DNA of 39,989 nt from a virus. Under the pieces are notes generated by a model. That model searched no databases, was not told the DNA's origin, and saw only the letters and a list, made by a program, of their open reading frames with translations. How positions within the stretch are numbered: the first letter of the stretch is position 1; each line of letters opens with the position of its first letter. Shown here piece by piece: positions 1-39,989 of this stretch. Position numbers and translations under genes: made by a program. The stretch covers positions 1 to 39,989 of IMG/VR virus record IMGVR_UViG_3300042542_003512; one strand, written 5' to 3'.

Positions 1-42
1 GAAGTCATCATGCGTGACGTGATGGCAAAGCAACTGGCATGA
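1..42 (+). CDS. 3' end of an upstream gene (partial)
   Basis: The reading frame enters from the left edge and ends in TGA at 40-42; only 13 residues (EVIMRDVMAKQLA) remain, too few to identify a family. Its stop overlaps the next start in an ATGA arrangement, the junction type used through the rest of the rightward block, so it is probably the real end of a late gene rather than chance. Confidence 0.6.
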   Translation, partial: EVIMRDVMAKQLA

Positions 43-392
43 TCGAGCAGCTCATCAGCCGGGTCTTCTACGCCCGCAACCTCGCGCACTACGAGCACTG
101 GCGCACGAAGAGCTACGCCCAGCACAAGGCGCTGGGCAAGTTCTACGACAGCATCATCGAGGCGCTCGACGCGCTGGTCGAGGCGTATCAGGGCCTCAAC
201 GGCCTGATCGGCAGCATCCCCTCGCCGACCGACACCAAGGGCGACAGCCTCAATATCCTCAAGGCAGACGCCGAGTGGATCGAAGCCAACCACGAAGAAA
301 TCAGCGGAGGCAACCGTGCCGTCGCGAACCTCATCGACAACGTCACGGGCATCTACCTCTCGACGATCTACAAGCTCGAAAACCTCCGATAA
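39..392 (+). CDS. Dps/ferritin-like four-helix protein (DUF5856-like)
   Basis: A 117-residue helical protein. The N-terminal half follows a Dps-like pattern: H20-W21, H29, then F35-Y36-D37, D44 and E48. H29, D44 and E48 keep the spacing I recall for ferroxidase ligands H63, D78 and E82 of Escherichia coli Dps; the D67 equivalent is missing. It resembles a family of short phage proteins I know as DUF5856. Dps proteins store iron and shield DNA at subunit interfaces; whether this copy does either is inference. It is translationally coupled on both sides (ATGA upstream, TAATG downstream), just ahead of the lysis genes. It could be a virion or a lysis-timing protein instead. Confidence 0.7.
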   Translation: MIEQLISRVFYARNLAHYEHWRTKSYAQHKALGKFYDSIIEALDALVEAYQGLNGLIGSIPSPTDTKGDSLNILKADAEWIEANHEEISGGNRAVANLIDNVTGIYLSTIYKLENLR

Positions 393-613
393 TGATGGTC
401 GACATCAACACAATCGTAACCGTCCTGACATTTCTGGGTGGCTTGATCGGTGTATGGACGACGCTGAGCAGTCGGCTGACGAAGCTGGAGACGCGCCTGC
501 AGTTTGGCGACGAGCGCTTTCAGTTGATCGACCGCCGGTTTGATGAAATGATCACTCACCTGCGGCGCATTGAAGATCGTCTGCAGCAGGTGGCTGACCG
601 ACCACTTAACTGA
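392..613 (+). CDS. Small membrane protein with coiled coil, lysis region
   Basis: 73 residues. Start chosen at 392 because TAATG couples it to the preceding stop. An N-terminal hydrophobic stretch (about residues 8-25, rich in Leu, Gly, Val and Trp) is followed by a charged heptad-like helix to the C-terminus. This single-helix anchor plus coiled coil is the usual shape of small holin-associated or spanin-like phage proteins, but no family is recognised. It is the first of five small membrane proteins around the endolysin. Function in lysis is inferred from position and topology only. Confidence 0.7.
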   Translation: MMVDINTIVTVLTFLGGLIGVWTTLSSRLTKLETRLQFGDERFQLIDRRFDEMITHLRRIEDRLQQVADRPLN

Positions 614-625
614 AGGGGAGGCCTC

Positions 626-1099
626 ATGAGCTTCTGGGATCGCTTTGAAAGCAGCCGCGAGGGCATTGAGGACACGGTCGAGTTCACGATCCGCGTGGCG
701 GTAATCACACTGGCCTGCGTCGTGCTGGTCGTCGTGGCCGCACTGGTCGTTGGCCTGTTCGCGTCCAATGACGTGGTGGACAGCGACAAGGTGTTCGAGA
801 TCGTCGGCCCTGCGTTCAACATGGTCATCGGTGCGTTCGTTGGCCTTCTGGGCGGCCTGAGCCTCAACGCTAATGCGCGTGACGCGAAGCCCGAAGAGCC
901 CACTCCGGTCGAGCCTGAGCCGCTGCCGGCACCTGAGCCTGCGCCTATGGCTGCGACACCGGAACCGACCCCTGCGACTGAAGATGACGACGACATGGCC
1001 CCGTGGGAGAAGTATCGCAACGACCTGCGCTACGACGCCAACGGCGACGGCGTGGTCGATGAGGACGACTTCCCAGACTGGCGCAACCCGAGGGCGTAA
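626..1099 (+). CDS. Two-helix membrane protein with Pro-rich linker and EF-hand-like loop
   Basis: 157 residues. Two hydrophobic segments (about 22-46 and 60-80) are followed by a Pro/Glu-rich linker (88-118), a run of acidic residues and a C-terminal EF-hand/dockerin-like calcium loop (D137, N139, D141, G142, D145, D148). The twelfth loop position is Asp instead of the usual Glu. A strong GGGAGG ribosome site lies at 615-620. The membrane part could form a holin; the acidic tail probably faces one compartment and may bind divalent metal. Position next to the endolysin supports a lysis role. No named family is recognised. Confidence 0.75.
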   Translation: MSFWDRFESSREGIEDTVEFTIRVAVITLACVVLVVVAALVVGLFASNDVVDSDKVFEIVGPAFNMVIGAFVGLLGGLSLNANARDAKPEEPTPVEPEPLPAPEPAPMAATPEPTPATEDDDDMAPWEKYRNDLRYDANGDGVVDEDDFPDWRNPRA

Positions 1100-1257
1100 T
1101 GGCTGGCAATCTTTCTACCGTTGAACTGATCGGTCAGCTTTGGCCGATTGTTCTGGCTTTCATTTCGCTGGTGATTATCCTTGCCAAGATGGACGTTCGC
1201 CTCGCTGTGGTTGAGGAGAAGGTCAAGGCGCTCTTTGATCTGTGGAACAAGAAATGA
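1099..1257 (+). CDS. 52-residue single-helix membrane protein (possible holin)
   Basis: Starts at an ATG overlapping the previous TAA (TAATG) and ends in a TGA overlapping the endolysin ATG (ATGA). A hydrophobic helix (about residues 11-29) is followed by a short charged helix ending in Lys-Lys. Tight coupling to the endolysin, size and topology fit a class III-type holin or a holin accessory protein. The assignment is by context; sequence alone does not show pore formation. Confidence 0.7.
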   Translation: MAGNLSTVELIGQLWPIVLAFISLVIILAKMDVRLAVVEEKVKALFDLWNKK

Positions 1258-1868
1258 GCCTTGTAACTCTCCAGCAGAAGATCGGCGTCACCGCTGACGG
1301 TGCGTTCGGCCCCGGCACGTTCAAGGCCGCTGCCGCCTACTACAAGCTGAACAAAAACCGCGCGGCGCACTTCTTTGCCCAGACGGCGCACGAGAGCGGC
1401 AACTTCACGGCCTTCAGTGAAAACCTGAACTACGGCGCGAAGGGCCTGCGCGGCATCTTCGGCAAGTACTTCCCCACGGAAGCTATGGCCAAGGCGTATG
1501 AGCGCCAGCCGCAGAAGATCGCCAACCGCGTCTACGCCAGCCGCATGGGCAACGGCGTCGAGGCGTCCGGCGACGGGTGGAAGTACCGTGGTCGCGGCGC
1601 GCTCCAACTCACTGGTAAGTCGAACTATCAGGCGTTCGCGGACTACATCGACCGCCCCGACGTGATGGAGAACCCCAATCTGGTGGCAACTGAGCTGTGC
1701 TTCGAGAGCGCCCTGTGGTTCTTCGACAAGAACAAGCTCTGGTCTATCTGCGACCAAGGCATCAACGACGCCGCCATCCTTGCGCTGACCAAGCGCATCA
1801 ACGGCGGCACGCACGGCCTCGATGACCGCAAGGCTAAGACGAAGAAGTTCGCCGGGTGGCTGCCGTGA
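1254..1868 (+). CDS. Endolysin, glycoside hydrolase family 19 (chitinase-like lysozyme)
   Basis: 204 residues when started at the ATG overlapping the preceding TGA; an in-frame GTG at 1242 would add four residues but lacks a better ribosome site. Residues 4-30 resemble a short peptidoglycan-binding motif (LQQKIGVTADGAFGPGTF). The GH19 core follows, with HESGNF giving E47 as likely acid catalyst, E56 as likely second carboxylate, and the family signature RGRGALQLTG at 112-121. GH19 phage lysozymes cut the glycan strand of peptidoglycan. No signal peptide is visible, so export should need a holin, in keeping with the small membrane proteins on both sides. Confidence 0.92.
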   Translation: MSLVTLQQKIGVTADGAFGPGTFKAAAAYYKLNKNRAAHFFAQTAHESGNFTAFSENLNYGAKGLRGIFGKYFPTEAMAKAYERQPQKIANRVYASRMGNGVEASGDGWKYRGRGALQLTGKSNYQAFADYIDRPDVMENPNLVATELCFESALWFFDKNKLWSICDQGINDAAILALTKRINGGTHGLDDRKAKTKKFAGWLP

Positions 1869-2128
1869 ACGTCAACTGGGGCGACATCCTGAAGGGCGCT
1901 GTGCCCATCCTGATCGCCTGCATTGCGTGGCTGCTGGGGCAGGTGAACACCTTCGAGACGCGGCTGACCAAGATCGAAGCGTCGATGCCTGTCCTCGTCA
2001 CGCCGGATGGTGTGCCCACGGACAGCCCTCTTTCGGCAAAGGCTCGATCTGAATTGCGTGAGCATCTGACGGGCGAAATAAATGACCTGAAAGTTCGCGT
2101 CGGGGTCATCGAGAGCAAATCTAAGTGA
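1865..2128 (+). CDS. Small membrane protein downstream of endolysin (holin or spanin-like)
   Basis: 87 residues starting at a GTG that overlaps the endolysin TGA (GTGA); an earlier in-frame GTG at 1856 is less likely. A hydrophobic segment at about residues 9-27 is followed by a polar helical region ending in charged heptads. Membrane anchor plus periplasmic-type coil would suit an inner spanin, but no nested outer-spanin lipoprotein with a lipobox is evident. A holin accessory role is equally possible. Confidence 0.7.
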   Translation: MNVNWGDILKGAVPILIACIAWLLGQVNTFETRLTKIEASMPVLVTPDGVPTDSPLSAKARSELREHLTGEINDLKVRVGVIESKSK

Positions 2129-2138
2129 GGAGGCTACC

Positions 2139-2318
2139 ATGAACCTGAAGAAACTGGCGCTCAACGCCGTCAAGAAGGAGGCCGAGAAGGCCGCCTTCAA
2201 GGGTGTCGTCGGAACCGTGCTGCCGACCGACAAGAAACCGACCCTCTCCAAGGGCAAGATGACGCTCGGTGCCCTCGTGCTGGCCATCGCCGGCCTTGTG
2301 TTTGAGTACCTATCCTGA
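2139..2318 (+). CDS. 59-residue basic membrane protein
   Basis: A strong AGGAGG at 2128-2133 precedes the ATG at 2139. The N-terminal two thirds is Lys-rich (multiple KK and KE pairs, probably amphipathic helix). The C-terminal segment, about residues 41-58, is hydrophobic and ends in Phe-Glu-Tyr-Leu-Ser. It is the last of the small membrane proteins of the lysis island. No family is recognised; the strong ribosome site and lack of overlap with neighbours support a real gene. Confidence 0.7.
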   Translation: MNLKKLALNAVKKEAEKAAFKGVVGTVLPTDKKPTLSKGKMTLGALVLAIAGLVFEYLS

Positions 2319-2356
2319 CCGTGGCATTCTGCCCAAAACTGATGTAGGGTGCGCCG

Positions 2357-3010
2357 ATGGCCACGACGATGACCTTCACGACGCTCCAGCAGGACGTGCG
2401 GCGCTACCTTGAGCGCGGCACGACCTATGCGTCTGACCCGGTTGTATTCGAGCAAATCCCGCGCCTGATCAACCTCGCCGAGCGCCGCATCGCGCGCGAG
2501 CTCAAGATACAGGGCTTCATCAACGTCGTGACCGGGACGCTCCTCGTGGGCCAGTCGGTCTACGCCAAGCCCGACCGCTGGCGTGACACGGTGTCGATCA
2601 ACATCGGCACCGGGGCCAACAGCAACAGCCGCAAGGTGCTGTTCACCCGCGCCTACGAGTATCTGCTCAGCTACTGGCCCGACCGCTCCCAGACCGAGGA
2701 GCCAATCTTCTACAGCGACTATGACTTCTCGCACTGGCTAATCGCGCCGACGCCGGACGAGGAGTACCCGTTTGAAATCCTCTACTACGAGCTGCCGCCG
2801 CTGCTTGACGATGTCGTGCAGACCAACTGGCTGACCGAATACGCGCCGCAGCTCCTGCTGTACGGGACGCTTCTCGAGGCCACGCCGTTCCTGAAGAATG
2901 ACGAGCGCATGCCCGTCTGGCAGTCCATGTACGACCGTGCAGCCGCCATGCTCAACGGCGAAGACCTCGCCAAAATTCTGGACCGCTCGGCGGTCCGCAA
3001 GGAGGCGTGA
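2357..3010 (+). CDS. Head-tail adaptor protein (SU10/T7 gp11-type)
   Basis: 217 residues. It closely matches the widespread environmental phage adaptor family: an N-terminal helical part containing LINLAERRIARELKIQGF, then a beta-rich middle with many aromatic residues (YWPDRS, FYSDYDFSHW, LYYELPPLLDD) and a C-terminal helix ending RSAVRKEA. Adaptors form a dodecameric ring below the portal and connect it to the tail nozzle in podoviruses. Its presence, and the absence of long-tail genes, is the main argument for a short tail. It is coupled to the next gene by TGATG. Confidence 0.85.
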   Translation: MATTMTFTTLQQDVRRYLERGTTYASDPVVFEQIPRLINLAERRIARELKIQGFINVVTGTLLVGQSVYAKPDRWRDTVSINIGTGANSNSRKVLFTRAYEYLLSYWPDRSQTEEPIFYSDYDFSHWLIAPTPDEEYPFEILYYELPPLLDDVVQTNWLTEYAPQLLLYGTLLEATPFLKNDERMPVWQSMYDRAAAMLNGEDLAKILDRSAVRKEA

Positions 3011-4236
3011 TGAGCAACACCTATACACAAATATTTGGTGGCACGACGATCTACCCGTCGGATGTGTCGTATCTGTCGCTGACGCTGACGGCCGACACGG
3101 CACTGGACTGGCCGCTCGAGAGCAACACGCTCCTGCGGCCGGCGGCGCGCATCATCGACGTGACGCCCACTGGCGTCTACTCGATCCTCATGCCGCCGGC
3201 CGACCAGACCGGCACCGGCCAGACCGTCCTGTTCAACAACCTCGGCCCGCAGACTGTCACCGTCAAGAACAGCGTGGGCGGTACGCTCCTGTCGATGGGG
3301 CAGGGCGAGCAGTGGCAGATATACCTGACCGACAACACCACTGCGGCCGGTTCGTGGCGCGTGTTCCGCTACGGCGCAGCCACGGCGCAGGCGCAGGCCT
3401 CCGCGCTGGCCGGCTTCGGCCTGACGGCGACCGGCTCGACGCTCTCGCAGTCCACGCCCGTCACGATCCTCAACACGAACTACACGGCTGGCGGCTCCGA
3501 CCGTGCCACGATGTTCGTATGGTCGGGCGGCCTCGGCACGCTGACGCTGCCGACAGCGGCGGGTGTCGGTGGTGACTATTTCATCGCCGTCCGCAACGGC
3601 GGTTCAGGCAACCTCGTCATCGACCCGCAGGGCCTTGAGACGATCAACGGCGCAGCGAACTTGACCCTCGCGCCCGGTGACAGCGCCACGGCGGTGACGG
3701 ACGGCACGAGCTGGTACACGCTGGGCCTCGGCCAGAGCGCGGTGTTTGCGTTCGACTACACGTCCATCAACCTCGCCGGCCTGAGCGGCAACTACACGCT
3801 GAGCGGCGCGGAACTGAACCGCATCGCCTACGAGTTCACGGGCGCGATTGTTGGTAACATCGACATCATCGTGCCCAAGACGACCCAGCAGTACTGGGTG
3901 ACGAACAGCACGACGGGCGGCTCGTTCACCCTGCGCGTCAGGACGAACACGCAGTCGCCGGGTGTGCTGGTCGCTCGCGGCAGCCGCGCCATCCTCTACT
4001 GCAACGGTAACGACGTTGTTGACGCCGAGACGGGCGGCATTGCCACGCCGGTCGCTGTTGCCGACGGCGGCACGGGCGCAACAACGGCGGCCGGCGCTCG
4101 GATCAATCTGGGCGGCACCACCGTCGGCATCGGCGTCTTCACGGCTGTTGATCAGGCGGCGGCGCAGGCGGCCATCGGTGTCACCAGCGGCGGCGGTGAC
4201 ACTGCGGCCATCGTATTTGCGGTGGCGCTGGGGTAA
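3010..4236 (+). CDS. Tail fibre/appendage-like structural protein
   Basis: 408 residues, Thr/Gly/Ala/Ser-rich and mostly beta, with low charge. Near the C-terminus (about 347-370) it has VADGGTGATTAAGARINLG, a motif recurrent in phage tail fibre proteins. The middle has repeating beta-strand patterns resembling decorated beta-helices. Lying between the adaptor and the nozzle-like gene, it is probably a tail fibre or adhesin subunit. Coupled to both neighbours (TGATG, TAATG). The receptor cannot be inferred. Confidence 0.65.
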   Translation: MSNTYTQIFGGTTIYPSDVSYLSLTLTADTALDWPLESNTLLRPAARIIDVTPTGVYSILMPPADQTGTGQTVLFNNLGPQTVTVKNSVGGTLLSMGQGEQWQIYLTDNTTAAGSWRVFRYGAATAQAQASALAGFGLTATGSTLSQSTPVTILNTNYTAGGSDRATMFVWSGGLGTLTLPTAAGVGGDYFIAVRNGGSGNLVIDPQGLETINGAANLTLAPGDSATAVTDGTSWYTLGLGQSAVFAFDYTSINLAGLSGNYTLSGAELNRIAYEFTGAIVGNIDIIVPKTTQQYWVTNSTTGGSFTLRVRTNTQSPGVLVARGSRAILYCNGNDVVDAETGGIATPVAVADGGTGATTAAGARINLGGTTVGIGVFTAVDQAAAQAAIGVTSGGGDTAAIVFAVALG

Positions 4237-5858
4237 TGGCTGAGCGCATCGTCCAGATACGCTCGCAGCCGGGCATCAAGCGCGACGGCACCAAGTTCGA
4301 GGGCGACAACTACGTCGATGGGCAGTGGGTGCGCTTTCAGCGTGGCCTGCCGCGTAAGATCGGCGGCTACCGCGCGATCAGCAAGTATCTGCGCGAGGTC
4401 AGCCGCGCGATGCACGAGTTCACGCAGAACAACCTGACCTACGTGCACAGCGGCTCGGCCAACCTCGTCGAGCGCTTCTATATTGACAATGGCTTCAACA
4501 CGTCCGTCATCACCAACCGCACGCCGTCAACGCTGGCGACTGACCCGAACAACATGTGGCAGTTCGACGCCATCGCCGCGCCGGGACTTGGCGGCATGCA
4601 GCTTGTCGCGCAGGTCGCGCCAAACCTTGAGTGCATCTGCAATGCGAACGGCGGCCAGCTCTTCTTCGGCAATCTGTTCGCCACTACGCCGCTGCAGCCG
4701 ATCACCAACCTGCCGGCCGGCTACAGCGCCACCGGGGGCGTGGTGGTGCTGCACCCGTACACGTTTATATTCGGCAACGACGGCTACGTCGCATTCTCGG
4801 TGGCGGGCGATCCTACGGACTACACCAGCCTCGGCTCCGGCGCGGCGAACATCGCCTCGCAGAAGATCGTGCGCGGCATCGCCCTGCGCGGCGGCCCCGG
4901 CAACTCACCCTCTGGCCTGTTCTGGTCGGCCGATGCGCTGGTGCGCGCGTCGTTCATCGGCGGCGCGCCCGTGTTCCAGTTCGACACGATCAGCACGCAG
5001 AGCTCGATCCTCGGAGCGAACACGGTCATCGAGTATGACGGCATCTTCTACTGGGTGGGCACTGATCGTTTCTTAATGTTCAACGGCGTCGTGCGCGAAG
5101 TGCCGAACAACCTCAACCTGAACTACTTCTTCGACGGCCTCAACCAGTCGCAGCGCCAGAAGGTGTTTGCGATGAAGGTGCCGCGCTACGGCGAAATCTG
5201 GTGGTGCTATCCGCGCGGTGACGCCATCGAGCCGTCCCACGCCGTCATCTACAACATCCGCGAGAATACGTGGTACGACTGCGAACTGCCCAACGGCGGG
5301 CGCAGCGCGGCCGTGTCGCCGACGGTGTTCCCCAAGCCGATCATGACGGGCGTCGTGCCGAGCATCGCCTCAGATCAGGTGCGCGTCACTGAGGCCGACG
5401 ACACGCGCATCACGGAGACGGACGACAACGTGCGCGTCACGGAAGACAGCGGCGTCGATCAGTACCGCCTGTGGGTACACGAGGTGGGCGTTGACGACAT
5501 TGACGGGCTTAACCTGCAGCCCGTGCTGAGCTACTTCGAGACTGCCGACATGTCGCTGCCCGTGACGAACCAAGAGAACAAGGCGCTGCAGGTGCTAATG
5601 ATCGAGCCTGACTTCGTGCAGAGCGGCGACATGACGATGCAGGTGACGGGCCGCGCCAACGCCAAGGCACCTGAGGTGTCAACGGAGCCGCACACCATCT
5701 ACGAGACGCCGCCGACGCCGCAGGATCAGGTCATCTATTTTAAGACACAGCGCCGCGAACTGCGCTTCCGCTTTGAGAGCAACACGCTCGGGGGCGACTA
5801 TCAAATGGGCTTGGTGCTGGCGCACGTACAGCCCGGCGACGGCACGGTCATTGGATGA
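4236..5858 (+). CDS. Large tail tube/nozzle-like structural protein
   Basis: 540 residues. The N-terminus (IRSQPGIKRDGTKFEGDNYVD) and repeated blades with Trp/Tyr-Asp-Gly turns suggest a beta-propeller such as the T7 gp12, P22 gp10 or SU10 nozzle proteins that sit below the adaptor. Residues about 378-405 contain a short VTEADDTRITETDDNVRV repeat, three near-copies of a VRxTEADD unit. No enzymatic motif is seen. The gene order adaptor, fibre, this gene fits a short-tail nozzle. The specific family was inferred from size, fold impression and context, not from a diagnostic motif. Confidence 0.6.
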   Translation: MAERIVQIRSQPGIKRDGTKFEGDNYVDGQWVRFQRGLPRKIGGYRAISKYLREVSRAMHEFTQNNLTYVHSGSANLVERFYIDNGFNTSVITNRTPSTLATDPNNMWQFDAIAAPGLGGMQLVAQVAPNLECICNANGGQLFFGNLFATTPLQPITNLPAGYSATGGVVVLHPYTFIFGNDGYVAFSVAGDPTDYTSLGSGAANIASQKIVRGIALRGGPGNSPSGLFWSADALVRASFIGGAPVFQFDTISTQSSILGANTVIEYDGIFYWVGTDRFLMFNGVVREVPNNLNLNYFFDGLNQSQRQKVFAMKVPRYGEIWWCYPRGDAIEPSHAVIYNIRENTWYDCELPNGGRSAAVSPTVFPKPIMTGVVPSIASDQVRVTEADDTRITETDDNVRVTEDSGVDQYRLWVHEVGVDDIDGLNLQPVLSYFETADMSLPVTNQENKALQVLMIEPDFVQSGDMTMQVTGRANAKAPEVSTEPHTIYETPPTPQDQVIYFKTQRRELRFRFESNTLGGDYQMGLVLAHVQPGDGTVIG

Positions 5859-6088
5859 TCGACCCTCGCGGCATGGAATTGATTGATTGGGCCGACAGCG
5901 TTATACTGTCGGTTGGCGATGCGTGGGCGTTTGGTCGGCTTGACGACGAGAACGACTGGCAGGGTTGGGCTACAGGCTTTTTGAAGGCGTCACCCTTTTC
6001 AACACGCGCTGTACCAGACCCATATCAATTCGATGACTGGCGCGAGTGGGCCATGCGGGTCTATCCGATGCTGGAGGGACAAGGCTGA
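5855..6088 (+). CDS. Small acidic aromatic-rich protein, unknown
   Basis: 77 residues with seven Trp (for example DWADS, NDWQGWATGF, FDDWREWAMRV). ATGA overlap with the nozzle-like gene and TGATG with the next gene support translation. Similar short proteins sit between tail and internal-virion genes in related podovirus genomes, but I cannot name a family. A structural or assembly role is likely from context. Confidence 0.7.
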   Translation: MIDPRGMELIDWADSVILSVGDAWAFGRLDDENDWQGWATGFLKASPFSTRAVPDPYQFDDWREWAMRVYPMLEGQG

Positions 6089-8850
6089 TGTACGGCGAAT
6101 ACAGTTACGAAAACAGCCCCCTTGCCTCGGGGCCTTTCACGCCGATGGCGCAACCGATGGCGCAACCGATGGCGCAGCCCACGGCGGCCCAGCCGGTGGG
6201 CGGTCTCACCGCCGCACAGCCCGCATTCGGCGATTACGACGACTACACCGGGCGCATGGGGCCGGATGGCGAGCCTGAGCGCTACAGCACCATGCGTGGC
6301 GGTGATCCGCGCGTCCGGCAGCAGCAGGAGTTGGCGGAACGTGAGCGCCGGCTGCAGGACCCCATCACGCTCAGCTCGTGGATGACCGGCGCTAAAAAGG
6401 ACGTGCGCGGCCTAGACCCGGCAAGCCAGATCACGCTCACTCCCGGCACGCAGTATCAAATCCGCGACTACACCGGAAAGAACGAGGGGCAAGTCATCGC
6501 CTCGGGCAGCACGCCTGAAGAGTTGCTGCGGCTGCAGGACGTTGCCCGTGGCCTCGCCAATCAGGGCCGCATGGCCGACTACCGGATCGAGCAAGTCGGT
6601 GGCACGCCGACTGGCGGCCTTGGCCAGTACCGCGACCCGACGACTGGCGAGGCGGTGACGCTGCTTGGCGGTGATCTGTACAACTCGCCGGGAACGAAAG
6701 TCGTCGGCGACATCCTCAAGATTGCTGCGCCTATCGCGCTTCAGTTCGTTCCGGGCTTTGGGACTGTTCTCGGGACTAAGCTCGGGCTGAGCGGCCTTGC
6801 GGCCAAAGCGGCAGGCGTCGGCCTGACATCAGCTCTAGGCCGCGCTGGCGCTGGCCTCGTGACGGGCGAGAACATCGGCGAGGCGCTCAAGGCTGGCGCT
6901 ATCGGTGGCTTGGGCTCGGCGGCTACGGCCGGTTTGCTGGGGGCAACCGGAGTTGATAAAGCGCTGGGCAGCGCGTTAGGCAGCGGAAAGGGCGCGCTTG
7001 TTGGGGAGGCTGCCCGTGAAGCAGCCGCTTCAGTTCCCGGCGAAATCCTTGTCTCGGCGTCTCGATTTGCCCCGGCCGTTCTTGGCGGCGTCGGCGCAGC
7101 GGGCGGATCGCTGTTGGGCGATGTCGGCAAGCCGCTTGATCGGTTCCAACAGGCACTTGATAAGGCGCGTCTGGAAAACGAGTTAGGCTTGCGTCTGGAT
7201 ACCGATTTTGGCCTTGATAAAATAGTCGTCACCGGCTCGCGCATTCCGCAAGGTGGACTTGATAGCATCCTTACTGGCGCAGTGCCGTCTTCGCTTAACC
7301 TCGGTACCCCGACCGACGTAAGCCTGCCCGGCGATGATGTCGGCGATCTTGTCGAGGGTAAGCGCATTCGACCCAACCGCATCAGCGATGTTGTTCCGGC
7401 TGCCACTGGTGCACTTAACCTTGGCACGCCGGCCGACGTAAGCCTACCCGGCGATGATGTCGGCGATCTTGTCGAGGGTAAGCGCATTCGACCCAACCGC
7501 ATCAGCGATGTTGTTCCGGCTGTCACTGGCGCACTCGTGCCCAGCCAAACGCCACCTGTGGTTGATCCCGGCGACATTGTCGTCACAGGCAAAAAGGACA
7601 AAGATCTTGAGATCAACTCACCTTTTTCCGTTGCAGGGTCTGCCGTCCCCGATCTAACCAAGCCCAGTACGGACACCAAAGGCGATAACACCGGCGACAA
7701 GAAGAAGGACACCCTCGACAAGATTGCAGACGCCGCGACAATCGCGGGCCTCGTTATTCCTGCCATCGGTGCCCTTGCTGGCGGTGGTGGTAAAGGCGGC
7801 ACAGGCACCTACACATCGGGCGCGGGCGCGCTCAACCCGATCTTCTCAGGCAAGCTGCCCACGCCCGGCGAAGGTGGCGCGTTCACAGTCGGTGGCCTCG
7901 GTCCCGCGACTGGTCCGAACCCGCTGGCCGCGCGGCCCACTGCGGACTGGTATCGCTACGCCATGGGCCCGGCGATGGACATTCCGGCTGGCATGGACCT
8001 GAGCGGGGCCACGTCGCCCTACGCGGGCTTCGGACCCGGCACACTGGGCCGCGAGACGTTCAACCGCGTCACTGGCCTCGAAGTCCCGCCGCGCCCCACC
8101 GGTTTCGAAGTCGCACCGAGCCCTACTGGCGACCTGACCAACCGGAAGGTTGGCGAGACGAAGGTCGTCGATGGCGACACGTATGTGTGGGGCGGAAACC
8201 AGAACGGCTGGCAGCGCCAGTACAAAGACCCGACCACTGGCGAGACCAAACTTTTCAGCGGTAATGGCGCAACAAGCGTAACCTCGCTCGCAGACATGCT
8301 GGCGTCGGGTATGGCCACTCAGCGGCCCGCAAATCAGCCGTTTTTCAAACAGAACCTGACGAATATCCCGGACTGGGCTAACACCTATCGCAACTGGCAA
8401 ACTGCGATGAGGGGCGCGGGTGTTCCAGAGGCTGAGCGCTCTGCTGCAGAGCGCGAGTTTATGACCGCCCTTGAGCAGAGGCCCTTCGGAAACGCGAAAG
8501 AGCTTTTCGATTTTGCTCGCGGCCTGCTTGACCGCAGCAGGCGGCCAAAGGCGGCCGCGCGCGGCGGCCCGATGGGCTACTCGCGCGGCTCGTCGCGTGA
8601 GAGCTTCGCCGTGGAAGGCCCCGGCACCGGGCGCAGCGACGACATTCCGGCGGTGCTTTCGGACGGCGAGTATGTTATCGACGCTGAGACGGTCGCGCTG
8701 CTCGGCGACGGCTCTTCACGCGCAGGCGCGAAGAAGCTCGACGAGCTGCGGGTCAAGGTCCGCAAACACAAGGGTAAGAACTTGGCTGCAGGTAAGTTCA
8801 GCGTCAACGCAAAGAACCCCGAGGCTTACATGCGCGGAGGACGTATCTAA
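6088..8850 (+). CDS. Large internal virion (ejection-like) protein with repeats
   Basis: 920 residues; the ATG at 6088 overlaps the previous TGA and has GGAGGG at 6073-6078. The order is: MAQP repeat (residues 19-30), polar region, a long Ala/Gly hydrophobic segment (about 209-300) able to enter membranes, TonB-plug-like motifs (about 318, 378 and 495), a perfectly phased 40-residue tandem repeat (403-482), Gly-rich and Pro-rich stretches. A conserved C-terminal module (from about 850, SDDIPAVLSDGEYVIDAET) recurs in other phage structural proteins. Size, composition and place between tail and other helical proteins suggest a protein packaged in the head and ejected with DNA. Confidence 0.6.
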   Translation: MYGEYSYENSPLASGPFTPMAQPMAQPMAQPTAAQPVGGLTAAQPAFGDYDDYTGRMGPDGEPERYSTMRGGDPRVRQQQELAERERRLQDPITLSSWMTGAKKDVRGLDPASQITLTPGTQYQIRDYTGKNEGQVIASGSTPEELLRLQDVARGLANQGRMADYRIEQVGGTPTGGLGQYRDPTTGEAVTLLGGDLYNSPGTKVVGDILKIAAPIALQFVPGFGTVLGTKLGLSGLAAKAAGVGLTSALGRAGAGLVTGENIGEALKAGAIGGLGSAATAGLLGATGVDKALGSALGSGKGALVGEAAREAAASVPGEILVSASRFAPAVLGGVGAAGGSLLGDVGKPLDRFQQALDKARLENELGLRLDTDFGLDKIVVTGSRIPQGGLDSILTGAVPSSLNLGTPTDVSLPGDDVGDLVEGKRIRPNRISDVVPAATGALNLGTPADVSLPGDDVGDLVEGKRIRPNRISDVVPAVTGALVPSQTPPVVDPGDIVVTGKKDKDLEINSPFSVAGSAVPDLTKPSTDTKGDNTGDKKKDTLDKIADAATIAGLVIPAIGALAGGGGKGGTGTYTSGAGALNPIFSGKLPTPGEGGAFTVGGLGPATGPNPLAARPTADWYRYAMGPAMDIPAGMDLSGATSPYAGFGPGTLGRETFNRVTGLEVPPRPTGFEVAPSPTGDLTNRKVGETKVVDGDTYVWGGNQNGWQRQYKDPTTGETKLFSGNGATSVTSLADMLASGMATQRPANQPFFKQNLTNIPDWANTYRNWQTAMRGAGVPEAERSAAEREFMTALEQRPFGNAKELFDFARGLLDRSRRPKAAARGGPMGYSRGSSRESFAVEGPGTGRSDDIPAVLSDGEYVIDAETVALLGDGSSRAGAKKLDELRVKVRKHKGKNLAAGKFSVNAKNPEAYMRGGRI
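6142..6177 (+). repeat. Three-copy 12-bp tandem repeat encoding MAQP
   Basis: Three consecutive copies of CCGATGGCGCAA (the last ends in G) near the 5' end of the large ejection-like gene. The exact 12-base period keeps the frame, so slippage would change only the number of MAQP units. Confidence 0.9.
7294..7533 (+). repeat. 120-bp tandem duplication in coding sequence
   Basis: Bases 7294-7413 and 7414-7533 differ at 7 of 120 positions by my count, most of them third-codon changes. The unit encodes 40 residues from LNLGTP to VTGA or ATGA, including GDDVGDLVEGKRIRPNRISD. Frame is preserved. It looks like a recent tandem duplication retained under coding constraint. Confidence 0.95.
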
Positions 8851-10133
8851 TGGCCGATGTGAACTCCTTCATGGCCGAAGGGAAGGCGATCCCCGCCGGC
8901 TCGGCCCTGACCGACATCACCAAGCAGACGGTGCTGCCCGAGTGGTACTCTAACTACGCAAAAGACATCCTTGCTAACCAGCAGGTTGTCGCCGCGCGTC
9001 CGTTCCAAGAGTATGTGGATGCGGCCGGTAAGGTGATCCCGCGCGTTGCGGACTTCGCACCGGATCAGCAGGCGGGCTTCCAAGCCACCCGCGAGGGCGC
9101 GTTTACCTTCCGCCCCGAGCTTGGCACCGCCTCAACCAAGACGCAGGACATCTTCGGCCGCTCGGCAGTCGGTGCCGCGCAGCCGTTCTTCGGGCAGGCC
9201 ACCAGCATGTCCGGCTTGACTGCCGCCGAGCCGCGCCTGCAGCAGGGCGCAGGCTACGTTGCCGGTAGCACTGGGCCTCTGGGCATTCAGATGGCGCAGC
9301 CCTATCTGGGTGCCGCCGGGCAGAGCGCGGCGACAACCGTCGGCCAGTACATGAACCCGTACACCGAGAACGTCGTCAACCGCATCGGCGAGTTGGGCAC
9401 GCGCAGCCTGCGCGAGCAGGTGCTGCCGGGCATCGAGGGTGAGATGATCCGCGCCGGCCAGTTCGGCGGCACGCGGCAGGCTGAATTGATGGGCCGCGCC
9501 ATTCGCGACGCCACTGAGGGCATTAGCGCACAGCAGGCGCAGGCGCTGCAGCAGGGCTTCGGTCAGGCGCAGCAGGCCGCGCAGACGGACCTCGCGCGTC
9601 AGGCACAGCTCGCCAGCACGGCGGGCGGCTTGGGCGGCGCGCAACAGCAGGCGCTGCTCGGCGCGGGTCGCGGCATGGCCGACATCGGCCAGACGTATGG
9701 CGCGCTCACGCAGGCGCAGCAGCAGTTGCTGGCGGACATTGGCCGCAGCACTGGTCAGTTGTACGGTCAGGACACGCAGGCGCAGCTCAGCGCGGCCAAC
9801 CAGCTTGCCAACATCGCACAGCAGCGTCAGCAACAAGAGCTGGCGGGCGCAGGCGCGCTCGGCCAGATCGGCGCGCAGCAGCAGGCTCTGGCGCAACGCA
9901 ACCTCGACATTGCTCGCTCTGACTTCCTTGAGCGTCAGGCGTATCCGCAGCAGCAGCTCGACGCGATGACCAAGACGATGCAGGGCGTGTCTTCCGGCAT
10001 CCCGACGGCGACGCAGGAGTATGGCATCCAGCCGGTGGGCTTCCAGCCTCAGTTGGCTCCCTCGACGGCGGCGCAAGTTGGAAGCGTGCTCACCGGAGGC
10101 GCAGCCCTCATCAAAGAAATTGCGAAGCCCTGA
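8850..10133 (+). CDS. Gln/Ala-rich helical virion protein
   Basis: 427 residues, coupled by TAATG. The first 100 residues are mixed (WYSNYAKDIL, Pro-rich FAPDQQAGF). From about 200 onwards it is almost all Ala, Gln, Gly, Leu and Arg with repeated AQQQ and QAQQA patterns typical of long amphipathic helices. No catalytic motif is seen. Similar low-complexity proteins lie among the ejection proteins of podoviruses. Probably internal virion; exact function unknown. Confidence 0.6.
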   Translation: MADVNSFMAEGKAIPAGSALTDITKQTVLPEWYSNYAKDILANQQVVAARPFQEYVDAAGKVIPRVADFAPDQQAGFQATREGAFTFRPELGTASTKTQDIFGRSAVGAAQPFFGQATSMSGLTAAEPRLQQGAGYVAGSTGPLGIQMAQPYLGAAGQSAATTVGQYMNPYTENVVNRIGELGTRSLREQVLPGIEGEMIRAGQFGGTRQAELMGRAIRDATEGISAQQAQALQQGFGQAQQAAQTDLARQAQLASTAGGLGGAQQQALLGAGRGMADIGQTYGALTQAQQQLLADIGRSTGQLYGQDTQAQLSAANQLANIAQQRQQQELAGAGALGQIGAQQQALAQRNLDIARSDFLERQAYPQQQLDAMTKTMQGVSSGIPTATQEYGIQPVGFQPQLAPSTAAQVGSVLTGGAALIKEIAKP

Positions 10134-10153
10134 AGATTTAGGCGGAGGTTAGT

Positions 10154-10771
10154 ATGTTTTACGATGGCGAGGAGGAGCAGCCCGTTAGCGGCCTTGGCGT
10201 GAGGGCGCAGCCAGTTCCGGCGGCGAAGGCAGTTCCGGCGGACAGCTATTCCGATCTCGCTGTCCGCATTCAGCAGCAGAGCGACGCCCGGAAGGCGTAC
10301 TTTGACAAGTTGGCGGACCAACTGAAGGCCAAGCGCTACGCCCCGTCAGCGTCTGAGCGCCTCTTCGCCATATCTGCTGCCCTCGCCCAGCCGACCCGCG
10401 TGCCGGGTTTCGGCGGCGTACTGTCCAACGTCATGCCCGTCTTCCAGCAGTTCGAGAAGGACAAGCGCGCCGCCGAGGAGGCACGCGCCGCCGACATGGA
10501 GAAGCTGGGTCTGGCGCGTTTGGGTATGGGGGATGCCGAGATCAAGACCGCGTTGGACTTGCAGGAACTGCGGGCTCGGTATGCCAAAGCGCAAGAGGAC
10601 GCGAACAAGCCTGACTATCGCGTTGTTCCAGAGGGCGGCAGCCTCGTTAATCTGAGAGAGGTCATGAAACTTCCAGTGTACACGGCAGAACAGGTTGCTG
10701 TTATGAGCCAAGACCCTGCCAATCGTGGGATAAAGTTCCGCACGGTTGACGGCCGCATTTTGGAGATGTGA
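10154..10771 (+). CDS. Internal virion-type protein, unknown
   Basis: 205 residues with GGCGGAGG at 10141-10148 ahead of the ATG. Pro/Ala-rich N-terminus, then a helical region (about 30-150) with high Ala, Lys and Glu, including SERLFAISAALAQPTRVPGF, a pattern I associate with other phage virion proteins of this kind. No domain is recognised. It lies in the uninterrupted cassette 6088-15387, so it is probably part of the same assembly. Confidence 0.6.
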   Translation: MFYDGEEEQPVSGLGVRAQPVPAAKAVPADSYSDLAVRIQQQSDARKAYFDKLADQLKAKRYAPSASERLFAISAALAQPTRVPGFGGVLSNVMPVFQQFEKDKRAAEEARAADMEKLGLARLGMGDAEIKTALDLQELRARYAKAQEDANKPDYRVVPEGGSLVNLREVMKLPVYTAEQVAVMSQDPANRGIKFRTVDGRILEM

Positions 10772-10772
10772 C

Positions 10773-11513
10773 GTGGCTGAAGACCCCTACATCAAAGCAG
10801 GTGCCAGACCCGTTACCTCCGGCGGCGAAATCCGGGGTCCGGGCTACGCTACGGCGCAACAGAAAAGTCTTGCCGATCTGCAAAAGACCTATGCAGACAT
10901 TGATGCTCAGCGACGCCGCGATGCTATGGAGCAAGCGCGCCTCAACCGGCTGCTTGCCACGCCGCTGCCCGAGGCTCCCAAGCCCGCAGTGCAGAAGACG
11001 CGCGAAGCGATGATGATGAAGCGCGGTGAGGTGATCGGCGCGAAGGCTGCCGAGCAAGAGTTCGCGCTGCCCAAAGTGGAGCAGAGCGTTTCCCGCGCGT
11101 TCCAGTCGGCGCAAGAGTTGCTGAAGAACCCCGGCTTCGAGGCCGCTACCGGCTTACCTAACCCGTTCAAGGGCGGCTTCGGTGTTTTTAATATCCCCGG
11201 CACGCCGGCCGGCGACTACGCAACCGCGCTAAAGGGGGCGATGTCTGAAGCCTTCACGCCGGCCTTTGAAGCGCTCAAGGGCGCGGGCGCGATCTCGGAG
11301 TTTGAAAGTAAGTCTGCGCTTGCTGGACTGGCTAACCTTGGCACCGGCATGAGCGAGGCGCAGTTCAAGCGTGAATTGCAGAAGTACGTTGACAAGCTGG
11401 CGACCGGCCTCGACGTTGCGCGCAAGCAGGCGGCCATGGGCGGCAGCCCCTTCACCTACGAAGACCTGATGCGTGAGAAGCGCCGCAGGGCAGAGACGAA
11501 AGGGCCGCGCTGA
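10773..11513 (+). CDS. Internal virion-type helical protein, unknown
   Basis: 246 residues from a GTG one base after the previous stop, with GGAG at 10762-10765. An upstream in-frame start at 10746 would overlap the preceding gene by 26 bases and is less likely. The protein is helical and Ala/Lys/Glu-rich, with a short Gly/Pro-rich segment near 145-165 (LPNPFKGGFGVFNIPG) and a basic C-terminus. No signal peptide or enzyme motif. Coupled to the next gene by TGATG. Confidence 0.6.
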   Translation: MAEDPYIKAGARPVTSGGEIRGPGYATAQQKSLADLQKTYADIDAQRRRDAMEQARLNRLLATPLPEAPKPAVQKTREAMMMKRGEVIGAKAAEQEFALPKVEQSVSRAFQSAQELLKNPGFEAATGLPNPFKGGFGVFNIPGTPAGDYATALKGAMSEAFTPAFEALKGAGAISEFESKSALAGLANLGTGMSEAQFKRELQKYVDKLATGLDVARKQAAMGGSPFTYEDLMREKRRRAETKGPR

Positions 11514-13720
11514 TGGCTGAGCCGCTTCGCGTCAACATCCCATACCCACGTCGCGTAGAAGAGTTGCGCGACGAGGAACTTGATTATCTCGTCGGCGAGT
11601 ATGGCAAAACCGACGCGCAAACCGGGCAGCTCTCGGACGAAGAGCTGGACGAGTTGCTGATGCCTTACACGCGATCCGGCGCTGAAGCGCCCGAGATCGT
11701 GGTCACGGCACCGCGCATCGCGCAGCCCGCGCCTGACCTCACGGCCGGTGAGATGGTGGCGGGCGGCGCTCGCGAGTTGGCAGGCGGCGCTCTGTTTGAG
11801 TTCAGCGACGAGGCAGAGGCGGCTGCCCGCGCTCCCTTCTCCGACAAGAGCTATGACGAAATCCTGCGCGACATCCGCCAGAGCCGGGCGCGTTTCGCCG
11901 AGGCTGAGCCGGGCGCTGCGATGGCGCTGAACGTGGCCGGCGGCATTGCGCCCATGCTCATCCCCGGCGTGGGGCTGTTGGGCAAGACCGCACAGGCGGC
12001 GACGGGCATCAGCAAGCTGGCGTCACCGCTGGCGCGTACCATGGCCACCGGCTCCGTGCAGGGCGCTCTTGCGGGTGTTGGGGCAGGGGAAGGCGCGGAA
12101 GAGCGGGCCACCATGGGCCTCGCGGGCGCTGGCCTTGGCGGCGTGCTGGGCGGCGCTATGTTTGGTGCAGGGCGTGGCGCGCAATTTGCCCGTGACGCCT
12201 ACCGCGCTCGCGGTGGCGGCGACGAGGCCCGCGCGGCAGAGACCGCCGCCGACATCTTGGCTGGTCGTATTGAGGGGCCTCCGGCCGATCTACGCACGCG
12301 CCTTGACCTTGAGCGCCGGTACGGCGTGCCCACCACGCTGGGCACCGCATCGCCTGAACTGGCCACGCTGACTGAGACCGTCATGCGCGAGCCTTCGGCC
12401 TCTCGCGCCGCACTCGCCACCACTCTCGCGGAGCAGCAGGCTGGCGCACCGCGCCGTGTCCAGACGCAGATCGACATGGCTTTTCCGGGCACGCCGGACT
12501 ACTTCGCCGCCGAAGAGCGCATCCTCGACACGCTGCGGCAGAACGCCAATACCCGCTACGGCGCGGCTTATGCCGCTGCGCCGGAGGTGCGCGACCCGCT
12601 CATCTTGCAAGCACTGAACAATCCCCGCATCCAGTCAGCGTATCAAGATGCGCTAAGTATGTCTCGCGACGAGATGGCGGCGGCGGCACTGCGCGGCGAA
12701 GACCCGGCGCAGTACGCCATGAAGGAGTTCATGGAGCCTGTGCTGGACGCGGAAGGCAGCCTTATTGGTCTGCAGGCCACGGGTAAGTCGGTGCCTGACC
12801 TGCGCTCGCTGGACGCCGTCAAGCGCGCCTTGGATAGCCGCGTGTCGGCCCTCTTTGCGTCGGGACAGGGCGGCGAAGCGGACAAGGTCAAGGAACTGCG
12901 GAACGCCTTCGTTGATCGCCTCGATAAGGTCGGGCCGGCGGAGTATCGGGCTGCCCGCGCCCAGTACAAGGGCGACATTGAAATCAAGGAGGCGCTGGAG
13001 GCCGGGCGCGCCGCCAACAAACTGCGCTGGCAGGAAGTCGGCAAGCTGGCGCGCGAGTACTCGCCGGGCGAGCTGCAGGCATTCAAGACCGGCTTCGTGC
13101 AGAACCTGATGAAGCGCTTTGAGGACACGTCGCGCACGCGCAACTTCGCCGATGAGATCATCAACACGCCAAACCTTCGCAAGTCGTTGCAGGCCGTCAC
13201 CGATCCGGGCGAGTTCACCGTGCTGGACGCCGCGCTCAAGCGCGAGGCTGCGCTGTTCAAGGAAGGCAGCCGCGTCATGGGCGGCAGCCAAACCTTCGGG
13301 CGGGCTGCGGAGAAGCAAGCAATTGAGGAGCGCATCGCGCAGGGCGACGTTCCCGCTGCGGTTGACCTGATCCTCAACCCTACGCCGGGCAACATCTTCC
13401 GCCGCGCCATGCAGGCGACCGCCAATATGCGGAACGCCAACGTGTCGCGCGCCACGTTCAACCAGCTTGCCAAGATGCTCAGCGCCGGCTCTCCGCAGGA
13501 GATCGACGAGGTGCTGACTGCCCTTGAGCGTGCCGCGCCTGTCCGCGCTGCTCGTGAGGCAGCGTTCGAGAGCGGCGCGACCCGTGCAGGTACGGCGGCC
13601 GCCCGCACCATCGCGCCATCGCCCGAGCTGGAGAAGGAAGAGCTTGAAGACCCCGGCGAGCTTGTTATTCCTGACCTCGGCCTAAGCGGCCTGTCCATGA
13701 TGCCCGGAGGCCCGCGATAA
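11513..13720 (+). CDS. Large ejection-like virion protein with hydrophobic Ala/Gly segment
   Basis: 735 residues. The acidic N-terminus (two DEEL-type helices) leads to PEIVVTAPRI at 60-69, which resembles the conserved start of TonB receptor plug domains. Residues about 130-215 form an Ala/Gly-rich hydrophobic region with small-residue zipper patterns (LAGAGLGGVLGGAMFGAG). The remainder is a long charged helical region. This layout fits a head-packaged protein that inserts in the envelope during DNA entry. It shares the TonB-like motif with the 6088 gene product. No lytic transglycosylase motif is seen. Confidence 0.6.
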   Translation: MAEPLRVNIPYPRRVEELRDEELDYLVGEYGKTDAQTGQLSDEELDELLMPYTRSGAEAPEIVVTAPRIAQPAPDLTAGEMVAGGARELAGGALFEFSDEAEAAARAPFSDKSYDEILRDIRQSRARFAEAEPGAAMALNVAGGIAPMLIPGVGLLGKTAQAATGISKLASPLARTMATGSVQGALAGVGAGEGAEERATMGLAGAGLGGVLGGAMFGAGRGAQFARDAYRARGGGDEARAAETAADILAGRIEGPPADLRTRLDLERRYGVPTTLGTASPELATLTETVMREPSASRAALATTLAEQQAGAPRRVQTQIDMAFPGTPDYFAAEERILDTLRQNANTRYGAAYAAAPEVRDPLILQALNNPRIQSAYQDALSMSRDEMAAAALRGEDPAQYAMKEFMEPVLDAEGSLIGLQATGKSVPDLRSLDAVKRALDSRVSALFASGQGGEADKVKELRNAFVDRLDKVGPAEYRAARAQYKGDIEIKEALEAGRAANKLRWQEVGKLAREYSPGELQAFKTGFVQNLMKRFEDTSRTRNFADEIINTPNLRKSLQAVTDPGEFTVLDAALKREAALFKEGSRVMGGSQTFGRAAEKQAIEERIAQGDVPAAVDLILNPTPGNIFRRAMQATANMRNANVSRATFNQLAKMLSAGSPQEIDEVLTALERAAPVRAAREAAFESGATRAGTAAARTIAPSPELEKEELEDPGELVIPDLGLSGLSMMPGGPR

Positions 13721-15387
13721 TGCGCTCCACCGACTTCCCCTTCGCCGTGACGCCGCAGCGCCTGCAGCGCGGCGGCAAACTCAGTGTGGACTACACCGCG
13801 CCCAGCGCAGATGTCGCCGATCTGCTTAATCCGACGGACATCGTTGGTCGTGGCCGCCTTGAGGCGCGCGAGACATCGTGGCGCGACAAGCTCAAGGACG
13901 AGCTGGCGGTGCGCCTCGGGCGCAGGAACGCCGAGCAGATGATGCAGGTGCTTGACTTCACGCCCGCCGGTGCTGCGTTCGTGGGCAACGAGGCGGCTCT
14001 CGCCGTCCGCGAGGGCAAGCGCGGCGAGGCGGCTGCCAACGTGGCGCTCGCCGCGCTGCCAATTCCCGGCGCGGGTAAGGCTGCGAAGAAGGTGGCGAAG
14101 GCCGTAAAGGCTCCGGCAAAGCCTGCGGCTCCCCGCCCCGAAACATTGCGGGGCGCGGACAGCCCCCTCATGGTGAGCACGCGCCGGCCGACAGCGCCTA
14201 ACTTTGCAGCTTACGGCAATCCAGATGAGGAGCTGCTGGTTCAGACTGGCGAGGCGCTGCGTGCGGCTCCTGCCGCCTTCGAGAAGAACATGGCCATGTT
14301 GGCCGAAGAACCTTTTATGCGCGGCATGCAAGGCGCTTCTGCTGAAGATATCTACAGCGAAGGCCTGCGCCGTGGGGCCGACAACCTCAAGTTCATCATG
14401 ACGGATTTGATGGACCCGGCGAAGGTTGAAGCCGCGCGGGGTTGGTATCCAACGGCCAAGATGGTTTCAGAGCGTGCGGCAGAACGCGCTGGTCTGCCTC
14501 CGCAGGCCGGCTACGGAGTAGCGGCGGTGACATCGCCGCAGACACCGTGGGACATCAATGTGGCCCGCCTCGACCGGCTTATGGACATGTACGGTGACCG
14601 TTTCGCTGTCGATCCATTGGCCGCCCGACGCTATGCTGAAGCACGCCTCGCGACCAAGAGCCCCGGCGCAGTAGCTTCGCGAGGGGCGGACTACGCCGAG
14701 CAGATTGCGACGATGCCGTATGAGGAACTTACCGACAAGTTTGACAAGTTTGCGCGGGTGTCTTTGGCTGACGCTACGCGAAACGATCCACTTGTCCGCA
14801 AAATAGACTTGGCTGGCGAGTACGGCGAACCTTACGGCAGCATGACGTGGGGAAGCGGCGATAGCATCAGCAAAGCGCTCGCGATCTTGGACAACCCGTC
14901 TATCGAGAACATCAACAACCAGCTTCTTGGCGGCGGCAAAGTACCATCGTTTTACAACAACATTGCTAACCCTCGCAGCGCTGCGCCGATCTCTACAATC
15001 GACACGCACAGCGCTGGCGCGGCCAGTCTCTTCCCCGGCGGTGGCAACGACCCAATCGTGTATCGCGCCATGGGCTTAGGGCCGAGTGGCACGGGTATGC
15101 CGCCTGCTGCGGCCGATGTTGCACGCACCGGCTCAAAGGGGCTCTACGGGCCGCTGTCGGATATGCACACTCTGGCCCAACAAGAGATGGGTTTCGACGC
15201 GCCGCGCGAAGTGCAGTCAGCAACGTGGGAAGGCGTGCGCGATCTCTGGGGGCAAGAAGGAAAGACGCCGCAGCTTAAGCAAGCAATCGCCGATATTTGG
15301 CGGGCTTCGGCAACCCCGGATGAAGCTCGGTTCCGAATTGCTGAGCTTCTTGGCAAGCCTGTGCGCCGGATGTTTCAAGTCAAGTAA
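13720..15387 (+). CDS. Virion-cassette protein with conserved C-terminal domain (DUF7178-like)
   Basis: 555 residues. Residues 1-150 resemble the other cassette proteins, ending in an Ala/Lys/Pro linker (AKKVAKAVKAPAKPAAP). From about 210 a globular domain begins, with VTSPQTPWDINV (W277), GGGKVPSFYNN (K407), STIDTHSAG (D428, H430) and a late QSATWEGVRDLW (Q499). I recall this set of motifs from phage proteins labelled DUF7178. The base composition of this part looks less GC-rich than the first part. The DTH motif in particular looks catalytic or metal-binding, but no reaction is established. Last gene of the rightward block; its 3' end overlaps the converging gene by 8 bases. Confidence 0.6.
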   Translation: MRSTDFPFAVTPQRLQRGGKLSVDYTAPSADVADLLNPTDIVGRGRLEARETSWRDKLKDELAVRLGRRNAEQMMQVLDFTPAGAAFVGNEAALAVREGKRGEAAANVALAALPIPGAGKAAKKVAKAVKAPAKPAAPRPETLRGADSPLMVSTRRPTAPNFAAYGNPDEELLVQTGEALRAAPAAFEKNMAMLAEEPFMRGMQGASAEDIYSEGLRRGADNLKFIMTDLMDPAKVEAARGWYPTAKMVSERAAERAGLPPQAGYGVAAVTSPQTPWDINVARLDRLMDMYGDRFAVDPLAARRYAEARLATKSPGAVASRGADYAEQIATMPYEELTDKFDKFARVSLADATRNDPLVRKIDLAGEYGEPYGSMTWGSGDSISKALAILDNPSIENINNQLLGGGKVPSFYNNIANPRSAAPISTIDTHSAGAASLFPGGGNDPIVYRAMGLGPSGTGMPPAAADVARTGSKGLYGPLSDMHTLAQQEMGFDAPREVQSATWEGVRDLWGQEGKTPQLKQAIADIWRASATPDEARFRIAELLGKPVRRMFQVK

Positions 15388-15538
15388 GGCGAAGGTCGGG
15401 GGGTAGTTGCTCCTCGGCCTCTTCGTCCCACGTCTCCGGCAAGTTGCCATCGTATAGAACGAAGAGGTAGTTTTCGCGGGTGCGCTCTAGGCCAAGCTCA
15501 ACCAGAACGCGCTCATAACTCGCGTATTCGTTCGTCAC
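15380..15538 (-). CDS. 52-residue acidic protein, unknown
   Basis: A GTG start overlaps the TGA of the upstream gene (GTGA), which is the argument for this short frame. The product has mixed N-terminal half (TNEYASYERVLVELGLERTR, then YLFVLYDG) and a very acidic C-terminus (EEAEEQLPPD). It is the last gene of the leftward block and its stop lies inside the 3' end of the converging 13720-15387 gene, so the two transcripts collide here without an obvious terminator. Confidence 0.65.
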   Translation of the reverse strand: MTNEYASYERVLVELGLERTRENYLFVLYDGNLPETWDEEAEEQLPPDLRLT

Positions 15539-15885
15539 GGCTTCGTCCTCTCAATGATCCGCTGGCCGAAGAAGACGATCTTCTCCCCGTCGTAGACCGC
15601 GCTGTCCTGACCCGGCTTGCCCCGGCCCTGCCGCAGTGCAGCAACGCGCCACGCCGCCTTGAAGGCGTTGGCCACGTCGTACTCCATCCGCAGCGCCTCA
15701 ATGATGTCGTTGCACTCGGCTGTGTACGGCTCGCCGCCGGACGTGGGCCGCTCGACGCGCACCTTGTAGTAGTCGCTGCTACCGCCAGTCAGCTCGGCTG
15801 CAGGCGGCTCGTGTGACTGAAAGCAGGCCATCACGTTAGGCAGCGTCCGGTGCTCTTCGCCGCATGTCGAACAGGTGTAGCTCAT
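15535..15885 (-). CDS. Zinc-ribbon protein with DUF3310-like helical domain
   Basis: 116 residues. The N-terminus has a C5-x2-C8 pair and a later C21-x2-H24, a possible zinc finger. The C-terminal half (CNDIIEALRMEYDVANAFKA, then AWRVAALRQGRGKPGQD and AVYDGEKIVFFGQRI) follows the order found in phage DUF3310 proteins: an xxIEAL helix, NAFKAxWR and a late helix. DUF3310 function is not well defined. Overlaps both neighbours by 4 bases, so it is translationally coupled. Confidence 0.6.
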   Translation of the reverse strand: MSYTCSTCGEEHRTLPNVMACFQSHEPPAAELTGGSSDYYKVRVERPTSGGEPYTAECNDIIEALRMEYDVANAFKAAWRVAALRQGRGKPGQDSAVYDGEKIVFFGQRIIERTKP

Positions 15886-16415
15886 TTCTTGTTACCTTTT
15901 CCGTGGTTGGGATGGAAGCCGTAGTCCTTCTCGGATTGTTTTCTGGCTGCTGCGGCCTCCTCCAAAGACGTGAAAGAGCCTAGATATATTTTACGCCGGT
16001 TAACCTTTATCTCAGCACACCAGCGGTCGCGGCGCGTGTCCCGCCAGACGCCAGTTACGCCGCTTGTGTTACCCTTTGAGATAGTAGCATTTCGAGCATT
16101 CTCCGTATTATCGACAACGCGTAAGTTGCTGATCCGGTTGTCTCCCCTGTCCCCGTTGATGTGATCTACTTGGCCGTGAGGCCATGCACCGTGTTGCAAC
16201 GCCCATACGACGCGATGAGCCAGATGTTGTTGCCCATCAAGGCGGCCCGTCCGGTAGCCTTGGAACGACGCCGTAAAAGCTTCCTTCCCAGCCCAGCGCG
16301 TGTTCCAACTGTTTGAGCCAAGCGGGTTCATTCGCCACGCCAGCCGACCACTTTCTGGATCTAGCGCAAGACGCTGCTGAAGATACTCCGGCGCGGGAAG
16401 TTCACTGTTTCGCAT
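15882..16415 (-). CDS. HNH homing endonuclease with C-terminal AP2 domain
   Basis: 177 residues. HNH fold around 66-110: H67, VDHINGD at 83-89, N93 and NLRVVDNTENARN. An AP2 DNA-binding domain follows at about 117-162 (GVTGVWRDTRRDRWCAEI, then YLGSFTSLEEAAAAR). HNH-AP2 enzymes are free-standing homing nucleases that cut phage DNA and spread their own gene. The gene looks less GC-rich than its neighbours and has a sigma70-like promoter of its own, both signs of separate arrival. Confidence 0.92.
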   Translation of the reverse strand: MRNSELPAPEYLQQRLALDPESGRLAWRMNPLGSNSWNTRWAGKEAFTASFQGYRTGRLDGQQHLAHRVVWALQHGAWPHGQVDHINGDRGDNRISNLRVVDNTENARNATISKGNTSGVTGVWRDTRRDRWCAEIKVNRRKIYLGSFTSLEEAAAARKQSEKDYGFHPNHGKGNKK

Positions 16416-16421
16416 ATGACG

Positions 16422-16449
16422 GTTCTACAGATTGAAGTTAAAAAGTCAA
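16422..16449 (-). promoter_or_regulatory. Candidate promoter of the HNH-AP2 gene
   Basis: On the minus strand TTGACT (16449-16444), 16-base spacer, TAGAAC (16427-16422), in an AT-rich 34-base gap between the helicase stop and the HNH start. It lacks the TTGCAA/ATCAGCAAC pattern of the other early promoters. The resulting leader would be very short, and no good Shine-Dalgarno is visible, so the call is tentative. Confidence 0.4.
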
Positions 16450-17817
16450 TCAAAGACCCGCATCTTTGCGGCGCGACATCGCTTTTAGTAGAACTTCCTG
16501 CACGCTCTTTTTTGAGGCCAAGCGATCCATTACCGCCTCGTCTACCGTGTCGCGGGCAAGGATCGGATAGACGAACACAGGACGGTCAAACCCGGCCTGT
16601 TTTTGCCGCATCGGGCCGATGCGCTCGATGATCTGTAGGTATTCTTCAAGGCTCCAATTTACGCCAAAAAACGTGATTATGTTGCCCCCGTACTGGAGTG
16701 AGATGCCGTGGCCTGCCGATGCAGGGTGAGCGAAAAGTAGTTCGATTTCCCCCCGGTTCCACTGCCTGATCGTATCAGGGTCAGCGTCCAGCACCCGGCC
16801 TTTAGGGTAGCGCTTGCGTAGCCGGGCCAAGTCGTGCTTGAAATTGTAGGCCACCAAGACGGGCGCGCCGTTGGCCTCCTCAATGACGCTGTCCAGCGCC
16901 TCCAGCTTGGCATCGTGCACCGCCTCCCAGTTGCCGTATTCATCCGTGTACAGCGCCCCGTTGGCGAGCTGCAGGCACTTCTGCGTCCGCACCGCCGCGT
17001 TGGCCGCCTCGACGCCCTCCGCGCCGATGGCGGTGTACATCTCCTCCTCCATGTCGTTGTACGCGCGGCGCGCCGCAGGCGGCAGGTCAACGTAGATCGG
17101 GCTGGTGATGGGCTCATCGACGGGCAGGCCGCGCACGGTCAGGCAGATGTCCTTGAGCCGCTCCTGCACTTCCTCTTGCGTGTGGTCGTAGGGCACGAGG
17201 CTGTAGCCGTCGTAGCCCTTGCGGAACCAGCGCTCGCTGAAGGCGGAGAACGTCTGCCCCAGACGCTTGCCCTTGTCCAAGAACCAGACCTGACCCCAGA
17301 GGTCCTTCACCCCGTTGGGCGCAGGGGTGCCTGTCAGGCCGATGAAGCGCGTGACGTGCGTGTGGGCCACCTGACCTAGCGCGCGTGCCCGTGAGCCGCC
17401 CTGACGCAGCCTGAAGGACTTCAGCCGGGTGAACTCGTCGGCGACCACGGTGCGGAACGGCCACGCCTCGCCGAGCGTCTCGCGCAACCAGACGAGGTTG
17501 TCGTAGTTAGTCGTGTAGATGTCGGCCGGCGTGTCGAGCGCCGCCTGACGCTGCTTCGGCGTGCCGGTGATGACCGACACGCGCAGGTGCGACAGGTGCG
17601 GCCACTTCTTGACCTCGTCCGGCCACGTGGAGCGCGCCACGCGCAGCGGTGCCAGCACCAGCACCGGGTACACGTCCTCGACCACGGAGAGCGCCTCCAG
17701 CGCCGTCAGGGTGGTGACGGTCTTGCCGCCGCCCATGGGCATCCACAGGGCGGCCCTGCGCTCCTTGTACAGGTGCGCGAGGGCCTCCTTCTGGTAGTCG
17801 TGCGGCTTGAAGGTCAC
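16450..17817 (-). CDS. SNF2-type superfamily 2 DNA helicase/translocase
   Basis: 455 residues from a GTG preceded by AGAGGAAGG; an in-frame TTG at 17832 is less likely because that ribosome site lies after it. Motifs: DYQ at 7-9, Walker A MGGGKT at 28-33, DEFT at 127-130, motif III LTGTPAPNG at 161-169, motif VI QIIERIGPMRQ at 395-405. SNF2-like phage helicases translocate on or unwind DNA in replication and recombination, and appear with DUF2800, DUF2815 and VRR-NUC genes in many phages, as here. Substrate preference is not readable. Confidence 0.92.
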   Translation of the reverse strand: MTFKPHDYQKEALAHLYKERRAALWMPMGGGKTVTTLTALEALSVVEDVYPVLVLAPLRVARSTWPDEVKKWPHLSHLRVSVITGTPKQRQAALDTPADIYTTNYDNLVWLRETLGEAWPFRTVVADEFTRLKSFRLRQGGSRARALGQVAHTHVTRFIGLTGTPAPNGVKDLWGQVWFLDKGKRLGQTFSAFSERWFRKGYDGYSLVPYDHTQEEVQERLKDICLTVRGLPVDEPITSPIYVDLPPAARRAYNDMEEEMYTAIGAEGVEAANAAVRTQKCLQLANGALYTDEYGNWEAVHDAKLEALDSVIEEANGAPVLVAYNFKHDLARLRKRYPKGRVLDADPDTIRQWNRGEIELLFAHPASAGHGISLQYGGNIITFFGVNWSLEEYLQIIERIGPMRQKQAGFDRPVFVYPILARDTVDEAVMDRLASKKSVQEVLLKAMSRRKDAGL

Positions 17818-17828
17818 GCGCCTTCCTC

Positions 17829-18257
17829 TCAAGCGAAATGATAATCGTAGACCTGATCGAAGGGAACCGCTTCGCCGGCCTGACGAGCCTCGTGACGCTC
17901 ACGAGCGGCCCAATAACCGACGGCGTCCAGCTCCTGATAAGCCGCCGAACCGTAAGCCGGATCGATCTCGTCCCAATGAGCTTCGTTAAGAGCGCCACCG
18001 GCGGCAACGTGAGCTTCGATACGCGCCAGAAGCGCAACGACTGCGTCTTGAGCTTCGTTGTTCCAACGACGGGCCCAATACGCGCCTTCTTCTTCGTCGT
18101 AACGCTTGGCGTGATCCAGAAAAGAATGAGCGTGAGCCCAACGATGACCGGCTTCATCCTCGGCCACTACGTAAAACGAACGACCCACGATAACCGAACC
18201 GTCTTCATCACGACCCAGATCGACCAGATCGTCGCGAACTCGAAAAGAAAGTGCCAT
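17829..18257 (-). CDS. Acidic protein of unknown function
   Basis: 142 residues, acidic and rich in Trp, Tyr and His (FLDHAKRYDEEEGAYWARRW, WDEIDPAYGS, YWAARERHEARQ, YDYHFA). A leader of the shared phage type (ATCAGCAAC, then AGGAG) lies just upstream. This makes it a promoter-proximal gene for the distal part of the early block, and decides against a slightly longer frame on the opposite strand. No family is recognised. Confidence 0.7.
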   Translation of the reverse strand: MALSFRVRDDLVDLGRDEDGSVIVGRSFYVVAEDEAGHRWAHAHSFLDHAKRYDEEEGAYWARRWNNEAQDAVVALLARIEAHVAAGGALNEAHWDEIDPAYGSAAYQELDAVGYWAARERHEARQAGEAVPFDQVYDYHFA

Positions 18258-18276
18258 TTGGGTAACTCCTGTTTGC

Positions 18277-18319
18277 GTTGCTGATGCACCTTATTGGCAC
18301 ATGCAATCAGGCATTGCAA
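18277..18319 (-). promoter_or_regulatory. Phage promoter-leader module, copy driving 17829-18257
   Basis: TTGCAA (18319-18314), 17-base spacer, CAATAA at the -10 position, then ATCAGCAAC starting at 18285 on the minus strand, 34 bases from the TTGCAA start. AGGAG follows before the ATG at 18257. The -35 box lies in the 3' end of the VRR-NUC gene. Best -10 match among the five copies. Confidence 0.6.
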
Positions 18320-18603
18320 CCCCCCTCCCGAACTTTTTTCACGATCTCGTCGATGTCCTCAATCGACCGCGCGATGAAGACCGGGACGCCGTCGCCGCGC
18401 ATGCGCTCGATCTCGCGCTGCTGGTGGCCGCTGAGACGGTCGCCGTCCGCCTTGATCTCGACGAAGGCGGCGCGCGGCCACTCCCACCAGATGAAGCAGT
18501 CAGGGCAGCCCCTGCGACCTTCCCAGCGCGTTTTGCGGTACTGGCCGCCACTCTTCTGGACGACGCGCTTCAGGTGCTCCTGCAGCTTGCCGGCGGGCGT
18601 CAC
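18307..18603 (-). CDS. VRR-NUC domain nuclease
   Basis: 98 residues from a GTG that overlaps the upstream TGA (GTGA); another in-frame GTG at 18621 is possible. The VRR-NUC signature is visible: GCPDCF with P-D, AAFVEIKADGD with E-x-K, and a following Gln (HQQREIER). These stand-alone phage PD-(D/E)XK nucleases resolve or trim branched DNA and usually sit with an SNF2-like helicase, as here. Metal-dependent nuclease activity is inferred from intact residues. Confidence 0.88.
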   Translation of the reverse strand: MTPAGKLQEHLKRVVQKSGGQYRKTRWEGRRGCPDCFIWWEWPRAAFVEIKADGDRLSGHQQREIERMRGDGVPVFIARSIEDIDEIVKKVREGGCNA

Positions 18604-19136
18604 TGCTCCTCGCAGCTCCACACCGTGTCGGACAGCTTCAGCCTCGGCCGCTCGCCCTCGACGGTGAAGCTCTTGTCGATGAAGCGCAGCTTGTTGGTCG
18701 GCAGGATCAACAAGCGTTCACCATTTGTCCGCATGAACATGAACTCCTTGCTCTGGCTCGGGTGTTCGCTGTAGCCGTCGCCGATGGGCACCGCCGTGAA
18801 CAGATAGTCGCACAGGATGCCGGCCGTGCTGCGCGCCTGCAGCCCGGTCAGGAACGTGTAACGCAGCAGCGAGAACTGGGTGCCGTAGCAATTCCACATC
18901 TGAGCCTGTGGCAGTGTCCAGTCGTCCGGCTCGGCGCTGAACGCGAGGGCGTGTGGGGGCAGATTTCTGAACACCGCGCCACACTCAAGCATGACCGTGC
19001 AGCCCCACGCGCGGCCGGGGTGGCTATGCAAAGCAAACCAAACCGCCTCTTCGTACCCGGTGCCGCCCTCGCGGATGAACGATTGATCGACCCAGACGTA
19101 CTGGTGATGGGGTAGTGACGCGCTGGCGGTGTTCAT
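18600..19136 (-). CDS. Conserved phage protein of replication cassette, unknown
   Basis: 178 residues; ATG at 19136, one base after the polymerase stop. Mixed alpha/beta, rich in aromatic residues; GYEEAVWFALHSHPGRAWGC and NCYGTQFSLLRYTFLTGL are among the most distinctive stretches. I have the impression of similar proteins next to polymerase genes in related phages, but I cannot name a domain. Coupled to polymerase and VRR-NUC, so a DNA-metabolism role is plausible. Confidence 0.7.
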   Translation of the reverse strand: MNTASASLPHHQYVWVDQSFIREGGTGYEEAVWFALHSHPGRAWGCTVMLECGAVFRNLPPHALAFSAEPDDWTLPQAQMWNCYGTQFSLLRYTFLTGLQARSTAGILCDYLFTAVPIGDGYSEHPSQSKEFMFMRTNGERLLILPTNKLRFIDKSFTVEGERPRLKLSDTVWSCEEQ

Positions 19137-19137
19137 A

Positions 19138-21096
19138 TCAGTCCTTGCGGTAACGGTACGCCTCGAACCCGGCGGCGGCAAGCGGCAGGCCGACCGACCA
19201 ACTCGGATTGGTGGACATGAGCGCGGCCAGCCCCTCGCTGCTGTACGCCGGCTCGTCCGGCGTCTCGCAGACCAGCTCATCGTGTACGCGAATGCAGACG
19301 CTGTAGCCGGCCTCCTCGGCGCGCAGCATGCCGGACATGAACACGTCGCGGGCGATGGCCTGTACGGCATTCTCGACCAGCTTGCCGCCGTAGGTGTCGA
19401 GGCGCTGCCACTTGCGCGTGTACTGGTTGATGCCCTCGTAGGACAGGCTGCCGCTGTCCGACACCTCCGGGCGCGGGTAGCACAGGTAGCGGCCGCTCGG
19501 CAGCTTCATCCGCAGCCACGCGATGCCCTGCGCGTCGGGCTTCACGTCGAATATGATCCGGTCGCCAAAGCTCTCGCCCAGATTGTTGATGGCTGACCGC
19601 GCGGCCGCCTCCATGTCGTACCACAGGTTGCGCGTGCGCGGGTGGGCCTTGCGCCACGCCGTCACGATCTCTTGGATGGCCTCGTCGGTCATTGCGTCGA
19701 ACACCGCGCCGCCCATAACCCGGTATGCGCCCACGCCTCCTTGGTAACCTCCAGCCAACTCGGGCACCTTGCCCTGCAGTTGCCGCTCGGCCTTGGTGAT
19801 GTCGCCGGGGTCCTTGCCGAGAATGCGGCCGGCGGTGACCTTGTACAGGTCGTGCCCGTCGCCTCGGTCGTAGGCCTTGAAGGCGGCGACCTTCCAGTCC
19901 TCGCCGGCCAGCCACGCCAGCACGCGGCCCTCAATGTTCGACAGGTCGGCGATGACCAGCTTGCTGCCCTCGGGGGCGACCAGCGCCCCGCGCACGGCGA
20001 ACGCGCAGCGCTCGCTGATGTTGTCCCAGATCAGGTGCTCACAGTCCGCCTTCATGGCCGCGACCGTGATCGCCTGCACGTCATCGTCGAACCAGTCAGG
20101 CGAGCGCGGCAGGTTCTGCGGCTGGAACAGCCGGCCGGCGTCGCGGCCAGTGCGCGCCGCGCCGCAGAACTGGATCAGGCCGCGCAGGCGGCCGTCTCGG
20201 TTCGTGGCGTTGAGCAGCACGCTGTACTTGGCAGGGCTCGTGGCGGCGGCCTGCTGGCGTATCTCCAGCAGCTCGCGCACCTGCGGATCGAGATCACCGC
20301 CGAGCAAGTTGCCGAGCGTGGCGCGCGTCAGGTCCTCGGTCTCAAAGCCGTGGGCGTCCTTGAGGTGGTCGAGCAGGCGCTGGCGCTGTGTGGCGGACGT
20401 GACGCTGCCGCCCGTCAGCTTGGCGGCACGAGTGGCCAGAGATCGTCCAGCTCGGTCGAAAGCTCGAAGAGCAGCTCGGGCGAAAACAGTATCCACGGCA
20501 ACGCCACGGTCGTTAATTCCTTGGTCACACCGCCACAGGTGCCGCTCATGATCACTATCGTTCCAAGGCGGCAGTCGTCCAAGTACGTCTCGCATTGCGT
20601 CCACATCGAGGCGGGCGTATTCGGCGAAGGCCATCCACTCATCGGGGTGCGTCTCCCGCGTTGCGCGCCGGGTCTTCCAGTTCGAGGGACACGGCTTCGT
20701 CAGGAGGTGTATCAGTTTCTTCCCCGCCTTGTCTTTAGCTTTATCTTGCGGCACGTTCAGCACGTCGCAGAGCTGGCCCAGCGAGCCGGGCAGGCTGTGC
20801 TGCAGGGCCAGCACCATCGTGTCGATGATCTTCTCCACGGGGATGTGGACGCCCTGCTCGCGCAGGACGGTGCGGTCGAAGTTGCTGTTGTGGATCACGA
20901 TGCGTTCGGCGGTGTCGATCATCATCTGCAGCGCGTCACGCCAGTGCGGCATGTCCTGCGTATCCCAGACCGCAACAGGCTCGTCGTCCCACGCAAACGC
21001 CACCAGCATCACCTCGGCGTCCTCCGCATAGCGGTACGCGCCGTAGCTGATCTTGGTCTCGCAGAAGGTCTCTAAATCAAGGTAAAGGGTGTTCAT
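19138..21096 (-). CDS. polA-like: Family A DNA polymerase with 3'-5' exonuclease
   Basis: 652 residues. Proofreading domain: D7-L-E9, N72-F-D74 and Y160-xxx-D164, so all exonuclease carboxylates are present. Polymerase: ARTGR at 314-318, motif A D384-LSNIEGR, motif B region K443 to Y451-QG, motif C H605-D606-E607. There is no 5'-3' exonuclease domain, as usual for phage enzymes. This is the replicative polymerase of the phage. ATGA overlap with the gene upstream. Confidence 0.95.
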   Translation of the reverse strand: MNTLYLDLETFCETKISYGAYRYAEDAEVMLVAFAWDDEPVAVWDTQDMPHWRDALQMMIDTAERIVIHNSNFDRTVLREQGVHIPVEKIIDTMVLALQHSLPGSLGQLCDVLNVPQDKAKDKAGKKLIHLLTKPCPSNWKTRRATRETHPDEWMAFAEYARLDVDAMRDVLGRLPPWNDSDHERHLWRCDQGINDRGVAVDTVFARAALRAFDRAGRSLATRAAKLTGGSVTSATQRQRLLDHLKDAHGFETEDLTRATLGNLLGGDLDPQVRELLEIRQQAAATSPAKYSVLLNATNRDGRLRGLIQFCGAARTGRDAGRLFQPQNLPRSPDWFDDDVQAITVAAMKADCEHLIWDNISERCAFAVRGALVAPEGSKLVIADLSNIEGRVLAWLAGEDWKVAAFKAYDRGDGHDLYKVTAGRILGKDPGDITKAERQLQGKVPELAGGYQGGVGAYRVMGGAVFDAMTDEAIQEIVTAWRKAHPRTRNLWYDMEAAARSAINNLGESFGDRIIFDVKPDAQGIAWLRMKLPSGRYLCYPRPEVSDSGSLSYEGINQYTRKWQRLDTYGGKLVENAVQAIARDVFMSGMLRAEEAGYSVCIRVHDELVCETPDEPAYSSEGLAALMSTNPSWSVGLPLAAAGFEAYRYRKD

Positions 21097-21389
21097 CCCC
21101 GCTTGCCGTGGAGGATTTCGCTGACGCGGCCAATGTTTATGTTGTGCGCCTCGGCAAGCGCCTGATGCGCCATTTCCGGGTGGAGCTCCGCCATCCGGCG
21201 CACAGACGCGCGCACCGGCTGCGTCACGCGGCGGCTGGTGACGGGCGCACGCTCGTAGGCACGGCGGCGCGTCTCCTCCGACAGTTCATGGATTTTGTTG
21301 GCGATGTAGAGCTGCCGCCGGGCGAGCGCCTTGCTCTCCTCGGTGAAGGCGGCGATCAGTTCACGGATTTCGGGGATAGTGCGTTTCAT
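21093..21389 (-). CDS. Small basic helical protein with possible HTH, unknown
   Basis: 98 residues from the ATG at 21389, preceded by GAGGAG within the inverted-repeat leader. N-terminal helix (IPEIRELIAAFTEESKALAR), Arg-rich middle, and a C-terminal segment (ALAEAHNINIGRVSEILHGK) that reads like a helix-turn-helix recognition unit. A longer in-frame extension to 21494 would run through the hairpins and is rejected. It could be a DNA-binding regulator acting on its own structured leader; this is inference. Confidence 0.65.
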   Translation of the reverse strand: MKRTIPEIRELIAAFTEESKALARRQLYIANKIHELSEETRRRAYERAPVTSRRVTQPVRASVRRMAELHPEMAHQALAEAHNINIGRVSEILHGKRG

Positions 21390-21398
21390 GCTGATACT

Positions 21399-21480
21399 CC
21401 TCTGTTCAGGAGAGCCGCGCGCTTCGTGTATCAGCAACGCAGGAGACCCCGCACCCACGCGCGGCTCACCAGAACAGAGG
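21399..21480. repeat. 23-bp inverted repeat flanking a reversed leader copy
   Basis: Arms at 21399-21421 and 21458-21480 are reverse complements with 2 mismatches. The 36-base centre carries, on the plus strand, GTATCAGCAACGCAGGAG, the phage leader-Shine-Dalgarno motif, while all genes around point left. No plus-strand gene follows. Confidence 0.9.
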
Positions 21481-21519
21481 CGTGCCTGCCCCACTGGGGG
21501 TCAACAGGGCAGGCACGCC
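21479..21519. repeat. 13-bp perfect hairpin adjoining the 23-bp inverted repeat
   Basis: Arms 21479-21491 and 21507-21519 pair perfectly (GGCGTGCCTGCCC and its complement) around a 15-base loop. No T-run follows on either strand, so it is not a typical intrinsic terminator. It lies between the gapR-like stop and the next gene and may shape the mRNA or stop or slow transcription. Confidence 0.85.
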
Positions 21520-21531
21520 CGTTATATAGAC

Positions 21532-21786
21532 CTACAGGAGGTCCATGCCAATAGCCTTGGCGTAGGTGCTGAGCACGGCGAAGTGCTCATCCCTGTCGTC
21601 TTGAGCCATCTTACGGATGCGGACGATCTCGCGGAGTATCTTGCCATCATACCCACGGGCCTTGGCCTCGGTGTAGATGTCCTTGATGTCACCCGCGACG
21701 CCCTTCTTCTCCTCTTCGAGCGTCTCGATGCGCTCGACTAAGAGGCGCAGTTGCTCGCCTGCGCTGTTGTGGCCCTCGCCGCTCAC
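21532..21786 (-). CDS. gapR: GapR-like nucleoid protein (DUF2312)
   Basis: 84 residues from a GTG overlapping the upstream TGA (GTGA). It matches the GapR family closely: a first long helix with LVERIETLEEEKKGVAGDIK, then DIYTEAKARGYDGKILREIV, RIRK and a short C-terminal helix ending near AKAIGMD. Cellular GapR binds overtwisted, AT-rich DNA as a tetramer and supports replication and topoisomerase action in Caulobacter and relatives. In the phage, next to polymerase and recombination genes, it probably helps with replicating DNA or competes with the host protein. This is a strong marker of an alphaproteobacterial host. Confidence 0.9.
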   Translation of the reverse strand: MSGEGHNSAGEQLRLLVERIETLEEEKKGVAGDIKDIYTEAKARGYDGKILREIVRIRKMAQDDRDEHFAVLSTYAKAIGMDLL

Positions 21787-22361
21787 AGGAAGTCGTCCGC
21801 GTCGAGAGCGGCCAAGTCAGCAAAATCATTGGCAGATGCCGGGGTTGAGCCGCTGAAGTTCTCACCCTCGCCAGTCAGCATAATGCCGCGCAGCGAGCAG
21901 TTGATGCGCCGGCCCCACTTATTGTCCTGCGCCCATACGTCAAGCGAGGCGTTGACCACGGCACCGCTGTGAGCCTGCTGCTCAATTGCGCTCTTGCCCA
22001 AGACCTCTTCGTTGCGCCGATCATACACAGTCGGCTGTGTCTTGGCGTTCCGAGTAGACAGGTAGTGCATGCCCTCAAAGCCTGCGTAAACCTCGCCCGT
22101 CTTCTTTCGGTAAACCTTCTTCACAAAGGCGACCTTGCCGTCCTCGATAAGCCTGTTCAGGATGCTCTCGCCCTCGTCTTTCCACTCTTCCTTGGCAACT
22201 TTCAGCATAGCAGCCTCGATGGCCTTCTGCTGTTCGCTGCCCGGCTTGATGGCAAACTTCGCGCCGTAGGCGGGGGTATTCTCCCCAAAGGCCTTCGGCT
22301 CAGCAATCGCAGGGAACGACAGGGTGACGTTCTTGATGCGGATTTGTGTCTTAGCAGTCAT
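21783..22361 (-). CDS. ssDNA-binding-type protein (DUF2815)
   Basis: 192 residues. The family pattern is clear: IKNVTLSFPAIAEPKAFG, YGAKFAIKPGSEQQ, YAGFEGMHYLSTRNAKTQP and VNASLDVWAQDNKWGRRINC. The C-terminus is acidic (ADLAALDADDFL), as in single-stranded DNA-binding proteins that contact partners through an acidic tail. DUF2815 genes nearly always accompany DUF2800 and family A polymerase genes in phages, as here. Binding ssDNA is an inference from structure-based annotation of the family. Confidence 0.88.
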   Translation of the reverse strand: MTAKTQIRIKNVTLSFPAIAEPKAFGENTPAYGAKFAIKPGSEQQKAIEAAMLKVAKEEWKDEGESILNRLIEDGKVAFVKKVYRKKTGEVYAGFEGMHYLSTRNAKTQPTVYDRRNEEVLGKSAIEQQAHSGAVVNASLDVWAQDNKWGRRINCSLRGIMLTGEGENFSGSTPASANDFADLAALDADDFL

Positions 22362-22373
22362 GCAATTATCCTC

Positions 22374-23546
22374 TTATGCGATTAAATCGCGGAAGTCGTC
22401 CGCGACTGATTGAACGGTCAGTGCTGACCGCTTATCCGTGGCGGGTGCCACAGATGGCTTGCCCTCGGCGCGGGAGATCAGGGCCTGTGCCCGCTCCCAA
22501 CGCTTGGGTGTGTCTTTGAGCAGCTTCTCCGCCTTGGTCGGCGAGATCAGGCTGTAGTCGTACATCTCGTCCTGCCGCAGGCGGAAGCTCTTGAACAGGG
22601 CCTCGACCTCGGCCTCGCTGTTCCACTTGCGGTTGCCGCGCTTGCCCTCGACCAGCTTGTAGCCGTCAACCGACTGACCGGCCAACAGGCGACGCTCAAC
22701 CTCGGCGCGGACGGCCTTGCACCAGTGCTCGACCAGCTCCACCTTGGACATGGCCACGGACAGGTAGTTGTCGCCCGTCGTCGTGTCCGGCGTGAGGAAC
22801 TCATCGAGCGTGGCCGATCCGCTGACGACCTCTGCCACCTCGGCGGCAAGGGCCGGGCACACGGCCTTGGCCTTGCAGAAGCGGCACTGCTTCTCACCGG
22901 GCACGAGCGGTGCGTCGGGCTGGCGCGTGGCTTCAGCCGCCTCGGCCGCCCGCCGCTTGAAGGCCCACAGGTCGCCCACGTAAATCCAATGCTCGGAGAC
23001 GTGGTTCAGGCGCGGCTGGTGGATGACCATGCAGACCTGATCGAACTCGCCGAGCTGGTCGCACTGCTCCAGTGCGCCAAGCGCGTACATCATGAGCTGC
23101 GGATTGTCGCCCGCATCAACCTTCACCCCCATGCCAAACTTGAGATCGACCACAAACAGCGCGCGGTTGGCCGTGTCCACCACAATGGCGTCGCTGGTGC
23201 CGCCGGCACCGTCCTCGCCCGTAATGTGGCCGATGGGCACGCGCTGCTCGACCAGCAGCAGGCCGTGCTCGCCGTAGTCAATGACGAGGCGGCAGTAGTC
23301 GTCTACGTGGTCGGCCATGCTCTGGGTCACGGTGAAGGCGAACCCATCCACGTCGTGCTGCTCGCCGACGCGCTTGAACGGGTGCTGGCCGGTGCCGTCG
23401 AGGTACTCACTGGCGAGCGTGTGCGCCAGCGTGCCCTCGGCGGCGTAGGAGCTGCTCTGGTCGGGGAATGGGGCCTCAAGGGCGACGCTGCCGGGGCACG
23501 CCATCCAGCGGTGCGCGCCCGATGGGCTGAGCTTGGCGTGTGCCAT
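22374..23546 (-). CDS. Cas4/RecB-like exonuclease (DUF2800)
   Basis: 390 residues. PD-(D/E)XK residues are intact: GTLAH with H42, TSDA with D119, D134-L-K136, and Q150-xxx-Y154. Four cysteines (C17, C221, C224, C230) match the Cas4-type iron-sulfur cluster arrangement. Such phage proteins are proposed to resect DNA ends for the paired DUF2815 protein, a lambda-Exo/Bet-like recombination unit. It starts in a TGATG overlap with the gene upstream. Confidence 0.9.
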   Translation of the reverse strand: MAHAKLSPSGAHRWMACPGSVALEAPFPDQSSSYAAEGTLAHTLASEYLDGTGQHPFKRVGEQHDVDGFAFTVTQSMADHVDDYCRLVIDYGEHGLLLVEQRVPIGHITGEDGAGGTSDAIVVDTANRALFVVDLKFGMGVKVDAGDNPQLMMYALGALEQCDQLGEFDQVCMVIHQPRLNHVSEHWIYVGDLWAFKRRAAEAAEATRQPDAPLVPGEKQCRFCKAKAVCPALAAEVAEVVSGSATLDEFLTPDTTTGDNYLSVAMSKVELVEHWCKAVRAEVERRLLAGQSVDGYKLVEGKRGNRKWNSEAEVEALFKSFRLRQDEMYDYSLISPTKAEKLLKDTPKRWERAQALISRAEGKPSVAPATDKRSALTVQSVADDFRDLIA

Positions 23547-23887
23547 CAGAAGGGAGCCTCTTCGAGGTGGGTGATTAGCTCCGGCCAGCGCTCCGCAGGC
23601 AGTTGCGAGGCGCGCTCGACGCCGAACTGGGTCATGATGCCCTCGACGAACGGCTTGCCTTTCGTGGCCACGGCGCGCAGCACGATGGGTGCCACGTCCT
23701 TCTCGAAGCTGAGCGCCGGTGCTGCAGGCTCGGGTGCTGCGAGCGCAACCGGGTTGATCTCAACGGGCTCGGCCGGCGGCGCGTAGGCGCGTTCGACATC
23801 TGCGGTGGGGTGCAGCTTGACGGCCAGCGACATGACCTTGCCGGCCAGTTCGGACAGCGTGTCGGCGTTGATCTCGATCTTATACAT
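23546..23887 (-). CDS. Unknown protein coupled to DUF2800 gene
   Basis: 113 residues: N-terminal strand-helix (MYKIEINADTLSELAGKVMS), a Pro/Ala linker (about 38-62) and a C-terminal helical part (IVLRAVATKGKPFVEGIMTQ, ERASQLPAERW). Overlaps both neighbours. The two-part layout joined by a flexible linker suggests an adaptor or accessory factor to the recombination genes. No family is recognised. Confidence 0.7.
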   Translation of the reverse strand: MYKIEINADTLSELAGKVMSLAVKLHPTADVERAYAPPAEPVEINPVALAAPEPAAPALSFEKDVAPIVLRAVATKGKPFVEGIMTQFGVERASQLPAERWPELITHLEEAPF

Positions 23888-24161
23888 TCTTCAGCTCCTC
23901 AATGAGACGGTCGCGTTCGGCGATCATCAGTTCCAATTGCTCAATCTCGGCGTGCAGTTCGTAGACCTTGTCGTCGAGCTGGTTGCAGTCGATCTGCAGG
24001 TCGTGGGCCTTCTGCTGCCACTCGGCCAGCTCCTCGCGGGCCTCTACATCCAAGTCCTCCAGACGCTCGCCCAGTACGATGGCCAGCTCGTGGCCGGAGT
24101 GGCGGGCGTCGTCGATCAAACGTGATGTGTCTTGGCTGCGCCAATAGTTGCGGTCGTTCAT
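23880..24161 (-). CDS. Coiled-coil protein, unknown
   Basis: 93 residues from the ATG at 24161, one base after the previous stop. Almost entirely charged heptads from about 30 to the end (LEDLDVEAREELAEWQQKAH, then YELHAEIEQLELMIAERD). Likely a parallel or antiparallel coiled coil. No catalytic motif is seen; position suggests early DNA-metabolism accessory. Confidence 0.7.
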   Translation of the reverse strand: MNDRNYWRSQDTSRLIDDARHSGHELAIVLGERLEDLDVEAREELAEWQQKAHDLQIDCNQLDDKVYELHAEIEQLELMIAERDRLIEELKNV

Positions 24162-24162
24162 G

Positions 24163-24330
24163 TCAAAAGTTCCATGGCTGGGCGTCGTACTGGGCGGCAA
24201 CAAGGCGGGCCTCGCGCTTGCCCTCGACGGCGTGTTCACACAGGTGGGTGCGGCGGCCCGCGTCGATGATCTCGATTTGGACCATCGCGCGGCCCTTGCC
24301 GAGCTTGTAATAGTTTGCTGCCTTGATCAT
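24163..24330 (-). CDS. 55-residue protein, unknown
   Basis: Start at 24330, 4 bases after the upstream stop, end one base before the next ATG, so it is held in a tight run of genes. Product: basic N-terminus (MIKAANYYKLGKGRAMVQIE), central strands, C-terminus ending AQYDAQPWNF. No domain is recognised. Confidence 0.65.
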   Translation of the reverse strand: MIKAANYYKLGKGRAMVQIEIIDAGRRTHLCEHAVEGKREARLVAAQYDAQPWNF

Positions 24331-24334
24331 CGGA

Positions 24335-24649
24335 TCAGGCCTTGCGCGCCACGACCTTGACGGTCGTGTAGCCCTTGCTGACCTTCTGGTTCTTGCTGAA
24401 CCAGCGGCCGTCCACGCCCAGCTCACGCAGCTTGGCTTCGGCGGCCTTGGCGTCGAGCGACTGGCGCTCTGCCACTTCCGACACCGTGGCGCGGAACAGG
24501 CTGCCGTCAATGGCAGTGTCGCCCGTGTTGACGATGAGCGCGATCAGGTTGGCCTCGACCGCCTTCAGTTCGGCGATCTGGGCCTTGATGTTGCCGAGGC
24601 GGTCTACGACCGAGGCGGCGAGGTCGATGGTGTTGGGCTGGGTAGCCAT
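24335..24649 (-). CDS. Small early protein, unknown, with strong phage leader
   Basis: 104 residues from the ATG at 24649, preceded by AAGGAGAGACC and the conserved ATCAGCAAC leader. N-terminal coiled region (LGNIKAQIAELKAVEANLIA), middle strand-turn (TAIDGSLFRATVSEVAE), C-terminal basic part (GRWFSKNQKVSKGYTTVKVV). I have the impression of similar small proteins in other phage early regions, without known function. Promoter-proximal position predicts high expression. Confidence 0.75.
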   Translation of the reverse strand: MATQPNTIDLAASVVDRLGNIKAQIAELKAVEANLIALIVNTGDTAIDGSLFRATVSEVAERQSLDAKAAEAKLRELGVDGRWFSKNQKVSKGYTTVKVVARKA

Positions 24650-24666
24650 GTGGGTCTCTCCTTCAG

Positions 24667-24710
24667 GTTGCTGATACACACCATATGGACTTATCAATCT
24701 CGGATTGCAA
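24667..24710 (-). promoter_or_regulatory. Phage promoter-leader module, copy in 24650-24715 gap
   Basis: TTGCAA (24710-24705), 17-base spacer, CATATG at -10, ATCAGCAAC beginning at 24675 (35 bases from TTGCAA start), then AAGGAG before the ATG at 24649. It fills the only clear gap between the primase-helicase and the small genes. Confidence 0.6.
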
Positions 24711-24715
24711 GCCCC

Positions 24716-26743
24716 CTATTCGTAAAAAATCACAACCCCGTTTTCCATCCGCAGTGGACCGTCCTTCTCCCTGCTAAGGTTCTGAATTGCCCGGACAACT
24801 GACTGGCGACGGATGTCGCGCTTGCCCGGCTCTGGTGGTGGTAAAGTATCGCAAGCCTTGCGGATCAGGTCCTCCGCGCGAATAACTGCATCCGCCGGGA
24901 ACAGGGTCGCCACCTCCAGTAGGTGGGTCTCAAGGCGGCCGCGACGCTTCACGCCCTTCTTGTCGTCGATGGCCGCCGGGCGCACGTCATCCTCGACCGC
25001 AACGCAGCTCGTGATGTCGTCACCGTCGTCGTCGAGGCCAAGCAGGATCGTCTCCAGCTTAAAGCCCCAGCGGACGCCGTCCTCGCCGTCCTTCATCTTC
25101 TCGATGACGATCTCGCGCCTGCCGTCCTCGTGGCGCAGGACCTCGATCTGCACGTCGGCGGCGGCCTTGATACCAGACCAGCCGCGCGAGCCCTTGCTCA
25201 GGTCCTTGCCCGCGTGGTGCACGGCGAGGTTCATCGCCCCGGTGGCGTCGTGCAGCAAGTTGATGTTGCCCAGCGCCCGGCCCATGTCCTCTGACGTGTT
25301 CTCGTTCGCGCCGGGCGTCACTTGCGCCAGTGTGTCGATGATTATCAGGTCAACCTCGCCGAGGTTCTTGATCTCGGCGATCACCTCGGAGATGTCGTCC
25401 CCGTCCAGAAAGTTCGGCGCGGCCGTGATGATGTGCAGGTCGTGCACGGTCCGCAGGTCGAACCCGTGGTGCTGGGCGTAGGCCTGCCCGCGCTTGCCCA
25501 GACCGGAGCCGCCTTCTGCGGCGATGACCACCACCCGCGCCCGCATCGTGCGCCGTGTGCGCCACGCAATGCCGCGCGCGACTGAGAAGGCGAGGTCGAG
25601 GGCGACGAAGGTCTTGCCGCTGCCTGACGCGCCGAACAGGACGCCAAGCCGCGCCTTGGGCAGCACGCCCTTGATCAACCAGCCCATCGGCTCGCGCTGG
25701 GTCAGGTCGTAGATCGGCACCGGGCCGAAGCGGCCGAGGCTCTTCGTCGGCAGCTCAGCCATGATCGCCTCGGCCTTGGCGAGCACCTCTTCGCGGCTGG
25801 CTGCCTCAGTAGGGCGGCTCTGGGCGTCCTTCGCCATCTTGATCACGCTGGCCATGGTGACCTGCCTGCGGGTCGAGCCCTTGCGCCTGTCGAAGCTGTC
25901 CCACTGGACCCGCATGGCCTCAGTGCTGACGTAGGTGTACCCGTCCTGAGACCACTCGTCCCACAGCTCGAAGCCGGTGTCGTCACCGTCGCACTCGTGG
26001 TGCAGCGCCATGCCGACCCTGATCCAGTCCGCGCGGCTCATGTTCGGATCGAGGCTGTTGACCAGCTCGGCCATGCGCTCGGGCGTCAGGCCCAGCCGTG
26101 GCTCACGGCCGGCCATGAAGTCGTCGGGGTCAACGACGTTGTTGATCAGCGGGCCGTTGAAGCGGCGCTCGCACAGGTCGATGACATGCTGATCGACGGT
26201 CGCCACCGTGTTCTCAAGGCCGATCATCTCGCAGGCGGGCAGGATGTTGCCCGTGAACGTGACAAACATTGACGTGGAGAACGTCTCAAAACCGAACTGC
26301 TCCGGCGTCGAGGGGCTCTTGTGGTTACCCAGATTGCCTTTGAGCGCGGCGCGGATGCCTTTACCCGATGGGCTGAACTCAGCATAGGTGCGCGCCACGA
26401 TCTGCTCGATCTCGGGCGCAATCTCGCCGCTCGGGCCGACGCAGTTGTCGAAGTCGAGGAAGGTATACCCAAAGTCGGGCAACGGCGCAAAGCCGACGCC
26501 AGAGTAGCCCATGCGCGCAGCCGCGTCGCGCGCAGCGGCAAACGGGGTCAGACGCGCACGATCTGTCGGCGAGCCCTGCTGGCCGTGGCGGATCGTGCCA
26601 TCGGTCCAGTACGGGACTTTGCGGGCCTTCGCCTCGCCGGGGTATTGCTCGAAGCGCCAGATGAGCCAGCCGGGGATGAGCCGCAGCTCCGCCGGCACCT
26701 CAAGGGCGCGGATTTTGGGCGCAATTGCCCTGACGCTCGCCAT
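24716..26743 (-). CDS. Primase-polymerase / RepA-type helicase fusion
   Basis: 675 residues from the ATG at 26743 with GGAGG 5 bases upstream; an in-frame GTG at 26755 is part of that ribosome site. N-terminal archaeo-eukaryotic-type primase/polymerase: LDFDN (D97, D99), SPSGKGIRA at 124-132, FETF and VTFTG around 152-165. PriCT-2 linker domain at about 222-303. C-terminal RecA-like helicase with Walker A GASGSGKT (371-378) and Walker B LIIID (466-470). It should prime and unwind DNA at the replication fork, replacing separate primase and helicase genes. Confidence 0.92.
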   Translation of the reverse strand: MASVRAIAPKIRALEVPAELRLIPGWLIWRFEQYPGEAKARKVPYWTDGTIRHGQQGSPTDRARLTPFAAARDAAARMGYSGVGFAPLPDFGYTFLDFDNCVGPSGEIAPEIEQIVARTYAEFSPSGKGIRAALKGNLGNHKSPSTPEQFGFETFSTSMFVTFTGNILPACEMIGLENTVATVDQHVIDLCERRFNGPLINNVVDPDDFMAGREPRLGLTPERMAELVNSLDPNMSRADWIRVGMALHHECDGDDTGFELWDEWSQDGYTYVSTEAMRVQWDSFDRRKGSTRRQVTMASVIKMAKDAQSRPTEAASREEVLAKAEAIMAELPTKSLGRFGPVPIYDLTQREPMGWLIKGVLPKARLGVLFGASGSGKTFVALDLAFSVARGIAWRTRRTMRARVVVIAAEGGSGLGKRGQAYAQHHGFDLRTVHDLHIITAAPNFLDGDDISEVIAEIKNLGEVDLIIIDTLAQVTPGANENTSEDMGRALGNINLLHDATGAMNLAVHHAGKDLSKGSRGWSGIKAAADVQIEVLRHEDGRREIVIEKMKDGEDGVRWGFKLETILLGLDDDGDDITSCVAVEDDVRPAAIDDKKGVKRRGRLETHLLEVATLFPADAVIRAEDLIRKACDTLPPPEPGKRDIRRQSVVRAIQNLSREKDGPLRMENGVVIFYE

Positions 26744-26760
26744 GTCGTCCTCCACAGGTC

Positions 26761-26997
26761 TTACAGCAGGTCGGCGCTGGCGCTCGGTGCGGCAAGCGCC
26801 CGGACGAGGTCGGGGCTCATGAGCTCATCGCGCGGCACGCCGTAGGCAGCCTCGATCACGACGGCCTTCTCCACTGGCACCCAGCCGCGTCGCTTCCATG
26901 CGTAGACGGCCTGATGCGACACGCCCATGCTGCGAGCGAAGCGAACGATGCCGCCGCCCTTGGCAATGGCGAGGTTGATGGCGTCAATGCGGGTCAT
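26761..26997 (-). CDS. YdaS/Cro-like helix-turn-helix regulator
   Basis: 78 residues. HTH at about 15-37 (GIVRFARSMGVSHQAVYAWK) followed by VPVEKAVVIEAAYGVPRDEL, the arrangement of YdaS-type Cro relatives. It is the only clear DNA-binding transcription regulator in the window and lies early in the leftward block, so it is a candidate to act at the TTGCAA promoters or TGCAGC hexamers. No CI-like partner is visible, which argues against a classical lysogeny switch. Confidence 0.85.
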   Translation of the reverse strand: MTRIDAINLAIAKGGGIVRFARSMGVSHQAVYAWKRRGWVPVEKAVVIEAAYGVPRDELMSPDLVRALAAPSASADLL

Positions 26998-27167
26998 GCG
27001 TCTTCCATTTTGTTGATCTCGAACCGAAACCGCTCGTCACGGATGCCCCAAATGTGGGTGCGTTCCATGTACTGGGCTTTGAGCTTGACCAGCCGGTCGT
27101 TGACGGCGTCCAACTCGGCCTGCAGCCGGTCGCGCTGGGCGAATGCCTCGCGTGCCTCGGCGATCAT
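26994..27167 (-). CDS. 57-residue coiled-coil protein
   Basis: ATG at 27167 overlaps the upstream TGA and the stop overlaps the regulator's ATG. Charged helix (FAQRDRLQAELDAVNDRLVK) followed by a basic/aromatic end (RTHIWGIRDERFRFEINK). No family is recognised. Confidence 0.65.
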   Translation of the reverse strand: MIAEAREAFAQRDRLQAELDAVNDRLVKLKAQYMERTHIWGIRDERFRFEINKMEDA

Positions 27168-27421
27168 TTGCGCTCTCCCTTGGCCCCGAAGCGGCCAGTC
27201 TTGGGGTCGCGAAAGTACGCCTGCTTGAGGGTGTCCTCCAGACGCTCGAGCTTCGAGCGCAGGACGCGGATGACCAGCTCGTTGGTCGCGGCCTCGGACG
27301 CTTTGGTCTCGGCCTCGCCGAGCTTGACGTACAGGGCCTCGATCTCGCGCTGCTGGCTGGCGGAGAGCCAGCGAGCCTCGCGCAGTGCGCCCCACGGGTT
27401 GATGATTTCACTGATGCTCAT
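27164..27421 (-). CDS. Coiled-coil protein, unknown
   Basis: 85 residues from the ATG at 27421, with AGGAGAGACCA directly upstream. Helical throughout (SASQQREIEALYVKLGEAET, then VLRSKLERLEDTLKQAYF), ending in a basic tail (RDPKTGRFGAKGERK). Its start overlaps the 3' end of the preceding gene by 14 bases, and a TTGCAA promoter-leader copy lies within that gene. Function unknown. Confidence 0.7.
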   Translation of the reverse strand: MSISEIINPWGALREARWLSASQQREIEALYVKLGEAETKASEAATNELVIRVLRSKLERLEDTLKQAYFRDPKTGRFGAKGERK

Positions 27422-27854
27422 TGGTCTCTCCTGTGGCTGAGTAGGATAGTGTGACAGATGCAATGGCGGCTTGCAATGGTTCTCGCGTCAGATTAGCACG
27501 ACCCCGCGCCCGGCCGTTGGCGCGGGCAGCCTCGTAGACGGTCGGGCGTTGCGCCTTGAGCGCCGCCGTGCAGCGCGCCACTGAGCCCCAGCCGTAGTCG
27601 TGGGCCAGCTCGCTGAGCGTCCGGTTGCCGATGTCGCGGCTGTCGGACGGCAGCGTCGGCATGGTGCCGGGCGGCCGGGGCGGGTTGTGGGTGCGACGCG
27701 GCGGTGCCTCCTCCTTGGCCACGCGCGCCTCTACGGCTGCGTGCTGCGAGATTTGGCTCCTGAGCCGCTCGTTGGCGTAGATGCGCTCCATGCGTCCCGT
27801 CTCGGGGTACAGCCACCAGAAGCGCCTGTTGTGGATGATGGGTTTGCGGGTCAT
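27408..27854 (-). CDS. Basic protein, possible DNA binding, unknown
   Basis: 148 residues, Arg- and Pro-rich middle (EEAPPRRTHNPPRPPGTMPT), then a helical segment (TLSELAHDYGWGSVARCTAA) with helix-turn-helix-like spacing, then GRARGRANLTREP. ATGA overlap with the previous gene. Its 3' 60 bases also contain promoter-leader elements for the next gene, so coding and regulatory functions overlap. Confidence 0.65.
   Translation of the reverse strand: MTRKPIIHNRRFWWLYPETGRMERIYANERLRSQISQHAAVEARVAKEEAPPRRTHNPPRPPGTMPTLPSDSRDIGNRTLSELAHDYGWGSVARCTAALKAQRPTVYEAARANGRARGRANLTREPLQAAIASVTLSYSATGETNEHQ
27433..27476 (-). promoter_or_regulatory. Phage promoter-leader module, intragenic copy
   Basis: TTGCAA (27476-27471), then RTTGCAT-type element, CACACT at -10, and CTCAGCCAC at 27441 (35 bases from TTGCAA), followed by AGGAG. 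The leader differs from ATCAGCAAC at two positions. It lies inside the end of the upstream gene. Confidence 0.45.
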
Positions 27855-28180
27855 GCGTCATCCTCTTCGGGGTCGTGGCCGTACCGCTCGCGATAGACCT
27901 TCAGACCGAACAGCAGAAACTGCGTGAGGTCCGGCGGCTCTTCGTTACGCTCATCAAAGAACTCGGCGTAGGGTATGCGGTAGGTGTAATGCTCGCCGTT
28001 GTCGGCGAAGGCGTCCTCAAGGAAGACGACGATGTGGCCGTCCATTAGGTAGATTTCGAGGCGCTGCTCACGCAGCCACCGCGAGACGGCTTTGTTGATG
28101 AGCGTCTCAACGTCATCGAGATTGACGTGGAAATCGATGTCGCCCTTAGTCGTCTCGGGATCGGGGTTAACGTATGTCAT
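27851..28180 (-). CDS. Acidic protein, unknown
   Basis: 109 residues from the ATG at 28180; an in-frame TTG at 28192 is possible but less likely. Alternating strands and helices (FHVNLDDVETLINKAVSRWL, IYLMDGHIVVFLEDAF, YRIPYAEFFDE), very acidic end (DPEEDDA). No domain is recognised. Acidic small early proteins of this kind are often host-takeover or DNA-mimic candidates, but nothing here proves that. Confidence 0.7.
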   Translation of the reverse strand: MTYVNPDPETTKGDIDFHVNLDDVETLINKAVSRWLREQRLEIYLMDGHIVVFLEDAFADNGEHYTYRIPYAEFFDERNEEPPDLTQFLLFGLKVYRERYGHDPEEDDA

Positions 28181-28185
28181 GATCT

Positions 28186-28302
28186 TTACCAATCTGTGTT
28201 ATCAAGGTCGTCGAGGGTGATGGGCGGCTGCCGGATGATGATGTAGGCGGCCGTGCCCACGAGGGCGAGGATGGCCAGAGCCAGCCAGTTGTTGCTCGTC
28301 AT
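28186..28302 (-). CDS. 38-residue single-helix membrane protein
   Basis: ATG at 28302 overlaps the upstream stop (ATGA). Hydrophobic helix (WLALAILALVGTAAYIII) followed by a short acidic tail (TLDDLDNTDW). Small early membrane proteins may affect superinfection or host envelope; function unknown. Confidence 0.65.
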   Translation of the reverse strand: MTSNNWLALAILALVGTAAYIIIRQPPITLDDLDNTDW

Positions 28303-28496
28303 CGTGTGGTCCTTTCCAGTGCCCAGAGGGGTGCACAGCGCTCGCCTGCGGCCGTGTCCACCAGCACCATCTGGTGGTCCTGACAATAGGCCTCGGCGCG
28401 CTGGCGGGCCTTCTTTTCCCACGCGCACACCCACAGGGTCAGGCCGAGGCAGGTGAGGAGAAGACAGGTTAGGCCGATCAGTGTGCGGTTAGTCAT
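28299..28496 (-). CDS. Small membrane-anchored protein, unknown
   Basis: 65 residues; ATGA overlaps at both ends. N-terminal hydrophobic helix with three cysteines (LIGLTCLLLTCLGLTLWVC), then a soluble tail with two further Cys (YCQD, ERCAPLW). No clear lipobox. With the following 38-residue protein it forms a pair of early membrane proteins. Confidence 0.65.
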   Translation of the reverse strand: MTNRTLIGLTCLLLTCLGLTLWVCAWEKKARQRAEAYCQDHQMVLVDTAAGERCAPLWALERTTR

Positions 28497-28732
28497 GCCG
28501 CCACCTGCGCGGCGATGCGGCTGATGCTGCGGCAGGCGGCGATGGCCTGCCGGCGGGCGTCCTCGCGCGGCCCCCACTGCAGCCAGTCGGCCGTGGGGTG
28601 GAGCAGGGCCCACGCGGCGCTGCTGATCGAGCGCGTCGTGGGGCACAGGGCCTGCGGCGGCCCGGCGGTCTCGGCCGGCTTGCCGTCGCGCCACTCTTGC
28701 TTGGCGATGTCTTCCTTGAGCCATGTGTGCAT
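28493..28732 (-). CDS. Small protein, unknown
   Basis: 79 residues with GGGAGACGACCA ahead of the ATG, matching the leader of the 29134 gene almost exactly. Trp-rich (five Trp), N-terminal helix (MHTWLKEDIAKQEWRDGKPA) and a C-terminal Ala-rich helix. No family is recognised; early block position. Confidence 0.65.
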   Translation of the reverse strand: MHTWLKEDIAKQEWRDGKPAETAGPPQALCPTTRSISSAAWALLHPTADWLQWGPREDARRQAIAACRSISRIAAQVAA

Positions 28733-28744
28733 TGGTCGTCTCCC

Positions 28745-29137
28745 TTACTTGAGGTGTTTGACGGCACCGCGAGCGCCGATGCGGACGTGGAAGCCGGACT
28801 TTTCTGTCTCGTCATCTTCGCGCCGGGCGATGCAGCGCACGTAGACGTGCGAGCCGATCCACGGGGTCTGTGTTCGCTTGCTCGTTATCAGGTGGCCCGG
28901 CGTCACATGCTGCTCGATCAAGCGCTGCACAACGGCGCGCTGCATGTCGGTGATACCGGCGCGCATGCCTGCCGCCCGCTTGGCCTCCACGATATCTCGC
29001 TCGGCGTACATGGGCAGCCAGCGGGTCGGCCCGTGGGTCGTGCTGCCGTCGGCGTGCGTGTACTCCACGCGCCAGCCGCGAAGGCCGCCGCAGGGCGCGT
29101 AATCTTCGACCACGTGGGCGTCGATGATGTCGGTCAT
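28745..29137 (-). CDS. Unknown early protein with duplicated leader
   Basis: 130 residues. N-terminal strands (EDYAPCGGLRGWRVEYTHAD), a central helical part (RDIVEAKRAAGMRAGITDMQ) and a basic beta C-terminus (HVYVRCIARRED, GFHVRIGARG). The 28 bases over its start (29132-29159) are identical, in reverse orientation, to those over the rightward gene start at 29996. Function unknown. Confidence 0.7.
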   Translation of the reverse strand: MTDIIDAHVVEDYAPCGGLRGWRVEYTHADGSTTHGPTRWLPMYAERDIVEAKRAAGMRAGITDMQRAVVQRLIEQHVTPGHLITSKRTQTPWIGSHVYVRCIARREDDETEKSGFHVRIGARGAVKHLK

Positions 29138-29159
29138 CGGGTGTCTCCTTGGTTGCTGA
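29132..29159 (-). repeat. 28-bp leader copy, left arm of long inverted repeat
   Basis: On the minus strand it runs from TCAGCAACCAAGGAG through ACACCCGATGACC, covering ribosome site and first codons of the 28745-29137 gene. It is perfectly complementary to 29974-30001. Confidence 0.95.
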
Positions 29160-29322
29160 AGGCCGGCACTGCGCCGATGTATTCGGCGTCGGTGTTTGCG
29201 CCTGCGTGGCGGGTGTATGTCAGGCCGACCACCTCTTTGGCGCGGCGCGCGGTGCGGTATGACTGCACAAACGCCTTGCCGGTGTCGCGGCTGGTAAAGC
29301 GAACTTGATAAACCTTGCTCAT
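29134..29322 (-). CDS. 62-residue basic protein, unknown
   Basis: Start at 29322 after TTATCAGCAGCAGGAGACG, a variant of the shared leader. Two short strands (MSKVYQVRFTSRDTGKAFVQ) and a basic segment (YRTARRAKEVVGLTYTRHAG). It could be a small nucleic-acid-binding protein; no family is recognised. Confidence 0.7.
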   Translation of the reverse strand: MSKVYQVRFTSRDTGKAFVQSYRTARRAKEVVGLTYTRHAGANTDAEYIGAVPAFSNQGDTR

Positions 29323-29347
29323 TGGTCGTCTCCTGCTGCTGATAAGG

Positions 29348-29590
29348 TTAGTACTGAATGCCGGTCTTGAGGGCTTCGACCATGCTGCCCACCGGCAGCC
29401 AGCGGTCACCGTAGAACAACTCGTGGCGCACGAACCACTCGCGGCTGCTGCCGCCGCTCTCCGTGCCGCCCATCACCTCGAAGGTGCGGCCGTCGTAGGT
29501 CACGTCGAACTTGCCGTTGCCGGTCTTGACGATGTCGAGATCGGTGCAGTTGAAATGGTATTCGCGGCTGTTGATGGTGGCGAGGGCCAT
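29348..29590 (-). CDS. First leftward early gene, unknown
   Basis: 80 residues from the ATG at 29590 behind ATCAGCAACGGAG. Beta-rich start (INSREYHFNCTDLDIVKTGN, FDVTYDGRTFEVMGG) and helical end (VGSMVEALKTGIQY). Closest leftward gene to the control region, so expected to be among the earliest expressed. Function unknown. Confidence 0.7.
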   Translation of the reverse strand: MALATINSREYHFNCTDLDIVKTGNGKFDVTYDGRTFEVMGGTESGGSSREWFVRHELFYGDRWLPVGSMVEALKTGIQY

Positions 29591-29602
29591 GTGCGTCACT
29601 CC

Positions 29603-29645
29603 GTTGCTGATGACCTCTTCTCTCATAACCAACGTGAGGTTGCAA
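29603..29645 (-). promoter_or_regulatory. Phage promoter-leader module, main leftward copy
   Basis: TTGCAA (29645-29640), 17-base spacer with GTTGGTTATG at the second-element position, GAGAAG at -10, ATCAGCAAC starting at 29611 (34 bases), then GGAG before the ATG at 29590. The -10 is poor for sigma70, suggesting help from an activator. Confidence 0.55.
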
Positions 29646-29655
29646 TAGCCTAATT

Positions 29656-29921
29656 TGCAGCATGAGCACTTTTTTACACGTGCTGCAGCATGCAGCATTA
29701 GCAGCACGGTGCAGCGTGATGCATCATGCTGCAAATGGTGCAGGTCGGGTAATGCAGCATTTCTGCAGCACGGAGGGGACACACCCCTTTAGGGGTGCCC
29801 CCCACTGCTGCAAATGCTGCACCGAGCAGATGCTGTGCTGCGCTGTAAAAATCCATGGTGTGATGACCAGCCCCGGAAGCTGAAGATGCAGCGTGATGCG
29901 TCGTGCTGCAGATGCTGCAGC
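29656..29921. repeat. Cluster of TGCAGC/GCTGCA hexamers
   Basis: Hexamer starts at 29656, 29682, 29684, 29691, 29710, 29728, 29753, 29764, 29807, 29816, 29887, 29905, 29914 and 29916, both orientations. Several sit in longer copies: ATGCAGCATT followed by GCAGCACGG at 29690-29709 and 29752-29773. No coding explanation. Confidence 0.9.
29710..29743 (+). repeat. 34-base direct repeat, copy 1 (copy 2 at 29887-29920)
   Basis: Begins TGCAGCGTGATGC and ends GGTGCAG here, CTGCAG in copy 2; 30 of 34 positions are identical and all four differences are single-base changes. The copies lie 177 bases apart in the control region. Confidence 0.9.
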
Positions 29922-29938
29922 ACCTCGTAAAATATCGC

Positions 29939-29981
29939 TTGCAACGGTGCGTTGCATGTGAGATGGAGGGTCATCAGCAAC
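29939..29981 (+). promoter_or_regulatory. Phage promoter-leader module, rightward copy
   Basis: TTGCAA (29939-29944), spacer containing GTTGCATGTG, GATGGA at -10, ATCAGCAAC starting at 29973 (34 bases), AAGGAG before the ATG at 29996. The only plus-strand member of the promoter family; it lies next to the TGCAGC cluster. Confidence 0.55.
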
Positions 29982-30001
29982 CAAGGAGACACCCGATGAC
30001 C
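29974..30001 (+). repeat. 28-bp leader copy, right arm of long inverted repeat
   Basis: Identical in reverse orientation to 29132-29159. It covers the leader, Shine-Dalgarno and the first codons of the rightward gene, and the two arms enclose 814 bases including the whole control region. Confidence 0.95.
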
Positions 30002-30469
30002 ATCCGCCCCGCCCTCGAAGCCTTCGCCCCCGAACTGGCCGATCAGTTCACCAGCTTCGCCACCCGCCGCATCGAGCGCTTGATCGAGCAGTTCGGCCTC
30101 GGGCTGAAGGGCATCGGCAACAGCGGCCAGTACAAGAGCTACGAAGCCGTAGCCGCCCTGTTCAACCGCCAGACCGGCGAAATTCGCGCCGACCGCCTTG
30201 AGGCCGCCGCCGCTGCCTACGCCGCCGCCACCATCGAAGCGTGGGCCGCCAAGATCGACCAGAAGATCGGCGACCTTATCGACGCTGAAGTGCGGGCTCT
30301 GGACGGCGCTCGCTTCCGCATCGTCGGCATCAAGAACGACCGCTCGATCTGCATCGAGCAGGACATGATCGTCAACGTCTCGCCGAAGGGCAAGCTGTTC
30401 AACCAGTTCCCCGCCCGCATCTACGTCAACGGCAAGTTCACCAGCGCGGCGGCTTACGCCAAGCTCTGA
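29996..30469 (+). CDS. First rightward gene, unknown conserved phage protein
   Basis: 157 residues. N-terminal helical half (EAFAPELADQFTSFATRRIE, YKSYEAVAALFNRQ), Ala-rich helix (AAAAAYAAATIEAWAAKI), then a beta C-terminal part (FRIVGIKNDRSICIEQDMIV, LFNQFPARIYVNGKFTS). It is separated from terminase genes by a hairpin and has its own promoter-leader copy, so it is probably expressed with the early genes. No family is recognised. Confidence 0.75.
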   Translation: MTIRPALEAFAPELADQFTSFATRRIERLIEQFGLGLKGIGNSGQYKSYEAVAALFNRQTGEIRADRLEAAAAAYAAATIEAWAAKIDQKIGDLIDAEVRALDGARFRIVGIKNDRSICIEQDMIVNVSPKGKLFNQFPARIYVNGKFTSAAAYAKL

Positions 30470-30476
30470 CCAGCAG

Positions 30477-30506
30477 GGGGCGGCCACAGTGCCGCCCCTT
30501 GTCCTT
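30477..30506 (+). terminator. Terminator-like hairpin after first rightward gene
   Basis: Perfect 8-bp stem GGGGCGGC (30477-30484) and GCCGCCCC (30491-30498) around a 6-base loop, followed by TTGTCCTT. The stem is strong and the T-tract interrupted, so it is a partial or factor-assisted terminator. It divides the first rightward gene from the packaging genes. Confidence 0.6.
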
Positions 30507-30566
30507 CGCCCGGCTGGGTGTTATCTGCTGTGGGCTGGTAGTCCTGCCACGAAGCGGAGCATGCAG

Positions 30567-31022
30567 ATGCCGTACCCGGCGAAGAAGAACCCTGAGCTGA
30601 TTGAGCAGGTGCTGACGCGCATCGCGCACGGCGAGACGCTGGCGGCGCTTGGACGCGAGTTGGATTTCCATCCTGTGAACTGGGGCAAATGGGTTGCCGC
30701 AGACGAAGCGTTGGCGGTCGCGTACGCGCAGGCGCGCGACGTTGGCGGCGACGCACTGGCGGAGCAGGCCCTCGCCCTGATCGACGAGGAGCCGGCGCGC
30801 GTCGAGGGCCGTGTTGATCCGGGCCACGTCCAGTGGCGCAGGGCGCAGGTCGATACGCGCCTCAAGCTGCTGGCGTGCTGGAACCCGAAGAAGTACGGCG
30901 CGAAGCAGCAGACCGAGATCAGCGGCCCTGACGGTGGCGCGGTCAAGACCGAGGCCACCCTGACGCCAGAGCAGCTTGCCTCGCTCACTGAAGCCCTAAT
31001 CAACCAGACCACAGGCAAGTAG
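30567..31022 (+). CDS. Terminase small subunit
   Basis: 151 residues from the ATG at 30567 (GGAG seven bases upstream; the ATG at 30561 is too close). N-terminal helix-turn-helix (ELIEQVLTRIAHGETLAALG, then FHPVNWGKWVAAD), a helical oligomerisation part (DPGHVQWRRAQVDTRLKLLA) and YGAKQQTEISG, common in small terminases. It recognises phage DNA and loads the large subunit. TAGTG coupling to the large subunit. Confidence 0.88.
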   Translation: MPYPAKKNPELIEQVLTRIAHGETLAALGRELDFHPVNWGKWVAADEALAVAYAQARDVGGDALAEQALALIDEEPARVEGRVDPGHVQWRRAQVDTRLKLLACWNPKKYGAKQQTEISGPDGGAVKTEATLTPEQLASLTEALINQTTGK

Positions 31023-32494
31023 TGGTTGACGCCGCGCTGCTGAAGAGCGCCACCGGACGCCATGCGACTTTCCTCGCGTGGCAGGACGCATGGCGTCGCA
31101 CTGCGCGCGACATGCAGGTGCCCGAGAAGGCGGCCATCCTGCAGGGCAAGGACAAGAACTTCACGGAGTGCGGCTATCTCGCCGGGCGCGGGTTCGGAAA
31201 GACGCGCGTCGGAGCTGAGTGGCTGGGCCGCAAAGTGTTCCTTGACCCCGCCGGCTTCGACAGCGCCGTCATCGCCCCGACTTATCAGGACGTGAAGTTC
31301 ACCTGCTTTGAGGGCGAGAGCGGGTTGCTCAACGTCATCCCGCCAGACCTGATCAAGAACTACAACAAGAGCGACCTCGTCATCGAGATGTACAACTGCG
31401 TCGGCGAGGTCGCTGTGATCCGGGGCTTTACGGCCGAAAAGCCCGAGCGTCTGCGCGGGCCGCAGCACACTCGCATCTGGTGCGACGAGCTGGCGGCGTG
31501 GATGTACGACGACGTGTGGGACATGGCCATGATGGGCCTGCGTCTGGGCGAGCGGCCGCAGGCGTTGTGGACGACGACGCCCAAGCCGAAGGAGATCATC
31601 CGCAAGCTGGTCGCGCCGAAGAAGGGCCGCGTGATCGTCAGCGGCTCGACCTACGACAACCGCACCAACCTGCCCGCCAGCTTCTTCGATCAGCTGGCGC
31701 AGTACGAGCAAACAACGCTCGGCCGTCAAGAGCTATACGGCGAGCTCATTTCGCCGGAGGAGAGCGGAATTGTGCGTCGCAGCCACTTCCGCCTGTGGCC
31801 GCACGACAAGCCGCTGCCGCAGTTCGAGCTGGTCATCCTGTCGCTCGACACCGCCTTCACCGAGGCGACGGTGGACAAGCGCAGCGGCGACCCGGACCCG
31901 ACGGCCTGCACCGTCTGGGGCGTGTTCTACCACGAGAAGCGCAACAACGTGATGCTGCTCGACTGCTGGGACGCGCACCTCGGCATGCCCGACCTGATCC
32001 GGCGCGTGAAGAAAGAGATGAACATCTCCTACGGCGACGACGGCGACGCGGCGCTGATCAAGCCCATGTTCGGCTCATCCAAGCCGCTGACCTCTGGCCG
32101 CAAGCCGGACATCTTGTTGATCGAGGACAAGGGCAGCGGCATCTCACTGCGCCAGATGCTGGAGCGCGAGGGGCTGGAGGCCTATGCCTACAACCCCGGC
32201 CGCGCCGACAAGCTCACGCGCCTGCACATCGTCAGCCCGATCTTCGCACGCAAGATGATTTGGCTGCCCGAGAGCAGCAAGCACCCCGGCCAGCCGCGCA
32301 ACTGGATCGACCCGCTGCTGCACCAACTGTGCAGCTACACCGGGCCGAACAGCATCAAGCACGACGACTACGTGGACAGCACCACGCAGGCGCTTCGCCT
32401 CATGATGGACAAGAGGTTGCTCGATGCGGTACAAGCCAAAAAAGACGAGACCGGACCACCTCCCAAGGTGATCAGCAACCCGTACGCTATTTGA
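31022..32494 (+). CDS. terL: Terminase large subunit
   Basis: 490 residues starting GTG. ATPase: Walker A-like AGRGFGKT (54-61), Walker B RIWCDE (151-156). C-terminal RNase H-like nuclease: LSLDTAF with D276, LLIED with E368/D369, and HDDYVDS with D448-D452. Packages DNA into proheads and cuts it. Packaging mode (headful or cos) cannot be decided from the motifs. Confidence 0.93.
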   Translation: MVDAALLKSATGRHATFLAWQDAWRRTARDMQVPEKAAILQGKDKNFTECGYLAGRGFGKTRVGAEWLGRKVFLDPAGFDSAVIAPTYQDVKFTCFEGESGLLNVIPPDLIKNYNKSDLVIEMYNCVGEVAVIRGFTAEKPERLRGPQHTRIWCDELAAWMYDDVWDMAMMGLRLGERPQALWTTTPKPKEIIRKLVAPKKGRVIVSGSTYDNRTNLPASFFDQLAQYEQTTLGRQELYGELISPEESGIVRRSHFRLWPHDKPLPQFELVILSLDTAFTEATVDKRSGDPDPTACTVWGVFYHEKRNNVMLLDCWDAHLGMPDLIRRVKKEMNISYGDDGDAALIKPMFGSSKPLTSGRKPDILLIEDKGSGISLRQMLEREGLEAYAYNPGRADKLTRLHIVSPIFARKMIWLPESSKHPGQPRNWIDPLLHQLCSYTGPNSIKHDDYVDSTTQALRLMMDKRLLDAVQAKKDETGPPPKVISNPYAI

Positions 32495-32504
32495 AGGGCG
32501 AGCG

Positions 32505-35132
32505 ATGGACGAGGACGACATGGACGAGCTGCCAGAAATGGTTGAGCTGCCCGAGGAAGAAGAGCCCGATGTCATCGACACTGAGGACGGCGGCGCTATC
32601 GTCAAGCTGGACGATGCCGACGAGCGGTCCGACGACTTCTACGCCAACCTCGCCGAGACCATGCCCGAGAGCGAGCTCAGCACCATGGCGGCTGACTACC
32701 TCGACCTGATTGGCAAGGACAAGGAAGCGCGCAAGAAGCGCGACGAGCAGTACGAGGAGGGCCTGCGCCGCACCGGTCTGGGCGACGACGCGCCCGGCGG
32801 CGCGCAGTTCAACGGCGCGACCAAGGTCGTGCACCCGATGCTGACCGAGGCGTGCGTGGACTTCGCCGCCCGCGCCATCAAGGAACTGTTCCCGCCGCAG
32901 GGTCCGGTCAAGGACTTCATCCCCGGCGAGCCGACCGTCGAAAAGCTCAAGAAGGCCAAGCGCAAGACGGACTTCATGAACTGGCAGCTCACGGTGCAGA
33001 GCCCTGAGTTCCGCGCCGAGCTGGAGCAGCTCCTCACGCAGGTGCCGCTGGGCGGCGCGCAGTATATGAAAACCACTTGGCACGAGGCGCGCAACCGGCC
33101 GGAGTTCCTGTTCGTCGCCATCGACGACATGTACCTGCCGTTCTCGGCGACGAACTTCTACAGCGCCCAGCGCAAGACGCACGTCCAGTACCTGACGCAG
33201 CTTGAGTACACCCAGCGCGTCAAGCGCGGCATGTACCGCGACGTGGACCTGACGCCCGTCACCCTTGAGCCCGACTTCAGCTTGGCCGAGAAGGCCAACA
33301 ACAAGATCGAGGGCCGCACCGAGACCAGCTACAACGAGGACGGCCTGCGGACCGTCTACGAAATCTACGTCACGGCCGACATCGAGGAGGACGGCGAGGC
33401 GCTGCCCTACATCATCAGCGTGGACAAGGTCACCAGCAAGGTGCTCTCGATCTACCGCAACTGGGACGAGCTGGACGAGGCGCAGGAAGAGCTGCAGTGG
33501 TTCGTCGAGTTCCCGTTCATCCCGTGGCGCGGCGCGTACCCCATCGGCCTGCCGCACATGGTCGGCGGCATCTCGGCCGCCGCGACGGGCGCACTGCGCG
33601 CCCTGCTCGACAGCGCGCACATCAGCAACAGCCAGACCATGTTGAAGCTCAAAGGCGGCAGCAAGGGCGGCCAGTCGCTTGAGATACAGCCGACGCAGGT
33701 GATGGAGATCGAGGGCGGTCTGGCGGCGGACGACATCCGCAAGCTGATCATGCCACTGCCGTACAACCAGCCGTCGCCGGTGCTGTTCTCCCTGCTCGGC
33801 TTCCTCGTCGATGCCGGCAAGGGGGTCATCCGCACCAGCATGGAGGACATCGCGGACGGCAATCCGAACGCGCCGGTCGGCACGACGCTGGCCAAGATCG
33901 AGCAGGGCATGGTCGTGTTCAGCGCCATCCACGCCCGCATGCACAACAGCATGCAAAAGCTGCTCGGCATCCTGCACCGCCTCAACGCGATGTACCTTGA
34001 GGACGAGGACATCAAGGAGGAGATCGGCGAGCAACTGGCCACGCGCGAGGACTTCGAAGGTCCGCTCGACGTGGTGCCGGTGTCCGACCCGAACATCTTC
34101 AGCGAGGCGCAGCGCTTTGCACAGGTGCAGGCGGTCGCCCAGCGCGCGGCCGCGCTGCCGCAGCTCTACGACCAGCGCGCCGTCGAGGAGCGCATCCTCG
34201 ACACGCTGAAAATCCCCAACGCCCAGAAGCTCCTGCTGCCGCCGACCACGCCGAAGGAGCAGAACGCGGTCAACGAGAACCTGTCGGCCTCGATGGGTCG
34301 GCCGGTCGTGGCCTTCCCGGCGCAGGACCACATTGCCCACCTCAAGACGCACCTCGCGTACATGATGAACCCGGCGTTGGGCCAGAACGCGCTGATCGCG
34401 CCGGTCTACCTGCCGATTATGCTGAACCACCTGAAGGAGCACATCGCCCTGTGGTACGTCTCGTCGGTGCTGGAACTGGCCGAGGAAGAGGCGGGCGAGG
34501 ATGTCACCAAGACGATAAAGGAACTGAAGACGCCCGAGGCGCGGCAGGCGTTCGACCGCATGCTGGCCGAGGCGTCGCAGAGCGTCGTCGAGCAGGCGAC
34601 CGGCGTCTTCGCATCGCTGCCGCCCGTCATCCAGCAGGTGCAGCAGATCATCCAGCAGTTGCAGCAGCCCGGCATGCCGCAGGACCCGCGTCTGGCCATC
34701 GAGCAGCAGAAGATGCAAATCCAGCAGCAGGACAGCCAGCAGCGCGCCCAGATCGAGGGCCAGAAGATGCAGGCCAACATGCAGATGGAGCAGGTCAAGA
34801 TGCAGGCCAACATGCAGCTTGAGCAGGCCAAGATGCAGGCCGACCTGCAGCGCGACCAGCAGCGCGCCCAGATCGAGGGACAGAAGATGCAGGCCGACGG
34901 CCAGCTTGAGCAGCAGCGCATGCAGCTTGAGGCGGCCAAGGCGCAGATCGACATGCAGCTTGAGCAGATGAAGCAGGACCGCGAAGACCAGCGCAAGAAG
35001 GCCGAGCTGGACGCGCGCATGGCCATGAACCTGCAGGACAATCAAACCGCGATGCAGCTCGCCGCAGCGGAAATAGCCTCGGGCGAGAGGTTTGACGTGT
35101 CCACGGGCACAGGCATCAACCCGCAACCGTAA
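32505..35132 (+). CDS. Portal protein with long C-terminal coiled-coil barrel
   Basis: 875 residues, longer than the 725-residue P22 portal. Acidic N-terminus (DELPEMVELPEEEEPDVIDT), a mixed core with GGAQFNGATKVVHPMLTEAC and a conserved VEFPFIPWRGAYPIGLPH segment. From about 725 there is a Gln/Met-rich hendecad region (for example EQVKMQANMQL). The dodecameric portal is the DNA channel of the head; the repeat tail likely forms a helical barrel inside the capsid, as in P22. Preceded by AAGGGCGAG. Confidence 0.88.
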   Translation: MDEDDMDELPEMVELPEEEEPDVIDTEDGGAIVKLDDADERSDDFYANLAETMPESELSTMAADYLDLIGKDKEARKKRDEQYEEGLRRTGLGDDAPGGAQFNGATKVVHPMLTEACVDFAARAIKELFPPQGPVKDFIPGEPTVEKLKKAKRKTDFMNWQLTVQSPEFRAELEQLLTQVPLGGAQYMKTTWHEARNRPEFLFVAIDDMYLPFSATNFYSAQRKTHVQYLTQLEYTQRVKRGMYRDVDLTPVTLEPDFSLAEKANNKIEGRTETSYNEDGLRTVYEIYVTADIEEDGEALPYIISVDKVTSKVLSIYRNWDELDEAQEELQWFVEFPFIPWRGAYPIGLPHMVGGISAAATGALRALLDSAHISNSQTMLKLKGGSKGGQSLEIQPTQVMEIEGGLAADDIRKLIMPLPYNQPSPVLFSLLGFLVDAGKGVIRTSMEDIADGNPNAPVGTTLAKIEQGMVVFSAIHARMHNSMQKLLGILHRLNAMYLEDEDIKEEIGEQLATREDFEGPLDVVPVSDPNIFSEAQRFAQVQAVAQRAAALPQLYDQRAVEERILDTLKIPNAQKLLLPPTTPKEQNAVNENLSASMGRPVVAFPAQDHIAHLKTHLAYMMNPALGQNALIAPVYLPIMLNHLKEHIALWYVSSVLELAEEEAGEDVTKTIKELKTPEARQAFDRMLAEASQSVVEQATGVFASLPPVIQQVQQIIQQLQQPGMPQDPRLAIEQQKMQIQQQDSQQRAQIEGQKMQANMQMEQVKMQANMQLEQAKMQADLQRDQQRAQIEGQKMQADGQLEQQRMQLEAAKAQIDMQLEQMKQDREDQRKKAELDARMAMNLQDNQTAMQLAAAEIASGERFDVSTGTGINPQP
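34738..34977 (+). repeat. 120-bp repeat encoding hendecad coiled coil in portal
   Basis: CAGCAGCGCGCCCAGATCGA recurs exactly 120 bases apart (34738 and 34858), and the encoded 40-residue units (from QQRAQIEGQKMQ) are similar. Within them 11-residue units (EGQKMQANMQM, EQVKMQANMQL, EQAKMQADLQR) follow one another. Confidence 0.8.
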
Positions 35133-35143
35133 GGAGGCCGACA

Positions 35144-35266
35144 ATGGCTAAGGACACACCCAAGAGCAGCGAAGTCGCCCAGAGGGGCGAGGGCGTCAAG
35201 CAGCACAAGCGGATGGCCATGGGCGAGATGCCCAAGGTGCCGTCGATGCCTAAGACACCTGCATGA
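35144..35266 (+). CDS. 40-residue basic protein, unknown
   Basis: AAGGAGG precedes the ATG at 35144; stop overlaps the next ATG (ATGA). Lys- and Met-rich, disordered-looking (EGVKQHKRMAMGEMPKVPSM). Comparable tiny genes sit after portal genes in related phages. Possibly a packaged or assembly peptide. Confidence 0.7.
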   Translation: MAKDTPKSSEVAQRGEGVKQHKRMAMGEMPKVPSMPKTPA

Positions 35267-35457
35267 GAATTGAGACCCTGCTGCAGCGACTGGAGCAATC
35301 GCAGGCCGAGTTGGCACGCGATGCGCTGCAGCAGCCTCAAGGCCGAGACCTTTTCGAGTATGGAAAAGTGGTCGGCATGTACGCGGGCCTTGAGCTTGCC
35401 AAAACCGCGTTGATCGACACGGTGGCGGAGAGCGAGCGAAAGGCCTTTGACCTTTAA
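35263..35457 (+). CDS. 64-residue helical protein, unknown
   Basis: ATGA coupling to the previous gene. One long amphipathic region (ETLLQRLEQSQAELARDALQ, then YAGLELAKTALIDTVAESER). No motif is recognised. Lies between portal and co-chaperonin, so a head-assembly role is plausible. Confidence 0.7.
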   Translation: MRIETLLQRLEQSQAELARDALQQPQGRDLFEYGKVVGMYAGLELAKTALIDTVAESERKAFDL

Positions 35458-35480
35458 CCCCCTTGAGCGGAGGAGCACCC

Positions 35481-35909
35481 GTGCAAGACTACGTTCTGAA
35501 CAAAGTGCAATTTGCGTATGGCAGCCTCGAAGAGGCCTTCCCGGCCATTGATCCGGGCGTAACGCCGTTCGGCAGCCGCGTCCTGTGCCAGATACGTCTG
35601 GCCAAGCAGAAGACGGCCGGCGGCATCATCCTGACGGGCGACATCAAGGACACCGAGACTTGGAACACGCAAGTGGCCAAGGTCGTGGCCGTCGGCGATC
35701 TCGCCTTTAGGAACCGCAACACGCAGCAGCCATGGCCCGAGGGCTCGTGGTGCGAGGCGGGGGACTACGTCCGCGTCCCCAAGTACGGCGGCGACAAGTG
35801 GACAGTGCGTATCGACGATGACCAAGAGGTCATCTTCGTAATCTTCAACGATCTGGACCTCATAGGCCGCGTCACGGGCGATCCGCTCGCGATGAAGTCC
35901 TATGTGTAA
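35481..35909 (+). CDS. GroES-like co-chaperonin
   Basis: 142 residues from the GTG at 35481 (GGAGGAG at 35469-35475). The GroES fold pattern is intact: GSRVLCQIRLAKQKTAGGII (mobile-loop tripeptide IIL at 49-51 in the context GGIILTG), NTQVAKVVAVG at 62-72, and GDYVRVPKYGG at 94-104. Longer than bacterial GroES (about 95-100 residues), with an N-terminal extension and a C-terminal GRVTGD tail. Phage examples such as T4 gp31 replace host GroES to fold capsid protein; placed between portal and scaffold, this copy probably does the same. Confidence 0.88.
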   Translation: MQDYVLNKVQFAYGSLEEAFPAIDPGVTPFGSRVLCQIRLAKQKTAGGIILTGDIKDTETWNTQVAKVVAVGDLAFRNRNTQQPWPEGSWCEAGDYVRVPKYGGDKWTVRIDDDQEVIFVIFNDLDLIGRVTGDPLAMKSYV

Positions 35910-35936
35910 TCCATAAGGCTGAAAGGAGCCGATCAC

Positions 35937-36869
35937 GTGGCAGACATTTTTGAAGAGAAGGACGACGAAGAACTCGTCATCATCGAGACGGAGGACGAGA
36001 ACTTCCCCGTTGCAAAGGAAGAAGAGGCCGTCGCCGAGGAGGAAGAGGAGGAGGACGAAGAGCGCCTCGCCATGTCCGAGGACGACAGCGAGGACGAGAT
36101 CACGAACAAGCACGGCCGTGATCGCCGCAAGCGCCGCGAGCTGCAGAAGCGCGCCCGCGACAACGCCAAGCGCGAGATCGAGCTTCTGCGCCAGCAGAAC
36201 GCCGACTTGGTCAGCCGCGTGCAGGCCATCGAGGGCAAGACCTACGCCCAGCAGGCCATGACCATCGAGCAGCGCTACCAGCAGGCCCTGTACGAAGCGC
36301 AGCAGGCCGAGCAGATCATGGTGCGCGCCATCGAGGCCGGCAACGGCGCTGACATGCTGCAGGCCGAGCGCATCCGCGACGAGGCTAAGAAGCGTGCGGA
36401 GCAACTGGTCAACGAGCATCAGCAGACGCAGCAGCAGGCGCAGCAGGCGACCGTGCCACGGGCCGACCCGCGCGTCGTGGACTACGCCAAGCAGTGGATG
36501 GAGGCGAACCGCTGGTACAACCCGCAGGGCCGCGACGAGGACAGCGCCATCACCAAGGCCATCGACAACTCGCTGGCGGCGGAGGGCTGGAACCCGGCGT
36601 CCGAGGAGTACTGGCACGAGCTGACGCGCCGCGTGGCCGCCCGCATCAGTGACGACGACGCCCCGGCGCAGGGCCGCACGCCGCGCCGCAAGGCTCCGCC
36701 GACCGGCAACACGCGCGAACACACGCCCACCCGCACGCGAAATGAAGTGGTAGTGACACCCGAGCGGAAGGCTGCTATGATCGAGGCGGGCAAATGGGAC
36801 GATCCGGTTCTCCGGGCGGCTCAGCTCAAGGCGTATCAAGCCTACGACCGTGAACGATCAGCTCGCTGA
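35937..36869 (+). CDS. Capsid scaffolding protein
   Basis: 310 residues from a GTG after AAAGGAG. Acidic N-terminus (runs of Glu and Asp to about residue 58), Arg/Lys-rich coiled-coil (about 60-165), Gln-rich linker and a basic C-terminus. Position just before capsid genes and this charge layout are typical for scaffolds of HK97-fold capsids. Cleavage signals cannot be read. Confidence 0.8.
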   Translation: MADIFEEKDDEELVIIETEDENFPVAKEEEAVAEEEEEEDEERLAMSEDDSEDEITNKHGRDRRKRRELQKRARDNAKREIELLRQQNADLVSRVQAIEGKTYAQQAMTIEQRYQQALYEAQQAEQIMVRAIEAGNGADMLQAERIRDEAKKRAEQLVNEHQQTQQQAQQATVPRADPRVVDYAKQWMEANRWYNPQGRDEDSAITKAIDNSLAAEGWNPASEEYWHELTRRVAARISDDDAPAQGRTPRRKAPPTGNTREHTPTRTRNEVVVTPERKAAMIEAGKWDDPVLRAAQLKAYQAYDRERSAR

Positions 36870-36883
36870 AAAGGAGAGAGCTA

Positions 36884-37426
36884 ATGAACGAACCCCGTAT
36901 GGATGATCGCCTTAAAAAGGAACTGGGCGATAGCCGTCGCACCCGTGGGCACACTGATCGCTTGGCGACAGAGAACCGCGCGTACACTGAGGACGAACGG
37001 CTCGAAATGTTCCGAATGCAACTGTACAACGACCGACTTCCGAACTTGCCCGACATTCCGGGTTATCATGTCTGCTGGCTCACGACGGCCAACACAGGCG
37101 ACACCATCCAGTCACGCTCGCGCATGGGTTATGAATTGATCCGCGCCGAGGACGTGCCGGGCATGGACCTGATCATCCAGAAGACGGGTGATTATGTCGG
37201 CTGTGTAATGGTCAACGAGATGATCGCGGCTAAGCTGCCCACGTCCCTGTATCTCAGGTACATGCAGGAGGCTCACCACGACGCACCGTTGCGTGAGGAG
37301 GAGAAGCTCGAAGACACCGCGCAGCTTATGCGCGATCAGGCCGAGCGTTCCGGTGGCAGGCTGATCGAAAGCGACGCAATGCAGGAAATCGGTAACTACG
37401 CCCCTGCCAGAGGCATTTTTGACTGA
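36884..37426 (+). CDS. Conserved head-region protein, unknown
   Basis: 180 residues after AAAAGGAGAGAG. Basic, Arg-rich start (DDRLKKELGDSRRTRGHTDR), a middle with GYHVCWLTTANTGDTIQSRS and a helical end. Similar proteins lie between scaffold and capsid in other podovirus genomes; exact role not known to me. Likely assembly or minor head protein. Confidence 0.7.
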   Translation: MNEPRMDDRLKKELGDSRRTRGHTDRLATENRAYTEDERLEMFRMQLYNDRLPNLPDIPGYHVCWLTTANTGDTIQSRSRMGYELIRAEDVPGMDLIIQKTGDYVGCVMVNEMIAAKLPTSLYLRYMQEAHHDAPLREEEKLEDTAQLMRDQAERSGGRLIESDAMQEIGNYAPARGIFD

Positions 37427-37455
37427 TGGCGGGATTTCCACTCATCATGAGGTAA

Positions 37456-38037
37456 ATGGCTATGACTACGACTGCCCAGCCGTTCGGCCTGCGTCCTTCA
37501 TCGCACCCCTCGGGTACGATCCGTCCGGTGGCTTACACCATCGCGACTGGGTACGCAGTGAACATCTTCCAGAACCAGCCGGTTCGGATTGCTCCCTCCA
37601 CTGGCGGTGGCCAGACTGAAGGCACTATCGTTGCTGCGGCAACGGGCGAAGCCTTCATCGGCACCTTTCAGGGTGTGGAGTTCACCGATAGCGACGGCCG
37701 CTATCGCGTGAGCAACAAGTGGACTGCGTCCACTGCCGCCACGACCATCACCGCCTATGTCACGTCTGACCCGGCAATCGTCTACGAAGTGCAGACGAAC
37801 GCCAACGTCACGACCGCTGACATCGGCAAGCAGTACAACTTCGCCAACACGCTCGTGGGTAACACCGTGACCGGGTTGTCGTCGGCTGCTCTCGATGTTT
37901 CGTCGGCCGCCGCGAACGCCTCTGTCCGTCTTGTCGGTCTCAGCGACGCTGTCGAAGATACCGCCACGGATGCTTTCCTCACCGTCAATGTCCAGATCAG
38001 CGAACACCAGTTCGTCGCTGATGTGGCCGCCATCTAA
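37456..38037 (+). CDS. Minor head/decoration protein
   Basis: 193 residues; two ATGs at 37456 and 37462 are both possible, with GAGG at 37449-37452. Low charge, Thr/Ala/Val-rich, beta-dominated (IRPVAYTIATGYAVNIFQNQ, YRVSNKWTASTAATTITAYV). Such composition and position just before the major capsid gene fit a decoration or capsid-stabilising protein. No domain is named with certainty. Confidence 0.65.
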   Translation: MAMTTTAQPFGLRPSSHPSGTIRPVAYTIATGYAVNIFQNQPVRIAPSTGGGQTEGTIVAAATGEAFIGTFQGVEFTDSDGRYRVSNKWTASTAATTITAYVTSDPAIVYEVQTNANVTTADIGKQYNFANTLVGNTVTGLSSAALDVSSAAANASVRLVGLSDAVEDTATDAFLTVNVQISEHQFVADVAAI

Positions 38038-38051
38038 GGAGGGCTTGAACC

Positions 38052-38969
38052 ATGGCTACGCCGATGCGTTCAACTGATTTCCGCTCTATTGTCGAACCGA
38101 TCCTGAACGAAGAGTTCAACGGCATCTACGACCAGCGGGCGGACGAGTATGCTCAGGTCTTCAAGACCTTCAAGGGCATCCCTCGCAACTACCATGAAGA
38201 GCCCGTTCTGTACGGCTTCGGCGCTGCGCCGGAACTGCCGGACGGCATGCCGGTCACCTACCAGTCCGGTGGTGTGCTCTTCATCCAGCGCTACGTCTAC
38301 AAGGTCTACGGTCTGGCTTTCGCCCTGACCAAGGTCCTCGTGGAAGACGGCGATCACATCCGTATCGGTCAGACCTATGCGCGTCACCTCGCACAGTCGC
38401 TGATCGAGACGAAGGAAACCCTCGGTGCCAACATCCTGAACCGCGCTTTCAACGGTTCGTATGTCGGCGGCGACGGCAAGTCCCTCGTTGCCACGGATCA
38501 CCCGCTGGCAAACGGTGCCACGTTCAGCAACCAGCTCAACACCGCTGCGGCCCTGTCGCAGACCTCGCTTGAGCAGTTGCTGATCCAAATCCGCAACGCC
38601 GTTGACAACAACGGCAAGCGTATTCGCCTGACGCCGAAGAAGATCGTCACCGGTCCTTCGAACGTCTTCCAAGCCGAAGTTCTGCTGAAGAGCGTGCTGC
38701 GTGCTGGTACCGCCGACAATGACATCAACCCAGTTAAGTCTATGAATTTGCTGGCAGAAGGTCAGGCGAACCTGTCGCGTATCACCTCGGCCACCGCATG
38801 GTGGGTGCAGACTGATGCGCCGGAAGGTCTGAAGCTCGCAACCCGCCGTGGTCTGGAAAAGTCCATGGAAGGCGACTTCGAAACCGACAGCATGCGCTAT
38901 AAGGCAACCGAACGCTACGCATTCGGGTGGACTGATCCGCGCGGTGTTTTCGGAACACCCGGGGTGTAG
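38052..38969 (+). CDS. Major capsid protein (HK97-like fold)
   Basis: 305 residues with AAGGAGG upstream. N-terminal arm-like helix (STDFRSIVEPILNEEFNGIY), then QRADEYAQVFKTFKG, a spine-helix-like segment (RIGQTYARHLAQSLIETKET) and the loop NRAFNGSYVGGDGKSLVATD. C-terminal TERYAFGWTDPRGVFG is characteristic of phage capsid proteins of this kind. Place after scaffold and decoration genes supports it. No prohead protease gene is visible in the window. Confidence 0.88.
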   Translation: MATPMRSTDFRSIVEPILNEEFNGIYDQRADEYAQVFKTFKGIPRNYHEEPVLYGFGAAPELPDGMPVTYQSGGVLFIQRYVYKVYGLAFALTKVLVEDGDHIRIGQTYARHLAQSLIETKETLGANILNRAFNGSYVGGDGKSLVATDHPLANGATFSNQLNTAAALSQTSLEQLLIQIRNAVDNNGKRIRLTPKKIVTGPSNVFQAEVLLKSVLRAGTADNDINPVKSMNLLAEGQANLSRITSATAWWVQTDAPEGLKLATRRGLEKSMEGDFETDSMRYKATERYAFGWTDPRGVFGTPGV

Positions 38970-38992
38970 TCCTTTACAGGCATCTGTCCAAG

Positions 38993-39020
38993 GTGGTAGG
39001 GTCTTAGCCGGCCCTACCAC
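38993..39020 (+). terminator. Hairpin after major capsid gene
   Basis: GTGGTAGGG (38993-39001) and CCCTACCAC (39012-39020) form a 9-bp perfect stem with 10-base loop. An A-run follows on the plus strand, not T, so it is a weak or factor-dependent terminator, an mRNA-stability element, or a processing site lowering expression of the next gene. Confidence 0.5.
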
Positions 39021-39034
39021 TAAGGACAAAAAAG

Positions 39035-39715
39035 ATGCCAACGAAATGCCACATACATAACTGCTCAAAGCCCTCTGTTTCCAAGGGCTTGTGCGATACC
39101 CATCGCAAACGTGTAGCTCGCCACGGGACAATCGAGCAGACGCGCCCAGCAGACTGGGGCGCTAAAGAAAAACATCCCAAGTACAAAGCGTGGTGCAGCC
39201 TTCGTCGCTATCATCGGGACGCTATCCCCGCAACGTGGGCAGCCGATTTCTGGGCCTTTGCCGCCGACACGCCTGAAAAGCCCGAGGGGCGGGTGGCGAT
39301 CCAACGTGCGGACAGCGGCAAGCCGTGGGGCGTTGGTAACTTTTACTGGAAAGAGCCGATTGTTACCGGCGCAAAGCGCGCGCAGAACGCGGCTTATATG
39401 CGGGAGTATTCTCGTAAGATGCGCGCTTTCAATCCCGAGTATCATAAAAGCGCGCAACTTAAGCGGTTGTACGGCATTACCATTGATCGGTACAACGAGA
39501 TGCTTGAGACGCAAGGGGGTGGCTGCGCCATATGCGGAAAAGCCGAGGGCAACGAGATACGCGGCAAAGTAGTCTCCCTCGCCGTTGACCACGATCACGT
39601 CACAGGCGCTGTCCGGGCGCTGCTTTGCTCTGCCTGCAACACTGCCATCGGCCTCTTCAACGACGACGATGCGCTACTAGCCAAGGCACAAAGCTATGTG
39701 TTATACCATCGATGA
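39035..39715 (+). CDS. Endonuclease VII-like HNH nuclease
   Basis: 226 residues. N-terminal CHIHNC and LCDTHRKR (C5, C10, C20, H23) form a likely zinc finger, followed by a DNA-binding-type region to about 110. C-terminal Endonuclease VII core: GGGCAICGK (C164, C167), DHDH at 185-188 and LLCSACNTAIGLFNDD (C198, C201, N202). T4 Endo VII resolves branched DNA; stand-alone copies next to capsid genes are often mobile. Base composition is less GC-rich than the capsid gene, so it may have inserted there. Confidence 0.9.
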   Translation: MPTKCHIHNCSKPSVSKGLCDTHRKRVARHGTIEQTRPADWGAKEKHPKYKAWCSLRRYHRDAIPATWAADFWAFAADTPEKPEGRVAIQRADSGKPWGVGNFYWKEPIVTGAKRAQNAAYMREYSRKMRAFNPEYHKSAQLKRLYGITIDRYNEMLETQGGGCAICGKAEGNEIRGKVVSLAVDHDHVTGAVRALLCSACNTAIGLFNDDDALLAKAQSYVLYHR

Positions 39716-39792
39716 TCTGGGACAAACCAGCTCGTCAGACCGGCCCAGCGGACGGTGCACAGACTGGCGAGCAACTTGTGCATAAAGGATAG
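39712..39792 (+). CDS. Possible 26-residue peptide between HNH and next gene
   Basis: An ATG overlaps the HNH stop (ATGA), the frame MIWDKPARQTGPADGAQTGE ends at TAG 39790-39792, three bases before the next ATG. The junction style equals that of real genes here, but length is too small for a firm call. It might be a remnant of the sequence before the HNH gene inserted. Confidence 0.3.
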   Translation: MIWDKPARQTGPADGAQTGEQLVHKG

Positions 39793-39795
39793 AGC

Positions 39796-39989
39796 ATGGG
39801 CTCGACTACTTTCTCCGGTCCGGTAACCTCGACCAACGGCTTCATCGGCAACATGACCGGCAACATCACTGGCAACGTGACGGGCAACGTCACGGGCGAC
39901 CTGACCGGCCGCGTATTTGGTACTGTCACCACGCGCTCAGGCGCTGGCGCTGTGCCGATCACGTCGGGCACCGTCCGCCTGACCACGAC
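39796..39989 (+). CDS. Head decoration/fibre protein (5' part)
   Basis: ATG at 39796 with AGGATAGAG upstream; runs off the right edge after 64 residues. Repeats of GN-x-TG (GNMTGNITGNVTGNVTGDLT) follow a Ser/Thr start, then GTVTTRSGAGAVPITSG. Gly-Asn-Val-Thr-Gly repeats occur in phage head fibres and decoration proteins; a triple beta-helix is likely. Placed after the capsid and HNH genes. Confidence 0.65.
   Translation, partial: MGSTTFSGPVTSTNGFIGNMTGNITGNVTGNVTGDLTGRVFGTVTTRSGAGAVPITSGTVRLTT

Follow-up and report, generated by a model that had tools for sequence, protein, structure and literature searches.

A hexamer array whose word changes with the winged helix of a phage primase-helicase is a candidate iteron-type replication origin

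The window, by which we mean the whole 39,989-bp virus record analysed here, carries leftward genes that include those for DNA polymerase A, an Enc34/gp2.5-type SSB, a DUF2800 exonuclease, a primase-helicase and a YdaS-like protein, and rightward genes for the small terminase, the large terminase and the portal. The primase-helicase (24716..26755, minus strand), our proposed initiator, combines an archaeo-eukaryotic-type primase N-terminus, PriCT_2, an AAA_25 RecA-like helicase and a predicted C-terminal winged helix. Directly upstream of it, a YdaS/Cro-like HTH protein is encoded (26761..26997, minus strand), and such a protein adjoins the primase-helicase in most relatives, even those with a different array word. 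The first rightward gene (29997..30469, plus strand) belongs to PHROG 4687, of unknown function, and its slot is occupied by a winged-helix paralogue in several relatives; the gene for an Sf6-type small terminase subunit follows (30489..31022, plus strand).

TGCAGC/GCTGCA words in both orientations form an array (29656..29921) 2.9 kb ahead of the primase-helicase start. The first leftward gene (about 29348-29590) and the first rightward gene, whose ATG is at 29997, border this region, and the open reading frames that overlap it are mechanical. Exact word counting gave 14 matches, 8 on the plus and 6 on the minus strand, and the extended half-site is about TGCAGCAYG. The sequence-only reading had reported 14 hexamers in about 266 bases in both orientations between these two genes, together with a 34-base direct repeat having 30 identical positions, and the recount and coordinates agree with it on each point. 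The density is unique in the window, as the shuffle check proposed there bears out: the maximum per 266 bp was 6 when the 40-kb window was shuffled 1,000 times with dinucleotide counts preserved, and the second densest real stretch, at ~34.8 kb, has 5 matches. Because the word is only mildly enriched over the whole genome (67 observed versus 51 expected), the array represents local clustering. A secondary run of 11 TGCAGC matches over ~700 bp (34639-35332), within and just past the portal gene, is probably coding in nature, and it may have a crr-like role. Cumulative skew, a further check proposed by that reading, gave a different outcome: GC skew has no clear switch at 29.7 kb and AT skew merely tracks gene direction; therefore, skew lends no support to an origin.

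Copy 1 of the 34-nt direct repeat (29710..29743, plus strand) is the near-palindrome TGCAGCGTGATGCATCATGCTGCA, and copy 2 (29887..29920, plus strand) is identical to it at 30/34 positions (88%). A long imperfect hairpin occupies the centre (29753..29823), with words in both arms, more words flanking it and a GC-rich tip, CACCCC-TTTA-GGGGTG, at 29782-29797. As single-stranded DNA, the array folds much better than shuffles (z -6.2), and the same advantage over shuffles was seen for the arrays of 25 relatives (z -2.9 to -14). The T-tract that adjoins the first words (29670..29675, plus strand) is a possible DNA-unwinding segment; similar T/A tracts are present in relatives, the arrays of which are usually lower in GC than their loci. 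Outside the array, the two arms of a 43-nt inverted repeat lie in the leaders of the first leftward gene (29603..29645) and the first rightward gene (29939..29981). Two further leader features were observed: ATCAGCAAC occurs at 10 places in the window against 0.3 expected and represents a common gene leader, and a 28-nt stretch with a ribosome-binding site (29132-29159 and 29974-30001) is identical and inverted ahead of two genes. Rfam, tRNA, promoter and terminator scans found nothing.

A DNA similarity search of phage records returned no related divergent region. Dozens of relatives have an array at this site, with position and architecture conserved; in many large-terminase relatives, the array is densely packed with inverted and direct copies and lies 0.8-1.9 kb ahead of the primase-helicase gene. 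Conservation in related phages, which the sequence-only reading had named as a check, was thus found, together with a feature that its author had missed: the word itself differs among relatives, being TGCAGC, TGCAAC, TGCACC, TGTCAC and others (as listed for the relatives, GCTGCA, GTTGCA, CGTTGC, GGTGC, GTGACA and CAACGC/GTTGTA). Within one relative's array, most copies carry the switched word together, the pattern that would be expected of a site array under one changing reader, and the central hairpin and edge T-tracts recur with other sequences. In many distant relatives, some of them contigs of bacterial genomes, the array starts within tens of bases of the primase-helicase gene end, and it begins at about that end in L246, L335, L341, L378, L389, L413, L456, L458, L466, L476 and L508; the array therefore travels with this gene rather than with terminase or with the divergent promoters. 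Two bacterial contigs, from Magnetospirillum aberrantis SpK (L458) and a Hydrogenophaga MAG (L456), have a TGCACC array that starts 2-6 bp after the gene for the primase-helicase relative. The relatives, among which are incomplete contigs, include several found in genome records of alpha- and betaproteobacteria. The nearest isolates are the Caulobacter phages RW, KcrB, RLK and GB2A; in RW, which is in culture, the primase-helicase is related but the array is absent.

The reader of these words is probably the C-terminal domain of the primase-helicase (24719..24955, minus strand). An AlphaFold2 model of this domain has three helices and a beta-hairpin, with a pLDDT of about 90 in the folded core, and it is predicted to be a winged helix in which Ile648 (codon 24812..24814, minus strand; GKRD-I-RRQ) starts the third, recognition helix. 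Foldseek searches with the model listed mostly winged helices, none significant, and Pfam and PDB sequence searches with the domain returned nothing credible. In several relatives, genes beside the array also contain the last ~75 residues of the protein, either as a domain on its own or at the terminus.

Residue 648 had the strongest association with TGCAGC versus other words among all primase-helicase alignment columns in 45 genomes. Ile648 is paired with TGCAGC, Thr with TGCAAC, and His four residues on (652) with TGCACC, whereas a Gln-type lineage (L177, L178) has TGTC-based words. By plain mutual information, other proteins also have clade-linked columns (exonuclease S263P, PolA), and this measure is misleading because clades carry many linked columns; independent contrasts were therefore used, on a tree built without the winged-helix domain. 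In these contrasts, residue 648 ranked 1st of 540 variable columns, with 463 and 572 close behind (level with it or slightly ahead when fewer genomes were used), and the best columns in other proteins scored lower, on fewer genomes. For Ile and TGCAGC, 5 contrasts were concordant and 0 discordant in genomes without an array-adjacent paralogue, a set picked post hoc after the data had been seen, and the count was 3 to 0 when paralogue genomes were included in the full set; for His652 and TGCACC, it was 3 to 0 in the genomes without such a paralogue. Independent switches are few; for the Ile-TGCAGC pairing by itself, p is about 0.06. L111 (Thr, TGCAAC) gives the clearest example: it is nested within L162/L142/L146 (Ile, TGCAGC), and its YdaS is nearly identical to theirs.

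The pairing does not hold everywhere: TGCAGC occurs with Thr in L184/L186 (RRH) and L250, and TGCAAC with Ile in L205; L164 and L166, the latter with a paralogue, share the same recognition helix and differ in word; in L453/L459 (Ile), no TGCA array was found in the sequence covered. Later-fetched loci were scored against the residue-word rule afterwards, and 4 of the 5 with arrays fit it, namely L456 (His, TRKQH; TGCACC x13) and L466, L476 and L508 (Thr, TGCAAC); L458, with Ala and TGCACC, falls outside, its residue not being covered by the rule. No such array was found with any of the later-fetched primases that lack a matching C-terminal motif. A one-residue code valid for all relatives was rejected, as it is broken by distant clades. 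These sequence comparisons suggest that the word follows the C-terminal winged helix, which amounts to a rough but testable recognition code.

Where the domain has a second copy by the array (L027, L224, L058, L015, L075), the array tends to be hybrid or deviating, and one small paralogue type is common to two TGCACC exceptions (L318 for L140; L166). In the L250 genome, TGCAAC words lie in the divergent region and a TGCAGC array lies behind the paralogue. In L325, a winged-helix paralogue gene has a separate array on each side, and the two arrays use different words. We take the array-adjacent paralogues to resemble Cnr by analogy. It is conceivable, though we regard it as unlikely, that phages fall into replication specificity groups set by the words, comparable to the incompatibility groups of plasmids, and switch between them under selection. 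The paralogues would then be regulators of the Cnr kind, or second initiators that each have a word of their own; hybrid arrays would be the record of a second reader and might allow a phage to evade a competitor's origin or to block it.

Other functions of the array have to be weighed against an origin. The winged helix of the primase-helicase or of its paralogues might control divergent early and late promoters from an operator array, the origin being elsewhere. The position between divergent operons in the window's group, the matching leaders that the 43-nt inverted repeats give to both sides and the small paralogues adjoining the array in relatives would all suit such control; however, distant relatives have the array directly behind the primase-helicase gene instead, and a scan of the region for sigma-70-like promoters gave none, although such a scan is weak evidence. 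We consider this reading improbable. An operator for another regulator, such as the YdaS/Cro-like protein, is suggested by the location of its gene directly upstream of the primase-helicase, yet its recognition segment is nearly unchanged while the word changes (L111 versus L162; L164 versus L166) and the best YdaS contrast is 2.8/6, which makes this very unlikely.

A packaging (pac) site bound by the small terminase appears equally remote. The array is <1 kb from terS in the window and TerS columns reach 3.5/4 contrasts, but the same word occurs with different TerS types and different words with one TerS type, and the array of distant relatives comes after the primase-helicase gene. It is more doubtful still that a single-stranded DNA or RNA hairpin was selected for folding, with the words as by-products; the folding far above shuffles (z about -6) and the recurring central hairpin are what this would produce, whereas folding requires neither one word in many copies nor a word that tracks one residue. 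The sequence-only reading had left an initiator-bound origin, a regulator-binding array and a packaging or segregation site side by side. The origin served by the primase-helicase is now favoured, because the word covaries with its winged helix and the array travels with its gene, and YdaS and TerS are disfavoured as readers because their DNA-binding segments do not track the word.

We therefore consider it likely, from these comparisons of sequence, that the region is an iteron-type replication origin bound by the winged helix of the primase-helicase, which would load helicase and primase. The C-terminal winged helix would bind the TGCAGC words, whose direct and inverted copies around the central hairpin would position the helicase-primase there; the T-tract or the central hairpin may then melt, and the origin would fire at the array.

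By analogy, the nearest model is alpha/ori of satellite phage P4, in which, as proposed for the window, the initiator combines primase, helicase and a C-terminal winged helix, and the sites are repeated in both orientations, here as an array with a putative origin role. The P4 helicase is of the SF3 type. The P4 primase is of the Toprim type (PMC4234260), whereas the window protein has an archaeo-eukaryotic-type primase and a RecA-like (AAA_25) helicase; the window system is thus proposed to work like P4 but is not a member, because the primase and helicase types differ. No counterpart of the second P4 element, crr, was identified in the window, where only the weak coding cluster at 34.6-35.3 kb was seen. 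For the gene-adjacent arrays, the nearest models are plasmid pRN1 and Bordetella phage BPP-1: the replication proteins of pRN1 (ORF904) and BPP-1/BIP-1 have an archaeo-eukaryotic primase, a helicase and a winged helix at the C-terminus, and an origin with a stem-loop has been proposed 3' of their genes (PMC4234260). PriCT_2 is also present in BPP-1, and the arrays of distant relatives are likewise 3' of the gene. In contrast, the window array is not 3' of the gene but 2.9 kb upstream, the pRN1 and BPP-1 helicases are SF3, no iterons have been recognized as an origin there, and the BPP-1 C-terminus lacks the GKRDxRRQ motif. In the BPP-1 record (L452, 26573-26809), the genes on the terminase side are separated from those on the replication side by inverted GAGGCAAAC words, possibly an iteron array that has gone unrecognized. 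The closest solved relatives of the N-terminal primase, matching over the N-terminus only, are PDB 7ola ('DNA primase') and a structure that we take to be the NrS-1 primase-polymerase. RSF1010 is similar in its hexameric RepA helicase, specialized primase and iteron origin with short stem-loops, but there RepA, RepB' and RepC are three separate proteins, with RepC binding the iterons (PMC4234260).

Sequence seldom reveals where the origin of an environmental phage lies. In this phage group, a repeated DNA word changes along with a single residue of the recognition helix, so that the initiator, the origin and a rough code between them become predictable, and the alpha- and betaproteobacteria are places to test that code. 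If the proposed origin is correct, the group would show how an initiator and more than 10 origin sites can change specificity jointly.
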